From contig NZ_LR593886.1 in assembly GCF_901538265.1 (NCBI RefSeq), forward strand, positions 8,143,738 to 8,207,737: DNA of 64,000 nucleotides. The letters run 5' to 3'. Source of the stretch: Gemmata massiliana. GTDB taxonomy: Bacteria; Planctomycetota; Planctomycetia; Gemmatales; Gemmataceae. Made by a program: the position numbers and the translations under genes. Below the pieces are notes generated by a model. That model ran no database searches. It was not told where the DNA came from and saw only the letters and a program-made list of their open reading frames with translations. Of this stretch, positions 1-64,000 are shown in pieces. Each line of letters opens with the position of its first letter. Within the stretch, counting starts at the first letter, position 1.

Positions 1-26
1 CACACGTTGTCACTCGACACGATTGG

Positions 27-1265
27 TTATTTCACTGTGACGGGCACGCCGGGGCGCACGCGCAGGAGGTTGTCGGCCACGACCGTATCGGACTCGTCCA
101 GCCCGCTCGTTGCGGACGCGGACGCCCGCCGGTTCACTTCCACGAGCCCGTTGAACGCCTCGCCCGGCTCGACCTCGCGGAGTTGAGCCTTCCCCTCCAC
201 GACCACGTAAACGTACTGTTTCCGCTGTTGGCTGAAGATCACGGACTCCGGTATCGCCAGAACTTCGCGGGGGTTACCGGCCGAAACCCGCACCTGCACC
301 GATGACCCGTCGAGGAGCGGGGGCACGCGCTCTTTACCCGGCACGGCCGGGGGGAGCGGGTTCGCGAACTCGGCGCGAATGGTCCGCGTGCCCGTTTCGC
401 GCTCGATCCGGACGTCGGCGTAATTGACGGTACTGTTGTGGACCCGGTCGTTCGGGTCACTGACGTAGTCCTTCTCGTTCTTGAGCTTGATCGTCACCCC
501 AATTTTCTCGGGTGTGGCGATGGCGCCCGCCCGGATGCGTTCCGTGTACCAGAGGGACGTGAGTTCGTCCACTTCCCACAAGCAGTAGATTGGTGTAACC
601 GGGTACACGGAAACTAGTTCCGTTTTGTAAGCGTCGACCAGTGCCCCGGACGCTACGGGCATCACGAACGTCTGGCTCACGCGCCCCGTCGTCGGGGCGT
701 AGATGGTGCAGTATTTGAGGTTCTCTTCGGCCTTCGTCAGCGCCGACTCGTTCGCGATCTTCGTGGCCTTCGAGACGTCCAGTTGCGCCTCGGACACCTT
801 CACGCTTGCCGCGGCCTTGTCCAGTTCGGTCTTGGACCCGACCCCGGTATTGATTTGTTGTGTGATGCGGGCGTGCTCGGCCTTGTCGCGCTCGATTTGC
901 GCCGTCCAGTTCGCGATGTCGGCCTTCGCCTTCGAGATGTCGGCTTTGGCCTTCTCCACGTCGGCCATGTAGAGCACTGGGTCGATCCGGAACAGGACCG
1001 TTTTGCCCTCTTCGACGTAGTCGCCGTCCTTGAACTCGCGCGTGAGCACGCGCCCGGTCACTTGCGGGAGCACCTTCACCGGGTCTTTCGTAACCAGGCG
1101 CCCGGTAAACTCTTTCGTCGGATTGAGCCGCGTCAGTTTCGGGCGAACGGTCGCGACCGTCGGCGGCTCGGGCGGGGGCGGCTCGCCCGGCCCCTTCCCG
1201 CACCCGATAGTCGTCACGACGGCAGCGCCCAAAACCGCAATTGAAAACGCACGCGAAAACCGCAT
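27..1265 (-). CDS. RND efflux periplasmic adaptor (membrane fusion protein), lipoprotein
   Basis: A 412-aa adaptor of the HlyD/AcrA type. By family knowledge it links an inner-membrane RND pump to an outer-membrane channel. The N-terminus is a lipoprotein signal ending at TTIGC (Cys22). A proline-rich linker follows, then a first lipoyl half (VLPQVTGRVLTREFKDGDYV, about 65-85), a long alpha-helical hairpin rich in Lys/Glu/Ala (about 95-190), the second lipoyl half (IYAPTTGRVSQ, about 195) and the beta-barrel/membrane-proximal part. The ATG at 1265 is preceded by GGAG at good spacing. The pump gene expected downstream would lie left of base 27, outside the window, so the substrate cannot be assigned. 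Confidence 0.9.
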   Translation of the reverse strand: MRFSRAFSIAVLGAAVVTTIGCGKGPGEPPPPEPPTVATVRPKLTRLNPTKEFTGRLVTKDPVKVLPQVTGRVLTREFKDGDYVEEGKTVLFRIDPVLYMADVEKAKADISKAKADIANWTAQIERDKAEHARITQQINTGVGSKTELDKAAASVKVSEAQLDVSKATKIANESALTKAEENLKYCTIYAPTTGRVSQTFVMPVASGALVDAYKTELVSVYPVTPIYCLWEVDELTSLWYTERIRAGAIATPEKIGVTIKLKNEKDYVSDPNDRVHNSTVNYADVRIERETGTRTIRAEFANPLPPAVPGKERVPPLLDGSSVQVRVSAGNPREVLAIPESVIFSQQRKQYVYVVVEGKAQLREVEPGEAFNGLVEVNRRASASATSGLDESDTVVADNLLRVRPGVPVTVK

Positions 1266-1694
1266 TGATCGCTCCGTGCGACGTTGAATACGAGAAGTGT
1301 TAATAAATAGTGGGGACGACCGGGCGATCTAACAGTCTCCGAGGAAACCTCGAATTCCGCTGGATGGCACCACGAACCCGGGCCTTTGTCAATGTCCGTA
1401 GCCGGGCGAAATGTGTGAAGCTTGTGCGGTGGAAGACAGATCTGGAGCGGCGCGGCGTAGACCGAGAGTCGGTTCCCCGAAAATGGGTGCGGGCTCATTG
1501 CGGCGCTACACGACGACTCGGTTGCGTTGCGCGAAGGGCGGTCCGAACACACCGGCAAATGAAGTGGAAATTTTTGACAGGATTTGTGGACCGAACGCGA
1601 TTGAGAAGCCGTGCCGGATCGAATGAGGCTCCGGCCACCCGCACGTGTTGCCCCGTGAATTTTGTCGAAGACGCTGCACTCGATCTCGCTATCA
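1266..1694. other. intergenic region, no gene seen
   Basis: About 430 bases between the response regulator and the adaptor gene (both minus strand). Open frames on both strands lack family-like sequence or a convincing start. It presumably holds the adaptor promoter, but no clear -35/-10 pair was identified. Confidence 0.5.
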
Positions 1695-1716
1695 CCCCGC
1701 GCGCGTACTCGCGGGG
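1695..1716 (-). terminator. hairpin downstream of response regulator
   Basis: Inverted repeat ccccgcg (1695-1701) / cgcgggg (1710-1716) with an 8-nt loop, 12 bases beyond the stop of the minus-strand response-regulator gene. There is no strong T tract. Confidence 0.4.
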
Positions 1717-1727
1717 GGCAGTTGCGC

Positions 1728-2471
1728 TTAGGTCGAGGCTTCGATGGACGCCAGTTCCGGCTCGATCACGCCCTTCCAGCACCCGGGGCAGATACCGTGG
1801 CTGAAGCGCGCCGCCGAGTGCGCGGTGATGTAGGTTTCCACCCGGTGCCAATAGTTCTGGTCGTCGCGCACGGCCTTGCAGTAGCTGCAAATCGGGAGCA
1901 AGCCCTTCAATTCCTTCACCTGACCGAGCACGGTTTCCAGATCCCGGACGCGATCGGCCAGCCCGCGCTGGAGCGCCAGGACGCGCTCCCCCACGCGGAT
2001 GCGCGAGCGCAGTTCTTGCCGGTCGAACGGCTTGGTCACGTAATCGTCCGCGCCGCTCTCCAGCCCGGCCACGATGTCGTCCGACTGCCCGCGCGCGGTC
2101 AACAGGATGACGTAGGTGGGGATCGGCTGTGCCAGTGCGCGCACCCGCCGGCACACCTCCGGCCCTTCCAGCCCGGGCATCATCCAGTCGAGGATCGCCA
2201 GGTTCGGCGCGTCTTCGGCGAGCAGCGCCGTCCACGCCTCGTTCCCGTCACACGTGACGACGACGTCGTACCCCCACCCCTGTAGGGTGCGCTCCAGGAG
2301 CATGCGCGAAACCGGGTCGTCCTCGGCAATGAGCGCGCGCGGCGCGGTTACCACGCGGCGCCCCGGGTGCGCGACGGTTCCGGAGATGCTCCCGCGCGAC
2401 ACGTGTTCGCAGACCGGCCCCGGGTACGGGGGCGGCGGGGGAGAAGCGGGAACGGCGGGTGTGTCTGACAT
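1728..2471 (-). CDS. response regulator with C-terminal CxxC output-like tail
   Basis: A 247-aa protein. Residues about 44-165 are a receiver domain with the acidic pair (LIAEDDPVS), the phospho-acceptor Asp in LAILDWMMPGLEG, the switch Thr/Ser (LLTARG) and Lys in VTKPFD. A short coiled segment follows. The C-terminus holds the pattern LPICSYCKAVRDDQNYW...GICPGC, i.e. two CxxC pairs that could bind a metal. This tail is known from planctomycete and proteobacterial signalling proteins, usually after PAS or kinase modules, and its function is not established. It lies 75 bp downstream of the hybrid kinase gene on the same strand and is probably co-transcribed. The proline-rich first 40 residues suggest the true start may be slightly further in. 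Confidence 0.88.
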   Translation of the reverse strand: MSDTPAVPASPPPPPYPGPVCEHVSRGSISGTVAHPGRRVVTAPRALIAEDDPVSRMLLERTLQGWGYDVVVTCDGNEAWTALLAEDAPNLAILDWMMPGLEGPEVCRRVRALAQPIPTYVILLTARGQSDDIVAGLESGADDYVTKPFDRQELRSRIRVGERVLALQRGLADRVRDLETVLGQVKELKGLLPICSYCKAVRDDQNYWHRVETYITAHSAARFSHGICPGCWKGVIEPELASIEAST

Positions 2472-2546
2472 GGGTCTGTATCTCGATCACGAGAACCGGT
2501 CCCGCGCGGCGCAAACCAGCGCGACCAGTTACTCAGCTCGGGGCTC

Positions 2547-5500
2547 TCAACTAACAGTTTGCGGTTCGGCGGTCCCACTCAGGGCGGCCGCTAGCCGGAC
2601 AACTTCGTGGGACAGGGCCGTCAGCGCCCCCGGTGCCGCGGCCAGGTCGCCGCTCGCGCCGATCTTTTCGAGTACCGCCGCGGCCTCCGCCGTCCCGGTA
2701 CCGCCCACGTAGCCCGACGCGCCCTTCAGCCCGTGCGCGGCCCGCTGAACGGTGGCGGCGTCGCCGCGGGTCACCGCGTTCTGGAGTTCGTCCAGGAACT
2801 TCTGGGAGTCCGCGCAGAACAGCTCCGCGACCTCGGTGAACAGTTCCTCGTCCCCGCCCAGGCGCTCGAGGGCGGCCGCGCGATCGAACGCCGGCGGCAG
2901 CCCCCGCGGGGGCGGGGTCGATTCGGTGACCAAGACCGGCGCGGGCGCCGGAACAGCGGCGACCGGGGCGAGGCTGATGGCCCAGTCCAGAACCCGGAGG
3001 AGCTCCGTGCGCTGGACCGGCTTACTCACGTACTCGTCCATCCCCGCCGCGAGGCACCGTTCCCGGTCCCCCTTCATCGCGTGCGCGGTCATGGCCACGA
3101 TCGGCATGCGCCGGCCGGTCCCGACTTCCCGCGCCCGGATCGCGCCGGTCGCCTCGAAGCCGTCCATCTCCGGCATCTGTACGTCCATGAAAATAACATC
3201 GAACGGCGCGGCCCAGTCCGAATCGGAATTCTGGGGCAGGAGGCCGGTAATCGGCCGGTCCCCGTCCCCCCGACTCTCGACCACCGCGCCGGCCCCGTAA
3301 AGGGCGATGAGCGCCTGGCGCCCGTCGGCCGCGAGCGTCACGCGGTGCCCGAACTTGTCCAGGAGCCGGGAGATGACGCGCTGGTTGACCGGGTTGTCCT
3401 CGGCCACCAGGACGCGGAGCGAATACCCCTCCGGCGCGCGCGCCGGGGCCATCTTGGGCACGGGTTTCGTGTCGTGACCCGACACCCCCGGCGCGCCCGC
3501 GCCGCGCATCGCGGCGGCGATCGCCCGATTGAGTTCCGCCGGTTTCACCGGCTTGACCAGGTACGAGGACACGCCGAGGTTCCGGCACCGGGCCGCGTCG
3601 CCCTGGCGGTCGGCCGAGGTGAGCATGAGGACCACGGTCCCGGCGAGCGCCGGGTCGCGCCCGATGCGCTCGGCCACCGTGAACCCGTCCATCCCCGGCA
3701 TCATCCCGTCCAGCAGCAGCAGCGGGAACGGGGTTCCGTTCGCTACCGCCCACCGCAGTTCGTCCAGCCCCTCCGGGCCGCTCGCCGAACACGTCGGCCG
3801 CGCGCCCCAGTGCCGGACCGTTTCCGCGAGCACACGGCGGTTCGTCGCGTTGTCGTCCACGATCAGGACCGACAGCCCCTTGAGGTCGGCCGGGGCTTCG
3901 ACCACGCGCTCGATCGACCCGCGTGCGCGCTCCAGGCGCACGTCGAAGAAGAACGTGCTCCCCTTCCCCAGCTCGCTCTCGGCCCCCACCCGCCCGCCCA
4001 TCAGCTCGACCAGGCGCTGGCAGATGGTCAGCCCCAGCCCCGTGCCGCCGTACTTCCGCGTGGTGCTCCCGTCCGCCTGGGTGAACGGCTCGAACACGGA
4101 CTTCAGCTTGTGCGGCGCGATACCGATCCCGGTGTCCGTGACGTTGAACCGGAGCCGAACGCCGTCGCCCGGCTCGGCGAGCCGCTCGCACCGGACGAGC
4201 ACCTCGCCGGTCTCCGTGAACTTGATCGCGTTGCCCACCAGGTTGTTGAGCACCTGGCGCAGCCGGTGCCCGTCGCCCAGGAGCACGTCGGGCACGTCCG
4301 GGTGCGCCTCGTAGGTCAGTTCCAGCCCCTTACTGTGGGCGCGGACGGCCAGCGCCTTGAGCGTGTCGCCGACCATGTCGCGGACCGAGAACGGGAGCGG
4401 GTCGAGGTCCAGCTTGCCCGCCTCGATCTTCGAGAAGTCGAGGATGTCGTTGATGACCGTCAGGAGCGCGTCGGCCGACGACTTCACCAGCCCCACCGAC
4501 TCGCGCTGGTCGGGCGCGAGCGGCGATTCGAGGATCAGGTCCGTCATCCCGATGATCCCGTTCATCGGGGTGCGGATCTCGTGGCTCATGTTCGCCAAAA
4601 ACTCGCTCTTCGCCCGGCTCGCAGCCTCGGCCTCTTCCGTCGCCCTGCGCAGCGCGACCTCGCCCTGTTTGCGGGCGGTGATGTCCTGGATCTGGGAGAC
4701 GAAGTGGAGCGGGGCGCCGGCCGCGTCGCGCACCAGCGACACCCCGATCAGCACCCACACCACGCCCCCGTTCTTGTGGAGGTACCGCTTTTCGAGCTGG
4801 TACGCGCTCACCTGCCCGCTCAGGGTGCGGCCCACATACGCCAGGTCCATCTCCAAATCGGCGGGGTGGGTGATCCCCTGGAAGTCGCACGCGAGCAGCT
4901 CGGACTCGGAGTACCCGATGATCTCACAAAAGGCCCGGTTCACGCACAGGAGCCGGCCGGTGGGGGCGACGAGCGCCATCCCGGTCGCGGCGTCGTCGAA
5001 CGCCCGGCGGAACTGTTCCTCCTTCTGCCACAGCTCCGCGGTCCGCTCGCGCACGCGGTCCTCGACGGTCGCGCGGGCCGCTTCCAGTTCGGCCTCGCGC
5101 TCGGCGGTGCGCACCAGGTCGCGCTCGCCCCACCAGCACGAGAGGCACAGGAACAGGTCCATGAACACCACCCACCCGGCGTGCTCCGCCCAGCGCCAGT
5201 CGGTCCCGACGGTCGTCCCGTACACCGATTCGGGCCACGCCGCGCCGCGCACGATGTGGTCGAGTCCGGTCACCGCGGACGCGATCAGGAGCACGCGCCA
5301 GTCCCGGTACAGCGCCAGGAACGCGAGCGACCCGAACACGTGGAAGTGTGTCTCCAGGCGCCCGCCGGTCAGGTGGATGAGCAGCCCGGTCGAGAACATC
5401 TGGGCCGCGGCGATCGCGAACCGCGTGCTCGTTTCTCCGGGCCGCGAGCGCACGAGGAACACCGGGAGCGCGACGATCAAGCCGCCGAGCGCGACCGCGG

Positions 5501-5705
5501 CCCACACGTGCGGGTGGGTCCGACTGTCGGTCCCGGCCCAGGCGAGCGGTGCCACCCACGCGGCCAGCGCGATCATCGCGATCCACTGGCACACGAGCAG
5601 CCCGGCGAACAGTCGGTCGGTGCGCTGGTGGATCGCGGCGCGATAAGCCACCGCCAGCTCGCGCACGCGCGCCGCAGTTTCCGGATTCGTCGCTACCGAG
5701 GGCAT
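2547..5705 (-). CDS. hybrid sensor histidine kinase (membrane sensor, PAS, HisKA, HATPase, REC, REC, HPt)
   Basis: A 1052-aa phosphorelay kinase. Residues about 30-190 are a multi-helix membrane sensor with the signature HLTGGRLETHFHVFGSLAFL. A coiled coil (200-230) and a PAS domain (about 232-345) follow. The HisKA domain carries His375 in ANMSHEIRTPMNG. The ATPase domain has the N box (NNLVGNAIKF) and G boxes (DTGIGIA, GGTGLGL). Two receiver domains follow, each with a DD/ED pair and an acceptor Asp (LLLLDGMMPGMDG; VIFMDVQMPEMDG). The C-terminal HPt domain contains AAHGLKGASGYVGG. All phosphorelay residues are present, so it should be active. It sits between a RedB-like protein and a separate receiver protein in a compact minus-strand group. 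Confidence 0.95.
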   Translation of the reverse strand: MPSVATNPETAARVRELAVAYRAAIHQRTDRLFAGLLVCQWIAMIALAAWVAPLAWAGTDSRTHPHVWAAVALGGLIVALPVFLVRSRPGETSTRFAIAAAQMFSTGLLIHLTGGRLETHFHVFGSLAFLALYRDWRVLLIASAVTGLDHIVRGAAWPESVYGTTVGTDWRWAEHAGWVVFMDLFLCLSCWWGERDLVRTAEREAELEAARATVEDRVRERTAELWQKEEQFRRAFDDAATGMALVAPTGRLLCVNRAFCEIIGYSESELLACDFQGITHPADLEMDLAYVGRTLSGQVSAYQLEKRYLHKNGGVVWVLIGVSLVRDAAGAPLHFVSQIQDITARKQGEVALRRATEEAEAASRAKSEFLANMSHEIRTPMNGIIGMTDLILESPLAPDQRESVGLVKSSADALLTVINDILDFSKIEAGKLDLDPLPFSVRDMVGDTLKALAVRAHSKGLELTYEAHPDVPDVLLGDGHRLRQVLNNLVGNAIKFTETGEVLVRCERLAEPGDGVRLRFNVTDTGIGIAPHKLKSVFEPFTQADGSTTRKYGGTGLGLTICQRLVELMGGRVGAESELGKGSTFFFDVRLERARGSIERVVEAPADLKGLSVLIVDDNATNRRVLAETVRHWGARPTCSASGPEGLDELRWAVANGTPFPLLLLDGMMPGMDGFTVAERIGRDPALAGTVVLMLTSADRQGDAARCRNLGVSSYLVKPVKPAELNRAIAAAMRGAGAPGVSGHDTKPVPKMAPARAPEGYSLRVLVAEDNPVNQRVISRLLDKFGHRVTLAADGRQALIALYGAGAVVESRGDGDRPITGLLPQNSDSDWAAPFDVIFMDVQMPEMDGFEATGAIRAREVGTGRRMPIVAMTAHAMKGDRERCLAAGMDEYVSKPVQRTELLRVLDWAISLAPVAAVPAPAPVLVTESTPPPRGLPPAFDRAAALERLGGDEELFTEVAELFCADSQKFLDELQNAVTRGDAATVQRAAHGLKGASGYVGGTGTAEAAAVLEKIGASGDLAAAPGALTALSHEVVRLAAALSGTAEPQTVS

Positions 5706-5766
5706 GTTGACCTTTCCACGTCAGCAATCGCTCAACGGGCGCTGGCGCCCGGCCCCGCGTTGCCGA

Positions 5767-6330
5767 TCAGGGCGTGAACAGGGGGCACCCGAATACGGGG
5801 GTGCTGGCGGGCGCGTCGCGCCCGCCGATCCAGTCCAAAACCGCGGCGCGCCCCGGGCTCGCGCCCGCGCGCCCGCGGGCCACCGTCAGCCCGCCGCGAT
5901 ACACGATCCCACCGGCCGGGTCGGTCAGGACCGCGTGACCCGATGTTTCGGCCCCGAACCGCCGCGCCGTCGTGCCGGCCTCATCGAGCCCGACTTCCGC
6001 ACCGGGAATCCGGGTCGCGAGTCCCCACGATTCCCCGCGCTCCCAACCGTCGCGTGCGTCCTCGGGCCGGACGAACAAAATGCGAACCAACAGGTTCGGC
6101 TCCGCGCGAACGATCTCGGCCACTTCGCCCAGTGCCGCGCGTGTACACGGACAGCGCGGGTGCACGAACACGGTCAGGCGCCAGCGTTCGGGGGCCGTGT
6201 CGTCGGCCGCGGGCGCTTGTGCGCCGACCGTCCCCGGGGTCGCGTCGTACCGTTCCCAGACCCAGAAACCGGTCAAGATTGCGGCGAGCCAAACGAACCC
6301 GATGAGCCACGCTGTTACGTTGCGCGCCAC
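5767..6330 (-). CDS. RedB-like membrane-anchored thioredoxin-fold protein
   Basis: 187 aa when started at the GTG at 6330. This start is chosen because TTGGAGGTT sits just upstream, whereas the open frame upstream is low-complexity. One membrane segment (VTAWLIGFVWLAAILTGFWVW) is followed by an exported domain with the motif VFVHPRCPCTRA, a thioredoxin-like C-P-C site after a beta strand. The end (GCPLFTP) holds another Cys. Planctomycete proteins of this type are annotated RedB; their substrate is unknown. It precedes the hybrid kinase by 61 bp on the same strand, so a redox sensing or maturation role next to the kinase is possible but is inference. Confidence 0.7.
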   Translation of the reverse strand: MARNVTAWLIGFVWLAAILTGFWVWERYDATPGTVGAQAPAADDTAPERWRLTVFVHPRCPCTRAALGEVAEIVRAEPNLLVRILFVRPEDARDGWERGESWGLATRIPGAEVGLDEAGTTARRFGAETSGHAVLTDPAGGIVYRGGLTVARGRAGASPGRAAVLDWIGGRDAPASTPVFGCPLFTP

Positions 6331-6897
6331 GGCCGAACCTCCAACCGCATACCTGGCGCACCGAATCCCGGTCGCACAGAACCGCTCGAACCCGAACCGC
6401 CCATTTATGAGTCGTCCGGATTTCTGAAACGCTAGTTCATACTGGGTATCACCCCAGACTAATTCGGTTGGTGGTGCCCGAATCCCGGGCACCCGTCTCC
6501 CCAAATTGCGCACGGCAGATGAGAACGCACATGCGGCGCGAATCGGACGGGGGCCGAATTGAACCCGGGCGCGAGAGCGGCTGTGGACCGGGCGTAAGCC
6601 AGCGCAGAGGAGCGGAGCACTGGCACGCGATTTTTAAGCCGGCCCCATAACCCCCGAGCGGCTCCCAACGACGGCTCTTTTGCGGGCGAACGCCGCAAAT
6701 TTCCGCCGGTTCGCGCTCCGAGCGAGGGTCGCGATCCGGGATTCCTATTTCACGCGAGACTTCATTCGGCCGTTTGAATAGGCTAGTGAGACTCGCGGCA
6801 CAAGGATTCTGGCGGCACGAAACGCCCCCACGCACCGCGTGCCCGTGCCGCCCGTCGTTCGAGCCGGCTGCGTCACCTTTCTCCGGGATGCGCGGAC
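6331..6897. other. divergent intergenic region with one hairpin
   Basis: 567 bases between the minus-strand RedB-like gene and the plus-strand ABC operon. It should hold both promoters, but no clear consensus pair was found. A hairpin ggtgcccg (6473-6480) / cgggcacc (6486-6493) with a 5-nt loop is the only obvious structure. Confidence 0.5.
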
Positions 6898-9378
6898 ATG
6901 CACCACCTGCGGGTCAGCGGAATCGCCTTCGCCCTCGGTCTGTTGATGTCCGCCCCCGAACCGGCGCTGGCCCAAGACGACCGTTCGCCGCTGCGCCTGG
7001 ACGGGCTGTTCCCGGTCGGCGCCCGGACCTCGCTCACCGAAACGTGGGGAACGCTCCGGTTCGGTGTCGACAACTGGGGACCGACCGCGCGCGAGGCCCG
7101 GGTCGTCGTTTTCTACCCCGACCGCCCCGACGTGCAGTACACCCGGGACGTGTGGGTGCCCGGTAACTCTCGGCTTAGCTCCTGGCTCACCATCGGCCCG
7201 CCCTCGGCCCAGGCGTTCCAACTGCGGCGGGACATCGGCTACCGCTTGTACGAGCGCGTCGACGGGGAGTTCCGCCCGGTCGCGTCGCGCGACCCGGAGC
7301 GCCTCGTTACGCGGGCCGTACCCTACCGCCCGCGCGAACCGAGCACCGCCGTGTACCTGGACGACACCGGCGACCCGGACGGCCCCGAGTCCGTGAGCAC
7401 GAGCGGCTCGGCCGCTGCTCAAGCGGTGCTGTTCGCGCGCACGTTCCGCCACTCGCGGGGGTTGTCGGAAGCGGTCTCGGTTATCCTTGACCGCCAGCTC
7501 CCACCGACCGTCGAGGCGTTCGACGGGATCGACCAGTTCGTGCTCGCCGGGAACCGGCTGACCGCGGACCCGGCGGCGGCGCGGACCCTGCGTCGCTGGG
7601 TGCTCCAGGGCGGCACGCTGTGGGTTCTGCTCGACCGCGTGGACCCGACCGTGCTCGCTCCGGTCCTCGGCGAGGCCCTCCGGTTCGAGGTGGTCGGGCG
7701 CACGAGTATCACCGACCTGCGGCTCCGCCCGCCCACCGAGCGCCTCGAACAGACCGACCGGCGCGAGTTCGAGCAACCCGTCGATCTGGTCCGCGTGCAG
7801 CTCTCCGGGTCGGAAACGGTGCTCTACGAGGCGAACGGCTGGCCCGCCGCGTTCAGCCAACCGGTCGGGCGCGGGCGCGTCGTGTTCACCACGCTGGGCG
7901 GGCGCGGGTGGTACCGCCCGCGGGGGCCGCGCGACCCGGCATCGCGTTTCACCGAAATACGCGACGTTCCCGTGTCACTCGACGCGCTCGACGGGTTGGC
8001 CGTCCACCTGTACCCGGACCCGCAGCCGGAGCCGCTCCGCACGGAAGAACTCGCGCCGCTCCTGACGGCCGAAATCGGCTACGAGATCGCCGGGCGCGGC
8101 ACCGCGAGCGCGATCCTCGCGGCGTTCGTGCTCGGCGTCCTGGCACTCGGGCTCTGGCTCCGCCGGTCGCGCGCCCCCGAACGGATCGGGCTGTTCGGCC
8201 CCCTCCTGGCGCTCGTCACCGCCGGCGTTTTTGTCGGCGTCGGGGTCGCGTCCCGGCGCGCCGTCCCGCCGACCGCGGCGTCCGTGGCCCTGGTGGAGGT
8301 CACGCCCGAGAGCGGCGAGTCGTCGTGGCGCGGGATGTTCGCGGTGTATAGCCCGGAGTCCGGGGGGCTCCAAGTCGGAACGGACCGCGGCGGGTCGGTC
8401 GAACTCGATTCGACCGGTCTGGACGGGCAGACCCGGCAGCGCGTTCAGACGGACTTCGACGCCTGGCACTGGGAGAACCTCGCGTTCCCCGCGGGCGTGC
8501 GGGCGGGGCCGTTCCGGTCCACGAACCGCACCGGGGCCGGCGCCACGGGGCGCTTCGGCCCGAACGGTTTGGACGGCAAATTGGCGCTCGGAACGCTCAA
8601 GAACCCGGCGGATGCGGTGCTCTTCACCCGAGCGGGCGCGGCACTGACCGTGCGCCTCGAACCCGACGGTTCGTTCCGGACCACCTCGAACGACGTGCTG
8701 CCCGCCGACCAGTACCTCTCCGGGAGCGTCCTGACCGACCGCCAACAGCGGCGCCAGGACGTGTACCGGAAGCTGCTGGTGCGCCAGAATTCGGCCCCCA
8801 CACACGACCGGTTGTACGTGTGGGCGGACGCGGACGACGTTCCGTTCACGGTCGACGGGGCGAAGCGAACCATCGGGTCGGCCCTGCTCTCGCTCCCGAT
8901 CGAGTTCGCGCCCCGGCGCGGGGGCGAGCTGGTGACGATCCCCCACGGGTTCGTCACCCACGCCGCGATGATCGACGGGCGCCCCCGGCGCCCGATGCTG
9001 GAGCACTCCGAATCGGCCCAGGTCCAATTGCGGTTCCAGTTACCGCCGTCCGCGCTCCCGTTCGCACCGGAGCGGGTGGTCCTCATCGCCCGGGTCCACG
9101 CCCCGGCGCGCAAGTTCTCGGTGGCGACCCCCGGGGACGGGAAACCGGTCCCGCTGTCCGACGTGACCGACGCGAACGGTCCGGTCCGGATCGAGATCAC
9201 CGACCCGCGGGCGCTCCGACTGGACCCGGCCGGCGGGTTGCTCCTGGACCTGGCCGTCAGCGAGCGGCTCGGCCCCGACGGGCGCCCGAACCCCATCCGC
9301 ACGACCGACATCGAGCAGGCGCGGTGGCACATTGAGGGGCTCGGGCTCGAGGTCGCGGGGCGTGCGGGGAACCCGTAA
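6898..9378 (+). CDS. large exported membrane protein of an ABC-exporter operon
   Basis: An 826-aa protein with a signal peptide (cut near LALAQ, residue about 26). An exported region (about 27-395) has immunoglobulin-like and glutamine-amidotransferase-like character: EAFDGIDQFVLAGNRL, LRRWVLQGGTLWVLLD and GRGRVVFTTLGGRGWY are typical of the class-I-GATase-like fold in 'uncharacterised' exported proteins. Two membrane helices follow (ASAILAAFVLGVLALGLWL near 403; FGPLLALVTAGVFVGVGVAS near 430), then a second soluble region. It heads a co-directional set with an ABC ATPase (27 bp downstream), a permease and a HEAT protein. The arrangement recalls GldG-like partners of ABC-2 exporters, but no substrate can be named. 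Confidence 0.72.
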   Translation: MHHLRVSGIAFALGLLMSAPEPALAQDDRSPLRLDGLFPVGARTSLTETWGTLRFGVDNWGPTAREARVVVFYPDRPDVQYTRDVWVPGNSRLSSWLTIGPPSAQAFQLRRDIGYRLYERVDGEFRPVASRDPERLVTRAVPYRPREPSTAVYLDDTGDPDGPESVSTSGSAAAQAVLFARTFRHSRGLSEAVSVILDRQLPPTVEAFDGIDQFVLAGNRLTADPAAARTLRRWVLQGGTLWVLLDRVDPTVLAPVLGEALRFEVVGRTSITDLRLRPPTERLEQTDRREFEQPVDLVRVQLSGSETVLYEANGWPAAFSQPVGRGRVVFTTLGGRGWYRPRGPRDPASRFTEIRDVPVSLDALDGLAVHLYPDPQPEPLRTEELAPLLTAEIGYEIAGRGTASAILAAFVLGVLALGLWLRRSRAPERIGLFGPLLALVTAGVFVGVGVASRRAVPPTAASVALVEVTPESGESSWRGMFAVYSPESGGLQVGTDRGGSVELDSTGLDGQTRQRVQTDFDAWHWENLAFPAGVRAGPFRSTNRTGAGATGRFGPNGLDGKLALGTLKNPADAVLFTRAGAALTVRLEPDGSFRTTSNDVLPADQYLSGSVLTDRQQRRQDVYRKLLVRQNSAPTHDRLYVWADADDVPFTVDGAKRTIGSALLSLPIEFAPRRGGELVTIPHGFVTHAAMIDGRPRRPMLEHSESAQVQLRFQLPPSALPFAPERVVLIARVHAPARKFSVATPGDGKPVPLSDVTDANGPVRIEITDPRALRLDPAGGLLLDLAVSERLGPDGRPNPIRTTDIEQARWHIEGLGLEVAGRAGNP

Positions 9379-9405
9379 CCGGTATCGCTCAACGGGAGTA
9401 ACGCG

Positions 9406-10398
9406 ATGGGAACGGACGGACCGATTGTCGAAGTGCGCGACCTGACGAAGAAGTACGGCCGGTTCGTGGCCCTGGACGGGCTGACGCTCTCCGTCGGGCG
9501 CGGGCAGATCCTCGGGTTCATCGGGCCCAACGGGGCCGGCAAAACGACCGCCATCAAGATCCTCGTCGGGCTGTCCCGGCCCACGGCCGGCAGCGCGACG
9601 GTGGCCGGCGTCGACTGCGTCGCGCGCCCGCGCCAGTTGAAGCGGCTGATCGGCTACATGCCCGACACGTTCGGCTCCTACGACAACATGCGGGTCAACG
9701 AGTACCTCGACTTCTTCGGCGCGGCGTTCGGCATCCCCCGGCGGGCGCGGGTGAAGCGGATCGACGAGGTTCTCGAACTGGCCCGGTGCCCGCAGTTCCG
9801 GGATCTGTTCGTCGAGAGCCTCAGCCACGGCATGAAGCAGCGCGTCGCGCTCGCGCGCACGCTGCTCCACGACCCGGTGGCCCTGATCCTCGACGAACCG
9901 GCCAACGGGTTGGACCCGCCCGCCCGGATCGAGATGCGGCACCTGCTGCTCGACCTGGCGGCGCGCGGGAAGACGCTGATCGTGACCAGCCACATCCTCC
10001 CCGAACTCGCGCGGATCTGCGACCGCGTGGCGATTATCGCGCGCGGGCGGCTCCGCGCGTCCGGCACGCTCGAAGAGGTCGCCCGGCAACTCAGCCCGCT
10101 GCGCACCATCGAGGTGCTACTGACGCGGGCCGCCGACCTCGCCAAAACGGAAGGCATCGTCCGCGGGCACGCGGCCCCTGGCTCCGAGATCGAGGCGTCG
10201 GAGCCGGAGCTGGCCGTCCGGTTCCGCACGGCCAACAGCGAAAGTGAACTCGCCGGGTTGCTAACACAGTTGGTCAGTGCGGGGGTCGGGGTCGCGCAGT
10301 TCCGCGAAGTGCAGACCGACCTGGAAGAAGCGTTCATGACCGCGGCGCGCGAGGGCGACGCCGAGGTCGCGGCGGGCACGGGGGGGGAATCGTCGTGA
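9406..10398 (+). CDS. ABC transporter ATP-binding protein
   Basis: A 330-aa ATPase of the ABC-2 exporter type (CcmA/GldA-like). It has Walker A GPNGAGKTT (about 44-52), a Q-loop-like segment, the signature ESLSHGMKQRVALARTLL (LSHGM in place of LSGGQ, common in this branch), Walker B ALILDEPANGLDP, and the switch His in VTSHIL. A C-terminal accessory domain of about 100 aa is typical of exporters. The last four bases overlap the start of the permease gene (GTGA), showing translational coupling. Together with the permease it would form an exporter powered by ATP. Confidence 0.95.
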   Translation: MGTDGPIVEVRDLTKKYGRFVALDGLTLSVGRGQILGFIGPNGAGKTTAIKILVGLSRPTAGSATVAGVDCVARPRQLKRLIGYMPDTFGSYDNMRVNEYLDFFGAAFGIPRRARVKRIDEVLELARCPQFRDLFVESLSHGMKQRVALARTLLHDPVALILDEPANGLDPPARIEMRHLLLDLAARGKTLIVTSHILPELARICDRVAIIARGRLRASGTLEEVARQLSPLRTIEVLLTRAADLAKTEGIVRGHAAPGSEIEASEPELAVRFRTANSESELAGLLTQLVSAGVGVAQFREVQTDLEEAFMTAAREGDAEVAAGTGGESS

Positions 10399-12050
10399 AC
10401 CCGATCGTCCGCCGCGAGCTACTCGATTTGCTCCGTGCGCGGGGCACGGTTGTGATCCTGGTCGGCTGCGCGCTGGTTACGGGAATACTCGTTCTGACCC
10501 ACTGGCCCGCGGGCGGCGTGGGCGACCTCGGTGGGAGCGCGGCGCTCGGCGTCCTGCGCGCCCTGGGGTACGGGCTACTGACCGGCCTCTTGCTCGTCCT
10601 GCCGGCGTTCCCGGCGTCCGCCATCGTGCGCGAGCGCATGCGCGGGACGCTGGCCCTGCTCTTGAACTCACCGATGACACCGTCGGCGATCTACGCCGGC
10701 AAGCTCGGCGGGATTTTGGGGTTCACCGCGATCTTGATGCTACTCACGGTCCCCGGCGCGGCCGCGAGCTACGCCCTGGGCGGGTCCACCGTGACCGGCG
10801 GCGTGGGGCTACTTTATGCAGTGCTCGCAGCCCTCGCGGTGCAGATCGCGACCATCGGACTGTTCGTGAGCGGCCGGGCACAGGGAACCGACAGCGCCCT
10901 GCGCACCACTTACGGGGTGGTGCTCACGCTCACCATTCTGCCGCTCACAGCGCACTGGCTTTTACCGCGGGACAACCCGGTCCTGGCGGGCCTCGCGGCG
11001 TGGCTCGGGTGCCTCTCTCCGGTCCCGGCCGTGTTGGAAGTAGTCGGGCACGGGCGGGTCGGGCTACCGGGCGAGAATTACGGTGGCGGGGCCGTCACCC
11101 GGTACGTGTGTCTGGCGCTGGTGATGAGTGGCGTACTTGCGGCCGCGGCGATCCGCTCGCTGGGCCGGGTTCCGCTCGACCGCGCGCGGGCCGCGGGCGT
11201 GATGACCAACGACCGGTCCGCGGGCGCGCGAGCGGTGCGCCGGGTACTGTTCCTCGTGGACCCGAACCGGCGATCGCGCGGCACGAGCCGGCTCGTCAAC
11301 CCGGTGCTCGTGAAGGAGTTGCGCACCCGGCGGTTCGGGCGGGCGCACTGGACGCTGCGCTTGCTCGCGGGGACCGCGGTTCTTTCGCTCGCGCTGAGTT
11401 ACATTGCGGCCTCGGGCGCCCTCGGTTGGGGCACGGACGTGATCGGTGGCGCGCTCGTTCTGATGCAGTCCGCGCTCCTCGTGTTGTTCGTCCCGAGTCT
11501 CTCGGCCGGCCTCATTAGCGCCGAGCGCGAGGGGGGCACCTGGCAACTGCTGCGCACCACGCCGCTCTCCGCGGGGGCGATCCTGCGCGGGAAGCTGATG
11601 AGCGCCGTGTGGCCGGTACTGCTCCTGCTCTGCGCCACAATGCCCGGATACGTCGTCCTCGCAACCGTGCAGCCCGAGACCGCGTCCCAGATCGGGCGCG
11701 TGCTGACCTGTCTGGGATCGATGGCCGTGTTCGCGGTAATGGTGGGCGCGGTCGCGAGCAGCCTGTTCCGCTCCACCGCGGCCGCGACCGCCGCGTCGTA
11801 CCTGGTGCTCGCGCTGGTCTGCATCGCGCCGCTCCTGGTCTGGCTCGGCCGGGAAGCGCCGTTCAGCCACCAGGCCGTCCAGGTCGTGCTGATGATCGAC
11901 CCGGTGGCCGCGGCCCTGAGCGCGGCGAACACGCCCGGGTTCTCGCGCTACGATCTGCTCCCGTTCAACTGGTGGGCGATCGGCGGCACCAGCCTCGTCC
12001 TGCTCCTGGTTCTGATCGTTCGCACCCGGCGCCTGTACCGACCGGACTAG
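10395..12050 (+). CDS. ABC-2 type transporter permease
   Basis: A 551-aa integral membrane protein. The GTG start at 10395 overlaps the ATPase stop. Two homologous halves are visible: each begins with a motif of the type NPIVRRELLDLLRARGT (residue 2) or NPVLVKELRTRRFGRAHWT (residue about 301), and each contains an 'AxRERxRGTLxLLLxSPMTPSAIYAGKLGG'-type motif. The second copy reads ISAEREGGTWQLLRTTPLSAG, then ILRGKLMS. Each half then has a run of hydrophobic helices. This doubled NatB/ABC-2 layout fits a permease encoded as one chain. Confidence 0.88.
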   Translation: MNPIVRRELLDLLRARGTVVILVGCALVTGILVLTHWPAGGVGDLGGSAALGVLRALGYGLLTGLLLVLPAFPASAIVRERMRGTLALLLNSPMTPSAIYAGKLGGILGFTAILMLLTVPGAAASYALGGSTVTGGVGLLYAVLAALAVQIATIGLFVSGRAQGTDSALRTTYGVVLTLTILPLTAHWLLPRDNPVLAGLAAWLGCLSPVPAVLEVVGHGRVGLPGENYGGGAVTRYVCLALVMSGVLAAAAIRSLGRVPLDRARAAGVMTNDRSAGARAVRRVLFLVDPNRRSRGTSRLVNPVLVKELRTRRFGRAHWTLRLLAGTAVLSLALSYIAASGALGWGTDVIGGALVLMQSALLVLFVPSLSAGLISAEREGGTWQLLRTTPLSAGAILRGKLMSAVWPVLLLLCATMPGYVVLATVQPETASQIGRVLTCLGSMAVFAVMVGAVASSLFRSTAAATAASYLVLALVCIAPLLVWLGREAPFSHQAVQVVLMIDPVAAALSAANTPGFSRYDLLPFNWWAIGGTSLVLLLVLIVRTRRLYRPD

Positions 12051-12071
12051 CCACAGGTTTCGGAGACCACC

Positions 12072-13871
12072 GTGCCCCGGATCACCACAAACCGCTCCCT
12101 CGCCCTAGTGCTCGCCGTCCTCGCGAGCGCGACCGGGACCGCACGCGGCGAAGACCTGGATTCGGTCATGTTTCGCGACCCGGAAGTTCCGGTCGCGAAA
12201 GTGGTTAAGGTCTACCCCAAAGACCTGATCCCCCTCTGGTCGACGGCCCTCGAGCGCCCCGACCGGGAATCCCCGGGTCAGGCCGCCCTCGCGATCGCCA
12301 CGGCCCACGAGGGCGGGATGACCGGTCTGGCGGTCACGGTACCGGCGCTGATTCGACTCCTCGAGCGCCCCGACCCGTACCCGACCGTGGTGTCGTCCGC
12401 GGTCCGGGCGCTCGTCGCACTCGACGCACGCGACGCGGCCCCCGCGTTTCTGCAACTCGCCAAAACGGGCGACCCGGACGTGCGCGAGACGGTCGAACTG
12501 GCACTGGCCCGGTGGGACCACAAGCCCGCACGCGACCTCTGGATCGAGCGCATCGGCCAACCGGCCCCGCACGGCCGGAGCACTCTGCTCGCGGCCCGGT
12601 GCCTCGGAACGGTTCGCGACGAGCGCGCAGCTACCAGGCTCCGCGAACTCGCGCTGGCCACCGACACGCTTTCCCCGCTCCGACTCGCAGCGGCCCGCGC
12701 GCTGAGCGAGATCCGCCGATCGGGGTCCGAAGCGGACGCCGCACAACTGGCCGGCGACGCCACCCCGCGTGGGGTAATCGGGCGCCTCGTTGGGGCCGCG
12801 CTCCTTCGGCGGCACGAGGGGGACGAAACGATCCGGTTGCTCCAAAAATTGACCCAGGACAAGGAACCGGCGGTGGCGGCGCTCGCCGTCGTGCGCCTGT
12901 CCGAGCTCGGCACCAAACACGTCCTCCCGGTCCTGACCGCGGTCCTCGCCAGCCCGGACGCCGAGGTGCGCGCGCGCGGCGTGGAGGCCATGTTCCGCAA
13001 CCCGTCGGACGACCACGTCCGGGGGCTGGCCCGGGTGTTCAACGACCCGCACCCCGATGTCCGCGTGCGCGCCCGTAAGTGCCTCCGCGAACTGGCCGAC
13101 ACGCCCCGGCGCGAACTCGTGATCGAGCACGGTGTTGCGGCGCTGAGCGGGAACTGGCGCGGGCAGGAACAGGCCGCGATCCTGCTCGGGCAACTCGTTC
13201 ACAAGCCCGTGTCCGGGCGCCTGGTGGAACTGCTGAAATCGAGCCGCCCCGAGGTATTCGTGGCGGCGGCCTGGGGGTTGAGGCAACTGGCGGTACCCGA
13301 AACGCTCCCGGAGGCACTGGAGTACGTCCGCAAGCGCCACGCGGAGATACTCAAGCAGGGAACGAACCTGAACGTTCTGGGAACCCCGTCCGACGCCCTG
13401 GACCAACAACTGTCACACCTCATCCAGTTCTTCGGTCAGGCGCGGTACCTAAAAGCCGATGCCGAACTCCGGGCGATCGCCCCGCGCATACTCAAGCCGG
13501 GCATTCCCCCGGGGTTCACGCCAGTCGGCCCGTTGGCGCGCACCGCCGCGATCTGGGCGCTCGGGTTGTTCCACGAGGGGAAACCGGACGACCAACTCAT
13601 CACGATGATCGAGGGCCGACTCACCGGGGACGGGATGTTCGGGCGCGACGACGAGCGCGTCCGGCGCATGTCGGCGCTGGCACTGGGCCGGATGGGAGCG
13701 AAACAGTCACTCGAAGCGCTCCGCAGTAATTCCGAGGACAAGACCCCTTCAACGAGCACCGTGCCGAACGCCTGCCGGTGGGCGCTCAATCGCTTGACCG
13801 GTGAACCGATCCCGCCCCCGGGCACGATCGAATCGGTCCAACGGGACTGGTTCCTGGTACCCCTCAAGTGA
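12072..13871 (+). CDS. exported HEAT-repeat protein
   Basis: A 599-aa protein with a signal peptide (LALVLAVLASATGTARG), starting at a GTG with GGAG seven bases upstream. The body is a solenoid of HEAT/PBS-type repeats (for example LIRLLERPDPYPTVVSSAVRALVALDARDAAP; TAVLASPDAEVRARGVEAMFRN; VFNDPHPDVRVRARKCLRELAD). It has no catalytic motif. It lies 21 bp after the permease gene, so it likely belongs to the exporter operon, perhaps as a periplasmic scaffold. That role is inference. Confidence 0.82.
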   Translation: MPRITTNRSLALVLAVLASATGTARGEDLDSVMFRDPEVPVAKVVKVYPKDLIPLWSTALERPDRESPGQAALAIATAHEGGMTGLAVTVPALIRLLERPDPYPTVVSSAVRALVALDARDAAPAFLQLAKTGDPDVRETVELALARWDHKPARDLWIERIGQPAPHGRSTLLAARCLGTVRDERAATRLRELALATDTLSPLRLAAARALSEIRRSGSEADAAQLAGDATPRGVIGRLVGAALLRRHEGDETIRLLQKLTQDKEPAVAALAVVRLSELGTKHVLPVLTAVLASPDAEVRARGVEAMFRNPSDDHVRGLARVFNDPHPDVRVRARKCLRELADTPRRELVIEHGVAALSGNWRGQEQAAILLGQLVHKPVSGRLVELLKSSRPEVFVAAAWGLRQLAVPETLPEALEYVRKRHAEILKQGTNLNVLGTPSDALDQQLSHLIQFFGQARYLKADAELRAIAPRILKPGIPPGFTPVGPLARTAAIWALGLFHEGKPDDQLITMIEGRLTGDGMFGRDDERVRRMSALALGRMGAKQSLEALRSNSEDKTPSTSTVPNACRWALNRLTGEPIPPPGTIESVQRDWFLVPLK

Positions 13872-13904
13872 TTCGGCCGGTTGTCAAAACGAACAATCGG
13901 CCGG

Positions 13905-14468
13905 TTAAACGCCCAGCGCGGATCGTAGTCGCGCGATCTGATCGGCCATCGGGCGCGGGGCGGACGGCGTCGGCTTCCCGACCTCGCCCTGCACTTTCAA
14001 GTGAACGAACACCGGGCCACTCCCGGTAACCGCCTCCGGCGCGACCGCGGCCCATTCCTCGCGCGAACCGCACGCGTACACGCGCCCGATGCCCGCGGCG
14101 CGAGCGAGCGCGGCGAAGTCCGTGCGGCTCGCGTTCGCCACCGCCTGCCCGCCGGTCACCTCGTAAAGCCCGTTATCGATGAGCACGATATAAAGCGGGA
14201 CCGGGAACTGGGCCGCCGTCACGAGGCAGCCGAGGTTCATGAGCAACCCGCCGTCCCCGGTGAGCACGATCACCCCGCGCCCCGGTCGCGCGAAGCACAG
14301 CCCGAGCCCGAGCGGGACCGCTTGCCCCATACTCGAGGGCAGGTAGTGGAAATCGAGCGGCGAATCGGACAGTTGGGGCCAGATCGCGACCGAACCCATC
14401 GTCGTCACGACGACCTGTTCGCTCCGGACTTGAGCCAGCACTTCGAGGGCGGCGCGGTGGGTCATCAT
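13905..14468 (-). CDS. ThDP-dependent decarboxylase, C-terminal (ThDP-binding) subunit
   Basis: 187 aa when started at the ATG at 14468, which lies 5 bp after the stop of the partner subunit; the upstream extension of this frame is a shadow of that partner. It matches the pyrophosphate-binding half of the phosphonopyruvate/sulfopyruvate decarboxylase family. MGSVAIWPQ, LPSSMGQAVPLGLGL and the ThDP/Mg motif GDGGLLMNLGCLVTAA...LIDNGLYEVTGGQ (GDG...N) are visible. Separate small subunits for the two domains are typical of ComDE and Ppd-type enzymes. The substrate is likely a 3-substituted pyruvate, which cannot be settled from sequence. Confidence 0.85.
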   Translation of the reverse strand: MMTHRAALEVLAQVRSEQVVVTTMGSVAIWPQLSDSPLDFHYLPSSMGQAVPLGLGLCFARPGRGVIVLTGDGGLLMNLGCLVTAAQFPVPLYIVLIDNGLYEVTGGQAVANASRTDFAALARAAGIGRVYACGSREEWAAVAPEAVTGSGPVFVHLKVQGEVGKPTPSAPRPMADQIARLRSALGV

Positions 14469-14473
14469 GGTGC

Positions 14474-14956
14474 TTACTCCGCCCAGAGGATCGCGGCCGG
14501 GGTCGGTTGATCGGCCAGCGCCTTCAGCGCGCCGGTCAGTTCCAGGGCGCTCGCCGCCGCCGGGTCGAAGTGCGTGTGGGGCAGCTCCCACGCTTCGACC
14601 AATTTCGTGGCGAAGTGCGGGCAATTGTCGCCGCTCTTGCCGGTCCGGGCAACTCGTTCGCTCCGCACACCGATAATAAGTTTGAGCGGCAGCTTCAGAT
14701 CGTGGGCCACGTTGCGCACCGCGTCGCCCGCCTCGAAGAACCCGGTACACTGGATCGCGACGAGCGGCCGCGCGCCGCCGAGTATCAGCCCCGCCGCCAG
14801 CGCGACGGCCTCCCCCTCGCGGCACACGCGGACCGGCGCCAGGCGCGAGTTCCGGAGCGCGGGTTCCCACGTCCCCAGGTGACTGTCGGGAATCCACACG
14901 AGGTGGGTAAAGCCCGCGGCTTCGAGGGCCGATACGACTTCATTAGGGCCGAGCAT
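14474..14956 (-). CDS. ThDP-dependent decarboxylase, N-terminal (pyrimidine-binding) subunit
   Basis: 160 aa from the ATG at 14956, preceded by GGGGAGAGG. It is the alpha half of a split sulfopyruvate/phosphonopyruvate-type decarboxylase. VWIPDSHLG, the catalytic Glu region RVCREGEAVALAAGLILGGARPLVAIQCTGF (Glu activates ThDP) and LIIGVRSER are seen. It is encoded immediately before the ThDP-binding subunit. No PEP mutase, sulfolactate dehydrogenase or transaminase lies beside it, so the pathway is open. Confidence 0.85.
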   Translation of the reverse strand: MLGPNEVVSALEAAGFTHLVWIPDSHLGTWEPALRNSRLAPVRVCREGEAVALAAGLILGGARPLVAIQCTGFFEAGDAVRNVAHDLKLPLKLIIGVRSERVARTGKSGDNCPHFATKLVEAWELPHTHFDPAAASALELTGALKALADQPTPAAILWAE

Positions 14957-15068
14957 AACGGGCCTCTCCCCTTCCCCGGCCCCGCGGACACCAAGGCGCG
15001 TAAGACGGGACACGGACACCACGAATAATACCCAGAAGCGGGCCGCGTGTAATCTCTTTGAGGGCCGA

Positions 15069-16148
15069 ATGGTCGAGATCGTGGTTCGGGTGCCGGACGA
15101 CACCCCGCCGTGGCGCCGAGCGTTCCTGGCCGGGGACGGGCCGCTCGGCGACTGGTCGGCGACCGGTGTGCCGCTCGACCGGTGGGACGACAGCACGCAC
15201 CGCACGCGACTCGACCTCCCGGCCGGGTACGAGGGGCACTTCCTCGTTACACTCGGACGGTGGCGCGAGGCCGAGAGCGACGGCAACGGGCACGAGCGCC
15301 CCCCGCGCGAGTTGCGCGCGAGCGGTCCCCCACGGATCGAAGTGGACGTGCGCGGGTGGGACCAAACGAGCGTCGATTACCACCACGGGTTCCCGTCGCG
15401 GTTCCTCCCACACACGCGAACGATCAGCGTGTGGCTCCCGCCCGGGTACGGCGCCCACCTCGACCGGCGCTACCCCGTCTTCTACATGCACGACGGGCAG
15501 AACCTCTTCGACGCGCACACCGCGTTCGCGGGGGTGCCCTGGGGCGCGGACGAAGTGGCCGAGCGCGAGATCCGCGCCGGTGCGGTTCCGCCGATCATCC
15601 TGGTCGGGGTCGCGAACAGCCCCGATCGTTTAAACGAGTACGGCCCGCAACGGTGCGGGCGCAAGCGCGAGCGCGATCTGTCGCGCGAATACGGCCGGTT
15701 CCTGGTGGAAGAAGTGAAGCCGTTCGTCGATGCCCTGTACCGCACGCGGACCGAACCGGAGCACACGGGCGTCGGCGGGTCGTCGATGGGCGGGCTGATC
15801 TCGCTGCACCTGTGCAAGTGGTACCCTACCGTATTCGGGAAGTGCGCGGCACTGTCGCCCTCGCTCTGGTGGGACCGCGAATACTTCTTGCGGAACGTGG
15901 CGGTGTCGCCGGGCTGGTTAGAGCGGTGCCGCGTGTGGGTTGATGTGGGGGAAAATGAAAGTTCGTCTCGCCTCGGCAGCGCGGCGACGATGCGCCGGAC
16001 GCGCCGACTGACCCGGCTACTCGCGCGCTATGGCCGGCACCCGGACGAGCGGTATCGCTACACAGAAGTGCCCGGCGGCACGCACAACGAGCGGTCGTGG
16101 GGGGGGCGTTTCGATCAGGTGCTGCGGTTCCTGTTCACTGCGGCGTAA
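15069..16148 (+). CDS. alpha/beta-hydrolase esterase (esterase D / enterochelin-esterase-like fold)
   Basis: 359 aa. The first about 90 residues look like a starch-binding/early-set beta domain (VRVPDDTPPWRRAFLAGDGPLGDWSATGVPL). The catalytic domain follows: TISVWLPPGYG...RYPVFYMHDGQNLFD, the nucleophile elbow GVGGSSMGGLIS (Ser about 239), an Asp in the VWVDVGENE region and the His in PGGTHNERSW. These are the marks of the putative esterase family that includes IroE/Fes-like enzymes. No signal peptide is visible. The gene overlaps the convergent receiver gene by 14 bp. Confidence 0.85.
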   Translation: MVEIVVRVPDDTPPWRRAFLAGDGPLGDWSATGVPLDRWDDSTHRTRLDLPAGYEGHFLVTLGRWREAESDGNGHERPPRELRASGPPRIEVDVRGWDQTSVDYHHGFPSRFLPHTRTISVWLPPGYGAHLDRRYPVFYMHDGQNLFDAHTAFAGVPWGADEVAEREIRAGAVPPIILVGVANSPDRLNEYGPQRCGRKRERDLSREYGRFLVEEVKPFVDALYRTRTEPEHTGVGGSSMGGLISLHLCKWYPTVFGKCAALSPSLWWDREYFLRNVAVSPGWLERCRVWVDVGENESSSRLGSAATMRRTRRLTRLLARYGRHPDERYRYTEVPGGTHNERSWGGRFDQVLRFLFTAA

Positions 16149-16536
16149 GAGCGGCGGCAGCTCGCACCGCGGCAAGAAGCTGTTCCCGCGAGAACGGCTT
16201 GGCCAAGTACCCCTCGGCCCCGTGCTCCGGCACATCTTCTTCGGCCCGGCCGCTCGTCAGGACGACCGGCGCCCCACGTGCGGCCAAGCGCAAGTCGGCC
16301 ATCACGTCGATCCCGCTCCGGTCCGGCAGGGAAACGTCGAGCAGCACCACAGAGTACCGGCGCGAGCTCCGGAGCGCCCGGCCCATCGCCTCGGCCGCGT
16401 CCCCGGCTTCGTCCACAACGAACCCCGCGCGCTCGAGCATCAACCGGGCGACTAAACGGATACTCGGTTCGTCGTCCACCACCAGCACGAGCGGGCGCAA
16501 GCTCGGGGGCGGCGGCGTGTTGTCGGCTGGGGGCAT
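16135..16536 (-). CDS. single-domain response regulator (CheY-like receiver)
   Basis: 133 aa, a receiver domain only. It has VVDDEPS (acidic pair), acceptor Asp in VVLLDVSLPDRSG, Thr/Ser in VVLTSGR and Lys in YLAKPFS. The first about 12 residues are a proline-rich leader. It has no output domain, so it acts by protein contact or as a phosphorelay shuttle. No kinase gene is adjacent. Confidence 0.9.
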   Translation of the reverse strand: MPPADNTPPPPSLRPLVLVVDDEPSIRLVARLMLERAGFVVDEAGDAAEAMGRALRSSRRYSVVLLDVSLPDRSGIDVMADLRLAARGAPVVLTSGRAEEDVPEHGAEGYLAKPFSREQLLAAVRAAAALTPQ

Positions 16537-16586
16537 CGAGCGTCCTCCTCAAGAGGAGATGGGCGACCGCGACGGGTCGAGTTGGG

Positions 16587-17555
16587 TCAAGCGGAGAACA
16601 GTCCGAGCTGGTCGGCGATCCCGCGGAGCAGTTCGCGGTCCGAATCGGGCCGGGTCGGGCTGCGCGGGTGCGTGGCGTCGCACCCGATCCACCCGCGCAA
16701 CTTCAAAAACATGGCCGCCGAGTGCTTGTACGCCGGGACCGGCGCGCGAAACGCCAGGAACCCCAAATACTGCAACACATCGTTCAGCTCGTAGAACCGT
16801 GAATCTCCGGCACTCCAATAGACGTCCCTCTGAGCAAACAGTTCCGGTGCAAATGTGCTCAACCCCAGAAGGTAATCGCTCCCGTACATCACCATGTCGA
16901 TGCCAAGGTCGTTACCCGTATACACCTTAAAGTCCGGCCGAACCGCGTCGCGAATCGCGAGGCGCTGCCACTCGGCTTCGCGCCGAAGGGACGAGTGTTT
17001 CGCCCCAGAACACTTCCGGATACCCAAAAGTCCTCGGAACAAATCCGGGGAGTAAATGCGTCCGAAGGGTGCGAACATCGTGCCCAACTCGAACCCAATA
17101 AACGAGTCGCAGCCCCGGCCAATCGCCTCATATGCCGCGAGCAATTCATCATCAGGTAACGCGGTCAGTCCGTGGCTCTGAAAAATAACGGGCGCGCCCC
17201 CGCGCTGCACAATGGCGGCGACCGCGCGCTGGTACTCTTCTAAATCGAAGGGCGCCCCGGAAACATCTCGAACAAATGCGCCCGCAACAAAAGATTTCCC
17301 GCCCAGTGCGGAACGAGTTGCGTCCAGCACCTCAATTTTTTGTTCCGGCGTGAGAAGATTCACGAAGCCGGTGTCCATATTCACGGCTGGCGTCAGTCCC
17401 GCGTCGGCCGTGCGAACACAGTGAGCCGTGAAGCCGGCCCAATCGATGGTACCGGAGTCAGTGAACGGGAGCAGGATGGCGGAAATGCCCGTGATTTTCC
17501 GTCTGGGACGGAGCAAAGTGAGCGGATCAGGCAGCGAACCGACAACCATCGACAT
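16587..17555 (-). CDS. dihydrodipicolinate synthase-family lyase/aldolase
   Basis: A 322-aa TIM-barrel protein. GISAILLPFTDSGTIDWAGF at the N-terminus and the Schiff-base lysine in GAKHSS (Lys186) define the DapA/N-acetylneuraminate-lyase superfamily. The usual catalytic tyrosine region (YN.P.RTG) is replaced by FELGTMFAPFGRIYS, so it is not a standard DapA and probably acts on another 2-keto acid aldol. The C-terminus is longer than in DapA, and neighbours give no pathway hint. Confidence 0.8.
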   Translation of the reverse strand: MSMVVGSLPDPLTLLRPRRKITGISAILLPFTDSGTIDWAGFTAHCVRTADAGLTPAVNMDTGFVNLLTPEQKIEVLDATRSALGGKSFVAGAFVRDVSGAPFDLEEYQRAVAAIVQRGGAPVIFQSHGLTALPDDELLAAYEAIGRGCDSFIGFELGTMFAPFGRIYSPDLFRGLLGIRKCSGAKHSSLRREAEWQRLAIRDAVRPDFKVYTGNDLGIDMVMYGSDYLLGLSTFAPELFAQRDVYWSAGDSRFYELNDVLQYLGFLAFRAPVPAYKHSAAMFLKLRGWIGCDATHPRSPTRPDSDRELLRGIADQLGLFSA

Positions 17556-17609
17556 CTCATTTTGTCAGCGTTCTACGGTCGCATGTATAGCCGAGACGGG
17601 ATGAGCACC

Positions 17610-17636
17610 GGGTGAGAGGCCATCGCCCTCTCACCC
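17610..17636 (-). terminator. 10-bp hairpin between two minus-strand genes
   Basis: Perfect stem gggtgagagg (17610-17619) / cctctcaccc (17627-17636) with a 7-nt loop, between the thioredoxin-like gene and the lyase gene. No T run is present, so a terminator role is tentative. Confidence 0.4.
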
Positions 17637-17771
17637 TTCCCATTAAGCCGCTCAATAATCGAACATACCCGTTCTGTAATCCGAACGTTACACATTTCGC
17701 ACATCAATGTTGCGCACATGTGTAACACCGAACCAAGGAAACCGCCTCGCCCCGCGAACGCGGTCGAACAG

Positions 17772-19391
17772 TTACTTCGCTTCCAGGTCCACCTGGACCG
17801 CGTGTAGGATCTCTTTCGTCGCGTCGTTCTGCACGAGCGCCACGAGCTTCAGGTTGCGGAGCGCGAGCGGCCGGTCGGTGCGCGGGAACGGCCCCTCCGC
17901 CTTCGTGAAGTCGTCGAGGTACTTCGTGAGCGCCGACTTGACCGCGTCCGGGTCGATGGTCACGGTCTGCTCGTGCGTTTTCTTGGTGAGCGCCACGCCC
18001 TTCGTCCCGCCCGGCATTGCCCGCACCACCATGTGGTGGTACCGCAACCCGTTGCCGCCGGTGTACCGGACCCGCTCCTCGGCCAGCACGAAGCGGAGCA
18101 TCACCTTGTCGCCCGGGGCCTCCAGGTCGGCGACGGTTGCCTTCGCGCTGAAGCTGCCCTTCTCGCCCTTTGAGATAGCGAGCGACAGCTTCACTCCGGT
18201 CGGCTTTTCGAGCAATTCGTCGAGAGTTGTGCGGAACTGCTTGTAGAACTTTTCCGAATCGGCCGCGGACCCACCGGACCCGACCCCGAGTTTCCCGCTG
18301 ATGAACAGCGTGGGCGCGCCCTGGATCTTGTCGGAGTAATACTCGACGCGGTCCATGCCGTCCGGACTGGTGAGCGGGTCCGGGCGGGGCACGTGGAAGT
18401 GGTACTGGAGCAGGATTACGTCAGACGGCTTGTACGCCTTCAACAACCCGTCGAACGCGAGATCGACCCCGACGCACGGCGGACACTCGGCCCCGGTGAA
18501 GACCTCGACCACGGCCGTTTTGTCGGTTTTCGCTTTGCGCCCGGCAAACGCTTCCGCCTTGAACGGCGGGTTCGTTTTGGCGTAGTCCGCGAAGTCACGC
18601 AGTTCGAGCTTCGTGAGTTGCGTCTGGTAGGGCTTTGCGTCGTCCGCTTTGCCGGCCTTGGTCAGCGTGCGGACAAGGGATTCCAGCACCACGATCCGCG
18701 TCCCGGTGGTGTCCTCGTCGGTGAGCAGGCGCTCGGCCCGCTTCGCCTGTGCCACCGCGAGTTCCGAGAGCGTCGGCTGCGCGGCGAGCAGGTCCACGGT
18801 GCGCAGCGTCATGTCGCGCTCCCAGCGCGGGCCGAACGTACCGGCGGTCTTGTTCAGCCGCTCGATGACCCCGCGCACTTCGTCCGCGGGCAGCTTCTTC
18901 TCGCCGGCCTGCGCGAGCACCGCGAACGCCGCACCGAACATCTCGGGACCGTCCTCGGACTGAGTGAGCGCCTCGCGCGCGACCGCGAACGGGTCGTCGA
19001 GCTTCGCGAGCTTCGTTGGGTACATCGTCGTGAGTTGGAGGCGCCCGCCCACGACCGACAGCGACCCGTTGAGCTTCTTTTTGTCCTTGCTCAGCGCGCC
19101 GTCGAAGGAGAGGAGTTCGCGCCCCATGAAGCCGAGCGCGAACTGCACCGTGTCGCCGGTGACGGTGACCGCGGTGACGGTCGGCTTGACCTTCAGTTCG
19201 TCCGAGGCCCCGAGGTACTCGCCGGTCCACTTACCGTCCTTCTCGGCGAGTTTAATCAGCATGATCGTCTCTTCACCGCGATCAATGGGCACGGTGAGTT
19301 TCCAGTTGCCCGACGGCGGCGCGGGGTCGGCGGAGCGGCCCAAACCGGCCGCGACGAACAGCACAGTGAGGGCACAAACGGTACGGAGCAT
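17772..19391 (-). CDS. secreted protein with C-terminal thioredoxin-like domain
   Basis: 539 aa with a signal peptide (MLRTVCALTVLFVAAGLGRSA). The first about 270 residues are a beta-rich region followed by a helical region (VLAQAGEKKLPADEVRGVIERLNKT...). A thioredoxin-like domain begins near VVEVFTGAECPPCVGVDLAFDGLL, with a CPPC redox site, and continues through GAPTLFISGK (cis-Pro). A C-terminal beta domain resembles outer parts of planctomycete TlpA-like proteins. It likely acts in the periplasm on disulphides or haem/cytochrome maturation. The partner is unknown. Confidence 0.75.
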   Translation of the reverse strand: MLRTVCALTVLFVAAGLGRSADPAPPSGNWKLTVPIDRGEETIMLIKLAEKDGKWTGEYLGASDELKVKPTVTAVTVTGDTVQFALGFMGRELLSFDGALSKDKKKLNGSLSVVGGRLQLTTMYPTKLAKLDDPFAVAREALTQSEDGPEMFGAAFAVLAQAGEKKLPADEVRGVIERLNKTAGTFGPRWERDMTLRTVDLLAAQPTLSELAVAQAKRAERLLTDEDTTGTRIVVLESLVRTLTKAGKADDAKPYQTQLTKLELRDFADYAKTNPPFKAEAFAGRKAKTDKTAVVEVFTGAECPPCVGVDLAFDGLLKAYKPSDVILLQYHFHVPRPDPLTSPDGMDRVEYYSDKIQGAPTLFISGKLGVGSGGSAADSEKFYKQFRTTLDELLEKPTGVKLSLAISKGEKGSFSAKATVADLEAPGDKVMLRFVLAEERVRYTGGNGLRYHHMVVRAMPGGTKGVALTKKTHEQTVTIDPDAVKSALTKYLDDFTKAEGPFPRTDRPLALRNLKLVALVQNDATKEILHAVQVDLEAK

Positions 19392-19427
19392 GAGGGGTCC
19401 GGGTTCGAGGCAGGGGCGTGAGGCGGG

Positions 19428-20867
19428 CTAGAATCGGTCCCGGTAACGATACACCTTCGCCACCGCGTCCGCCACCTGCTGAACGTCGGCCGTTGCGCCC
19501 GACAGAACGGGGTGGTGCAGCATAACGCAGCGCTCGTGCGCGTCGGTGGCGTGCGCGAGTTCGCCCGCGGCTCGGAACCGCGACGGCGACCGCCCGATAT
19601 GAAGGGCCTTGAAACCGACATCAAACGCGATGCCTTCCGCACGCAGCGCTTTCACGAACACTTCGCGCGACAGCCCGAAGGCACCGGGGGCGTACTGAAA
19701 ACCAACTTTGTAGAAGGCGGCGACGGAGCTTGGGGTGAGGTTGGTGAAGGGTCGAATCGAAGAACCCCTCCCCAACCCCTCCCCTAAACGGAGAGGGGCT
19801 GAAGACAGAGCCGCAAACAATTTGACGTCTTCTGTTTTTGGCTCTGCTCCCCCTTCCTTCTTAGGGAAGGGGGTTAGGGGGTTAGGTTCTGCCTGTAACC
19901 CCTCCCCAACCCCTCCCCTAAACGGAGAGGGGCTTAAAACCGGCGATCGCAGTGTGGTGGTCTGTGTGTTTGGCTCTGCTCCCCCTTCCTTCCTAGGGAA
20001 GGGGGTTAGGGGGTTAGGTTCTTCCCTCCATCCCACCAACTCCCGCACCCGTTCCGCGCGCTGAATCGTCAGCGCCCGCAGCTTTCGCAACTGCGGGCGC
20101 AGCACGGCCGCTTGCAGTTCGCTGAGAGGCGCCCACTGTTGCAGCCCGCGGTGCAGCCACGTCTTCGTGCGCTGGTAGAGTTGGGCGTCGTTGAACAGGA
20201 GCGCGCCACCGCGCCCAGCGGTGAGTAGTTTCGAGCCGCCAAAGCTCAGCGTGCCGACATCGCCCCACGTCCCAACCGGCTTACCGGCAACCATCGCCCC
20301 CGGAGCTTGGGCCGCGTCTTCGACGACGCCGATGCCGCGTGCTCGGGCGATTTCCATCACCGCGGGCATCGCAACGAGGCCGCCGTGCAGGTGCGAACAG
20401 AGGATCGCCTTCGTTTGCGGCGTGAAAGCGGCTTCCAGTTTGGTTTCGTCGAGTTGCCAGTTGTGCGGGTGAACGTCGACCAGCACCGGCTTCGCGCCGA
20501 GCGCGTGGACCGTGAGGAAGTTCGATTCGTACTCGTAGGCGGCCATCACCACTTCGTCGCCGGGACCGACGCGGAGCGCCCGAAGCGCAGCTTCGACTGC
20601 AAGCGTGCCGCTCGCGCACGCGATCGCATGGGGGACTTCGTGAAACGCGCCCAGCTCCGCTTCGAGCGCGCAGATGTGTTCGCCGTGGTACTGCCCCCAC
20701 GCTCCCACCGCCATTGCTCCCGTAACTGCGGCCTGGACGTCACGATCCGGGAGCGGCCACCCGGGGGGACCGTCGGGGCGTGTCGGTGTGCCGCCCAGCA
20801 GGGCGGGAAGATCGGGTTGCATGGCGGTATCCGAACGGCCCCGCAAAATACGAGGCGGAAGCGACAT
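19428..20867 (-). CDS. DegT/DnrJ/EryC1/StrS aminotransferase interrupted by in-frame palindromic repeats
   Basis: A PLP-dependent aminotransferase, by family a sugar aminotransferase for surface-polysaccharide or antibiotic sugars. CASGTLAVEAALRAL, VDVHPHNWQLD, VVEDAAQAPGA (Asp184) and FGGSKLLTAGRGGALLF (PLP Lys213) are intact. Total length is 479 aa against about 370-410 for the family. The excess is residues about 282-369, which are encoded by two tandem palindromic repeat units read through in frame and give PNPLTPFP[R/K]KEGGAEP twice. The family sequence resumes at FTNLTPSSVAAFYK. The start may instead be Met16 (20822), since the conserved part begins MQPDLPALLGG. Activity is uncertain. 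Confidence 0.8.
   Translation of the reverse strand: MSLPPRILRGRSDTAMQPDLPALLGGTPTRPDGPPGWPLPDRDVQAAVTGAMAVGAWGQYHGEHICALEAELGAFHEVPHAIACASGTLAVEAALRALRVGPGDEVVMAAYEYESNFLTVHALGAKPVLVDVHPHNWQLDETKLEAAFTPQTKAILCSHLHGGLVAMPAVMEIARARGIGVVEDAAQAPGAMVAGKPVGTWGDVGTLSFGGSKLLTAGRGGALLFNDAQLYQRTKTWLHRGLQQWAPLSELQAAVLRPQLRKLRALTIQRAERVRELVGWREEPNPLTPFPRKEGGAEPNTQTTTLRSPVLSPSPFRGGVGEGLQAEPNPLTPFPKKEGGAEPKTEDVKLFAALSSAPLRLGEGLGRGSSIRPFTNLTPSSVAAFYKVGFQYAPGAFGLSREVFVKALRAEGIAFDVGFKALHIGRSPSRFRAAGELAHATDAHERCVMLHHPVLSGATADVQQVADAVAKVYRYRDRF
19763..20022. repeat. two tandem copies of a double-palindrome repeat inside the aminotransferase gene
   Basis: Copy 1 is 19763-19890 and copy 2 is 19897-20022. Each begins aacccctccccaacccctcc, contains a palindromic segment around cctaaacggagagggg, then a variable middle of about 40 bases, then ggctctgctcccccttcctt, a second palindrome (cccccttcc...ggaaggggg) and ends gggggttaggttct. 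The outer parts are nearly identical and the middle parts differ. The reading frame stays open through both copies on the minus strand. The style resembles dispersed palindromic elements of planctomycetes and cyanobacteria. Confidence 0.9.
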
Positions 20868-21055
20868 TTATACCTTGCGCAAACGGTTCGCGGCATTTCA
20901 GGTATACTGGAATACCGCCCCACGAACGGAAACCGACCCGGCGCCCGCCGGTGCCGGATGGGAGTTTACATACAGTCGCGGGAACTGAGTGGTGGATTTG
21001 GCACTCGGTCGCGAGTAGGTTAACATCCCACGCGAGCCGCCAAGGTCTTTTCTCG

Positions 21056-22162
21056 ATGAACGAAACCAGTTGGCAAACCGGCGCCGACGGCGACGAGATG
21101 TTGGAATTCGTCAGCGATCGGCTCTCGCCGCGCCAGTGGCTACTCGCGTCGGCGGCTTACGCGCGCCGGTTGTGGGACGTGCTTCCCGACGGCCCGCTCC
21201 GGCAGGCCATCGACTTCGCCGAACTCGCGCTCGAACCGCTGAGCGCCAAAACCCGCAACGAATGGCTCAAGAAGATCGACGCGGCCCTGCCCGAAGCCGT
21301 GAGCGCCGCCGAGAGCGCTCAGCGCGAGATCGTGCGGTCCGCCGACCCCGACGCGGCCACCGTCGCGGACCCGGTTCTCGCGCGCCCCAACCAGATCGCC
21401 CCTTCGTTCCCGCTGTTCCAGGCCGCGAGCCGGCACGCGGCCAACGCCATCGAGTGGATCGGCGAGGCCGTGGGCGAGGCGGCGTCCGCGGTCCGCGTGC
21501 TGTTCCGCGAAGCGAACGAGCAGATGCTCGAAGAGATCCGGGCGCTCGTGGAGCAGGCCGCGAACAGCCGCACGCGGGCCAACGGCGCGGCAAACAACGC
21601 GCTGCGGCTGAAGCACGAGGGCGACGAGCACGCGGACCGCACCGCGGGGGTCAAAAACAAGCGGCTCGCGGAAGCGGAAGCCCTCGAAATCGTGCGGAAG
21701 ATCGATGAGGGAAAGCAGCGCAGTCAGGACAACGAGTTCGAGGCCGAAATGAAACGCGAGCGCGCCGCGGCGAAGCAACTCGCCCGCGTGCTGCGAGAGA
21801 TCGTCGGCAACGCCTTTACGCCACCACGATTTGAACCCGCCTGGCGCACCGACACCGTCACGCAGCTCGCGCAGGGCATTTTCGAGGAACGGGCGTTCGA
21901 GCGAATGGTGATCCTCGCGGACGCGCTGCTCGACGCCGACTGCGACGAAGAAGCGATTCTGCGCCACTGTCGCGGAACCGAACTCGGGGTGAAGGAACCC
22001 CCGCAGCACTTCCGCGGGTGCTGGGTGATCGAACTCATCCTGGGGCGCTACGCCCCGCTCCCCGCGCCGAAGCCGGGCAAGAAGCCCAAACCGAAGCGCA
22101 ACCCGCTCGACGATATCTTTGACTTCGGCCCGCTCCGCAACGACGACACGCGGCTGGCGTAA
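21056..22162 (+). CDS. Gemmata-type paralogous family protein, function unknown
   Basis: 368 aa from the ATG at 21056; sequence upstream in the same frame is non-conserved. The ends match a family abundant in Gemmata genomes. The N-terminus has the 'MLEF...RK/RQWLLASAAYARRLWDVLPDGPLRQAIDFAE' pattern (original form CACCRRIWHLL). The C-terminus has FTPPRFEPAWRTDTVTQLAQGIFEERAFERMVILADALLDADCDEEAILRHCRG, ending HFRGCWVIELILGR. The middle (about 190-250) is a charged coiled coil. A Lys/Pro-rich tail follows. A decayed copy of the same C-terminal motif occurs at 50196-50315. No enzymatic motif is seen. Confidence 0.75.
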   Translation: MNETSWQTGADGDEMLEFVSDRLSPRQWLLASAAYARRLWDVLPDGPLRQAIDFAELALEPLSAKTRNEWLKKIDAALPEAVSAAESAQREIVRSADPDAATVADPVLARPNQIAPSFPLFQAASRHAANAIEWIGEAVGEAASAVRVLFREANEQMLEEIRALVEQAANSRTRANGAANNALRLKHEGDEHADRTAGVKNKRLAEAEALEIVRKIDEGKQRSQDNEFEAEMKRERAAAKQLARVLREIVGNAFTPPRFEPAWRTDTVTQLAQGIFEERAFERMVILADALLDADCDEEAILRHCRGTELGVKEPPQHFRGCWVIELILGRYAPLPAPKPGKKPKPKRNPLDDIFDFGPLRNDDTRLA

Positions 22163-22176
22163 TGCTCCCGGCGAAT

Positions 22177-22194
22177 CCCACCCACGAAGGTGGG
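22177..22194. terminator. hairpin between convergent genes
   Basis: cccacc (22177-22182) / ggtggg (22189-22194) with a 6-nt loop, 15 bases after the stop at 22162 and ahead of the convergent small gene. It is possibly a bidirectional terminator. Confidence 0.35.
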
Positions 22195-22225
22195 GATATC
22201 GCCGAAAGTACCCGCTACACAACAC

Positions 22226-22453
22226 TCAGGACGCGATCCCAACAAGGGCGGCAGCCAGCGTGAGCACGGCCCCTTTTGCGAGAAGCCGCGACCGCAACAT
22301 CCGGCCTAACTTCCGCACTCCGTCAACGATCCACTGACCACCGGTCACGTGGATCTGCAAGCTGTAACACCGTGAATCATTCCCGGTCACACGAGACGCA
22401 AAGCGAATCGTAATACCGAAGACTCGCACCGTGTTCTTTTGCTTCTTTGCCAT
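22226..22453 (-). CDS. small hypothetical protein with C-terminal membrane helix
   Basis: 75 aa from the ATG at 22453, chosen because CAGGGAGA lies upstream at good spacing. A basic start (MAKKQKNTVRVFGITIRF) leads to a soluble stretch and a C-terminal hydrophobic helix (AKGAVLTLAAALVGIAS). It is divergent from the STAND NTPase gene 161 bp away. No family was recognised. Confidence 0.5.
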   Translation of the reverse strand: MAKKQKNTVRVFGITIRFASRVTGNDSRCYSLQIHVTGGQWIVDGVRKLGRMLRSRLLAKGAVLTLAAALVGIAS

Positions 22454-22614
22454 TGCACGTCTCCCTGAATCAAGTCTGAATTTAGTGCTCACCCGATGGC
22501 CAGGTCGGGTAAGCTGGAACCAATCGCGATCGACGTGGGAATGGTAAAGCGACTCGACTGGCAATCTGAAGCACAGCGAACTGGCAGTCTCCTGGCAATC
22601 TCACCGGTTTCCGT

Positions 22615-25011
22615 ATGGCACGCCCAACGCCCGACAAGCGCACCGTTGCACCTAACGGCCAGCGAATTCGCGAGTTACGACAGCTTGCCGGATTCTCACT
22701 CGAAGATTTTGCTGAGAAGTCGGGCATATCCACTGGAACACTTGGACCGGTTGAGCGGCGCAACAAACCGATCTTCGTGAAGAAGCTCCACGAGATCGTG
22801 GAAGTGCTGAACAGGACGAAAAAAGTCACCACTACCTACCAAGAGTTGCTCTTGTCTGCCGACGAAGCACCAAAACCCGCCGGTTTCTCACGCGGGGTGT
22901 TTCAGCTTCCGCCGTCGCTGCCGGACTTCACCGGACGCGAAGACGAACTCGCCCGGATCACAGCCCGGCTTCGTGGCGGCGGTAGGTCGGTCGGGGTGTC
23001 ATCCGCGTTGCGCGGGATGGGTGGCATTGGCAAAACGGTGACAGCCATCGAAGCGTGTTGGGAAGTGAAAGACGACTTCCCGGACGGCCAACTCGTGGTC
23101 GAGCTTCGCGGGATGTCCGAGCAACCGCTCACGCCGGTCCAGGCGATGGCCCAAATCATCCGCGACTTCCACCCCGAAACCGGCAAGCTCCCAGACGACG
23201 AGAAGGAGCTACTCCCCCTTTACCGACGAGTGCTCACGGACAAGAAGGCACTCGTACTGCTGGATGACGCGAAAGACGAAGCCCAGGTCAGAAGTCTACT
23301 GTCAGTACCGCCTGTGGCGTTCGTGGTTACAAGTCGCACGGCTCTCGCACTCGACGGAGTGGAAGCAATTCGGCTCGGCGTACTGCCGCCAGGCGAAGCC
23401 CTCGCGTTACTCCGTAGTATCGTCGGGACAAAGGGAACGGACGACGAATTGCGAATAGTCGCTGAACAGTGTGGATGGCTCCCACTGGCTCTGCGGGTCG
23501 CCGGCGACTTCCTCCGGCTGCACGAGAACTGGCCGCTGCCAAAATACATTGCCGCATTAGAAGATGAATCGAAGAGGCTGGAACGATTGAAGGGCAAAAC
23601 TCCTGATCGCGATGTGGAAGCGGTATTGGGGCTGAGCGCACGCGAACTCGTCTGCGAGAATACAAAACTAGCCGAACGATGGCAGATGCTGTCTGTGTTC
23701 CCTGCCGATTTCGATTCACTCGCCGCAGCAGCGATTTGGGATCTTATGGACGGGGATATACCTGACGCGAACTCCGCCGAGGACGAACTGACAGCCCTGC
23801 TCGAACGTAGCCTAGTTCAATTCGACACAGACACCGACCGCTATTCACTCCACGATCTAATGCGACCAATCGCTCGCGAGGTGTTCGATTTCGTTGTGGC
23901 TCATCCATTAAAAGTCACATCAGCCGACCGTATCTCTCTAGCCGAACGATGCTTTGCCAATTTTTACTGCAAAATATTATATGAATTGAACATGCTTTAC
24001 GAAAAAGGAAATGATAGCTCGCTATTCGCATTAGCTGTATTCGATCGAGAGTTGGGAAATATCAGGCGCGGCAGGGAATTATCAATCCAGAACAGAAAGT
24101 CTGATAAAAAATCAATTAAATCAATTAGAGACTATTCAAATAATGGAAGCTATATTATTGATTTTCGCCTTTCTACCTGGGAGCTGATCGCTTGGCTTGA
24201 AGATGCTATCTCTGCGTGCCGCGAACTTGAGGATCGACTTGGAGAAGGAAATATGCTGGGGAATTTGGGGCTTGCGTGGCACGCCTTTGGAGACGCTAGG
24301 AAAGCGATTGCCCTCCACGAGCAGCACCTCACCATCGCTCGCGAAATTGGGCACCGACAAGGAGAGGGAAACGCACTGGGGAATTTGGGATGTGCGTGGC
24401 ACGCTTTTGGAGACGCTAGGAAAGCGGTTGCCCTCCACGAGCAGCACCTCACCATCGCTCGCGAAATTGGGCACCGGCAAGGAGAAGGGGCGGCGCTGGG
24501 GGGCTTGGGGAGTGCGTGGTGCACGCTCGAAGACGCCAGGAAAGCGATCGCCTTCCACGAGCAGCACCTCACCATCGCTCGCGAAATTGGGCACCGGCAA
24601 GGAGAAGGGGCGGCGCTGGGAGGGCTGGGGGAAATGTGGTTCGCTCTCGGGAACAGTAAAAAAGCTATTACCTTCTACGAACAGGCCATAGCCGTTTTAC
24701 ACGAAATTGGCGACCGACGTGGAGAAGGAAACGTGTTAGGAAATCTGGGCAACGCATGGCTTGCTCTCGGCAACGCAAAGAAAGCTATCTCACTCCAAGA
24801 GCAGCACCTCACTATTGCTCGCGAGATCGGACATCGGCAAGGAGAAGGCAGTTCGACCTTCAACATGGCATCGGCACTGTACCAGCTCAATCAGCACAAC
24901 GAGGCCATTCGTCTCGCAGAACGCGCACTGGAAATCTTCACCGAGATCGAAAGCCAAGACGCCCAAAAAGTCCGCCGCCTACTCGCCAAGTGGCGTAGCG
25001 AGACAACCTGA
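22615..25011 (+). CDS. STAND NTPase: HTH, NB-ARC and TPR repeats
   Basis: 798 aa. Residues about 14-70 form an XRE-type HTH (IRELRQLAGFSLEDFAEKSGISTGTLGPVER). Residues about 104-420 are an NB-ARC ATPase: Walker A GMGGIGKT (134-141), Walker B KALVLLDDA (211-219), sensor TSRT (239-242), GxP motif CGWLPLALR (286-294) and an MHD-like YSLHDLMR. After an AT-rich link (bases about 23935-24190) come about six TPR repeats of 40 aa with the form GEGNxLGNLGxAWxAxGxARKAIxxHEQHLTIAREIGHRQ. In other bacteria such proteins are either transcription regulators or, in the wider STAND class, phage sensors. Here the sensor would be the TPR array. No effector domain other than the HTH is visible. Confidence 0.85.
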   Translation: MARPTPDKRTVAPNGQRIRELRQLAGFSLEDFAEKSGISTGTLGPVERRNKPIFVKKLHEIVEVLNRTKKVTTTYQELLLSADEAPKPAGFSRGVFQLPPSLPDFTGREDELARITARLRGGGRSVGVSSALRGMGGIGKTVTAIEACWEVKDDFPDGQLVVELRGMSEQPLTPVQAMAQIIRDFHPETGKLPDDEKELLPLYRRVLTDKKALVLLDDAKDEAQVRSLLSVPPVAFVVTSRTALALDGVEAIRLGVLPPGEALALLRSIVGTKGTDDELRIVAEQCGWLPLALRVAGDFLRLHENWPLPKYIAALEDESKRLERLKGKTPDRDVEAVLGLSARELVCENTKLAERWQMLSVFPADFDSLAAAAIWDLMDGDIPDANSAEDELTALLERSLVQFDTDTDRYSLHDLMRPIAREVFDFVVAHPLKVTSADRISLAERCFANFYCKILYELNMLYEKGNDSSLFALAVFDRELGNIRRGRELSIQNRKSDKKSIKSIRDYSNNGSYIIDFRLSTWELIAWLEDAISACRELEDRLGEGNMLGNLGLAWHAFGDARKAIALHEQHLTIAREIGHRQGEGNALGNLGCAWHAFGDARKAVALHEQHLTIAREIGHRQGEGAALGGLGSAWCTLEDARKAIAFHEQHLTIAREIGHRQGEGAALGGLGEMWFALGNSKKAITFYEQAIAVLHEIGDRRGEGNVLGNLGNAWLALGNAKKAISLQEQHLTIAREIGHRQGEGSSTFNMASALYQLNQHNEAIRLAERALEIFTEIESQDAQKVRRLLAKWRSETT
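24240..24839 (+). repeat. five nearly identical 120-bp coding repeats (TPR units)
   Basis: The DNA between 24240 and 24839 is built of five 120-base units, each starting near ggagaagg and containing gagcagcacctcaccatcgc followed by tcgcgaaattgggcaccg. Units 1-4 differ by few bases, while unit 4/5 borders are more diverged. Such identity at DNA level points to recent unit duplication or gene conversion. Confidence 0.85.
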
Positions 25012-25094
25012 GCGGTCGGTGTTGCCCCGAGGCGCGGGCGCGGTATTGTGCCGGGAACGGATTTCGCACTCCCCCGTTCCCGGAGCCTCTCACG

Positions 25095-26012
25095 ATGTCC
25101 CTCCCCACACGACCACTCGGTAAGACCGGCGCCAACGTGTCCATCATCTGCCTCGGCGGGTGGCACATCGGACAGCCGGCCATCGGCGACGGCGAAGCCG
25201 AACGCATCATGCACGCCGCTATCGATGAGGGCGTCACGTTCTTCGATAATGCGTGGGACTATCACGAGGGGCGCAGCGAAGAGATCATGGGCAAGGCGCT
25301 CGCGACCGGCAGTCGGCGCCAAAAAGTCTTCCTCATGACCAAGAACTGCGGGCGCGATGCGGCCACCAGCCGCCAGCACCTCGAAGACAGCCTCCGGCGC
25401 CTGCAAACCGACGTGATCGACCTCTGGCAGTTCCACGAGATCAACTACGACAACGACCCCGAATGGGTCGTCGAGCGCGGCGCGCTCGCGGTGGCCCTCG
25501 AAGCCCAGAAAGCCGGTAAGGTGCGGTTCATCGGGTTCACCGGGCACAAGGCGCCGCACATCTTCCTGAACATGCTCGGCAAGCACACCAACTGGGACAC
25601 GTGCCAGCTCCCGGTCAACGTGTGCGACTACTTCTACCGCAGCAGCATTCACGAGGTGATCCCGGAACTGAAGAAGAAGAACGTCGCCGCGATCGGGATG
25701 AAGAGCTTGGGCGGCGGCAACATGGTGGACGGCGGGCGCATTGTCGCTGGGGGCGTCGCGACTGTGGACGAGTGCCTCCGGTTCGCGCTCTCGCAGGAGA
25801 TCGCGTCACTGGTGGTGGGTATCGATTCCATGAAGGTGTTGATGCAGGACGTGGCCATCGCCCGCGCCTTCAAACCGATGGAAAAGGCCGAAACCGAAGC
25901 ACTGCTCGCCCGCGTGAAGACCGTCGCCAGCGACGGCCGGTTCGAGTGGTCGAAGTCCACCCAAGCCTACGACGGCCCGTACCACCGCCGCCAACACGGG
26001 TTCCCGGAATAA
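25095..26012 (+). CDS. aldo/keto reductase
   Basis: A 305-aa NADP-dependent TIM-barrel reductase. LGKTGANVSIICLGGWHIG at the start, the catalytic Asp/Tyr region FFDNAWDYHEGRSEEIMGKAL (Tyr as proton donor), the Lys in VFLMTKNCG and the His in LWQFHEIN are present. A C-terminal cofactor-binding segment, VVGIDSMKVLMQDVAIA, is also visible. GGAG lies nine bases before the ATG. The substrate is unknown. It is transcribed in the same direction as, and 83 bp after, the STAND gene. Confidence 0.92.
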   Translation: MSLPTRPLGKTGANVSIICLGGWHIGQPAIGDGEAERIMHAAIDEGVTFFDNAWDYHEGRSEEIMGKALATGSRRQKVFLMTKNCGRDAATSRQHLEDSLRRLQTDVIDLWQFHEINYDNDPEWVVERGALAVALEAQKAGKVRFIGFTGHKAPHIFLNMLGKHTNWDTCQLPVNVCDYFYRSSIHEVIPELKKKNVAAIGMKSLGGGNMVDGGRIVAGGVATVDECLRFALSQEIASLVVGIDSMKVLMQDVAIARAFKPMEKAETEALLARVKTVASDGRFEWSKSTQAYDGPYHRRQHGFPE

Positions 26013-26057
26013 ACTGAGCACATCCCAGCGCTGCTCAATATTGGACGAGGTAGCCCG

Positions 26058-26567
26058 ATGCCCGAGTTCACGATCCGACTGGCGACCCTGGCCGACGCGG
26101 AAGCGATCCGCGCTATTTACAACTACTACGTCACGCACTCCACCTGCACGTACCAGATCGAACTTGAAACGGCCGAGGAACGGGCCGCGTGGATGCGCGA
26201 GCGGTCCGAAAAGTACCCGGCCACGGTCGCCGAGGCGGACGGCCAGATAATCGCCTGGGCCGCGCTGTCGCCGTGGAAGTCGCGGTGCGGGTACGCCTGG
26301 GCCGCGGAAGCGTCGGTGTACGTCCACCACGAGCACCACCGGCGCGGGCTGGGTCGCACGCTGCTGCTCGATCTCATCGAGCGCGCGAAGCAGGCGGGGC
26401 TGCACACCATCATCGGCGGAACAAGCAGCGACCAGCAAGCGAGCCTCGCGCTCCAGTACGCGGTCGGCTTCGAGCTGATCGGCACCTTCCGCGAAGTGGG
26501 CCGCAAATTCGACCACTGGCTCGATGTGACCTACACGCAACTGACGCTGCCCGTTTCCCTGCGCTGA
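26058..26567 (+). CDS. GNAT N-acetyltransferase (phosphinothricin-acetyltransferase-like)
   Basis: A 169-aa acetyl-CoA-dependent N-acyltransferase. The start IRLATLADAEAIRAIYNYYVTHSTCTYQ, the AWAALSPWKSRCGY segment, the acetyl-CoA loop VYVHHEHHRRGLGRTLLLDLI (RxxGxG) and GFELIGTFREVGRKFDHWLDV at the end are characteristic of the Pat/MddA subgroup. That subgroup acetylates methionine-sulphone-type amino acids or phosphinothricin. A GAGG ribosome site precedes the ATG. Confidence 0.9.
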   Translation: MPEFTIRLATLADAEAIRAIYNYYVTHSTCTYQIELETAEERAAWMRERSEKYPATVAEADGQIIAWAALSPWKSRCGYAWAAEASVYVHHEHHRRGLGRTLLLDLIERAKQAGLHTIIGGTSSDQQASLALQYAVGFELIGTFREVGRKFDHWLDVTYTQLTLPVSLR

Positions 26568-26656
26568 TTGCGTAAGCGTTCGATCGAACTCGAATATAAG
26601 ATCCGGTTCGCGTTCAAAAACGCTCCCCAACGTGGTCGATTCTGAACGGGGATGAA

Positions 26657-27484
26657 ATGGACGCGGCACTCGACTCGCTTCTGACCGAATTGAACGACCC
26701 GGACGCGGACGTGCGGCGAAGGGCCGTCTTCCGCGTGTCCGCAGCTCTCTCGGATAACCCCACAGTTCGTGCGGCCGTCCTCGGCGCGCTCAACGACTCG
26801 GTGTGGTGCGTGCGCGAAGCGGCGGCGAGTGTTGTGGCGCAACTCCCCGATGCGGACGGGAGCATTTATGCTCCACTCTTCGCGTTAACGCTACGCGATC
26901 CGAGTCCACACGTCCGACGCGCGGCGGCAGCGGCAATCGGCCCGCGTATCCGCCCCGAACACGATTACGGTCGCGCGGTCCGTCACGTCTTCGAGCGCCA
27001 GCGCATTCGTGCGGCCGCGGCTTTAGGTCACATCGCGTCCGAATGCACTGGGGAAGCGGTTCCGTTACTCGCACTGTGCCTCGCCGACGCGCACCCCAAA
27101 GTGCGTCTCACCGGGCTGCGTGCCCTGACGCAGTGGGAACCGGGCGCGGTATTACCGTTACTCCCAACAATCGTGCGGAAGTGTGCGGAAGCCGATACCA
27201 ACATCGCGAGCGCCGCACGCGACGTCTGTCTGCGTGTGCTGAACGACCCGGCAGCGGAATTACTGCGCCCGCTACTCCCGTACCCCGGAACGAACGACGT
27301 GGCCGGCGCGCGGACGGCGATTGCGGCGTTACCCACCGCTCACGCACTGCGACGGACTTGGGAATCACTACCACCACCGACGGAAGAACACCAAACAGCC
27401 CATCGGTTCGCCAGGCACCTCGCTACCGTATGCGAGCGCGTGCTGACCGAACCCGGTAACCCGCGCCAACCGAAAGCCCCGTGA
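26657..27484 (+). CDS. HEAT-repeat protein
   Basis: 275 aa without a signal peptide. Repeats such as LLTELNDPDADVRRRAVFRVSAAL, LGALNDSVWCVREAAASVVAQLPD and LRDPSPHVRRAAAAAIGPRIR show a HEAT solenoid of about six units, then a less regular C-terminus. GGGG precedes the ATG. The stop codon overlaps the 3' end of the convergent tRNA-like unit by about nine bases. Confidence 0.82.
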   Translation: MDAALDSLLTELNDPDADVRRRAVFRVSAALSDNPTVRAAVLGALNDSVWCVREAAASVVAQLPDADGSIYAPLFALTLRDPSPHVRRAAAAAIGPRIRPEHDYGRAVRHVFERQRIRAAAALGHIASECTGEAVPLLALCLADAHPKVRLTGLRALTQWEPGAVLPLLPTIVRKCAEADTNIASAARDVCLRVLNDPAAELLRPLLPYPGTNDVAGARTAIAALPTAHALRRTWESLPPPTEEHQTAHRFARHLATVCERVLTEPGNPRQPKAP

Positions 27485-27548
27485 CGGGACTTGCACCCGC
27501 CATCTCCGGCTCCGAAGGCCGGCGTCTTGCTCGTTAAACGATCGGGGC
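27476..27548 (-). tRNA. tRNA-like unit A (anticodon UCG)
   Basis: Folds as a cloverleaf: D stem GTTT/AGAC with loop AACGAGCA, anticodon stem CCGGC/GCCGG with loop CTTCGGA (U33 present, anticodon UCG at 27513-27515), variable loop AGATG, T stem GCGGG/CCCGT with loop TGCAAGT. The acceptor pairs for six bases (GCCCCG/CGGGGC) and then has an extra unpaired base. G18G19 and U55 are missing. No CCA is encoded. Whether it is charged is unknown; arginine would be the reading by anticodon. Confidence 0.55.
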
Positions 27549-27551
27549 GAA

Positions 27552-27623
27552 TGCACCGAGAGGGACTTGCACCCCCGTCCCCGCTTTAGCAAAGCGGCGT
27601 CTTACTCGTTAGACGATCGGTGC
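27552..27623 (-). tRNA. tRNA-like unit B (anticodon GCU)
   Basis: All four stems pair: acceptor GCACCGA/TCGGTGC, D stem GTCT/AGAC, anticodon stem CCGCT/AGCGG with loop TTGCTAA, T stem GGGGG/CCCTC with loop TGCAAGT. The anticodon is GCU (27588-27590), which would read serine codons, but the variable loop is only four bases. Bacterial serine tRNAs have a long variable arm, so it is not a normal tRNA-Ser. G18G19 and U55 are absent. It begins three bases after unit A. Confidence 0.6.
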
Positions 27624-27630
27624 GACACAT

Positions 27631-27652
27631 CAGATCCCCGTGAGGAACGTGC
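27631..27652 (-). pseudogene. 3' fragment of a D-type tRNA-like unit
   Basis: cagatccccgtgagg (27631-27645) is identical to the 3' acceptor/T-arm end of unit D at 31384-31398. Similarity decays after that and the rest of the unit is missing. Confidence 0.5.
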
Positions 27653-27656
27653 GACG

Positions 27657-28157
27657 TCACCCGGTCCAGTCGCTCTCGTAGATCGAGTCGTGCGGCACCC
27701 CGGCCATCCGCAGGTAGACCGACAGGATGCCGCGGTGGTGAGCGGTATGGCTGAACACCCACTTCCGCAGGCAGTCGCCCTTCGTCATGGTGAACAGCAC
27801 CTGCCCGCCCGCCTTCATCGTCCACGTCTCGGCCATCACCGCGTCCGGTGTCCCCTTCAAGGCGGCCAACGATCCGGCCAGGTTCGCGTCGAAGTGCTGC
27901 AAGAGTTGGGCAACGTTCTTCTTCGTGGGCGGAGGTACGGCCTCACCTCCGGGCGGGGCGATGTCCAGTTCGGGCTGTTGGAGGAGGATCGGCCCCCACC
28001 CGGCGATCTCGGCCAGGTGGCTCGCGTTCCAGCCGATGGTCCGGAGCCCGCTCCCCGGCGACCAGTCCAACTTGTCGTCCGGCACCCGGGCCAGCAGCTT
28101 CCGAGTGACGGCCATCTCGCGGGTGAATTCCGGCACCATCAATTCTGAAATCAGCAT
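27657..28157 (-). CDS. DinB-family protein (DinB_2 four-helix metal-binding fold)
   Basis: 166 aa. NASHLAEIAGW supplies a first metal-binding His, and KWVFSHTAHHRGILSVYLRMAG supplies the typical HxxxHR-type pair at the end. This is the layout of the DinB/YfiT superfamily of putative metal-dependent transferases. AAGGAG lies before the ATG. The function is usually thiol-transfer or unknown. Confidence 0.8.
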   Translation of the reverse strand: MLISELMVPEFTREMAVTRKLLARVPDDKLDWSPGSGLRTIGWNASHLAEIAGWGPILLQQPELDIAPPGGEAVPPPTKKNVAQLLQHFDANLAGSLAALKGTPDAVMAETWTMKAGGQVLFTMTKGDCLRKWVFSHTAHHRGILSVYLRMAGVPHDSIYESDWTG

Positions 28158-28320
28158 GTTCGCTCCTTTGCGGCTCGGGCAAAGAGCGATTGTATCGGCG
28201 CCCGGTGAACCTTCGTAGCGGCCCTACTCTGCGGCTCCGCACGTTGCGGTCCGTTCCGATCCAGCCCGCTACACCACCGTCTGGACCGGCCCGCCGGCTC
28301 GTTCGCCTGTTTCGCGACTG

Positions 28321-29655
28321 CTACGACTCGTTCCCCAGCGCTGCAGCCAGGGTCGACGCGCTGGTGTCGTAAGCCGTGTCCCCGCTCCCCCGAAGCGAGC
28401 GGTCGTTTCGCCACGCGACCAGGGTCGCTCGCAGCGCCAGGTCCGCGAACACCGCCGTCACCACGAGCAGTTTGGCCAGGAAGTCGATCACGAGCCGGAA
28501 CGATGCCAGATCAAAGGCATAAATCACCGACTTCGACTCGGCCATCGCGGTCTGAACGTCCTCCAAACCGATCTCGTCGTCGTCGGCCAGGGCGTCGAGT
28601 TTGGTGGACACGGCCGCCTCCCGGTCGAACCCGACCACCCGCAGCCCGGCCACTTTACTCGTCAGAGCGAACGCCACCAGTAGCGCGATGCCAGTAAGCC
28701 CAGTGATCCCGACGATCCGCTTCACCCGGCCGATCCGGGCGGCATCGGCATCGGTCAGGTGCGGGCGAACGAACACCCGGCCGAACACCGAGTACAGCGT
28801 CGGGCTGCCGGCCCACAGGAGCACCCCGAGCACCAACAGCGGACTGCGGGCGGCGTGGTTCGCCACCGCCAGAAGGACGAGCCAGAACAGCAGGAACGCC
28901 GGCGCGACGGTGACCAACAGCCACCCCGGTAACTGGGCCGCGGGCACCAGTGTCTTCACCCGCAGGCACCCGTTCACCGCACCGGGAATGAGCGCCAGCA
29001 CCGCCGGCAGGAGCAGCAGGTACCCGCCCCCGGACAGCACGAACTCGACGAGCGTTTCCTCCATCGCCACGGCCTTCTCCGTCACCGCCGGGTCCACGGG
29101 AGCGGGCTTTGAATCGGGCTTCTCGTCATCGTCGTCGTCATCATCCGTGTTTTTGGAAGGCGGGACCGTCGCGGGCGAGGACGGCTTGGCGGCGAGCTTG
29201 GCAACGGACTCCGGGGTGACGGGCTGGACGTGGTAGATCAGTCCGACCGGGAGCAGCGCGTACACGAACGGTAACAAAAAGGTTGCGGCCCATGCCGCAA
29301 TGAGGAGCAACGCACCCGCCCCCGGCCGGGTCCACCGCATCGCCCCGACCAGTGCGGCCAGCGGTAGCGCCCCCGCGGCGACCAGCCAGGCCACCTCCAA
29401 CCCCTTGCCGAAGACCGTGTATTCACCCATTCCCCCCGTGGCGAGGTCCACAACGGCGAGGGCGAACGCGACGGCCGATACGGTAGCCGCGACGAGGAGC
29501 AGGCTCCGCCGCCAGACCGCGTACCTTTGGGCCACTGGCTCCGTCAAACCGGCAGCCGCGAGCCGCTCGGACTCGGGCTGTGAAGGGACAACCCGCCCGA
29601 GGTGCCATGCGAACGCACGGGCCAGGTGTGTAAGAGGCGACGCCGATGTGGGCAT
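28321..29655 (-). CDS. multi-pass membrane protein, unknown
   Basis: 444 aa. About seven hydrophobic helices are visible (LLLVAATVSAVAFALAV; VAWLVAAGALPLAALVGA; LLLIAAWAATFLLPFVYALL; YLLLLPAVLALIPGA; WLLVTVAPAFLLFWLVLLAV; ITGLTGIALLVAFAL; near the end LLVVTAVFADLAL). An acidic loop rich in Asp (TDDDDDDDE, about residue 170) lies on one side. No transporter or enzyme motif was recognised. It is oriented like the DinB gene 163 bp away. Confidence 0.6.
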   Translation of the reverse strand: MPTSASPLTHLARAFAWHLGRVVPSQPESERLAAAGLTEPVAQRYAVWRRSLLLVAATVSAVAFALAVVDLATGGMGEYTVFGKGLEVAWLVAAGALPLAALVGAMRWTRPGAGALLLIAAWAATFLLPFVYALLPVGLIYHVQPVTPESVAKLAAKPSSPATVPPSKNTDDDDDDDEKPDSKPAPVDPAVTEKAVAMEETLVEFVLSGGGYLLLLPAVLALIPGAVNGCLRVKTLVPAAQLPGWLLVTVAPAFLLFWLVLLAVANHAARSPLLVLGVLLWAGSPTLYSVFGRVFVRPHLTDADAARIGRVKRIVGITGLTGIALLVAFALTSKVAGLRVVGFDREAAVSTKLDALADDDEIGLEDVQTAMAESKSVIYAFDLASFRLVIDFLAKLLVVTAVFADLALRATLVAWRNDRSLRGSGDTAYDTSASTLAAALGNES

Positions 29656-29950
29656 GGGTGACCGCGGCCGTTGAGTTTGTGGCAGTTGCGGATAGTTCGG
29701 ATTGGGTAAGTCCGAGCCGCATCAACTGACCATAGATCACGTAACTACGGCAGGGCGAGATGATTGCGCTGATTTGTTCGGGCTGCAACGAACCCCAACG
29801 TCGCCCCCGTTGTGCTGCACAAGTCTGTTCCGATGAATCACGTAGAGTTGTGGGACGGGCGGTCCGACGTGGCCACGCTGGAGCGTTGGGGCGGCGAAAC
29901 CCCGCGAGCGAGTCACACGAAGCCCGTGGGCAGAGCGACTCATTTCGGGA

Positions 29951-30103
29951 TCAGTTGATGACGAACTGTCGGAGCCGAAGATCGTACAGGTCACCGATGA
30001 GGAACTCGAACCGCACGCCGGGCCATTCGGCCTCCCAGCATTTCAGCACGTTCGCGCCCCATTCGGGTGTCAGCTTCCACGCGCGCTGTTTCTTCACAAC
30101 CAT
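29951..30103 (-). CDS. small protein coupled to the TIGR02996-like gene
   Basis: 50 aa (MVVKKQRAWKLTPEWGANVL...LRQFVIN). Its ATG overlaps the stop of the upstream gene as TGATG, a clear sign of translational coupling. No family is known. The open frame extends upstream, but that part is a shadow of the neighbour. Confidence 0.5.
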   Translation of the reverse strand: MVVKKQRAWKLTPEWGANVLKCWEAEWPGVRFEFLIGDLYDLRLRQFVIN

Positions 30104-30639
30104 CAGACGGCAGTCGAGAGCGCCGTCGTCAGTTGGACCCGTGTGACCGGGTGCTCGCGCCGGATCGCGTCGCCGTGTGCGAGCCAGTCGTCGGCGCCGC
30201 AGGTGACGCACTCGACGAACCCGCGAACGATGCCGCCCGTGGTGACGCGCACGCTCCGCGGCAAGCGGTGCCATTTGTTCACCGATAGTTCCGGGACGTA
30301 AGCGAGCAGCTCCTGAAACTTGGCGGCGCAGTACTCACAATCGTCCGGGTGAGCCACGGGGGCACCACCGCCACCGTCAGTTACCAGGCACGTCGGTATT
30401 TGTGCCTTGGCCACCGATGCCCGAACGAAAGCTCCCCGCTTGTCGTCCCCGTTTCTCTCGCACCACTCCGCAAACGCCAGCCTCACCCCGTCGTGCTCCG
30501 GGTGCTTGACCACCAGTTCCAAGAGCGCGACTCGCGCATCCTCGTGCTCTTCGGTCATGCGGTCCAATAGCGCGCAGTGCCCGACCGATTCGAGCGGGTT
30601 CGCGAGCACGTAAGCGACGGTGTCGTCGAGAGTGGTCAT
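30103..30639 (-). CDS. TIGR02996-like (Gemmata repeat-companion) protein
   Basis: 178 aa from the ATG at 30639, with GCAAGG upstream. The segment LLELVVKHPEHDGVRLAFAEWCERNGDDKRGAFVRASVAKAQ is a diverged copy of the Gemmata companion domain (canonical RLVYADWLDERGDPRAEFIRVQ). Further on, DDCEYCAAK and ECVTCGADDW are Cys pairs that might bind zinc. Its role is unknown. Similar domains occur in proteins at 58893 and 62038. Confidence 0.65.
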   Translation of the reverse strand: MTTLDDTVAYVLANPLESVGHCALLDRMTEEHEDARVALLELVVKHPEHDGVRLAFAEWCERNGDDKRGAFVRASVAKAQIPTCLVTDGGGGAPVAHPDDCEYCAAKFQELLAYVPELSVNKWHRLPRSVRVTTGGIVRGFVECVTCGADDWLAHGDAIRREHPVTRVQLTTALSTAV

Positions 30640-30774
30640 ACCTTGCAGTTCCTCACCCGGGTCAGCAACTCGTACACCGGGCCGTCGTTGTGGGCGCGGT
30701 ACAGAACGTCCCGGGACTGGTCCGCAGCATTCTACCACCGACGAAACGGACTTGCAGCCGGCCGAGCGAGCCCG

Positions 30775-31134
30775 TCACCGTCCCGGGCTCCAGGAAGTCG
30801 AGCGGAGCCCGTCACCGTCCACGGCGAGGTGCGCGGCGGCGGGCCGATCGAGGAGGGGGTTGGGCCGATCATGCGCGGAGCATCGCTTCGACCAGCCGGC
30901 GCAGGCCTCGTTCAGGTACGCGGCCCGAGCCTTCTCCAGTGCCGCCAGGAATACCGTTTTCGCCGCGCTCTCTGTCGACATAGTGCCCCCGGTTGGTACC
31001 CCGTCCCCGCCCACCACACAGCGGAGCCAGGCCCGGGCGAAGGTCCACTGACGGTAGGCAAGGTCGCGGAGTTCGGCGTAGACGAGCAGGAGCAAGTCCA
31101 CGGCCGCGTCGAGCAATTGTGCCAGTTCGGGCAT
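30775..31134 (-). pseudogene. remnant of an ECF sigma factor / serine-threonine kinase pair
   Basis: The first part (AVDLLLLVYAELRDLAYRQW) resembles the start of planctomycete ECF sigma factors (LLPLVYDELRRLA). The second (FLAALEKARAAYLNEACAG...AHDRPNPLLDRPA) resembles the N-terminus of the Ser/Thr kinases that usually follow them (RAAYLDEACAGD...LLAAHD). The catalytic parts of both are absent. It is read as a decayed, internally deleted locus. The similarity is from memory of the families. Confidence 0.4.
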
Positions 31135-31270
31135 GCGACCAGTACAAGCCGCGCCCAGCGATCGGCGACGAGAGGGTTACGGGGTGATTACTTCCTTTTG
31201 AAGCAACTTTCCAAGGCGGCCGCGTAATACACGTGCGGGTGGCACCGGCCTTGGTAACGTGACGCCAAAC

Positions 31271-31295
31271 GACTTACTCGTTAAACGATCGGGGC
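31271..31295 (-). pseudogene. 5' fragment of an A-type tRNA-like unit
   Basis: acttactcgttaaacgatcg (31272-31291) followed by gggc matches the acceptor and D-arm half of unit A (27526-27548). The anticodon and 3' halves are missing. Confidence 0.5.
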
Positions 31296-31298
31296 GAA

Positions 31299-31368
31299 TG
31301 CACCGAGAGGGGCTTGCCCCCGTCTCCGACCTGCAGAGTCGGCGTCTTACTCGTTAGACGACCGGTGC
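31299..31368 (-). tRNA. tRNA-like unit C (anticodon UGC, degenerate)
   Basis: Paralogue of unit B: acceptor GCACCGG/TCGGTGC, D stem GTCT/AGAC, anticodon stem CCGAC/GTCGG with loop TCTGCAG. The anticodon would be UGC (31333-31335), but position 33 is C instead of U. The T arm has lost two bases, leaving a 5-nt loop. It is probably a decaying copy. Confidence 0.45.
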
Positions 31369-31384
31369 GGCACATCGAAACCAG

Positions 31385-31459
31385 ATCCCCGTGAGGGACT
31401 TGCACCCCCATCTCCGCGGTTTATGAGACCAGGCGTCTTACTCGTTAAACGAACGGGGA
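31385..31459 (-). tRNA. tRNA-like unit D (anticodon CAU), left attachment site
   Basis: Acceptor TCCCCGT/ACGGGGA pairs fully. The D stem is GTTT/AGAC with loop AACGAGTA, and the T stem GGGGG/CCCTC has loop TGCAAGT. The anticodon arm is 20 bases instead of 17: TGGT pairs with ACCG below loop CTCATAA, then a bulged C, then CC/GG. The anticodon is CAU (31423-31425). Its 5' half (31421-31458) is the core of the attachment site; the first acceptor base comes from the inserted element. Confidence 0.5.
31421..31458 (+). repeat. attL core, 38-bp direct repeat
   Basis: Identical over all 38 bases to 61866-61903; starts ttatgagaccaggcgtctta and ends in gaacgggg. It coincides with the 5' half of tRNA-like unit D. 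A tyrosine recombinase gene lies 125 bp inside. The repeats bound the 30.4-kb element. Confidence 0.8.
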
Positions 31460-31583
31460 AACCCTGATAACCTTAGCTTTCTGCGTCTCACTCGTTTATC
31501 GCACTACTCACTTTTACTACCTTTATTACTACCGACATACTGTTCGGGTTGCAATTGTCATCGCTCCCGCCCAAAGGTGCAGC

Positions 31584-32822
31584 ATGAGCGGCGGATCGCT
31601 GAAGAAGCCGAAGAAGCCCTACGCCGAGTTCCCCCTCACGCCGCACGCCAGCGGCAAGTGGATGAAGAAGATCCGGGGCACTATTCACTATTTCGGTGCC
31701 TGGGCGCGCCGGGTCAATGGGAAACTCGTGCGCGCCGAGCGCGACGGCTGGAAAGAGGCACTGGAAGCGTACAAGGCGGTGGCCGACGATCTGCACGCCG
31801 GGCGCACACCGCGGGTGAAGAAGGACGGGCTAACAGTCGCGGACTTGGCTAACCAGTTCCTCACGTCGAAGCTGAGGAAGGTCGAGTCCGGCGAACTGAG
31901 TCCGAACCTCTTCTACGATTACAGGCTGATAACCGACCTGCTTGTTGCATCGTTCGGATCGACCCGTCTCGTGAACGACCTGGCAGCGGATGATTTCTCT
32001 CAGCTCCGGGCAACAATGGCGAAGCGCTGGGGGCCAGTGCGACTGGGTAACAGTGTTACACGGGCAAAGTCGGTGTTCAAATTCGGTTATGAATCCGGCT
32101 TGCTCGAACGTCCGGTGCGGTTCGGACCGGATTTTGTTAAACCGGACAAGGCGGTGTTGCGCCGGCACCGGGCCGCTCGCCCCGCGAAACTGTTCGAGCG
32201 GAAAGACCTGCTCGCGATGATCGAAGGCAAGGGGGCCACGGATGACGGCGGCGAAAAGATGGTCCGGGCCGATCACACGTTGTGCGCGATGATCCTGCTC
32301 GGCGTGAACTGCGGGTTCGGTAACACCGATTGCTCGGAACTGACGTTCACCGCACTGGATCTGAAGAAGGGCTGGATCGACTTCCCCAGACCAAAAACCG
32401 GGATCGCGCGTCGGTGCCCACTTTGGTCCGAAACGGTCGCAGCGATCCGTGGCTCGATCGCGGTTCGACGTGAACCCGCTTCCCCAAAGGATGTCAACCG
32501 TGTGTTCTTAACGGCGCGCGGAACCCCGTTGATCGTTCAGAAGCGGCCCGGCTACCGAAACGACCTGATCAAGAGCCGCCTTCACCACCTGCTCAAAGTT
32601 CTCGGCATCCTGCGCGCGGGGATGAGTTTCTACGCCTTCCGCCACACCTTTGAAACGATCGCTGGCGACTCGAAGGACCAAGTGGCCGTTAACCTCATCA
32701 TGGGTCACACGGACCCGTCGATGGCCGCGGTGTACCGCGAGCGCATCGACGATGCCCGGCTCCGCGCCGTGGCCGATCACGTGAGGAACTGGCTCTGGCC
32801 TGACCGTGCGACCGCTGAGTGA
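31584..32822 (+). CDS. tyrosine recombinase (integrase)
   Basis: 412 aa. An N-terminal SAM-like DNA-binding part (LTVADLANQFLTSKL... about 85-190) precedes the catalytic domain. There GVNCGFGNTDCSELTFTAL takes the place of the usual GLRxSEL segment, so the first catalytic Arg is missing or displaced. The other residues are visible: Lys in FPRPKTG, Arg-His in FYAFRHTFETIA, His in IMGHTD and the nucleophile Tyr in AAVYRERIDD. This variant pattern (GFGNxDC; YAxRHTF) is common in planctomycete integrases, so it is likely functional. It reads away from the left attachment site. Confidence 0.9.
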   Translation: MSGGSLKKPKKPYAEFPLTPHASGKWMKKIRGTIHYFGAWARRVNGKLVRAERDGWKEALEAYKAVADDLHAGRTPRVKKDGLTVADLANQFLTSKLRKVESGELSPNLFYDYRLITDLLVASFGSTRLVNDLAADDFSQLRATMAKRWGPVRLGNSVTRAKSVFKFGYESGLLERPVRFGPDFVKPDKAVLRRHRAARPAKLFERKDLLAMIEGKGATDDGGEKMVRADHTLCAMILLGVNCGFGNTDCSELTFTALDLKKGWIDFPRPKTGIARRCPLWSETVAAIRGSIAVRREPASPKDVNRVFLTARGTPLIVQKRPGYRNDLIKSRLHHLLKVLGILRAGMSFYAFRHTFETIAGDSKDQVAVNLIMGHTDPSMAAVYRERIDDARLRAVADHVRNWLWPDRATAE

Positions 32823-32978
32823 CCTGCCGACCTTTCTCGTCCCGGCGAACCCGCTTACCATTCAACAACCGGAGTCGTGGGGAGTCATGACCCCACTGCG
32901 GCCGGGCCGAACCGATGCGTTTACCTCGAGTGCGTCGCGACGGCCCGGCTGCCCGGTTTCTCACTATCGAGGATTGCT

Positions 32979-33734
32979 ATGTCGGGTCAAGCCTACCACG
33001 GCATCTCTCCCCACATTCCCGCGGATCTTGCTGAATCTTGCGCGGCAGCCGAGCAACTGATTAATAGCGCAATAAGTCTCATCGATTGTGGCCGACTCAA
33101 ACTCGGCGAGCATGTCTACGAAGCAATTTGCAACCGAATGAGAGGACTTGCGGACACTCGCCTCGTCATTGAACGGGTGCTAATCGACCTGATAACGATC
33201 TCCGAAGATGGGTCACGATTTGGTGCGACCTGCGCGCACGAGGCGGCTGTACATTTCTACCAACGCGCTTGGTTAGCCGCACGTGGTTTGGGCAATACCG
33301 ACTACTCAGAATGGTTGCTTTACCTTGAGTACCGCGACATCAAATGGCCGGATCACGAAGCTATTCGTGTTGCGTGCCGAAGAGAGGCCCATCTCGCTGC
33401 TGCGGCCCGTCGCAAAGCGGGTGCACTCCGTGCGGATGCGACCGTCGAAGAACCTCCAGTTCCTGTTCTCTGGTATCACGGCGAACGAAGCTACTCCCTC
33501 GATCGTAGCGACCAAAAGGTGGTCCCCCCTCAAGAGCACAATGTTTTACAAGTGTTTCTCCAGAGCCCTGTTGCGAAGACGACGGTCGACCTGGAAAAGA
33601 CGGTCTCCAACGTAAGTGTTGTCATGAAGAGTTTAGCCAGGAAGTTTGGTCAAGTTCCTGTCGGCCCGATTCGGATGCCGGGCAACAAAGGTGATGGCTA
33701 CTTCGTTTTAGTAAAGTCTACTTCGCAATCTTGA
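32979..33734 (+). CDS. hypothetical protein
   Basis: 251 aa from the ATG at 32979 with GAGG upstream. The body is mostly helical (AESCAAAEQLINSAISLIDCGRLKLGEHVYEAICNRMRGL...), with acidic and aromatic patches in the middle. The last about 70 residues (EHNVLQVFLQSPVAKTTVDLEKTVSNVSVVMKSLARKFGQVP) look like a small winged-helix-type fold. GC is lower than in neighbours. It sits between the integrase and the excisionase-type gene, so a regulatory role in the element is plausible but not shown. Confidence 0.55.
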   Translation: MSGQAYHGISPHIPADLAESCAAAEQLINSAISLIDCGRLKLGEHVYEAICNRMRGLADTRLVIERVLIDLITISEDGSRFGATCAHEAAVHFYQRAWLAARGLGNTDYSEWLLYLEYRDIKWPDHEAIRVACRREAHLAAAARRKAGALRADATVEEPPVPVLWYHGERSYSLDRSDQKVVPPQEHNVLQVFLQSPVAKTTVDLEKTVSNVSVVMKSLARKFGQVPVGPIRMPGNKGDGYFVLVKSTSQS

Positions 33735-33824
33735 GTCGCAGTTTATCTACAAGATACCCACGAGCTACCTACCAGATAGTTAACACGCATACACATCCCG
33801 CTCCATGCTCCGAAAACTGAGGGT

Positions 33825-34022
33825 ATGGATGCAGCCACTCCTTCCGACCCCCTGTCGCTGATTCGCGAACTCGATGTAGAGGCGCTCGAATCGCGAATCG
33901 ATCAACTCGATCGCGAGCGACAGGCGCTTCTCATCCTGCTCCGCGCGGCTCGCCGCGCCGCACCTCCGCAACTACCCACCGTGCCGAAAGACGCGACACG
34001 AAAGGCGGTGGCCACGTGCTGA
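33825..34022 (+). CDS. small coiled-coil protein preceding the excisionase-type gene
   Basis: 65 aa. LIRELDVEALESRIDQLDRERQALLILLRAARRAA is a strong amphipathic helix. The stop overlaps the GTG start of the HTH gene by a few bases, so the pair is coupled. Similar short proteins commonly precede excisionase-like genes in Gemmata islands (from memory). Confidence 0.6.
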   Translation: MDAATPSDPLSLIRELDVEALESRIDQLDRERQALLILLRAARRAAPPQLPTVPKDATRKAVATC

Positions 34023-34258
34023 CCGTCTCTGAACTCGCGAAGAAGTACGGCGTCTCCGAGGCGACCGTTCTCAGTTGGATTGCAACCGGCGAGTTGCGAG
34101 CCACAAACGTTTCGCGCAGCGCCCGGTCGAAGCGCCCGCGGTGGCGCATTTCCCAAGCCGCACTCGAAGCGTTCGAGGCCGCACGCACACCGACACCGGT
34201 TCAGCCCACGGCTCGACGCTCCAAGCGACCAGACGGGGTGATCGAGTTTTACCGCTAA
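34016..34258 (+). CDS. excisionase-type helix-turn-helix protein
   Basis: 80 aa from the GTG at 34016. LTVSELAKKYGVSEATVLSWIATGELRATNVS...RWRISQAALEAF is the MerR/excisionase-type winged HTH (HTH_17) that recognises attachment-site DNA in many integrative elements. Position near the integrase and length fit a recombination directionality factor. Confidence 0.8.
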   Translation: MLTVSELAKKYGVSEATVLSWIATGELRATNVSRSARSKRPRWRISQAALEAFEAARTPTPVQPTARRSKRPDGVIEFYR

Positions 34259-34285
34259 CCACCGACATCAAACGAGAGGGACAGC

Positions 34286-34528
34286 ATGACGACGGTAATA
34301 GACGGGATCGAATTTGACCTGTCCTTGGACGTGGCCGCGGCAGTCGGCGAGCGCCAAGTCGATGTGGAACTCGCGATCAAGGCGATGGTCGAGGCTCTGT
34401 GGCGCCCGGACGGCACATCCGATGAGCGGGCCATGCTACTCGCACTCCGGACGCTCCAGGGGTTCGTCGAGACCACCAAAGCGGTGACGGACGCGGTGCT
34501 GGCGATCAAGGGTGCGAGTGAGAACTGA
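34286..34528 (+). CDS. small hypothetical protein
   Basis: 80 aa (MTTVIDGIEFDLSLDVAAAVGERQVDVEL...). Acidic and helical, with no known motif. GAGGGACAGC is placed upstream of the ATG. It continues the co-directional string after the excisionase-type gene. Confidence 0.5.
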   Translation: MTTVIDGIEFDLSLDVAAAVGERQVDVELAIKAMVEALWRPDGTSDERAMLLALRTLQGFVETTKAVTDAVLAIKGASEN

Positions 34529-34541
34529 GTGGATGCAATTT

Positions 34542-34566
34542 GCTGTTTCGGTAGGCCCGAAACAGC
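34542..34566 (+). terminator. 10-bp hairpin after the small gene
   Basis: gctgtttcgg (34542-34551) / ccgaaacagc (34557-34566) around a 5-nt loop taggc, 13 bases after the stop at 34528. It has the same small-loop style as other intergenic hairpins in the element. Confidence 0.4.
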
Positions 34567-34643
34567 AACGACCCGTAGGGGACCAAGCCCACGGGCCGCG
34601 CTTCTGAATCTGACCAACAGCAACAACAGCAACAGGATTTATC

Positions 34644-34871
34644 ATGTCAAGCGGGAACGTGCGCGTCAAGCGACGTCGCGCCGAGTATTTGGCCCCCGAA
34701 GGCCCCAAAAGTCCGCTTTCCCCGCCCTGTCTCGCGGACCGGCTGGAAGCGCTCCAGGACCGCGTTCTGTACCTCGAAGCGGCCCTCCACCACGTCTGTG
34801 ACCGCCTCGGCATCGATCCCGGCCGGCTCCCCGATCCGTTCGTCTGGGGCGGAAAGGCGGGTGACCAGTGA
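34644..34871 (+). CDS. small hypothetical protein
   Basis: 75 aa. A basic start (SSGNVRVKRRRAEYL) is followed by a helix (LADRLEALQDRVLYLEAALHHVCDRLGI). The last four bases overlap the start of the primase-like gene, suggesting coupling. No family was recognised. Confidence 0.5.
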   Translation: MSSGNVRVKRRRAEYLAPEGPKSPLSPPCLADRLEALQDRVLYLEAALHHVCDRLGIDPGRLPDPFVWGGKAGDQ

Positions 34872-35252
34872 AGGCAATCGATCGCGTCCTCCGCGCGCTG
34901 TCCGAGCGCGGCGAGGTGAAGCAGTGCGGCCGGGAATGGAAGTGCGTCTGCCCGGCTCACGAGGACTCGAACCCGTCGCTCGACGTGTGCGTCGGCGACG
35001 ACGGCCGGGTTCTGCTGGTGTGCCGCTCGGCCGGTTGCCCCGCGGACCGGATCGTCTCCGCATTGGGCCTCACGATGTCCGACCTGTTCGACCGTGGCTC
35101 GGAACCGAAGGCCCGAAAGCAGATCGTTTGCACTTCCGACTACCGGGACGAGAACGGCGTGATGCTGTTCCAGGCCGTGCGGTTCGAGCCGAAAGAGTTC
35201 CGCCAGCGGCGCTCGGACGGGAACGGCGGGTGGGTTTGGAAGCTGGAGGGCG
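34868..35252 (+). pseudogene. truncated CHC2 zinc-finger primase-like gene
   Basis: The first about 125 residues match the N-terminus of phage/plasmid primases: CVCPAHEDSNPSLDV...CRSAGC (CxxH...C...C zinc ribbon), then LFQAVRFEPKEFRQRRSDGNGGWVWKLEGVRR. After EGVRR, near 35252, the frame runs into sequence that is coding in a different frame, so the TOPRIM/catalytic part is gone. The open frame technically continues to 35710, but that is not meaningful protein until a separate gene begins at 35438. It is read as a deletion joining two genes out of frame. Confidence 0.6.
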
Positions 35253-35255
35253 TAC

Positions 35256-35440
35256 GGCGAGCTGCGCCGGTGGCGCCGGTACCAAGCCGAGCCGTACCAG
35301 TTCACCGAGGACGACCGGTGCCCGAACTGTGGGGTAATCGGGTGCGGGGTGACAGTGATCGAGGAAGTGATCGTGACCCGCGGTCCCAATGGCACCCCGG
35401 TCGACGCGCGCGGTATCGAGGTGCAGGTGCCCGCGTCATG
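35256..35440 (+). pseudogene. 3' part of a zinc-motif gene fused to the primase remnant
   Basis: In the frame ending at 35440 the translation reads GELRRWRRYQAEPYQFTEDDRCPNCGVIGCGVTVIEEVIV...VDARGIEVQVPAS, a coherent protein end with a CxxC-x4-C motif. No start is visible because its 5' end meets the truncated primase. Its stop overlaps the ATG of the next gene (ATGA). Confidence 0.5.
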
Positions 35441-35710
35441 AACCGAACAGCCCTGAAGCGATTGGAACAACTCGCGGCACGGCTAACGTGCTCGGCGTGC
35501 AAGCGCTCGTTCGCACCGGTCCCGAACCCGCGGCCCCGTCAGTACCAGTTCACCCGGGAAGCGGCCCGCGAACTGGCGGCCTTGGTGCTGCCGGCTCGGG
35601 TGACGTGTGTCGGCTGCGACCGGGTCCGCTTCGACATCAACCTGATGCCCAACGAGAGCAAACACCGCGCCCTGGCATTATTCCGAGCCGCACGAGGTAC
35701 CGAATCGTGA
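35438..35710 (+). CDS. zinc-motif small protein, paralogue 1
   Basis: 90 aa. MNRTALKRLEQLAARLTCSACKRSF and VTCVGCDRVRFDINLM give two CxxC pairs about 50 residues apart, as in a zinc ribbon. It is paralogous to the next gene (N-R-[TS]-x-L-x-x-LE...C-x-x-C...C-x-x-C). Its start overlaps the preceding stop (ATGA) and its stop overlaps the next start (GTGA). Confidence 0.6.
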   Translation: MNRTALKRLEQLAARLTCSACKRSFAPVPNPRPRQYQFTREAARELAALVLPARVTCVGCDRVRFDINLMPNESKHRALALFRAARGTES

Positions 35711-35988
35711 ACCGGTCTCGCTTGTTGAAGCTCGAACGGCGCGTGTCACGGGTGAAGTGCCCGCAGTGCGGGAAGGCGCCCGCGGACCGGACCCGAGCGC
35801 CCCTGGGCCTGACGCCCGAAGAACGGGCCGAGATCGCCCGGCTGTCGGCCGGTGCGTGGTCCCGGTGCCCCGGGTGCGCGGGCCTGAAGATCGATCTGAG
35901 CGGGGTCAATGCCGAGGACCGCAAGCGCGCCGCCGGGATCGTGGCCCGCGCACTCCGGCGCGCGTTGCATCCGAACGACTCAGTGTGA
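35707..35988 (+). CDS. zinc-motif small protein, paralogue 2
   Basis: 93 aa from the GTG at 35707, overlapping the previous stop. NRSRLLKLERRVSRVKCPQCGKAP and AWSRCPGCAGLKIDL give two CxxC pairs. Between them LTPEERAEIARLSAG is helical. It is probably the product of a tandem duplication with its neighbour; the function is unknown. Confidence 0.6.
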   Translation: MNRSRLLKLERRVSRVKCPQCGKAPADRTRAPLGLTPEERAEIARLSAGAWSRCPGCAGLKIDLSGVNAEDRKRAAGIVARALRRALHPNDSV

Positions 35989-36030
35989 GAGTTACTTGTT
36001 ACTCGATCGAACCATAACAGGAGAGAGACC

Positions 36031-36372
36031 GTGATTCAGATCGGCCAGCGCGAGTTCAACCCCGCCGACGTGGTCGGTGTGAGGTTGGCGAACGGGCGGT
36101 TGAGCGTGACGCGCGTGTACCACGTCCCCATCGATCGCAATTCGCCGCCAACGGAAACGGTACCGTTCACGGAAACGGTCACGTTCACCGGGCCTAACAT
36201 CCTCGATGACTACCAGCGCACCGAGCAAGCGATGATCGCGCACCACATCTCCGACGCGAACACCAACGTTTCCGAGTTGACACTCAGCGGGAGCGTGGCT
36301 GGGTACGTACCCCACTCAGGGGGCGCTCGGCCCATCATCAACAGAACGTGCCAACTCGTGCCCCAAGGGTGA
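36031..36372 (+). CDS. hypothetical protein
   Basis: 113 aa from a GTG start with AGGAGAGAG just upstream, a strong ribosome site. It is beta-rich (MIQIGQREFNPADVVGVRLANGRLSVTRVYHVPID...) with repeated Thr/Glu (ETVPFTETVTFTG). No family was recognised. A 12-bp hairpin follows eight bases after the stop. Confidence 0.55.
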   Translation: MIQIGQREFNPADVVGVRLANGRLSVTRVYHVPIDRNSPPTETVPFTETVTFTGPNILDDYQRTEQAMIAHHISDANTNVSELTLSGSVAGYVPHSGGARPIINRTCQLVPQG

Positions 36373-36380
36373 ACCAAACC

Positions 36381-36410
36381 GTGCGTGCCGGACCGAAATC
36401 CGGCACGCAC
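36381..36410 (+). terminator. 12-bp hairpin after the 113-aa gene
   Basis: gtgcgtgccgga (36381-36392) / tccggcacgcac (36399-36410), loop ccgaaa, with ttccgttcgt after it. Likely a terminator for the string of small genes. Confidence 0.5.
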
Positions 36411-36447
36411 TTCCGTTCGTCGTTCAGTTCCGTGGAGAACATAGATC

Positions 36448-37467
36448 ATGCCCGAAGACCCAGACACCGGAAAGTTGCGGCCGTTTACCGACGACGAGAT
36501 CGACGCGATGGAGATCCGCACGTTCGGCGTGCGGGATTTCACCCACGGTATGGAAACGCGCAAGGTCGGGGACAACACGCTCCGCAAATCGTTCCACGTG
36601 AAGTGGTCCGAGCGGTTCAACTTCTGCGAACGGGTGTGCGGGAACGAGAAGACTTACGTGGACGGAACCGGCCACACCAAGCTGAGCCGGCTCCTGCCCG
36701 ACGAGAAGTACGGCACCCACTACCCCAACTTCCCGGAGATCATCGCCACCCGCATCGACGGGATCAAGGGTGCCAACGGTCCCGGAATCGACGACGAGGA
36801 CGGTGTCGTCGGGTACCCGGACGCGCAAGTCGATGTGTTCTACGAGCACGTGCCCTTCGACGTGCGGACCGATGAGGAGATCGAGCTCGACGGCGGGAGC
36901 GAACTCAAGCGGTTCGCGTACTACGGCAGCTCACAGGGGCGCGCCGATGCGATCACCGTTCCCGGGGGCGCCATGCGGTACTGGCGCGAACCGGACGACG
37001 GGACCGCCCCGCCCCACGGGGTTCCGGTCCCGACCGGGATCAACATCACCCGAGCCGAAGAAGAGTTCACTTACAATTGGGTGCGCCTGCCCTTCGAGGC
37101 GTTTGACGTGCTTAGCAACCTGTACGCTCGAATCTATGGGAGCGTGGAAGGGGATCTGCCGTTCATCGGGTGCGTGAATAGCACGCCGATCTTCAACCGG
37201 CCGCACGGAACGGTGATGTTCACCGGGGTGACGCCGAAGCAGGAACGCGCGCACACCGGGCAGGGGCTGAGGTGGTCGCTGGAGTACAAGTTCCTGTACA
37301 GCGCGATGGGATGGAACTGGCTCTACTACCCCGACCCGAGTGGCACGAACGCCGGTTGGTTTAATGTAAACAACAAGGACTATCAGGAGGCCGACGCGCT
37401 CGAAGACGGGAGATCCATCAGCGCGGGGACACGTGACCTGAACCTGCTGTTCAGCGTGAGCGCTTAG
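36448..37467 (+). CDS. hypothetical protein, 339 aa
   Basis: A soluble, acidic, aromatic-rich protein (MPEDPDTGKLRPFTDDEIDAMEIRTFG...; FTYNWVRLPFEAFDVLSNLYARIYGSVEGDLPF...; LEYKFLYSAMGWNWLYYPDPSGTNAGWF). The beta-rich, W/Y-rich C-terminus would fit a structural or carbohydrate-contacting protein, and a phage-derived tail component was considered. No neighbouring phage genes support that, so no function is assigned. It overlaps the convergent gene by four bases. Confidence 0.6.
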   Translation: MPEDPDTGKLRPFTDDEIDAMEIRTFGVRDFTHGMETRKVGDNTLRKSFHVKWSERFNFCERVCGNEKTYVDGTGHTKLSRLLPDEKYGTHYPNFPEIIATRIDGIKGANGPGIDDEDGVVGYPDAQVDVFYEHVPFDVRTDEEIELDGGSELKRFAYYGSSQGRADAITVPGGAMRYWREPDDGTAPPHGVPVPTGINITRAEEEFTYNWVRLPFEAFDVLSNLYARIYGSVEGDLPFIGCVNSTPIFNRPHGTVMFTGVTPKQERAHTGQGLRWSLEYKFLYSAMGWNWLYYPDPSGTNAGWFNVNNKDYQEADALEDGRSISAGTRDLNLLFSVSA

Positions 37468-37829
37468 GGCTTCTTCTCGACGGCCTTCTTCTCCACGAAG
37501 GCCGAATACTCACCGTCGCGGTTGCTGCTGCCCTTCTTGACCACGTAGATCGTCCCGTCGGCGTCGGTGATCTCGGAACCGGTCCGCGGTTGACCGCGAC
37601 CGATGGCTTGTTTCACCGAAACGGAGAAAAGGACTTTCCCGTCCTTTTCGACCCGCTTGGCGTCCACTTCCATCGGTTTGAGGAACTGCTTGCCCATCGC
37701 GTCCCAGCTCTTCACGGTGATCTTCACCGTGGTTTCTTTCTTCTCCTGGCCCGGTGTCTGAGTCATCGTTGCGGACATGAGCGCTCCGAATGCGAGTGCG
37801 AAAACGGCCGCTCGAATTGTAGCGCTCAT
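37464..37829 (-). CDS. small secreted protein
   Basis: 121 aa with a signal peptide (IRAAVFALAFGALMSATM). The mature part is lysine-rich and beta-like (KKETTVKITVKSWDAMGKQFLKPMEVDAKRVEKDGKVLFSVSVKQ). No family was recognised. Convergent with the 339-aa gene and codirectional with the next lipoprotein gene. Confidence 0.55.
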   Translation of the reverse strand: MSATIRAAVFALAFGALMSATMTQTPGQEKKETTVKITVKSWDAMGKQFLKPMEVDAKRVEKDGKVLFSVSVKQAIGRGQPRTGSEITDADGTIYVVKKGSSNRDGEYSAFVEKKAVEKKP

Positions 37830-37880
37830 GCGTGTCCCCGGAGTAGGCGCGCAGGTGGAACCAGAGAATAGCGTCGCTAG

Positions 37881-38483
37881 TTATTTATTGTCTTTAGCAG
37901 TCGGTTCGCTTTTGGCCGGTGGTTTCTCGATTGGCTGCAACGTGCAGTCTTCTAGCTCAAGCACGTGGTCGCGCCATACATCTGCTTTTTTCGTACCGCG
38001 AACGATACCGATTGCGCGGATTGGATCGCCGGTCTTGTAGTCCGCAGCAACGGCCTCTCCCTCCGAGTTCAAATAGGCAATGACGTTTGGCGGGTATGAG
38101 CCTTCGCGAAACCATTTTTGCTCGCGGGGCGGGAGCCGTGACAGTTGTGATTGGGTCATACCCGGAAAGGTGATGACCTCGAATCCCAAGGTATATCGGT
38201 ATCGGCCAGCATCGCTGCGCCCGATTTTACCCCATCCATTTACTTCGACAATCTTGCCTTTGTACTTTTTGTCTGCCGCGAGAACGTTTTGACCGTACTC
38301 ATTGAACAAATCAATCGCGCTAACTTTCGCCACCGGTGTACGCGAGGTGGGTGCCGAATCTGGCCCTTTTGGATTCGGTGCGGGCGTGTCTTCGGGTGGA
38401 GTAACTTGTTCAGTGGGTGGCCTTTGCTTTTCGCAACCAACACCCAAAAGAAGAGCACATGAAATCAAAAAGGCGCGCATCAA
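37881..38483 (-). CDS. lipoprotein with OB-fold (tRNA_anti-like) domain
   Basis: 200 aa. Lipobox CALLLGVGC (Cys17), then a Pro-rich linker. The domain SAIDLFNEYGQNVLAADKKYKGKIVEVNGWGKIG...VIAYLNSEGEAVAADYKTGDPIRAIGIVRG matches the tRNA_anti-like OB-fold family seen in many bacterial lipoproteins ('AD.KYKGK.VEV.G'). Despite the family name, no tRNA role is shown. GC is lower than in neighbours. Confidence 0.7.
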   Translation of the reverse strand: MMRAFLISCALLLGVGCEKQRPPTEQVTPPEDTPAPNPKGPDSAPTSRTPVAKVSAIDLFNEYGQNVLAADKKYKGKIVEVNGWGKIGRSDAGRYRYTLGFEVITFPGMTQSQLSRLPPREQKWFREGSYPPNVIAYLNSEGEAVAADYKTGDPIRAIGIVRGTKKADVWRDHVLELEDCTLQPIEKPPAKSEPTAKDNK

Positions 38484-38633
38484 ACCCTCTCAGCCAAGTC
38501 ATGGAAAAACAAACCGAGCGTACACGATGATTTGGCGCGTGTCGAGGGTACGCATTTGTGTTTGCGCCTCTTGCCGGATGATACTACATATCGAATGGGC
38601 GACACTGCTCAATAAAAATCAAAAAATATTACA

Positions 38634-38822
38634 TTAAATACTCAAAATAACTTCCCCGACCAGCGCCGTCATCCACTCGCTGCGTGTCATCACTCGGTAG
38701 TAGCGCGTGGCCGGCTGGCAGATCAGGAACACGACCGGCGCGCCCTTGCGGTCGTGAACGAGCAGTCCGCGCATGCCCTGTTTAATCTTGACCAGATCTA
38801 CGGCCCTGCACTGCACGGACAT
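38634..38822 (-). CDS. small hypothetical protein, possibly frameshifted 3' end of a longer gene
   Basis: 62 aa (MSVQCRAVDLVKIKQGMRGLLVHDRKG...). An overlapping open frame, 38782-38964 on the same strand, would encode LTNFVASSQRLHSDDTPLDG..., and the two could be one gene broken by a frameshift near 38800-38840. No family was recognised; kept because the C-terminal half looks protein-like. Confidence 0.35.
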   Translation of the reverse strand: MSVQCRAVDLVKIKQGMRGLLVHDRKGAPVVFLICQPATRYYRVMTRSEWMTALVGEVILSI

Positions 38823-39172
38823 GCGGCCCCGCGCCGCGGCAGTGGGCGAGTTCCGCGATCCCGTTCGCGTTCATCTCACGGACGATCAATTGGTTCGGCC
38901 CGTCGAGCGGGGTGTCGTCACTGTGCAGGCGCTGGGACGAGGCCACGAAGTTGGTCAGGCACATAAGGGAGGATAGCCTGCATCGCGCGCCTTCAGGCTG
39001 TGAGAATAAACGGTGGTTCTGGCTTTGCGGCGGGCCTGCGGACGCCTTTGACTCTTCACGCCTGCTAACGCGAAAGGGGAAACAAGCACTTCGGGACTAA
39101 ATCGTGGCCGCTTTTCACCGGTTTCCGGATTCCCACTTGGAACAGCCTCGTTTAAACCTTTCGAGAACACCG
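38823..39172. other. region without a convincing gene
   Basis: About 350 bases. Contains the possible 5' part of the frameshifted small gene on the minus strand and AT-richer sequence before the membrane-protein gene. No promoter or repeat was recognised. Confidence 0.4.
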
Positions 39173-39655
39173 ATGGCAAGTGAAACCGAATTGCAAGCGT
39201 TGCGGGATACGTCGGATGAAACGCTACTCGATCAGGTCAGCCTCCACGCGACGAAGATCATGATCGGAGCCGCTGTCGTCGGGCTAATCTCGGCCTTCCT
39301 CCCGGCCGTCACGGTGACCCTGTCCTTCCTCGGAAAGACCGCCACTGAGTCACTGGCGGTCTGGCGTGACTGGCGGGGCAAGTTCGACGTGCTCGCCTAC
39401 ATAAGCGTCGGTGTGATGGCGGCTCTGATGCTCAAGAACATGGCGAACCCAAAGAAGCTCGCGATTGCTTGCGTGGTTGCGTCCGGCGTTTCGGTGCTGC
39501 TGGCGGTTTGGTTGCCCTTGAGCATTCGTGGCGGCAGCGACGTCAAGGGGCTCGCCGAAATCTCGACCGGAATTGGCTGCTACCTCAACATCTTCGCGTC
39601 AATCGTCCTTGCCACCAGTGCAGCACTCCAGGCGAAGCGGGTGCGCGCCTTTTGA
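39173..39655 (+). CDS. four-helix membrane protein
   Basis: 160 aa from the ATG at 39173; an upstream GTG at 39104 would add 23 non-conserved residues. Hydrophobic helices: TKIMIGAAVVGLISAFLPAVTVTL; FDVLAYISVGVMAALML; LAIACVVASGVSVLLAVWLPL; GIGCYLNIFASIVLATSAAL. Conserved PAV/TVTLSFLG motifs resemble small 'DUF'-type planctomycete membrane proteins. The function is unknown. Confidence 0.6.
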   Translation: MASETELQALRDTSDETLLDQVSLHATKIMIGAAVVGLISAFLPAVTVTLSFLGKTATESLAVWRDWRGKFDVLAYISVGVMAALMLKNMANPKKLAIACVVASGVSVLLAVWLPLSIRGGSDVKGLAEISTGIGCYLNIFASIVLATSAALQAKRVRAF

Positions 39656-39689
39656 GGACCGCGCTCCGTTCGCCGGCGGGCGCGCCCAG

Positions 39690-39914
39690 TGCCGGGTCGA
39701 TGTGATCGAGGTGGTACGGGCCGCGGGGCACTGCGTGCCCCGCAAGGAGATCGTCCGGGCGCTGAAATTGGCCGGGAAGAAGCACGGACCGGGAACGGTC
39801 GCGAAGGCACTGGCCGACCTGACCGCGTCGGGCGAGTTGGTGAACCCGAAGGACAAAAAGGGGTACCGCCCGGCTGAGTGGCGCCGACCACAAACACCGA
39901 GCCTGTTCGACTGA
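39690..39914 (+). pseudogene. 3' fragment of a winged-helix-type gene
   Basis: The frame reads CRVDVIEVVRAAGHCVPRKEIVRALKLAGKKHGPGTVAKALADLTASGELVNPKDKKGYRPAEW, a typical winged helix ending. The upstream part of the same frame is a shadow of the membrane-protein gene, so the 5' end of the gene has been lost. A GTG at 39699 could start a 71-aa product. Confidence 0.45.
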
Positions 39915-39988
39915 GCGTTTCACTCTTACCGGCATCGGAACGCGGGCAAGTGTGCGTTACACTCACCCCACCTCTCGTGAGTGGCACC

Positions 39989-40656
39989 ATGTGCGCACGT
40001 CTCACCACCTCCGTAACCCGACCCGAGATCGCGAACCTGTTCGGTTTGGCCGGATACGCGATCGCGCCCGAGACGGCACCCGACGCGAGGTACAATGTGG
40101 CCCCGTCCGCGATCCTGTCCGTGGCGAGGGTCACGAACGGGGTTCGCGAACGGGCGGATTTGCGCTGGAGTTGATCCCGCACTGGAACACGAACCCGAAG
40201 CACACCGGATTCGTCAACGCGCGGGCCGAAACCGCGCCCGAGAAGCCCGCTTTCCGTGACCCGTTCCGGTACCGCCGGTGTTTGGTGCCGGCTACCGGGT
40301 TCTTCGAGTGGCGCACCGCGGGCAAGAAGAAGCACCCGTACTTCTTCCGCAGAAAGGGCGGTGGGGGGCTCACCTACGCGGGCATCTGGGATCGGTGGGA
40401 CGGACCCGCGGGACCGGTCGAGACGGTCGCGGTGCTCACCGTGCCGGCCAACCAATTGGTGAAGCCGCTCCACGAGCGGATGGCCGCGATCCTGCCCGAA
40501 GAACACTTCGCGGCGTGGCTCGATCCGAAGGAAACCCGGTCCGCGAATCTGCTCCCGCTGCTTGCCCCGTACCCGGCCGAACAGATGGAGGTGTGGCCTG
40601 TGATCCCGACAGCCGGGACACGTGGGCTCGTCCATGACGCCATCGTACCAACTTGA
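39989..40656 (+). pseudogene. SRAP (SOS response-associated peptidase, YedK/HMCES-like), frameshifted
   Basis: The start MCARLTTSVTRPEIANLFGLAG...DARYNVAPSAILSV has the catalytic Cys2 and NVAP motif of SRAP proteins, which crosslink to abasic sites in single-stranded DNA. This frame stops at LRWS (40172). The rest, ELIPHWNTNPKHTGFVNARAETAPEKPAFR...RCLVPATGFFEWR, is in the next frame up to 40656, with the NARAET and GFFEW motifs present. One base is missing near 40170 (family LRWGLIPHW). It is either a true mutation or a sequencing error. Confidence 0.75.
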
Positions 40657-40700
40657 GCGGCCCGGGAAATCGCTGCGCCGGATGGCACGCTATTCAATGA

Positions 40701-40802
40701 CAGTGCATTGAGGTGTTCTATAACCGCGTCCGCCGGCATTCGTCGCTGGGGTATGTCGCCCCGGCCGAGTACGAGCGGACGCATAACCAACCCCACCGCT
40801 GA
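40701..40802 (+). mobile_element. IS3-family transposase fragment
   Basis: The frame reads IEVFYNRVRRHSSLGYVAPAEYERTHNQPHR and then a stop. This is the C-terminal end of the IS3 OrfB integrase, and the Glu of the DDE triad region lies upstream and is absent. An in-frame TGA lies just before. Only about 100 bases remain. Confidence 0.7.
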
Positions 40803-40864
40803 ACGCTGTCCGCTACACGTGGGAGTCCCGCACCTGTTACGTATGGTGCGTTGGACCACCCACC

Positions 40865-40913
40865 GATGCCGGGCCGGATGACCGCCAAGTTGGCGGTCAT
40901 CCGGCCCGGCATC
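40865..40913 (-). terminator. 24-bp perfect hairpin downstream of the immunity-like gene
   Basis: Left arm 40865-40888 begins gatgccgggccggatgaccg and the right arm 40890-40913 is its exact complement, with a single central base, so the loop opens to a few nucleotides. It ends 12 bases past the stop of the minus-strand immunity-like gene and would separate it from the IS3 fragment. No T tract is present on either side. Confidence 0.6.
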
Positions 40914-40925
40914 TACCTTCTGCTA

Positions 40926-41546
40926 CTACCGATCGCGGCTCGCCAGGAATGATTGGCCCTCGGCAGTCACCACTTTCCTGTCAGCCACCGACACGTCGAG
41001 CCACGTCCGTTCGGGGGTGTCGTCTGGCAGCCGCTGCACGGCGATCCCTTCGGTGTTAAGTGTCGTGTGTTGCCGACCGAAGGCGATCAGATCGGGGGCT
41101 GCAACACTGACGAACCCTTCCTTCTCCAACCCCTCGCATAGCTGAACCGCACGCCCAACGTCACCAGAGAGTTCGTTGTAGGGGGGCGGCTTTGCCGCGA
41201 GGTGCGATTGCAACTCGGAGAACTCGGGCCAGGGAGATTTTGTCGTCATCACGAACTGAGTTACCCCCCATGCAGTAAACGCTTCGGTCGCACCCCCAGG
41301 GGCGAAGTCGAACCGCAAGAAACGGCCATCGGACCCGTGTTTGAAATCACATTGATAGCCGTGAAAGTAGTACTCCCACACCCCGTTCGGCAATGAGCCT
41401 CGAGGGCGACAGCGCCTTTCCATCCAAAGGTAAAACAGTTCCTGGGAAGGAACGCCGAGCGCGGACGCGAGGTCTTCCACCAGCGGCCGCCGGATCCTTA
41501 CAAACTGCTTGCAGGCCATCAGAAATTGAGCGGTCAGCGTATCCAT
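40926..41546 (-). CDS. probable immunity protein (DUF6896-like) for the RHS toxin
   Basis: 206 aa from the ATG at 41546 (AGG upstream); a GTG at 41573 is an alternative that nearly abuts the toxin stop. LTAQFLMACKQFVRIRRPLVEDLASALG...WEYYFHGYQCDFKHGSDGRFLRFDFAPGG matches the layout of the DUF6896 family (helical start, then 'G..W.Y.FHG.GC.F....G...DFDF'), recalled from memory. DUF6896 proteins are often next to polymorphic toxins. The second half (ELSGDVGRAVQLCEGLEKEGFVSVAAPDLIAFGRQ) is a separate domain. Position directly downstream of the toxin tip is the classic immunity location. Confidence 0.6.
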   Translation of the reverse strand: MDTLTAQFLMACKQFVRIRRPLVEDLASALGVPSQELFYLWMERRCRPRGSLPNGVWEYYFHGYQCDFKHGSDGRFLRFDFAPGGATEAFTAWGVTQFVMTTKSPWPEFSELQSHLAAKPPPYNELSGDVGRAVQLCEGLEKEGFVSVAAPDLIAFGRQHTTLNTEGIAVQRLPDDTPERTWLDVSVADRKVVTAEGQSFLASRDR

Positions 41547-41579
41547 CGTAGCACCTGAAGAACGAATTACCACACACCG

Positions 41580-44500
41580 TCACTTGAGTCCCGGCGCCGG
41601 AACCATTTCGTTGAGGCCGAAGGTCGGGATCTTGCTTCCCGTTTTGTCGATGATCTTGAGGTTCGCTTCAGGAATTGCGACGTCTTCTGCCAGAGCTGCT
41701 CTATAGCGGTGGTTGCCGTTGAATAGGTACCGCTTGCCGCCGATTTCCCAAATTTCAATTGGGCCGTCTTTGGCAAGGGCGTCTGCCCAGAATTTTTTCG
41801 AATTTGCGCGAATTTGTAACCTCATCCCCTGGACAATCTCGGGGTGGAAGACCGCATCCGTCGAGCCAGCGATGTTGAGAGATTTCACATCAACCGAGTT
41901 GTTATGGACGAGGATTTGGGCGCGGCCGACGGCGTAGCAGTGCAACTCCTCGACGTGGAAGTTGTACACCGGCAGTTTGGCGTGTCGGGCCACCAGTTCG
42001 GTGATCGCGGCCTCTTCCCCCGAGCGGAGCAGGAGAACGTCCCCAACCCGTAAGTCGATGGCGTCCACCCACCGCCCGCCCCGGTCGTACCCGTCCGGGT
42101 TGTCGGGGACGTGTTCGGGCTGCGGGCGACCACGCAACCCCTCGCCCCGGGCCACCCACCACGGGTGGTGGCCGGTCGATTCGATCATCTCTCCGGCCAC
42201 CGTCGCGGTGACCATGTCACCGTCGTGCTCATGCCGGTACGTCTCGATGACTTGGCGCAACTTCCACTCACCGACTACGAGGTCGAACGCCCACACCCGA
42301 TCCGCCGCCCGCACGTCCTGAATCGGCTTGAGGCCGTGCTCGGTGCCTACTACCGTGTCCGCGGGAAAGCAATTTACGCATGCCGGCTTACGAAGTTTGC
42401 GAATGATTGGGCCAGCCGCTTTTCCGGCGCCAAACGTTATAACTGCAATTGCACTATTTTTTGCGTGCTTTTTAAAGGATTTTTTTGCATATTCGTCCCA
42501 TTCTTCGGGCGAGGCATTGGCCTGGGGGGCCTTCTTGGCGAGGTTGCTATGCCAGTCCGGTTCGTACATCTCTCGACCGAGAAGCTGTGTATTCACCGTC
42601 CACTGTCCCACCCGGATCAGATCCCCGCCGATCCGGAACGGTTCCGCGATGGTGTCAATCACCCCGTGAGCGAACTTACCTCCGGGTGAGTCTGGACCCG
42701 TCGGTGCTACACTAATTAATGGATCGAGGCCGCTGGGGTCCGTTACATTCGTTGAGTTATTCCCAACGAACCGATATAGATTCATGTCTCCCGCCGCGTA
42801 CCGGATCGGGTCCAGCGTAACCCACCGTCCGAGGATCGGGCTGTACCAGCGCTGGTTGGCCTCGAGGAACCCCGAGGTCGTATCGAGCCGCATGCCCTGG
42901 AACGTGTGTGCCCACGCATACGCGCTGCTGCCGAGCGTGGTCCCGCTCGCGTTCGTGACGGTGACATTCCCGTACGGGTCGTAGAGGTAGCGCTCGACCA
43001 CGGCCCCGCTGCTGTTCGCGAGCGCGGTCACGTTAAAGTTGGCATCCTGCTGCACCCACAGGCGCTCCTCTAACCCGTTGCCCGTGCTCCCGTCCGCGTC
43101 CCGGTCCCGGAGCACCATCGCGTTCACGTACACGGGGCTCCACACGTACCGGGTCTTCGTGGTGCTCCCGACCTTCTCTTCGAGTACCTGCCAGTCCCTA
43201 GAGTAGAACAGGTCCGTCGTGGTCCCGCTCGCGGTCTCGGTGATGCGCCGGTTGAGCCCGTCGTAGGTGTACGTCTTGAGTACGGTCCCGCCCGAGTTTT
43301 TGACGGTCACGAGCCGGTTCCACGCGTCGTACACGTACAACTTACCGGTCTCGTCCTTGGTCATGTTCCCGTTCGCATCGTAGGTGGGCGTCGTCACCCC
43401 GCTGATGCTCGTGATCTCGTTCTGCTTGTTGGCCGTGCGCGCCTGCGCCGTGCCGTTGGTGGTCACGCTGTCGAAGTTACCTAGCGCGTCGTAGTCCCAG
43501 TTCTGGGTCCGGGACGCGGTTCCCGTGACCCCGGTCTTGGTCCCGTTGAGCGTGCCCCGGCTGTACGCGGTCAGTTGGTCCAGCGCGTCGTAGGTGTACA
43601 CCTCCCCAAGGGTCGCGCTCACCAGGTTGTCCCGGTACGTGCGGTTCCCGGCCTGATCGTACCCGTACTGGAACCGGTCCGTCGCGGTGCCCGTCGTCGG
43701 GTTGAGCCAGCGCTGGTCGACTATGCGCCCGAACCGGTCGAGCCCGGTGTACTGGTCCCCCGCGTCCCCGTTCGACTCGCCCGCGCGCTTGATGTAGCTC
43801 AGGTCCAGGCTCGGACCCGAGTGTGCGCGCCGGACCACGGTATCGAGGCCCAGGTAGTCGTAGCTCTCCACGGCTCCGTTCGGGTCGCTCAGCGAGGACA
43901 CCCGGCTGACCGCGCTGTTGATCCCGGACGAGTAGTTGAACGTGAGTACGTAGCCCGACGGGTACGTGATGGACGTGAGCCGGGACTGGTTCGTGGTCCC
44001 GCCCCCGTTGAAGTTGTACGCGTACTGGACCTTGGGCGTGCTCCCGGTCACCGCGCCCGAGTGCGACTGCCACTCGGCCGTCAACTGGCCCAGTCCGTTG
44101 TACTCCCGGGCGACCTGATTCACGATCGCGTTGGTCGCGTCCCGGCTCGTGACCAGGGACGCGTTCCCGAGCGTGTCGTAGCCCGTCTCGATCATCCCCA
44201 CGTTGGTGCCGGACGCGGTCACCGAGTCGCTCACCACGCGCCCGAGTACGTCATACGTCAGCACGTGGACGTTCCCGTTACGGTCCGTTGTGGTGACCGT
44301 CTGCCCGAGCGCGTTGACCGTCACCGATTCCTGCTCGGTCGCGCTGGCCGCGCCGGAGGTCGGGTCGGCCCACTGGGTCAGGCGCACGATCTCGTTGGAT
44401 TCGACGGCGCTGCCGGTCGCGGACGAGACCCCGTACACGTACCCGGTGGTCTGCACACCCCCGCCCGACAGGTACGCGATCACACTCGTGATCCCGGCCC

Positions 44501-47500
44501 CGTTGTACATGTACCCCGTGGCCTTATCGTCGACGTCTGACACTACCCCGTCCACGAAGTTCGCGACCGTGCGCGTGGTGCGCCCGAGCGCGTCCGCGTA
44601 GGTCCGGGTCACGCGCCCCGCCGCATCCGTCACCTCGGCCGCGAGACCTACGTCCCCGCCCGCGTTGATCGTGGACACGGAGGCGGCCGGCGCGGTCCCG
44701 CCCGTGAGCCCGGCCCCGTTGGCCGCGATCGCCGACTGGTACGCGCCCGCCTTGGTCCCGATGAACCGGATTTCCCAACCCCCGCCCGCCGCGGCCGAGA
44801 CCTGTACGTTCCCGGCCCCGATCGACGCGAGCCCCGCGAGCGCGGTCTGCACGGTCGCGGCCGACGCGTTGTACGCGATGGCCCCGGTCGTGTTCACGCC
44901 GAACGTGAGGGTGAACGTGCCCCCGGTCGGACTGCCGGTCAACTTGATCACCTGGACTGCGTCGGTCGCGTACTTGGTCGAGGTCACGAGCACGGTCGCG
45001 GACCGACTCGGCACGGCGCCCGGTCGGCTCCACGATGAGCCCCCGTTGGTGCCCACGTCCACGGCCGCGATCGTGCGGTCCGCGAGGTCGTAGTAGTATC
45101 CCATGTAGCTGACCCGGGCCGCGATCCCGGTCGTCGGGGTTCCCAGCGCCCCGGTCCCGCTCGCGTCGTGGAACCGGTCCCGCGTGGTCACCTGGCGCAC
45201 GTTCCCGCTCGGGTCGTACACGTACTCGACCTGAGTCAGAACCGTGTCCCCGACCACGTCGTCCGCGTCCGCGTACCCTGCGTCACCGCCCCAGTCCCCG
45301 GTGTACGCGGTCGTGACGCGCCCGGCCCCATCGTACGCCCATTTCTGCACCAGCCCGTTCGGCGCGGACGTCTTGATCGTCAGCCCGCGCGCGTCGTACC
45401 AGGTGTCGGTGGCCAAGCTGTTAGTGCTCACGGCCCCGGTGGCCGGGTTCACACTGAACACCCGGGTCCGGAACGCGCGCCCCAACTCGTCGAACTCGGT
45501 CGCCCCTTGTGCCCGGAGCAGGCTCGCGGACAACGGTTGCGGCACCCCGCCCGTCACGGTCGGAGCGACCCCGTCCGCGTCGTACACCTGGGCCATCGTG
45601 ACCCGGTCCAGATTGTCGTATGTATAGAACACTAGTTGCCGGTTCACCGAGGTCGACTCGGTCGTCTCGACCCCACTCTTGACGGCCACGGCCCGGTTGC
45701 GCCAGTCGTACCACGTCTGGGTCACGCGCGCCGCCGCGCCGCCGCCCGGGTACTCGGACACTTTGGTCAGGTTCCCGTCTCCGACGGCGCCGTTGTCGTA
45801 CTGGTACTCGCGCACCTTCACCAAGTTGGTGCCCGTGGTGTTCGTCGGGGACCAGTACCCGGTCGTGGGCGTGTCGTCGGTCCCGACCCACTCGCTCACG
45901 ACCTCCCCGAACCCGTTGCGCACGTACCGGGTGATCGTGCCCTGGGGCGTTTGCACCCGCTTCAGCTGCCCGGTGTTGTCGTACTCGTACCGGGTGCGAT
46001 AGAAATTCACGCCCTCGGCCCCGAGCGCGCTCGAGGTCGAGTACGCGAGCCCGGACGGGTTGAAGTACGCGTCAGTGTGGGTCAACTGCCCCGCCTCGTT
46101 GGTGTAGCTGCGCGACAGCGACTGCACCTGCGAAACGGACTCGGTCCCGGTCGGGCGCCCCCCCGACACGGTCGGGGGGGCACTCATCGTCAGGGTCTCG
46201 GAATACCCGTTGGCTCGGTCCACTCGAACCACTGCGGTCGGCCCGGTCGGGCGGTTCGTGGTAGCGTCCCACCCGGCGTAGTACCGCACCTCGTGGGCCG
46301 TGTCGTTGTACACCGTGTAGTCGATGCGCCCGTTCGGGTACGTGGTTTTGGTGGCTCGGCCGAGTGAATCCACCTCGTACGAGGTCACGAGATGCAACCC
46401 GCCGCCCGGGGGCGTAACCCATCCGCTCGGCAGGTTCGTGAACGTACCCGTCTGAGCCGTATCCACGTCCGTGATGATTTTCACCACCGCACCGCTAGAA
46501 GTATCATAAGCGGTGTATGTAATGAACCCGGCCTCATCCCTGATCCACACCGGGCGACCGAACGCGTCGCTAACGACCGTGGCCGCGGTCGCGCTGTTCG
46601 ACCCATTCTGCGCGGTGGTCACCGTCGGCAGGGTGGCCGTAACCGTGGCCGGTTGGTTGGTGCCCGCCAGGAACGTGTAGGCGTAGTTGGTGGTTTGCCC
46701 CCCGGTCCCGTTATCGTTCCGGTACACGGTGTCCGACGCGAGGTGGAAGAAGTTGAGCCCCCCCACCGTGTTCATGATGTACGTGAGCGACTCCTTGGGC
46801 ACCGCCGTACTCGTCTCCCCCTGTCGAATTGCAATTGTCTTGAGGTACCACACTGCGTCCCCGGGCACCAGCGTCGTCGCCGTGGTCGAGGCCCCGTACG
46901 TGTAATTCGTCACCAATCCGGACGAATCACTCAGATACTGAGCGTTGCCCGAGACAAAACGTACCAGATCCGGGTATGCGTTGCTGTACCCGGTCACCGC
47001 TGACGGGTTCGCGACCAGTACCACCCGCCCCTTTGAGTCGTACTGGTAGTACGTGATCGACACCAACCCGGTGGTCACGTCCGCAAAGGCCGTGAGCATC
47101 ACCCCGCCGAACGCGTTCGTGTAAACGGTATTGGTGCTCCCGTCCGGGCGCGTCTCGACCGTCTTTGTGGCCCACGAGTTGTGCCCGATCGTGTTGGAGC
47201 TGGTCGTGTACGAGTACGTGTACGCACCCTGACCCGCCGAACACGAGGTGCACCCGGCTCCCGAGACCGTCTCCTTGCTGGCTCGATGTAGAGCGTCGTA
47301 CTCGAAATACTTGTCCGCGTACGTCGCCACGGTCGCGTCCGCGGTCGTCTCAACGGCCGCATCGGTTCCACCCTGTGCCGCCTTGAGTCGCGCGTACGCG
47401 TCCGGTCCCAGCTCGTACTTGAGCCCGCCCCGGTATCCGATCTGTGTGGCCCCGTTGAACGTGTCGCCGGTGTAATAACGGTAGTACCGCTGGTCGAGCA

Positions 47501-49043
47501 CCGAACCGGCCGCATCGCTCACGGTCAGGCGCTTGAGGTCGCCCCAGTTGCCGTTGGCGTCCCCCGACACGTAGTACGCGTACGCGACCTGTTGGACCGT
47601 GGCCCAGGCGCCGGCCCCGACCTTGCGGCGCAGGGTCACCGAGGCCAGCTTCCCGGCGTTCGTGTCGCCCGAGCCCAGATACGCGTACAGGTACGATTCG
47701 GTCGTCGTCACCCCGCCCACCGTCTGAGCCGCCTGTACCTCGAGTGGGCGCCCGTCGGTGTCGCGAGAGGTGACTTGAGTAATTAAGCCTCCCGGGTCCG
47801 TGCGCGACTGGAACGCCCCGCGCGAGACCACCGGCCGGGCCGATCCGAAGTCCAGGTACCGATACACAGTCCCGTCGTCCGCGGTAATCACGAATTGATC
47901 GTTGGCCCCGTCGTAGGTGACCGTGGTGTTGTAAAAGAAGCGGGGGGCATACGTGGCGTAGTTCCCGTCTCCGTCCGGGGTGCCTTGGCCGTCGAAGAAG
48001 TGCGCGGTGATGGCATCGGTCACCAAGTAGAGGCTCGACCCAGTGCGGTACAGCCGGGGTTGGTCTCCGGCCACCCACCCGTTCCCGGCGTTAGTGCCAG
48101 CTGAGTAGCTTGGATCGTTGGACCAAGACTGAGTAGTCCCCCACCCACCTCCGAAGCCGGTGGACGACAGCCCAGGAGCAACAACTAGGTTGACCCCGTC
48201 CACGTACCGGATCGGATTACCGGTTGATGATTGAGGGTTGGGTAGCGGCGGCGGGGCCGTCGGGTTAACTTGACTTTGGACGCAGAGTGGCCCCAGCGTG
48301 GCGAGTGATTTTGGGACAAACGCCGGCAGAGCCCCGCCCGGAACTTTAACGTTCGCCTCATAGAGGTACGAAGCGTCTTCCTTAATGTCCTCTTGAAACA
48401 GCTCCAAGCTACTATCGGCGAGCCAGTTCGGTGAGGTCGTGAACCAGAACGATTCTGTCGAGCCTGGCGCGATGTAGGTCTTGGTGAACGGATGCGTGTC
48501 GTGCGTCCAATAAGCAATCCCGTCCGAATACCCTTTGTACCAGTCGGTTGAGGTTCCGAAATTAACCGGAAGCTCCACATCCTCGAAGTATTCGACATTC
48601 ACGTACCCTTCGCCGTTGATAGTCTCGGACGGGTGCAGGGTGGTAGAAGCGTTCTCGACCACATACTTCCAGAGAAACAAACCTTCGAACCCAGGAGCGT
48701 CGTAAGTCACCGTCTGCGTCAGATTTAGGGATCGGGTGCCTCCAGCATCGTCAATGTGAGACATTGACCCGGTCGATGAATATATCAGGGTCGTAGACGG
48801 GACGACTCGGTCCTCGATCGCCTCCAAGGTCAGACGGGCGCGTTGCGCATCTACACGACCAGAACGAGGTCGCTTCATCAAGCGATCTCGCAGGGCAAGC
48901 AGTCGGGGAAACAGGGTGAACGGAGACGGAAGGCGAATGGGTAGAGAACGGACCAAGGGCGTCTCCAAGAAATCAAAGGAATCACATCCGCGGCCCATTG
49001 TTTTGAGCCGACACGAACGTAATGAGCTACGTCCAGAAAACAA
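41580..49043 (-). CDS. giant RHS/YD-repeat polymorphic toxin with HINT and ParB-like C-terminal domains
   Basis: 2487 aa. The N-terminus holds LTLEAIEDRVVPS, the planctomycete motif of exported proteins (usual form LExLEDRxVPS). A beta-rich part (about 85-330) is followed by about 1700 residues of YD repeats (YxYDxxGR, for example GRVTTAYTGDWGG; YDALDQLTAYSRG), interrupted near 1363-1463 by a separate beta domain. The RHS core closes at TTSGFLEANQRWYSPILGRWVTLDPIRYAAGDMNLYRFVGNNS with DPSGLDP. A HINT protease domain (Cys2225 in NCFPADTVVGTEHG, GHHPWW, VHNN end) precedes a 105-aa tip with EIWEIGGKRYLFNGNHRYRAALAE, a ParB/Srx-like fold known from toxin tips. The start may be Met16 or later. GC falls in the tip. 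Confidence 0.88.
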   Translation of the reverse strand: MFSGRSSLRSCRLKTMGRGCDSFDFLETPLVRSLPIRLPSPFTLFPRLLALRDRLMKRPRSGRVDAQRARLTLEAIEDRVVPSTTLIYSSTGSMSHIDDAGGTRSLNLTQTVTYDAPGFEGLFLWKYVVENASTTLHPSETINGEGYVNVEYFEDVELPVNFGTSTDWYKGYSDGIAYWTHDTHPFTKTYIAPGSTESFWFTTSPNWLADSSLELFQEDIKEDASYLYEANVKVPGGALPAFVPKSLATLGPLCVQSQVNPTAPPPLPNPQSSTGNPIRYVDGVNLVVAPGLSSTGFGGGWGTTQSWSNDPSYSAGTNAGNGWVAGDQPRLYRTGSSLYLVTDAITAHFFDGQGTPDGDGNYATYAPRFFYNTTVTYDGANDQFVITADDGTVYRYLDFGSARPVVSRGAFQSRTDPGGLITQVTSRDTDGRPLEVQAAQTVGGVTTTESYLYAYLGSGDTNAGKLASVTLRRKVGAGAWATVQQVAYAYYVSGDANGNWGDLKRLTVSDAAGSVLDQRYYRYYTGDTFNGATQIGYRGGLKYELGPDAYARLKAAQGGTDAAVETTADATVATYADKYFEYDALHRASKETVSGAGCTSCSAGQGAYTYSYTTSSNTIGHNSWATKTVETRPDGSTNTVYTNAFGGVMLTAFADVTTGLVSITYYQYDSKGRVVLVANPSAVTGYSNAYPDLVRFVSGNAQYLSDSSGLVTNYTYGASTTATTLVPGDAVWYLKTIAIRQGETSTAVPKESLTYIMNTVGGLNFFHLASDTVYRNDNGTGGQTTNYAYTFLAGTNQPATVTATLPTVTTAQNGSNSATAATVVSDAFGRPVWIRDEAGFITYTAYDTSSGAVVKIITDVDTAQTGTFTNLPSGWVTPPGGGLHLVTSYEVDSLGRATKTTYPNGRIDYTVYNDTAHEVRYYAGWDATTNRPTGPTAVVRVDRANGYSETLTMSAPPTVSGGRPTGTESVSQVQSLSRSYTNEAGQLTHTDAYFNPSGLAYSTSSALGAEGVNFYRTRYEYDNTGQLKRVQTPQGTITRYVRNGFGEVVSEWVGTDDTPTTGYWSPTNTTGTNLVKVREYQYDNGAVGDGNLTKVSEYPGGGAAARVTQTWYDWRNRAVAVKSGVETTESTSVNRQLVFYTYDNLDRVTMAQVYDADGVAPTVTGGVPQPLSASLLRAQGATEFDELGRAFRTRVFSVNPATGAVSTNSLATDTWYDARGLTIKTSAPNGLVQKWAYDGAGRVTTAYTGDWGGDAGYADADDVVGDTVLTQVEYVYDPSGNVRQVTTRDRFHDASGTGALGTPTTGIAARVSYMGYYYDLADRTIAAVDVGTNGGSSWSRPGAVPSRSATVLVTSTKYATDAVQVIKLTGSPTGGTFTLTFGVNTTGAIAYNASAATVQTALAGLASIGAGNVQVSAAAGGGWEIRFIGTKAGAYQSAIAANGAGLTGGTAPAASVSTINAGGDVGLAAEVTDAAGRVTRTYADALGRTTRTVANFVDGVVSDVDDKATGYMYNGAGITSVIAYLSGGGVQTTGYVYGVSSATGSAVESNEIVRLTQWADPTSGAASATEQESVTVNALGQTVTTTDRNGNVHVLTYDVLGRVVSDSVTASGTNVGMIETGYDTLGNASLVTSRDATNAIVNQVAREYNGLGQLTAEWQSHSGAVTGSTPKVQYAYNFNGGGTTNQSRLTSITYPSGYVLTFNYSSGINSAVSRVSSLSDPNGAVESYDYLGLDTVVRRAHSGPSLDLSYIKRAGESNGDAGDQYTGLDRFGRIVDQRWLNPTTGTATDRFQYGYDQAGNRTYRDNLVSATLGEVYTYDALDQLTAYSRGTLNGTKTGVTGTASRTQNWDYDALGNFDSVTTNGTAQARTANKQNEITSISGVTTPTYDANGNMTKDETGKLYVYDAWNRLVTVKNSGGTVLKTYTYDGLNRRITETASGTTTDLFYSRDWQVLEEKVGSTTKTRYVWSPVYVNAMVLRDRDADGSTGNGLEERLWVQQDANFNVTALANSSGAVVERYLYDPYGNVTVTNASGTTLGSSAYAWAHTFQGMRLDTTSGFLEANQRWYSPILGRWVTLDPIRYAAGDMNLYRFVGNNSTNVTDPSGLDPLISVAPTGPDSPGGKFAHGVIDTIAEPFRIGGDLIRVGQWTVNTQLLGREMYEPDWHSNLAKKAPQANASPEEWDEYAKKSFKKHAKNSAIAVITFGAGKAAGPIIRKLRKPACVNCFPADTVVGTEHGLKPIQDVRAADRVWAFDLVVGEWKLRQVIETYRHEHDGDMVTATVAGEMIESTGHHPWWVARGEGLRGRPQPEHVPDNPDGYDRGGRWVDAIDLRVGDVLLLRSGEEAAITELVARHAKLPVYNFHVEELHCYAVGRAQILVHNNSVDVKSLNIAGSTDAVFHPEIVQGMRLQIRANSKKFWADALAKDGPIEIWEIGGKRYLFNGNHRYRAALAEDVAIPEANLKIIDKTGSKIPTFGLNEMVPAPGLK
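44655..44955 (-). other. embedded beta domain within the RHS repeats
   Basis: Encodes about residues 1363-1463: VQVIKLTGSPTGGTFTLTFGVNTTGAIAYNASAATVQTALAGL, then GAGNVQVSAAAGGGWEIRFIGTKAG. The TGAIAYNASAATVQTAL pattern is a repeat module known in many large Gemmata exported proteins (seen from memory, unnamed here). It interrupts YD repeats. Confidence 0.55.
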
Positions 49044-49433
49044 TGATGTTGGTTAAGTGGGTGGGGATGTTCTCATCCCGCGCCATTTTTGTCAAACTCT
49101 GTTAATAAATAATTGCCGATTTTGTTCAAGCCTTCAGCGGCCCGAATTTTTTGCGTACAAATGGGCTCAAGATCTGAGCGTTCAATGGGAGCAGATTTGA
49201 ATAAGGTGCCCGATTTCGGATTCGACCGGGCAGGGCGTGGAATCGCGTGAATCATACCTAAGCGCCCGCCCTGCGTCGTGCCTCCGGTACTGTCGCCGGG
49301 CACACGTTGCTCGTGGCGGTTCGTGGGTGGAGAGACGCGGGAGAAGCTCGACGAAGTGAAGAAATCTTAGTCACCCCGTAACGCGGGCGCCGCGTCGGAG
49401 GCAGGGCGCGAGTAGCAGCTCGACAGGCTCGAG
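49044..49433. other. intergenic region upstream of the RHS gene
   Basis: About 390 bases. It should hold the RHS promoter; the stretch 49080-49160 is AT-rich (gttaataaataattgccgat). No consensus promoter could be fixed and no gene was seen. Confidence 0.4.
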
Positions 49434-50165
49434 GTGGAATCGCTGGAGGTCGTCGGCAGCCCCGAATTCGTCTGCTGGTCGCTGAGTAGCCCGGGCGGGC
49501 AGCGCGCGGGTACCCTCGTTTGCTTCGCCTTGGGGCTGCTGGGGCCGCGGCCGGCGTGGTCGTCATCGCCCGGTTCCAGGCGGCGTTCTCGCCGACCATG
49601 CCGGCGAACCTCGTTGGTGGCTGCGCGATCCTGTTCGGCCTGGTGGTCGGCGGCCTCGGCTTTGTCCAGCGAGTCGAGGCCGCCGCCTCGATTACCCAAC
49701 ACCTTCGCCCACGGCTTCGCCCGAGTGGACTCCGGAGGAGCCTGGTTGTGCTCCTGGGGCCGAGTCCGCCGGATCTGGGCCGATGCCACCGTGCATGTCG
49801 TGAACGGCCAGTTCGCCGGCAGGTCGCTGACCTACACCGTCGAGCGAGACGACGGCGAGAAGGTGGTCGTCACTTCGGCCTTGAACCGTGTGGAAGACTT
49901 CCACCACCGGTTGCAGGAGAAGACTACGGCCCGGCTGCTCGTCGGGGCGTTATTGGATCTCCGCGAGGGGCGACCGGTCAATTTCGGTCCAATCCGCGCG
50001 ACGCCGGACGGGCTGCAAGTCGGGGCCGAGACGCACCCGTGGCCCACGGAAGGGCCGGCGGTCCTCCACGAGGGGATCATGCGGCTACCGCGGGTAGGGC
50101 GCTCACCGACGGTGGCCCTCGCATCCGAAGTGGCTAACCTTGTTGTCTTACTCGAACTGCCCTAG
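49434..50165 (+). pseudogene. frameshifted membrane protein (DUF6585-like)
   Basis: Two frames together give one protein. In the first, LGAAGAAAGVVVIARFQAAFSPTMPANLVGGCAILFGLVVGGLGFVQRV (49523-49680) forms two membrane helices. In the second, FAHGFARVDSGGAWLCSWGRVRRIWADATVHVVNGQFAGRSLTYTVERDDGEKVVVTSALNRVEDFHHRLQEKTTARL (about 49690-50165) gives the soluble domain of Gemmata-type DUF6585-like proteins. The frame changes near 49685. The 5' end is poorly defined. Confidence 0.5.
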
Positions 50166-50195
50166 AGGCGAATCGTAGCGTGAGGCTTCCACCCG

Positions 50196-50315
50196 GTGGC
50201 CGACGCACTCCAGGACGCGGGCTGTGACAACGCCGATGTACTCGACCACTGCCGCGGTCCCGGGCCGCACGTGCGCGGGTGCTGGGTCGTCGACTTGGTG
50301 TTGAGGAAGGAATAA
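50196..50315 (+). pseudogene. C-terminal remnant of the Gemmata-type family also at 21056
   Basis: Translation VADALQDAGCDNADVLDHCRGPGPHVRGCWVVDLVLRKE then stop, matching the end of the intact family member (VILADALLDADCDEEAILRHCRG...FRGCWVIELILG). An in-frame TGA lies five codons upstream, so only about 40 codons survive. It directly follows the frameshifted membrane-protein gene. Confidence 0.65.
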
Positions 50316-50374
50316 GGGCGGATAGAAGCGGAGCAACTCGGCTTCCGTGACCCGCGTCAGCTGCTCAGGTGCGT

Positions 50375-50590
50375 TCAGCGCGGCTTGCGCGGGCGCTCGT
50401 CAACCACGAGATGCGGGCGGACGCGCAAGCCACTCGCACGCACGAGCGGAACCGCTTTGGGGCACAGGGTGCCGGTGGTGGTGTCTTGTGGGCTGGGATC
50501 GGCGGAGATGACGGGGGCGACGGGAACGTTGTACGCGAAACTGAAGCTGGCACCCGGTACGGTGAAGGATCGCGGCGACTGGTCCGACAT
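50375..50590 (-). CDS. small hypothetical protein downstream of the DUF6941-like gene
   Basis: 71 aa (MSDQSPRSFTVPGASFSFAYNVPVAPVISADPSPQD...). GAGGACGGGTAG precedes the ATG, and the start directly abuts the stop of the upstream gene. No family was seen. It overlaps low-quality frames on the other strand; kept because of the ribosome site and coupling. Confidence 0.45.
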   Translation of the reverse strand: MSDQSPRSFTVPGASFSFAYNVPVAPVISADPSPQDTTTGTLCPKAVPLVRASGLRVRPHLVVDERPRKPR

Positions 50591-51010
50591 CTACCCGTCC
50601 TCTGGTGCGTGATCCGGAACAGTTATGGGAACCACGAGCAGCCGCCGTTCCAGGAGCGGTGGCCCGTTCGAGAGGATCTGGACCCGGTACTCACCGGCTT
50701 CGGGGAACGTGAGCGCCCCGAGCTGGATGTCTAATTCGACGACCGCCAACGGGTCGTTCACTTCGATCACGTTGGACCCCTCGAAGACCGGGCGGTCGTC
50801 GCTCGAGTCGACGATCCGGAACGTCAGGGGCACCTCACCGTGGCACTCGGTTAAACAAACATAGACCGCCATTCGTGGGTGCGTCACGGGAAAATGGGAC
50901 GCATTAATTCGGGAGAACGTACCGAGCAAGGTCCGCTTGCCCGTCGCGTGGTCCGTATGCACCGCGTCGCAGAGCACGACCGCCAGAACGACGGGTTCGG
51001 GTCCGTTCAT
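50591..51010 (-). CDS. DUF6941-like protein
   Basis: 139 aa from the ATG at 51010; upstream sequence in the frame is non-conserved. VVLAVVLCDAVHTDHATGKRTLLGTFSRINASHFPVTHPRMAVYVCLTECHGEVPLTFRIVDSSDDRPVFEG matches the small beta-rich DUF6941 family ('CD.v..D..TGK.tLiGvFd.I.a..FP..hp...vy..lt...G'), recalled from memory. The role of the family is unknown. It is often found in accessory regions. Confidence 0.65.
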   Translation of the reverse strand: MNGPEPVVLAVVLCDAVHTDHATGKRTLLGTFSRINASHFPVTHPRMAVYVCLTECHGEVPLTFRIVDSSDDRPVFEGSNVIEVNDPLAVVELDIQLGALTFPEAGEYRVQILSNGPPLLERRLLVVPITVPDHAPEDG

Positions 51011-51279
51011 AGTTGTTGCACCAGCGGGGCTTACTGCCGTAGACGTGTCGTCTCCAGCGCCCAACTTATCTGCGCTGTGGCACTCGGTGCAACTTGATTT
51101 TAATTTCAGCCAGAGGTGTCGAAATATTGATGCGGACTGAATCGGGCCAGCCCCCGTCGGAATAAACTCCAATGAAGCAAACGTCCGAGGATGGGGTGCA
51201 GATCGGGTGAACGGTGAAATGCTTGAATTCTCAGGGTTTGGAGCCAATTCGGACACCAAAACAGGGCGTTTCGGGCGAA

Positions 51280-51300
51280 CCGTAAAGGAGATCTTTACGG
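51280..51300. repeat. hairpin ccgtaaa / tttacgg
   Basis: ccgtaaa (51280-51286), loop ggagatc, tttacgg (51294-51300). A related hairpin gttgtaaa/tttacaac with loop cgagatc lies at 51641-51663; both share gagatctttac. Confidence 0.6.
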
Positions 51301-51591
51301 ATTCCGTCGTGGGTAGTTGGCAGGAAGCGAAACGGGCATTTGGAGGGTGCTTAGATTTGCATGAAAACCAAGGCGATCGGCCATATTTAGGGGTGCAAAA
51401 CGGGCACTTTTGGGGAGTATCATTTGTTCACAACACGCGGTCGCATGCGAGGCCGAAATGCACCGACGAATGCGTGATTGCGGGCCGCCCTCTGTTCGTG
51501 TAACCGTTGGTTACGGAAGCGTGCCAAAGGGTGTTACGATCCGGAGCACCCTTTGAACCATGAACGAGAAGGTCACGGTCGCGGCCGGCTC

Positions 51592-51618
51592 CAGTTGTGG
51601 GCTTCTTGCCCACAACTG
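51592..51618. repeat. 11-bp hairpin cagttgtgggc / gcccacaactg
   Basis: A perfect stem around the 5-nt loop ttctt. Related hairpins occur near 55590-55615 and 55663-55688, all with a GGGC/GCCC neck and five-base loops. Confidence 0.7.
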
Positions 51619-51640
51619 CGGATCAGCGCGAAGAGGGGCA

Positions 51641-51663
51641 GTTGTAAACGAGATCTTTACAAC
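51641..51663. repeat. 8-bp hairpin gttgtaaa / tttacaac
   Basis: Left arm 51641-51648, loop cgagatc, right arm 51656-51663. Same core as the hairpin at 51280. Confidence 0.6.
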
Positions 51664-51854
51664 CGCGGATTAGCGCGAAGAGGGCAGTTACCGCCGAGAT
51701 GAGCGCAACTGAGCGGCGTAACCATCTCGGTTATGCGGGCCATCTGTTGCGCTCTCGGCAACGGTTGCGGGCCAGTCGTGTCGGAGATCAACACAACTGC
51801 CACGTTCTGCATGACGATTGCGATCAGAAACGCCATTTGGCGTTTCGGGTACGG

Positions 51855-51880
51855 GCCAAAACGGGAATTCCCGTTTTGGC
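51855..51880. repeat. 26-base perfect palindrome centred on gggaattccc
   Basis: Begins gccaaaacgggaa and continues as its own reverse complement with no spacer. One of four palindromes with a GAATTC centre in the element. Confidence 0.85.
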
Positions 51881-51897
51881 AGAAGTGCAAATGTTGA

Positions 51898-51919
51898 ATC
51901 GACGGGAATTCCCGTCGAT
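51898..51919. repeat. 22-base perfect palindrome centred on gggaattccc
   Basis: Begins atcgacgggaa and is its own reverse complement. It shares the 12-base centre cgggaattcccg with the palindrome 18 bases to its left, but has different arms. Confidence 0.85.
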
Positions 51920-51981
51920 AGAGTGTAGGAGCGGGCCAGGAAACAACTCATGGCTCGCTCTGTTCCCGTGATCGTGTGTCC

Positions 51982-52713
51982 TTACCGAACCCGGCGGGCG
52001 CGTCGCCACAGGGCCAGTACGGGCAGCCCGCTCAGCAGCATTACGGCCCCGGCCGGCGCGGGCACGACGCTCACCCTCCCGCCCGTCACCGCGCTGTCCG
52101 CGGTGAGCACCACCGCATCCCCGATGTTGAGCCCGGTCACGGTCACGTTCGTGGTGAGCGAGTACGCATCGGACGTGCGGTTGAACCCCGTGGTCTTCGC
52201 GTCCGCGCCCAGCGCCCCGGAGAACGTGATCGGGTCCGTGGTCGCGGTCCCGCCCCCGGAGGCGCTCTCCGCGGTACTCGTCATGGACGTGGTACCTGAG
52301 GTTCCGAACCCGGCCGAGAGGTTCCGGGTGAACGACGCGAACAGGGTCGAGTTCCCCAATGCGCCGGCGGGCGTATTGAGTGTGCTGTCACCCAAGCTGA
52401 TGGACAGCGGGGCCGTTCCGGACTCGTTCACCGCGAGTAGCTGAGACGTCGTGACGTCCCCGACCGTCGGCGAGCTCAGGGTCGTCTGGACCGTGATCTG
52501 GACCATGTACCCGTCAACGGTGCCGGCGTAGTTGATGACCCCGGCGGCCGCGTCAGTGTCGCCCGAGCCCCCGTCGGTGGCAACGACCGTCCCGTTGATC
52601 GAGACGGTGAACGCGGCGCGGGCCGAGGAACTCGTAGTGAAAAGAGCTGCGCATACTAGCGCGAGTGCCGCCACAGGGCGGGGCGAAAGGCATCGGATCA
52701 TGTGGAACCTCAC
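51982..52713 (-). CDS. PEP-CTERM-like surface/extracellular protein
   Basis: 243 aa. A signal peptide (VAALALVCAALFTTSSSARA) leads to a Ser/Thr/Gly-rich beta domain (NYAGTVDGYMVQITVQTTLSSPTVGDVTTSQLLAVNESG...). The C-terminus VVPAPAGAVMLLSGLPVLALWRRARRVR has the order proline/alanine motif, hydrophobic helix and Arg cluster typical of PEP-CTERM-type sorting tails (VPAPA variant). In that system an exosortase in the inner membrane cleaves and sorts the protein. No exosortase gene lies in the window. Confidence 0.75.
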   Translation of the reverse strand: MRFHMIRCLSPRPVAALALVCAALFTTSSSARAAFTVSINGTVVATDGGSGDTDAAAGVINYAGTVDGYMVQITVQTTLSSPTVGDVTTSQLLAVNESGTAPLSISLGDSTLNTPAGALGNSTLFASFTRNLSAGFGTSGTTSMTSTAESASGGGTATTDPITFSGALGADAKTTGFNRTSDAYSLTTNVTVTGLNIGDAVVLTADSAVTGGRVSVVPAPAGAVMLLSGLPVLALWRRARRVR

Positions 52714-53317
52714 GGAAGAAAGAATGAGATCGCAACGGCGGGGTGCCAGCTCGGGCGCTGAGCCGCTAAATGCCGTTTTGCCGGGGCGCGGTCCTGCGTG
52801 TCACACGCTGTGATCGGGAGGAGCCGTGCGAGTCTAAAATTCGGCGGAAGTGGATAGCAGTCATCGTGCCGCGAGACCGCATCTGAACAGAGTTATCAAG
52901 TGCGGGGTTCTTCTAAGGGGACTTTACTGGTCAGCCTGAATCCAAGCGCGAGCTGTTGGGGTCGGACCTGAAATTGGCGTTCGTTTTAGTTCGTGGAGCG
53001 GGCGCCGCGTGCATACCGGTTCCCCATTTCGAGCAGAGCCGTTCTCGCGAATTCGGAATGCTCGCGCCCAATGCGTTGCCGGGTTAAGAGCTCCGACCTG
53101 CGTCTGTAGGACATGTCCCGACAAAGGGGGCCGCACGAGGCTGAATTCAGGCGAGGCTAAAACTCTAATATTGGGTACAGCAATTGCACTTGTGATAGAG
53201 GCCATCAGGTCGCGAGTGGAGCTCGCTTATAAGCAGTGAACGACGCGAACCCGTTGCTGCGACCCGCATGCCTAATTGATTCCTTCAACTCGTACCGTTT
53301 TCATCCCGAGAGCCCTT
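52714..53317. other. divergent intergenic region
   Basis: About 600 bases between the PEP-CTERM-like gene (minus) and the sugar-transferase gene (plus). Expected to hold both promoters. No convincing gene, hairpin or consensus promoter was recognised. Confidence 0.4.
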
Positions 53318-54100
53318 ATGACACTCAACGCGCCGCCCGCGCCCGTTCCCGCGCGCCCCTGCCGAATGAGTCCCAGCCCCTCCCCTATGACCACCCCAGA
53401 CCGAGCACCTTCCGCTCCGGTAATCGATGTCCGTGAGCCCGACGGGTGGTACGCGCGAGTCAAACCCGTTCTCGATGCGGCTCTGTCCCTGGTGTTCCTC
53501 GCCCCGGCCCTGGCCCTGATCGCGCTGGCCGCGGTTGCCATCAAGCTCACGTCCCCGGGTCCGATCCTGTACACCCAAACGCGGCTCGGGCGCGGCGGGC
53601 GCCCGTACACAATCTGGAAGTTGCGCACCATGCGGTTCAGGTGCGAGGCCCGATCCGGGGCGCGTTGGTCGACACCGGGTGACAGTCGAGTGACCGCGGT
53701 CGGTCGGCTCCTTCGGGCCACACACATCGACGAACTGCCCCAGCTCTGGAACGTGCTGCGTGGTGAGATGAGTTTGGTCGGCCCGCGCCCCGAGCGCCCC
53801 GAGTTGATCGCCGCGCTCGAACTGGAGCGCCGGGTGCCCGGGTACCCAGCGCGGTTGCTGGTGCGCCCCGGGGTTACCGGGCTCGCGCAGCTCCAACTGC
53901 CCCCGGACACGGACGTCGAAAGTGTCCGGCGCAAGGTCGCCTATGATCTCTATTACATCCGGCGCATGGGCCTCGGGCTCGACCTGCGCCTGTTGCTCGG
54001 GACGGTGCTGAAAGTGGCCCGAGGCCGCCCTCGTGCGCTGCGAGCGGTACTCTCACTGCCGCACTCGGACGTGGTGGAGGCCATCCTACGCACCGGGTGA
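53318..54100 (+). CDS. bacterial sugar transferase (polyprenyl-phosphate hexose-1-phosphate transferase)
   Basis: About 260 aa from the ATG at 53318 (GAGAG upstream); later Met codons at 53366 or 53387 are possible. Domains: membrane helix VLDAALSLVFLAPALALIALAAVAIKLTSPGPILYTQ, then the catalytic block GRGGRPYTIWKLRTMR (Arg-Thr-Met), HIDELPQLWNVLRGEMSLVGPRPERPE (the Asp-Glu pair and GPRP) and RPGVTGLAQLQ. These define the WcaJ/PglC superfamily, which starts exopolysaccharide or O-antigen repeat assembly on undecaprenyl phosphate. Its neighbour is a PEP-CTERM-like protein, a pairing seen in EPS clusters. Confidence 0.9.
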   Translation: MTLNAPPAPVPARPCRMSPSPSPMTTPDRAPSAPVIDVREPDGWYARVKPVLDAALSLVFLAPALALIALAAVAIKLTSPGPILYTQTRLGRGGRPYTIWKLRTMRFRCEARSGARWSTPGDSRVTAVGRLLRATHIDELPQLWNVLRGEMSLVGPRPERPELIAALELERRVPGYPARLLVRPGVTGLAQLQLPPDTDVESVRRKVAYDLYYIRRMGLGLDLRLLLGTVLKVARGRPRALRAVLSLPHSDVVEAILRTG

Positions 54101-54236
54101 ACGAGAGGTCACGACTGATAGGGATTTTTACCGCGCCGATTGCTTGGCGTGAGATCGACCTGGCCCTCGAACGTGCGGCACTTCATAGGTAACCGATTGT
54201 GTGCCAATTGGCAGGGAATCTGTTACTTCTCCTACC

Positions 54237-54545
54237 TCATTCCAGTGGCAGGGATAGCTTCGCCCCGGACGTGTGCGTCAGTTCGAGCATCCCCTTTACC
54301 ACGGCCGCGTTCACCAACGAGTAAATCATGAACCGGCCGTCCTTCACGAAGGTCACCAGATCCGCGTCCTTCATGATCTTGAGGTGGTGCGACACGTTCA
54401 CCATCTCGGTGCTCAACTCGGTCGCGAGCTGGGTCACCGTTTTGTCGCCCGCTACTAGCGCCTGGATCAGTGCGAGGCGGGTCGGCTCGCCACACGCAGC
54501 GAACCAGTCGGTTTGCGTGGACGCTGGGGCTTTGGTGCGGGCCAC
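54237..54545 (-). CDS. ArsR-family HTH regulator
   Basis: 102 aa from a GTG start. TDWFAACGEPTRLALIQALVAGDKTVTQLATELSTEMVNVSHHLKIMKDADLVTFVKDGRFMIYSL is a full winged HTH of the SmtB/ArsR class, with the recognition helix around NVSHHLKIM. There is no obvious metal-binding Cys pair (one Cys near the start), so the ligand is unclear. It ends 136 bp after the convergent sugar-transferase gene. Confidence 0.88.
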   Translation of the reverse strand: MARTKAPASTQTDWFAACGEPTRLALIQALVAGDKTVTQLATELSTEMVNVSHHLKIMKDADLVTFVKDGRFMIYSLVNAAVVKGMLELTHTSGAKLSLPLE

Positions 54546-54618
54546 CAGATCTCGATGTGTAAGTGGGGAGCTAAGGCGTGGAACCGCGTGTGGAGAGCAA
54601 ATGCAGGACCGGTTCGCA

Positions 54619-54837
54619 TCAGTCGCTCTCGGGATCTTCTAGCTCGATGTCGATACCTTCCGCTCTAAAGAACTCGCGAAGGGCGCGTTCAATCACCGCG
54701 GATTTCGTGGGCTTTGCTTTGAACTGATCGCGGTACTTCCGCATGGCCGCACCAACATCGGCGGAAGGTCTATAGCTAATGGGCTTTGCGTCATCATCGG
54801 CGCTGCCCGACTCTTTCTTTTTCGCCATAGTCAGCAT
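54619..54837 (-). CDS. ribbon-helix-helix-like small regulator
   Basis: 72 aa. PISYRPSADVGAAMRKYRDQFKAKPTKSAVIERALREFFRAEGIDIELEDPE has the beta strand plus two helices of RHH proteins. GGAGGGG precedes the ATG at 54837. It may be an antitoxin-like or autoregulatory DNA-binding protein, but no toxin gene is adjacent. Confidence 0.6.
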   Translation of the reverse strand: MLTMAKKKESGSADDDAKPISYRPSADVGAAMRKYRDQFKAKPTKSAVIERALREFFRAEGIDIELEDPESD

Positions 54838-54868
54838 TGTAAAGCCCCTCCGCTTTTGAAACTACTCC

Positions 54869-54897
54869 ATTGTCTGCTGCGATTATCTACAAGTCAA
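54869..54897 (-). promoter_or_regulatory. predicted promoter for the RHH gene
   Basis: On the minus strand TTGACT (54897-54892) and GACAAT (54874-54869) are separated by 17 bases, and the start codon lies 31 bases beyond. The -10 is weak, so confidence is modest. Confidence 0.35.
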
Positions 54898-54930
54898 TCT
54901 TGGATGATTTGGTTTTCTAGATTTTCTTTA

Positions 54931-54959
54931 TTGACATGTATGACAAGTGTGTTTATCAT
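54931..54959 (+). promoter_or_regulatory. predicted sigma70-type promoter for the SWIM-protein gene
   Basis: TTGACA (54931-54936), 17-base spacer, TATCAT (54954-54959), within an AT-rich stretch of an otherwise GC-rich window. Transcription would begin near 54966, just before the 12-bp hairpin in the leader. Confidence 0.6.
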
Positions 54960-54983
54960 CCCCTTGTCGTCATAAACGACGCA

Positions 54984-55013
54984 GGCCGTTGGTGGCTGCA
55001 ACCACCAACGGCC
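54984..55013 (+). promoter_or_regulatory. 12-bp hairpin in the leader of the SWIM-protein gene
   Basis: ggccgttggtgg (54984-54995) / ccaccaacggcc (55002-55013) around ctgcaa, between the predicted promoter and the ATG at 55047. It could act as an attenuator or mRNA stabiliser; no ligand-binding motif was seen. Confidence 0.45.
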
Positions 55014-55046
55014 CACTTCCCAACCCCTCCTACAAGGGATTGAGCA

Positions 55047-55394
55047 ATGCCAGTTTACACAGAGCTGCTGCCCCCAACAAAGTCAGAGAAGCACGGCGCC
55101 CTGACCTGGGAACCGGCTCCCGACAACGCCCACTCGCACTTCGCGGGCGTGCTCACCATTACCGGGAAACGCGACCACTGCCAGTACCGGGTCGAGGAAC
55201 ACCCGGCCGACGAACCCGGGCGCGCGTTCGTGCTCTTCAAGCTGGATGCCGGGACCGATCGTACCGAGGATCGCTACGGGTGCTTCCTCGCGAACAACCA
55301 CGCCAATCTGTGTGAGTGCCGCGGGTTCGTCGCAACGCGGCACTGCAAGCACATCGCCAGCCTCACCGAGCTGACCAAAGCCAAACGCATCTGA
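55047..55394 (+). CDS. SWIM-type zinc-finger protein
   Basis: 115 aa. LFKLDAGTDRTEDRYGCFLANNHANLCECRGFVATRHCKHIASLTEL contains CxCx(n)CxH (CECRGF...HCKH), the SWIM zinc-finger signature used for DNA or protein binding. The N-terminal half is a beta-rich region (FAGVLTITGKRDHCQYRVEEHPADEP). A strong promoter-like pair lies upstream and an 11-bp terminator hairpin follows. Confidence 0.7.
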   Translation: MPVYTELLPPTKSEKHGALTWEPAPDNAHSHFAGVLTITGKRDHCQYRVEEHPADEPGRAFVLFKLDAGTDRTEDRYGCFLANNHANLCECRGFVATRHCKHIASLTELTKAKRI

Positions 55395-55399
55395 CCGAA

Positions 55400-55413
55400 A
55401 CGGGAATTCCCGT
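55400..55413. repeat. 14-base palindrome acgggaattcccgt
   Basis: Perfect palindrome with the same centre as those at 51855 and 51898, between the SWIM gene stop and its terminator. Confidence 0.75.
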
Positions 55414-55425
55414 AACGGTCCCACC

Positions 55426-55454
55426 TGGGGGATGATGAAAGTTATCATCCCCCA
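55426..55454 (+). terminator. 11-bp hairpin after the SWIM-protein gene
   Basis: tgggggatgat (55426-55436) / atcatccccca (55444-55454), loop gaaagtt, followed by ttt. It is 32 bases after the stop. Confidence 0.6.
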
Positions 55455-55741
55455 TTTACCCCGGTGATTCTGGGGGGTGCGGAGTTTCCGGCCCGGGCAG
55501 AAATGATCGGTGCCCGGTGAGGGAACTCCTCACTCCCCAACTCGGCCGGTCCTGAACCAGAAGTTGGCAACTGCCAACCAGAAGTTGGCAGTTGCGGGCG
55601 AGAAGCCCACAGTTCAGATGCCGGAATTCCGGCATCTGCCAGTCACCAGCCAGAAATTGACAACTGCGGGCATCTGGCCCGCGGTTCCGGACCACTCCGC
55701 GCGCTCTGAGGGGAGCGCGCCTCACGTTGAGGAGCCTCTTC
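55455..55741. other. region of hairpins between two genes, no gene seen
   Basis: Contains gttggc/gccaac (55565-55580), a GGGC/GCCC hairpin near 55590-55615, a 24-base perfect palindrome at 55617-55640 centred on ccggaattccgg, and an AACTGCGGGC-type hairpin at 55663-55688. A GAGGAG site at 55729 serves the next gene. Confidence 0.6.
55617..55640. repeat. 24-base perfect palindrome centred on ccggaattccgg
   Basis: Begins cagatgccggaa and is its own reverse complement. Same GAATTC centre as the palindromes at 51855, 51898 and 55400. Confidence 0.85.
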
Positions 55742-56203
55742 ATGATCGCGGCAACGAAGAACGGGGAAAGGGCGAGCGTTCATTCGCCCTGCGAGCCCGC
55801 GTGCCCGACCTGCAACGGGCAGTTGTTCTTGGATACGGCTCCGGGCGGGGGTATCGAGCTGTTGTGTACCGGATGCGTCGCCTACGAACTCACACCCGCT
55901 CGGCCGTTCGCGCTCACAATCCAGGATCTACCGCCCGCGCTGGTCTTTTTCCGTCCATCTGAGCGGGACGTGTACCGCGCCGTTCGTGCGCTCGGATCCC
56001 AGACACCCATGCCGGCCGACATCATCGAGCGGCTGAACAGCGAGTACGCGCAGCAGGAACCGAACCCGCTCAAAAGGAAGTTCGCGAGCCGGGTCACCGT
56101 GAGCCACGCCCTCACGACGCTCTGCCGCGCGGGGTTCGTTAAGCGGGCTATGAAGGGATGGGGCGCGTGCGCGGCCACCAACTCGAAAGGCGGTGCCCTG
56201 TGA
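55742..56203 (+). CDS. hypothetical protein with Cys pairs and winged-helix-like end
   Basis: 153 aa from the ATG at 55742, chosen because GAGGAG lies eight bases upstream. CPTCNGQLFLD...LLCTGCVAYEL gives a zinc-ribbon-like pair. The C-terminal half (RPSERDVYRAVRALGSQTPMPADIIERLN...VTVSHALTTLCRAGFVKRAMKGWGACAA) looks like a winged helix. Its stop overlaps the GTG of the next gene. The function is unknown; a DNA-binding role is inferred. Confidence 0.6.
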   Translation: MIAATKNGERASVHSPCEPACPTCNGQLFLDTAPGGGIELLCTGCVAYELTPARPFALTIQDLPPALVFFRPSERDVYRAVRALGSQTPMPADIIERLNSEYAQQEPNPLKRKFASRVTVSHALTTLCRAGFVKRAMKGWGACAATNSKGGAL

Positions 56204-56556
56204 CCCGCTGCAACAAGACCAAGCGGCAGTCCCGCGACCATTTGATCATCGCGGAACACCAACTCCGGCTACACGCGGCCGAATGGGTTGGGTCGATCCG
56301 CACCCTGATCAAAGCGCTCACGGCAGAAGTCGAGGCCGCCCATGACGCGGCCAAAGAAGGAACGCTCCTGGCGCGCGTCCTCGATCCCACCACGCTGAAT
56401 GACGTGTACATCGCACTCGACGAGGCCGACACCGCGGCCCTGAACCTGAACACCATCGGCTACGAACTGCCCGTGCCGAACCTGCTCGCCGCACGGGACC
56501 GGATCTGCGGCCACCTCCCCGCACTCGCGATCGCCGCCACGAAAGGCGCCAGTTGA
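56200..56556 (+). CDS. hypothetical helical protein
   Basis: 118 aa from the GTG at 56200, which overlaps the previous stop as GTGA; GGCGGTG precedes it. It is mostly helical (DHLIIAEHQLRLHAAEWVGSIRTLIKALTAEVEAAHDAAKEGTLLARVLDPTTLNDVYIALDEADTAALNLNTIGYELP). No family was recognised. Confidence 0.55.
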   Translation: MTRCNKTKRQSRDHLIIAEHQLRLHAAEWVGSIRTLIKALTAEVEAAHDAAKEGTLLARVLDPTTLNDVYIALDEADTAALNLNTIGYELPVPNLLAARDRICGHLPALAIAATKGAS

Positions 56557-56795
56557 TGGCCACGAGTAACACAAGAAGAAGGTTTAAACCCGCCTTTTCG
56601 ATGTGAAAAAGATGAAAGAAACTAGCAAAAGTTAAGTCTGCCGACGTTCCGATTCATCATTGCAAAGATCATCTCTTCCCCAGGGTGATGCCCGAAGTCG
56701 TGATTTCGACTTGGGTTCCGCGGAGCCAAACCGCGGCAGGGGCACTGCGCGCCGGTTGAGGGACTGGCGCGTCCACGAATCGGAAGGAAACGATC

Positions 56796-57686
56796 ATGGC
56801 GATCACGAATGGAACCAATCGGTCCAATTTCTTCCGCGGGAACGCACGTGTAAGTGTGCTCCCCACGACACCGGAGACCACAGTCATGTCTGTGAAGAAC
56901 GGGAAAAAGTTACCAAAGAAGAAGCCGAATATGCGAGAACGCTCGAAGGCGCGACAGGTCATGGAGAAGGTCGCAAAGAAGACAGGTGAGATGAGCGCCG
57001 CCGAGCGTCGAGCTCGACTCGCGTACCTCAACAAGGAACTTAACAAGCTATCGCCGGGGCTCGATGTGGCCGAATCGGACGTCTTCAAGGCGCTCCTCGC
57101 GCTCGGGGCCGAATTCATCGCCCGGTACTTTCCCGATGCCTCGAGTGCATCGTTCCACGTCACCAAATACGCGCCTGGCAAGGGCGGGCCGGTTTACAGC
57201 GTAGTGCTCCCAATGGCCGTCCCGAGCCCGGTGGGTGCTTACGAACACTTGAGAAAAGACCGCCCCTCGGCAGCCGACACGGAAAGCGGCGCTGTGCCTA
57301 CGAAGCCGCAAGAAAATGCCAGCCCCACGCCTCAACCGGCGAAACCGAGCAGCGAGACCTTCGAGCAGAGTATGTCCAAGTGCGACATGCTCGCGATGGC
57401 GTGGGTGAATGCGATCCGGTCAAGAGTCAGGGATCTGGTTGATGACGTGGACCCGGTCATAAACGTCGGCGCCGACTCACGATGGAAGGGAGCCGAAGCG
57501 GCGCTGGAAACCGTGATCGACAGATCAGCCCTGGGGAACCTCTTCAGATGCCTGGAGGAAGTCGAGCGCATCGTTGAGGAGTTGCTCCCCGATGACGGGA
57601 TTGTAAGGCCCGTTCCCGCACTCGCGCGTATGTGCCGCGAGGTGGCCCAGCAACTCGGGTTCGTGCAACCAGAAGCCAACTCGTGA
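56796..57686 (+). CDS. hypothetical protein, 296 aa
   Basis: The start MAITNGTNRSNFF is preceded by GGAAGGAAACG. A basic stretch (MSVKNGKKLPKKKPNMRERSKARQVMEK) is followed by a helical domain (ERRARLAYLNKELNKLSPGLDVAESDVFKALLALGAEFIARYF), a Pro/Ser linker (about 160-190) and a second helical domain (VNAIRSRVRDLVDDVDPVINVG...). No family was recognised. Its stop overlaps the next start (GTGA). Confidence 0.6.
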   Translation: MAITNGTNRSNFFRGNARVSVLPTTPETTVMSVKNGKKLPKKKPNMRERSKARQVMEKVAKKTGEMSAAERRARLAYLNKELNKLSPGLDVAESDVFKALLALGAEFIARYFPDASSASFHVTKYAPGKGGPVYSVVLPMAVPSPVGAYEHLRKDRPSAADTESGAVPTKPQENASPTPQPAKPSSETFEQSMSKCDMLAMAWVNAIRSRVRDLVDDVDPVINVGADSRWKGAEAALETVIDRSALGNLFRCLEEVERIVEELLPDDGIVRPVPALARMCREVAQQLGFVQPEANS

Positions 57687-57901
57687 ACACCATTGCCACT
57701 TGCTCGCGAGCGGCTCCGGTCGCGCCCCACTGTCGCTACGGGCGCTGCGTGCTGCTTCTGGTGGCCCGCGATAAGAACGCCGTCTCCACAACGATATGGT
57801 GCCCTCGGCACATAACCGACGTGGCTTCCGACCGGCTGCGATCACGAACATACTTGCGGATCGATCCTTTCAACCCGATGAGAGTCAAGCCGTGCCTGTG
57901 A
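57683..57901 (+). CDS. small hypothetical protein in a coupled chain
   Basis: 72 aa from the GTG at 57683 (overlaps the previous stop). VNTIATCSRAAPVAPHCRYGRCVLLLVARDKNAVSTTIW... has several Cys. The following gene's GTG lies within its last codons. Support is the chain of overlaps rather than conservation. Confidence 0.4.
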   Translation: MNTIATCSRAAPVAPHCRYGRCVLLLVARDKNAVSTTIWCPRHITDVASDRLRSRTYLRIDPFNPMRVKPCL

Positions 57902-58116
57902 TCGTGACGTTCTCTCGTGACCACCATTTACCCGGTGGGATCTCCCAGACGTTTGGCCCCTACCGTACCGTCCAACTCGTCGAAGACAGGCTCACCGTCT
58001 TCGACGGATTCGAGCCCGTTAACCTCGCACGACGAACGCCCGAGGGCGAGTGGGAGGTCAATGGACTCGATGGGTTACTGTTCACCTCCGTGCTCGTTAT
58101 GCCGCCCTTAAAGTAG
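57892..58116 (+). CDS. small hypothetical protein in a coupled chain
   Basis: About 74 aa from the GTG at 57892, ten bases before the previous stop. VIVTFSRDHHLPGGISQTFGPYRTVQLVEDRLTVFDGFEPVNLARRTPEGEWEVNGLDG is compact and beta-rich. An upstream ATG in frame at 57796 would add 32 poorly conserved residues. Confidence 0.45.
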   Translation: MPVIVTFSRDHHLPGGISQTFGPYRTVQLVEDRLTVFDGFEPVNLARRTPEGEWEVNGLDGLLFTSVLVMPPLK

Positions 58117-58482
58117 GCCCGCAAAGATCTCGATCGAGCGGCCGAGGATTACGATCAGGAACACGAAGACGACGAGTAATGCCCCGACCCCGGGCGGCTC
58201 AACCGTGTCGATCATCGACACGGTTCGTGTGTGGTGTTCTTCACCACACACCGGCGTTCGACTCGCCGGCGGGGTTCTCGTGCGGTCCCGCGATCGCACC
58301 GACGGTCTTTGACAACTCGATCACCCTTTCGGGGTGCATGCCTCTTGCCACAAGCTCACGAAGCGACACACTCGTGAAGGGTGCGAACTCGGCCCTTCAC
58401 TCCGCCACCTCGCGCCCTCGTCCGCTGAGCGCGAGGTTGGTCGGGACGAACCGATCGGTACCGATGAACTCCGGGAGCTAAC
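58117..58482. other. 366-base gap with two adjacent hairpins
   Basis: aaccgtgtcgat (58201-58212) / atcgacacggtt (58214-58225) form a 12-bp stem with one central base. Three bases on, tgtgtggtg (58228-58236) / caccacaca (58242-58250) stand around loop ttctt. Otherwise no gene was seen. Confidence 0.6.
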
Positions 58483-58896
58483 GTGACTATCGACTACGTA
58501 CTCGACGCGCTCTTCGGTAAGGGGCAGAAGCTCTCGGGGTGGACGCGGGACGGGGTGCGCGATGTGCTCCAAAACTTGGAGCACCGCTTCTGGCCCGGTC
58601 AGCGGGTCCAAATGAGAGTAGAGAAGCGCCCGCAGTTCCCGCGCATGAAAATGTTCACGGCGACCGTGGTTGAAACTCGCCCCTTCGGGACGTTGCGCGT
58701 ACTGCGCGACGGCCTAAAGCGGGCCGACTGGTGGGGCGAGTCCATGTGGGAGCCGGTCCCAATGAGCGACCTCGGGGCCGATGAGACGTGTAACGCTCTG
58801 GTCGCGGCTTATCAGGCCGGGGAACGAGAGGCGGCACTCGCGCTCGCGGACCGACTCATCGAGATCCACGGCGGCACCGCGAGGGGACGACCGTGA
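58483..58896 (+). CDS. hypothetical protein coupled to the TIGR02996 gene
   Basis: 137 aa from the GTG at 58483. ALFGKGQKLSGWTRDGVRDVLQNLEHRFWPGQRVQMRVEKRPQFPRMKMFTATVVETRPFGTLRVLRDGLKRADWWGES is a small beta domain; the end (LVAAYQAGEREAALALADRLIEIHGG) is a helical hairpin. Its stop overlaps the next start (GTGA). The function is unknown. Confidence 0.55.
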   Translation: MTIDYVLDALFGKGQKLSGWTRDGVRDVLQNLEHRFWPGQRVQMRVEKRPQFPRMKMFTATVVETRPFGTLRVLRDGLKRADWWGESMWEPVPMSDLGADETCNALVAAYQAGEREAALALADRLIEIHGGTARGRP

Positions 58897-59699
58897 CCGA
58901 GCGCGAAGCCTTCGTGCAGAAGATCTGCGAGGCCCCGGCGGATGATACGGCCCGCTTGGTGTACGCGGACTGGCTCGACGAGTACGGGGACGAGGCCGAT
59001 CACACAAGGGCCAAGTTCATTCGGCAGCGTTACCCGGCCGCAGTGATCGGCTTGTCGCGCCAGCCCAGGCCCGCGGCTCGGCCTTGGGCCACATACGCAC
59101 GCGCGTTGTTCGCGGGCGTGGTGCCGCGGGCCTGGGCGACTTGGCTCGTACCGTCGCCGGGATCACCAGTGTGGAATCGCTGGTGGAAGAACCGAACGTG
59201 GTCCGAGATGTGCCGAAACCAAGAATTCGACTCGCACCGACCGCCCCTCGTCCTCGCGCTCCGGCACGGGTTCGCGTCTTGCATCGGCCTCGACCAGCGC
59301 CGGTTCCTCAATCACGCCGGCGCCCTGTTCCGAGCCCAGCCGATCGAGCACGTGTCACTGCTGGGGATGCGTTCGACGCCCTCGTCCGAAGGAGCGCTCT
59401 GGCAGCTCTACTCGCCCCGAACCTACGGCTACTCGTGGGCCATCAAGGAACCGATCTACCGGTACCTCACCGGTGGAACGATCAGCCCGAACGTTGTTCG
59501 CCTGGGTACGGACAGCCACATGAACTACCGAAAGTACCCCACCCGAGCGGACGCCCTGGTTGACCTATCCGACGCATGCGTGGCGTTCGGGCGGGGGATG
59601 GCCGGGTTACCGCCGCTCGTAAACCAGGATGGGCAAACGGCAACCCAAACGGCCCCGAGGCCCAATCACGAGCCGAACGCACCAGAAGCGAACTCGTAA
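58893..59699 (+). CDS. TIGR02996-domain protein
   Basis: 268 aa from the GTG at 58893. The start EREAFVQKICEAPADDTARLVYADWLDEYGDEADHTRAKFIRQRYPA is a textbook Gemmata repeat-companion domain. The remainder (residues 60-250) is not recognised and contains no leucine-rich repeats like those often linked to this domain. It overlaps the previous gene by four bases. Confidence 0.8.
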   Translation: MTEREAFVQKICEAPADDTARLVYADWLDEYGDEADHTRAKFIRQRYPAAVIGLSRQPRPAARPWATYARALFAGVVPRAWATWLVPSPGSPVWNRWWKNRTWSEMCRNQEFDSHRPPLVLALRHGFASCIGLDQRRFLNHAGALFRAQPIEHVSLLGMRSTPSSEGALWQLYSPRTYGYSWAIKEPIYRYLTGGTISPNVVRLGTDSHMNYRKYPTRADALVDLSDACVAFGRGMAGLPPLVNQDGQTATQTAPRPNHEPNAPEANS

Positions 59700-59715
59700 G
59701 GTCGCCTCGTGAGCG

Positions 59716-60426
59716 TCACTGGAAGGTAAACGAATCCGTCAAGACCTTGAGCAAATCCTGGGGCGGTTCGCCGGCGGTGGCCACGTGGAGGATCACAAAC
59801 CGCGTGCCAGTCGCGGTGACGTAATACACTTGCCGCTTTGCCTGCTCCTGACAGTCGCGGGCTTCCTGTTCGGCCCGCATCTGCGCGAGGGCCGGGTTAT
59901 CCTTTGGTGGTACCGGGATCGGAGTGGCCGGCTTCTTCTTGAGCACCACCCGGAGCGCGGGGCGCCCGCCCAACGTGACGGGGCTGCGCTCGATCACGGC
60001 GTACAACGTGTCGAGCGAGCGGCTGAACCCCTTGAGCCCAGCGAACAAATCGTCCGCTTTGGTACTGACGGGCACACCGGCCGGAGGTAGCAGGGAGTAC
60101 GTGTGTACTTGCGGGTCGTTGGGATCTCGAACCTGATGCGTGAACGCGGTCGGCTGGAGCTCGCGCCCACCCGCCCGAGACAGGTCGATCGTCTGGATCG
60201 TGCCGGGCAGGAGCACGCGGAACCCACCGGTCGTATCCCGGGCTTCAAACCAGCCGGCCGGGACGCCCCCTGTTGGAGAGCCCGTGCCGGAGTTCGATGG
60301 CGTCACAGGCGTCGGGTTGGGAGCGGGTTCGGCGGGTTCCGACTTGGGCTTCTTCTTGCAACCAACAGCCGTGACCACAACGAGCGCAAGCACCGTGGCG
60401 CGGCCGATGAACCGTGGAGAGGGCAT
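59716..60426 (-). CDS. lipoprotein, unknown
   Basis: 236 aa. Lipobox VVVTAVGC (Cys23), a Pro/Ser linker, then a beta-rich domain (GFRVLLPGTIQTIDLSRAGGRELQPTAFTHQVRDPNDPQVHTYSLLPPAG...) ending VYYVTATGTRFVILHVATAGEPPQDLLKVLTDSFTFQ. The ending resembles periplasmic 'DcrB/PsbP-like' folds that finish with a solvent-exposed helix and 'S(F)xF'. No partner is evident. Confidence 0.6.
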   Translation of the reverse strand: MPSPRFIGRATVLALVVVTAVGCKKKPKSEPAEPAPNPTPVTPSNSGTGSPTGGVPAGWFEARDTTGGFRVLLPGTIQTIDLSRAGGRELQPTAFTHQVRDPNDPQVHTYSLLPPAGVPVSTKADDLFAGLKGFSRSLDTLYAVIERSPVTLGGRPALRVVLKKKPATPIPVPPKDNPALAQMRAEQEARDCQEQAKRQVYYVTATGTRFVILHVATAGEPPQDLLKVLTDSFTFQ

Positions 60427-60742
60427 TCGGGCCTCCGTACTAAGGGCGATTCAAAGGCTACACGTTAAATACATCGTTGTCGAGAGTGCCCTCCGCGGGC
60501 CGAGATACAGTCCGAACTGGTGGTCTAACAATGGCGCCCCGCTCTCAAATTACGGGCGGGTAATGCTTCTTCGAGTTGTGCACCTTTTTTGCGAGACCGG
60601 GCTCCTAATCGACCCGTGCGAGGGTGGCTGCAGTTCACGGCTACCGATCTGAAGGCCATCGGTGGGAAGAAGAGGTAGTCGCGCCCGTGTCCGTTGGGTA
60701 ACTTGGCTACTCAATCGCAATACTCCAACCGGTTCCGAATAA
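60427..60742. other. divergent intergenic region
   Basis: 316 bases between the lipoprotein (minus) and a small membrane-anchored protein (plus). No gene or strong promoter was recognised. Confidence 0.4.
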
Positions 60743-61141
60743 ATGGAGTCGCTCGTGAGGCTTTCGCGGCATTGGTTCTGGATCGCTGCCGCTCTTTTGA
60801 TGCTCCCGGTGGGTTGGACGGCTGGCCGATTGTCGAGGGCGCCCGACACCGACCCAACCGGCCCGCCCGCGTCCCACAGCTTAGAAGAACTGTGCCGGGA
60901 TGAATTTAATGACGGGTGGCGAGTCCTGCACGCACCGGACCGGCCTGGCCCGTATGTGCGGCGCAAGCCGCCAGCCCTCTACTACCACCCGCCCGAAGGG
61001 AAGTCCGTGGTCCGCTTGCACGACACTGCGGGAGCGGTTGTGTGGGAAGAATGGACCCGGCCAGGTGTGAGCTACCACACGCTGGAACTGGAGACGACAG
61101 ACGGACGGCTGGCGCACGGGCTATTGGTGCGGTCGGATTGA
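60743..61141 (+). CDS. membrane-anchored hypothetical protein
   Basis: 132 aa. One N-terminal helix (HWFWIAAALLMLPVGWTAGRL), then a soluble Pro/Trp-rich domain (PPALYYHPPEGKSVVRLHDTAGAVVWEEWTRPG). No family was recognised. Confidence 0.5.
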   Translation: MESLVRLSRHWFWIAAALLMLPVGWTAGRLSRAPDTDPTGPPASHSLEELCRDEFNDGWRVLHAPDRPGPYVRRKPPALYYHPPEGKSVVRLHDTAGAVVWEEWTRPGVSYHTLELETTDGRLAHGLLVRSD

Positions 61142-61147
61142 GCGAGA

Positions 61148-61633
61148 GTGTTACACCGAACATTTTCGCACTTCGTTTCGACGCAGGCCGCTGTGATGGC
61201 TTCCTCGGACAGCCTGCGAACACCTGTCATGACCGACGAAACCGCACTCACCGCGAAGCTACTCTTCGAGTCAGACTCAGGGTTCCGTTCCTTCGTTCAG
61301 TTATGGGACGAGAACCGACGCCCGGACCCGCAGTTGATCGATTACCTCTTGGACCGCGGGATGGAGCCGCAAGCCGCGTGCGTGCGCTGGTGCGTGCAGC
61401 GGCCCGATATGGAAGTGTGGGCTCCGGTTTATTCGTTAGGGGAACGCGACGGATTCTGTGGTCCCTATCCGGGGCGAATGGAAGCGGGTTGGAGGTTCAC
61501 TGCGTGCCCTGAAGAAACCAGAGACAGGAATCACGAAGTTCCGAGTGAGAGAGTAGAAGGCAGTTTTCTGGAAGGTGGAACCCCCATCGAAGCCATCCTC
61601 GCTCTCTTGGATGCGTGGAAGGAGTCGCAGTGA
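61148..61633 (+). CDS. hypothetical protein, 161 aa
   Basis: The start is uncertain: Met17 (61196) or Met28 (61229, MTDETALTAKLLFES) may be the true one. FRSFVQLWDENRRPDPQLIDYLLDRGMEPQAACVRWCVQRPD and the ending TPIEAILALLDAWKE resemble small Gemmata accessory proteins. No function is known. It is the last gene before the right attachment site. Confidence 0.45.
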   Translation: MLHRTFSHFVSTQAAVMASSDSLRTPVMTDETALTAKLLFESDSGFRSFVQLWDENRRPDPQLIDYLLDRGMEPQAACVRWCVQRPDMEVWAPVYSLGERDGFCGPYPGRMEAGWRFTACPEETRDRNHEVPSERVEGSFLEGGTPIEAILALLDAWKESQ

Positions 61634-61865
61634 GCGACCACAACGCCCTTTCAGCCGACGTGCAAGTTCATCCCCGAACTCGCGGGACACGCGGGCAATA
61701 TCTGGTAACTCGATCACCCTTTTGGGGCGGTAGTAATTACTACCGTTGGGGTCGATTTTAGTGAACTATTGGGGGCGTTGAGAGTAACAGGCAATCGAAC
61801 AAAATGCAGTAATTCCTAGGCGTTCGCAGCCATTTTCGCGATCCGCTCAAAACGCGACGCCAGCA

Positions 61866-61903
61866 TTATGAGACCAGGCGTCTTACTCGTTAAACGAACG
61901 GGG
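61866..61903 (+). repeat. attR core, 38-bp direct repeat (5' half of a D-type tRNA-like unit)
   Basis: Identical to 31421-31458. The sequence to its left is not tRNA-like, so this is only the half unit left by integration. Four bases to its right starts the next tRNA-like unit. Confidence 0.8.
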
Positions 61904-61906
61904 CAG

Positions 61907-61978
61907 CGCACCGGGACGGACTTGCACCGTCTTCTCCGCCCTGACTGGGCGGCATCTTACTCCGTAGACGACCGGTGC
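61907..61978 (-). tRNA. tRNA-like unit E (anticodon GUC)
   Basis: All stems pair: acceptor GCACCGG/CCGGTGC, D stem GTCT/AGAT with loop ACGGAGTA (this copy has GG), anticodon stem CCGCC/GGCGG with loop CAGTCAG, T stem GACGG/CCGTC with loop TGCAAGT. The anticodon is GUC (61943-61945), but position 33 is A, not U. No CCA is encoded. It ends 59 bases before the ATG of the next gene on the other strand. Confidence 0.6.
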
Positions 61979-62037
61979 CGTTGAACCGAACTCCCGTCCG
62001 ACGTGTCCCTCTCTCGAACTCGCGCGGAGGACACCTC

Positions 62038-62883
62038 ATGACCGACGACGAACTCGCGTTCATCCGGGCCGCGATCGCGGAACCCGACGAAGACACGATC
62101 CGCCTCGCGTACGCCGACTGGCTCGACGAACAGGGCGACGCAGTGGCCGCCTCGCGCGCCGAGTTCGTGCGCCTCCAGGTCCGGCGCTCGCGCCTGGACG
62201 TCTTCGACCCGGAGCGCACCAACTTACTCGAACAAGAGACCGCGTGCCTCCAGAAACACAAGCGCGACTGGAACGGGCGCGTTCACCGGTACCTCACGCG
62301 CGCCAAGTTTCCGGGCAAGGTGGACGCCCGCCGCGGACTCATTCGCGGTTGGAACTACCACCGCGGGATGATCGCGCGCGTGACCGCACCCGCAGAAGCA
62401 CTGACGACGCACCCGGATCTGATGTTCGCGCTCGGCCCGGTCGCGCACCTGCATTTGGCGACGTGGCCGGCCGCAGGTTGGGAACCCCAGGTTGTGCGCC
62501 AACTGGCGGAACCTCTGTCCCGGCTCAAGATCGTCTCGTTCGCCGGAGCAACTTGGACCCATCCGCCACTGAGCGTCGCGAGCCTGGAACCGTTCGCCCA
62601 GGTTCCGCTCCTCGACTTGCGAGCGGTGACAGTCGACAGAATTACGTTGGAACTTCTCGCCCGCACTTGGTCGGGGGTAACATCGCCGATCGTGTTGTAC
62701 CGCGCGACCGTTACCACCACGCGCACCGAACGGTGGGGCGGGCGAGCGTACCAGGTTCAGGATTCGCGCCTGGAAGTTCGCGTGATCGACCCGCACAAAA
62801 AGTGGGACGCCCTCCGTCTCGAATTCGCGGACCTCACCGGAGAAGTTCTTTCGCCCGTCCCTTACCAGGGCACGCGGCGGTAA
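62038..62883 (+). CDS. TIGR02996-domain protein
   Basis: 281 aa from the ATG at 62038, chosen because GGAGG lies seven bases upstream. DDELAFIRAAIAEPDEDTIRLAYADWLDEQGDAVAASRAEFVRLQVRR is the Gemmata companion domain. The rest has irregular leucine-rich-like segments (LIRGWNYHRGMIARVTAPAEALTTHPDLMFALGPVAHLHLATWPA...; PLLDLRAVTVDRITLELLARTW), as usual for these proteins. It overlaps the convergent SDR gene by 22 bases. Confidence 0.8.
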   Translation: MTDDELAFIRAAIAEPDEDTIRLAYADWLDEQGDAVAASRAEFVRLQVRRSRLDVFDPERTNLLEQETACLQKHKRDWNGRVHRYLTRAKFPGKVDARRGLIRGWNYHRGMIARVTAPAEALTTHPDLMFALGPVAHLHLATWPAAGWEPQVVRQLAEPLSRLKIVSFAGATWTHPPLSVASLEPFAQVPLLDLRAVTVDRITLELLARTWSGVTSPIVLYRATVTTTRTERWGGRAYQVQDSRLEVRVIDPHKKWDALRLEFADLTGEVLSPVPYQGTRR

Positions 62884-64000
62884 TCCTTGAACAGTACGCC
62901 GGACGCCGGTTGCCCGCCCCCGATACCGGTAAACACCGGGTCGAGGATGCGGGCCGCAGCGTCGGTGGCGTCGAGCGGAATGCGCCCGCCGGTCGCCGCA
63001 AACTGCTCGGCCGCGGGCACGGCAGATTGCACCGAGAACCAGCCCGGATCGACCGCCGTCAGGAACACGCGGTCCGCGACGAACTCCGGCGCGGACGTGC
63101 GGACCATCATGTTCAGCCCGGCCTTCGCCATGTTCGTGTGGGGGTGGCGCCCGTTCTTTTCACTCGCGAACTGCCCCTCCACCGCGGACACCATTACGGC
63201 GAATCGGTCGCGCGGCGGTCCGGCACGAAATAGAGGCCGCAGCGCCCGCAAAAGTAAGAACGGTGCGAGACAATTCACCGCGTGAACTTCGACCAGTTCG
63301 ACGGTACTCACGTCTTCGTGGGCCAAGCCCCAACTGTTTTCCGCGCGCAAATCCAGCGGTTCACCGTCTGGAGCCAGTTGCCCTTGCGGAAACGCTTCGA
63401 TGACCTCGTCGCCAGCAACGAATGGAAGGAGCGCGAGTTCTGCGTGCCAGTTTGCATTTGGGGGCGTCGCATCCAAAGCGGGAAGCAGTGCGTCCGAATC
63501 CGCAACCGGAGTGAGCATTTCGCGCGCGAGGGTGGACAGACTCGCGCGCGGTTCCCGTTCGCCCGCAACGAGCGTGTGGTAGTAAGCGGGCGGGCGGCGA
63601 ACTGTTTGTGCGGCATTCGCCACAAAGATATCGAGGCGCCCCACCTGCTGAGCGAGCGATGTCGCGAACCGCTCGACCACGGCCAGCGCACGCAGGTCCA
63701 ACCCCACGAACCGGAGCCGCCCGGCCCATTCTTCTGCGTCCGGCTCGGTCGCGAACCGGCGCGCCGCGTCCTTTGGGAACCGCGTGGTCGCGACGACGTC
63801 CGCGCCGGCACGCAGTAGCTTCAGAACGGTGTGATACCCGGCTTTGATCCGCCCGCCCGTCACCAACGCCGTGCGTCCGCGTAGATCGGCCGTCTGGTTC
63901 CGCTTGGCGAAGTTCAGTTCGGCGCACGCCGGGCACAGCGAATCATAAAAGTGGTGCGGTTGCTCGAACTGCGCCTTGCAGACGTAACACGTGACTCCGC
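62862..64000 (-). CDS. short-chain dehydrogenase with N-terminal zinc ribbon (5' end outside window)
   Basis: The frame is open to the right edge of the window. At its start CYVCKAQFEQPHHFYDSLCPACAELNFAKRNQTADLRGR is a zinc ribbon (CxxC...CxxC). The SDR domain follows: LVTGGRIKAGYHTVLKLLRAGADVVATTRF (a GxxxGxG-like cofactor loop reading GGRIKAGYH), LDIFVANAAQT (NAA motif), VNCLAPFLLL and a C-terminal DPGWFSVQ. The usual Tyr-x-x-x-Lys appears as HTNMAKAGLNMM, with the Tyr missing. A Zn-ribbon/SDR fusion of this type occurs in several bacterial genomes; its substrate is unknown. Confidence 0.8.
   Translation of the reverse strand, partial: GVTCYVCKAQFEQPHHFYDSLCPACAELNFAKRNQTADLRGRTALVTGGRIKAGYHTVLKLLRAGADVVATTRFPKDAARRFATEPDAEEWAGRLRFVGLDLRALAVVERFATSLAQQVGRLDIFVANAAQTVRRPPAYYHTLVAGEREPRASLSTLAREMLTPVADSDALLPALDATPPNANWHAELALLPFVAGDEVIEAFPQGQLAPDGEPLDLRAENSWGLAHEDVSTVELVEVHAVNCLAPFLLLRALRPLFRAGPPRDRFAVMVSAVEGQFASEKNGRHPHTNMAKAGLNMMVRTSAPEFVADRVFLTAVDPGWFSVQSAVPAAEQFAATGGRIPLDATDAAARILDPVFTGIGGGQPASGVLFKDYRRVPW

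Follow-up and report, generated by a model that had tools for sequence, protein, structure and literature searches.

A tandem array of putative non-decoding tRNA-like units in Gemmata

The cell-wall tRNA-Gly of Staphylococcus, whose T loop reads GUGC, and the genomic islands that reside in tRNA genes, where the duplicated part is usually the 3' one, are among the closest described counterparts of the locus reported here. According to PMC4052509, G18-G19 of the staphylococcal tRNA-Gly is replaced by UU or CU, and the molecule is thought to escape translation. These positions belong to the tRNA elbow, a contact site for RNase P, for the ribosome and for modification enzymes (PMC4810234). We analysed a stretch of 64,000 nucleotides from Gemmata massiliana (the window; the genome is denoted G000), in which a first-pass annotation had noticed five tRNA-like units and had suggested that they may be expressed RNAs with a job outside ordinary translation.

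All five units were found, on the minus strand: A (27476-27549; anticodon loop CTTCGGA, 6-bp T stem, T loop TGCAAGT), B (27552-27623; anticodon loop TTGCTAA), with A beginning 2 nt on, C (31299-31368; anticodon loop TCTGCAG, T loop 2 nt short), D (31385-31459; bulged anticodon stem, with the attachment core GCCTGGTCTCATAA inside) and E (61907-61978; anticodon loop CAGTCAG). The shortened T loop of C, the bulged stem of D and the lack of U33 in C and E, all remarked upon before, were each confirmed in the sequence, and three partial minus-strand copies had been overlooked. One, at 27631-27666, upstream of B, is possibly the decayed 3' end of a D-type unit (weak, 69% over 36 nt); another, A' (31270-31297), which follows C, is the 5' piece of a second unit A and part of a direct repeat of the A-B junction (92% over 52 nt); the third, at 61866-61903, is a displaced half of D. 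The near identity of the D arm and T loop among the units was also borne out. The D-arm motif is exact in A to D and has three mismatches in E; exact copies occur five times in the 10.1-Mb genome, all within the window, one in each of the units A to D and one in the displaced half of D, and at two to three mismatches there are two elsewhere in the genome and two more in the window, one of which is E. The reversed control of this pattern gave two matches in the genome scan. In the cloverleaf of the five units 96.1% of paired cells are standard, against 86.5% in shuffles. Their elbow is altered: G stands at position 55 in the T loop, and the aligned D loop has A18-G19 instead of G18-G19. With the Rfam tRNA model (gathering cut-off 29 bits) B scores 59.1, D 38.1 and A 29.1 bits, and C and E, absent from the match list, lie below the RF00005 cut-off; only two units are called by ARAGORN, B as Ser GCT and D as Met CAT. 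Two of the original arguments for oddity do not stand on their own. The missing CCA end is unremarkable here, since none of the 53 other tRNA matches inspected (one partial; 82 matches in the genome) is followed by an encoded CCA, and an unusual T loop, taken alone, is also found in otherwise ordinary-looking array tRNAs.

The array was sought in relatives with two covariance models, one built from units A-E (R1) and run on 95 genomes of the family, the other built from all 19 units eventually collected (R2) and run on 102 genomes of the order. The search of the 95 genomes recovered the array in G000, G011, G015 and G026. Matches of at least 60 bits with R1 were confined to five genomes of the genus (six in G000, three in G011, five in G015, four in G026 and one in G009), making up 19 units, each of at least 61 bits; at 68 bits or more R2 found only the same five among the 102 genomes. 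In a phylum sample of 392 genomes, with 12 candidates scored per genome, two further genomes had matches of 62-64 bits, inside tRNA arrays. Five of the six matches in G000 lie in the window and one at 7.31 Mb. This last is a single unit at a second locus (G000:C1:7312890-7312962; L102:7891-7963), common to G000 and G009 (G009:C1:1427880-1427950) over 412 bp at 85%, and the units there look eroded.

In the four array genomes the unit order E-D-(X)-B/C-A is kept, with D split in G000 and G011, and the array is bounded by the same two genes. The TIGR02996-domain gene (62038-62883, plus strand) is divergent from the array, and the HEAT-repeat gene (26657-27484, plus strand) is convergent and overlaps the 3' end of A by 9 nt. 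The TIGR02996 orthologues are 83% identical in G011, 63% in G026 and 50% in G015, the best match in the other 15 genomes of the genus reaching 78 bits; for the HEAT protein the values are 70, 55 and 47%, with 36 bits as the best elsewhere and no match in seven genomes. The outer member of the conserved block (62862-64000, minus strand, continuing past the window) is also common to the array genomes; in its protein a short-chain dehydrogenase (SDR) is preceded, at the N terminus, by a zinc-ribbon-like CxxC pair. Apart from these genes, frames of at least 200 aa around the block in G026 and G015 (16-18 kb) gave, at 1e-20, a single match (32%) to the window or the flanks examined, and a core neighbour gene of the window is 2.8 Mb away in G026 and on a different contig in G015. 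The predicted model of the TIGR02996 protein (mean pLDDT 65) had no PDB match at E 0.001 or better; that of the HEAT protein is all-helical, and most of its 23 PDB sequence matches are designed alphaRep proteins. Membership of these neighbours in a defence system was considered and dropped, PADLOC yielding only weak repeat matches (16-17 bits for the HEAT protein, none for the TIGR02996 and SDR proteins). A viral, phage or plasmid origin of the array was also dropped, after the following searches. The scan of genome contigs with the D-arm pattern gave 32 stretches, of which only L050, from Gemmata, scores as a unit (74.3 bits, the next 21.1). The pattern was found in five viral contigs, none with a gathering-score Rfam match, and the covariance search, with E limited to 1, listed just one of them, L066, with 15.6 bits. 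BLAST of the G015 array matched nothing among phages and plasmids, and the pattern scan of viral contigs confirmed no close relative of the element integrase described below. No paper on this array was found in the literature searched, which mostly excluded subscription journals.

Unit D had been described correctly as a bulged tRNA-like unit; its role as an integration site had been missed. The 5' half of D through the anticodon loop (31421-31458, minus strand) is repeated perfectly over 38 bp in the displaced half beside E (61866-61903), and between the two copies lies a 30.4-kb integrative element (31460-61865), recognised by the flanking repeat and by a tyrosine integrase gene adjoining D (31584-32822, plus strand, PF00589). 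A related 21-kb element in G011, whose integrase is 79% identical, splits D at the same 14-bp core GCCTGGTCTCATAA; there the direct repeat of D at the element ends is 14 bp, as against 38 bp in the window, and the 5' half has not been rebuilt. D is unsplit in G015 and G026. In G000 and G011 the anticodon arm of D also serves a tyrosine integrase as its chromosomal attachment site. The rebuilt D of the window has T1, pairing with A72, and the displaced half has G1. Two further sites were noticed by eye: GGTAGTAATTACTACCG (61729-61745), a possible integrase arm site that is also present near the E-side end of the G011 element, and a degenerate copy of the D-arm motif at 31484-31505, between D and the integrase, which is perhaps an integrase site. 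The interior of the element holds a 2,487-aa frame in which RHS repeats occur together with a pretoxin HINT domain (41580-49043, minus strand), after which comes a DUF6896 gene (40926-41573, minus strand) in a polymorphic-toxin-like arrangement. A second duplication, of which the copies are D-C-A' and D-like remnant-B-A, surrounds 3.6 kb with a DinB-like gene and occurs only in G000 among the four array genomes.

The array is present in four of 19 genomes of the genus and missing from 15, three of the 19 being less than 90% complete. In a one-gene GluQ-RS tree G000, G009 and G011 fall together and G015 with G018, the place of G026 is not resolved, and the array genomes form no clade. In the close relative G009 both flanks exist, on two contigs and with the SDR gene broken, and the array, the TIGR02996 gene and the HEAT gene are absent there, which is most simply explained by loss of the array with rearrangement. 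Since D is split in G011, at least this unit is dispensable. The array is thus accessory: conserved where it is kept, yet dispensable.

Patchy distribution, the apparent loss in G009 and the broken D of G011 would all suit the view that the units are decaying remains of a captured mobile tRNA array, that is, pseudogenes drifting at different speeds, and so would the many tRNA arrays in Gemmataceae genomes. Such decay had been named beforehand as the reading to accept if expression, and covariation in related genomes, were lacking; the sequence half of this test did not bear it out. In an alignment of the 19 units from five genomes, however, stems that differ still pair, as had been claimed for the window, and they covary far above shuffles: 96.0% of pair cells are standard (84.9% in shuffles), 11 pairs have double changes (5.5) and double-change cells number 40 (12.5), none of these values being reached in any of 500 shuffles. 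Built on the model, the alignment leans to structure, and the shuffle test is inflated by relatedness among its rows. Two checks agree with the result: a control in which the partner was slid by 1-3 columns lowered the double-change cells to 0-6, and RNAalifold found double changes in 12 of 21 pairs of the same alignment. T8, A14, A21, G19-C56 and G53-C61 are each present in 18 or 19 of the 19 units.

Sequence identity gives the same answer for E, D and A. Unit E is 97, 86 and 82% identical to its counterparts in G011, G026 and G015, and unit A 97, 85 and 76%; D is 92% identical in G026 and 89% in G015. At fourfold-degenerate sites of the neighbouring HEAT, TIGR02996 and SDR genes identity to G000 is only 29-51% in G026 and G015 (58-84% in G011). 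Units that stay 76-92% identical next to such sites cannot be ascribed to plain decay. The nearest relative of E or D among the units of another genome is always its counterpart, and the same holds for A in G011 and G026; in G015, where A carries an insert, other units are closer. The bulged stem of D is kept in G000, G026 and G015, three species, and its 3' half in G011. In G000 the folding of D is hardly superior to that of shuffled sequences (z -0.7; -0.1 in G026 and -2.0 in G015). The damaged units, namely C in its T loop and G015 A with an enlarged anticodon arm, as well as the weak conservation of B, fit decay better: B of G000 is 90% identical to G011 B and only 74% to G015 B, no closer than to the other G015 units, which makes the B/C assignment uncertain. 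Ordinary tRNAs, with 87-100% identity in 22 true pairs, are better conserved than the units. Taken together, decay is an unlikely explanation for the array as a whole. The same evidence bears on the proposal that the units are conserved mainly as DNA attachment sites of integrative elements. D does serve two related elements in this way, and the D-arm motif is nearly constant among the units; against this, the stems covary, and constraint extends to E and A, outside the attachment core, and to G015 and G026, where D is unsplit, so that we regard this proposal as most improbable. The units look like tRNA bodies kept by evolution in which decoding has been given up.

The elbow of the units is shared by other tRNAs of planctomycetes. 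In the model alignment A18 and G19 are present in 19 of 19 units and G55 in all 18 that have that position; an extra GG two places earlier in the D loop is found in six units, namely E of all four array genomes and D and X of G015. We infer that A18 pairs with G55. ARAGORN output was surveyed for 379 unique tRNAs from the loci examined, five of them array units. Among those with T55, 348 of 349 have GG in the D loop, the exception being a doubtful call with a 3-nt D loop; among those with G55, 26 of 30 have AG without GG, and the other four have AGG and are readable either way, as are six T55 tRNAs. For the coupling of positions 18 and 55, Fisher's p is 6e-35, a value that counts related tRNAs as independent. 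Search bias is an unlikely source of it, because an uncoupled tRNA looks more normal to ARAGORN than one with the double change. In arrays L162 and L163, from other families of the phylum, five of seven G55 tRNAs have AG without GG and two (Glu and Cys of L162) have both, and all 23 T55 tRNAs have GG. Pooled, with any copies common to both sets counted twice, 31 of 37 G55 tRNAs have AG without GG, six are ambiguous, and 371 of 372 T55 tRNAs have GG. Both kinds can be neighbours: in L162 (G232:C180, another planctomycete family) five of ten tRNAs have G55 and the other five T55 with GG. Among the types represented are Gly, Glu, Thr, Ala, Ile, Leu, Arg, Met, Val, Lys, Cys and Gln. All five A18/G55 tRNA-Gly(TCC) share the anticodon loop CTTCCAA; they were grouped by anticodon, so it is the other four positions that are informative.

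Two large arrays, L002 (G000:C1:8388936-8391308, 20 tRNAs by ARAGORN) and L001 (8288110-8288838, 8 tRNAs), lie within about 250 kb of the window and have mostly ordinary T loops. A Met-anticodon A18/G55 tRNA sits in a segment of about 3.7 kb that is present twice in G000 at 93% identity (L012 at 6.37 Mb, L013 at 2.50 Mb). The elbow is treated as near-universal, and a coupled 18/55 swap would be a natural experiment on it; an RNA with G55 can have no pseudouridine at this position. Older selection work reportedly dealt with D- and T-loop variants in suppressor tRNAs. The 18/55 swap itself was not found in the literature searched, which included portions of PMC4810234, PMC7566577 and PMC7912444 and mostly excluded subscription papers. 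That A18/G55 is a second natural elbow of planctomycetes, which many accessory tRNAs have acquired by exchanging both positions together, and that Gemmata has made from one such lineage non-decoding mimics that serve a tRNA-binding protein as bait or ligands, is a combined proposal that we advance tentatively and consider rather unlikely to hold in full.

Differences per site between counterparts, pooled over the E, D and A groups, were counted for each part of the molecule; gaps in the anticodon arm of D remove or shift some columns, and with this reservation the anticodon loop is the fastest part (28/91), ahead of the other loops (variable 14/60, D 12/120, T 11/105) and of the stems (D 20/120, anticodon 17/150, acceptor 22/210, T 11/150). 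As a control, 16 ordinary tRNAs of G000 and the best-scoring ones of G011, G026 and G015 were paired as reciprocal best matches with the anticodon ignored. In 22 of 23 pairs, 87-100% identical, the anticodon and anticodon loop were the same; the remaining pair, which joins Pro falsely to His at 75%, accounts for the only two differences in 161. Among the units, in contrast, counterparts of E, D, A and B have unlike anticodons, and the amino-acid class switches. In the order G000, G011, G026, G015 they read GTC, GTC, GCT, GTC for E and CAT, CAT, CAT, CAA for D. U33 is present in 11 of the 18 units with a readable 7-nt loop and absent in seven. In 13 of 15 units (D and G015 A excluded) the bases at 32 and 38 are able to pair, and U32-A38 occurs in normal tRNAs too. 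Such drifting loops fit a job outside ordinary translation.

It could be objected that the units are unusual tRNAs that still work and supplement the decoding set, their anticodon arms being relaxed. ARAGORN does call B and D, A, B and D pass the Rfam cut-off, and A18/G55 array tRNAs such as tRNA-Gly(TCC) otherwise look normal. A decoding set is nonetheless distinctly unlikely, considering the class switches between counterparts, the missing U33 in seven of 18, the bulged stem of D, the short variable loop in a unit with a Ser anticodon, and the fact that the most variable part here is identical in the 22 ordinary pairs. Another possibility is that the units donate amino acids outside the ribosome like the staphylococcal cell-wall tRNA-Gly, which also departs from G18-G19 (PMC4052509); there both bases are replaced, in the units only position 18. 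They share, however, no anticodon (a Gly anticodon is found in one of 18 readable units, GCC of G015 B), no long variable arm and no G3-U70 pair (3-70 is A-U in 12 and C-G in seven), and the discriminator base varies between units; one amino acid for all of them is therefore hard to envisage. An extra glutamyl-tRNA synthetase tied to the array was looked for and rejected, since the array genomes have one GluRS and one GluQ-RS, as do most relatives. A donor role is consequently very unlikely.

From these results, the following explanation may be proposed: a conserved Gemmata locus would encode up to five tandem tRNA-like RNAs that keep the L-shaped body and have abandoned decoding. Their ancestor would be a tRNA gene, perhaps of the tRNA-Glu type, a suggestion that comes from the match in G054, the one inspected of three near 60 bits. 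The array may be transcribed from upstream of E; consensus scans revealed no promoter in the vicinity of D, and a single 9-of-12 match that falls within its displaced half. Enzymes that process tRNA ends would cut the transcript into units, CCA would be added, and the RNAs would be stable. The tRNA body might then bind a tRNA-handling protein, for example a tRNA-cutting or tRNA-modifying enzyme, as a decoy or ligand, with the changing anticodon loop serving as bait. We assign a probability of about 0.48 to this explanation as a whole, that is, to non-decoding tRNA mimics with a decoy or ligand role as the most likely mechanism. That the units are expressed non-decoding RNAs of some kind seems probable; a decoy or ligand for a tRNA-binding protein, considered alone, uses all the facts and is still quite doubtful. 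Selection on the fold in combination with a drifting anticodon suggests that it is the tRNA body that has a function. To our knowledge, such a function has seldom been described for arrays in bacterial chromosomes.

Compared with canonical tRNA (RF00005), the units have the cloverleaf, the arm lengths, T8, A14, A21, G19-C56 and G53-C61, and A, B and D pass the cut-off, which C and E do not reach; they differ in having A18 and G55 instead of G18 and U55, a variable anticodon loop and an optional U33. Like the non-proteinogenic tRNA-Gly of S. aureus (PMC4052509), they lack an intact G18-G19 signature, whereas that tRNA has one anticodon and one amino acid, and the array units keep G19, vary their anticodons and are unlike one another. 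The element in D resembles Islander-type genomic islands in tRNA genes (PMC4383910) in having a tyrosine integrase beside a split target, with a regenerated copy and a displaced fragment at the element ends; unlike those, it has duplicated the 5' half up to the anticodon loop, its target is a tRNA mimic, and the G011 target is not regenerated. Finally, the accessory tRNA arrays of bacteria and phages are likewise tandem sets of tRNA-like genes with short spacers, the planctomycete ones including A18/G55 tRNAs, but they comprise many amino-acid types, whereas the units described here are all paralogues of one family, set in a conserved block of genes.
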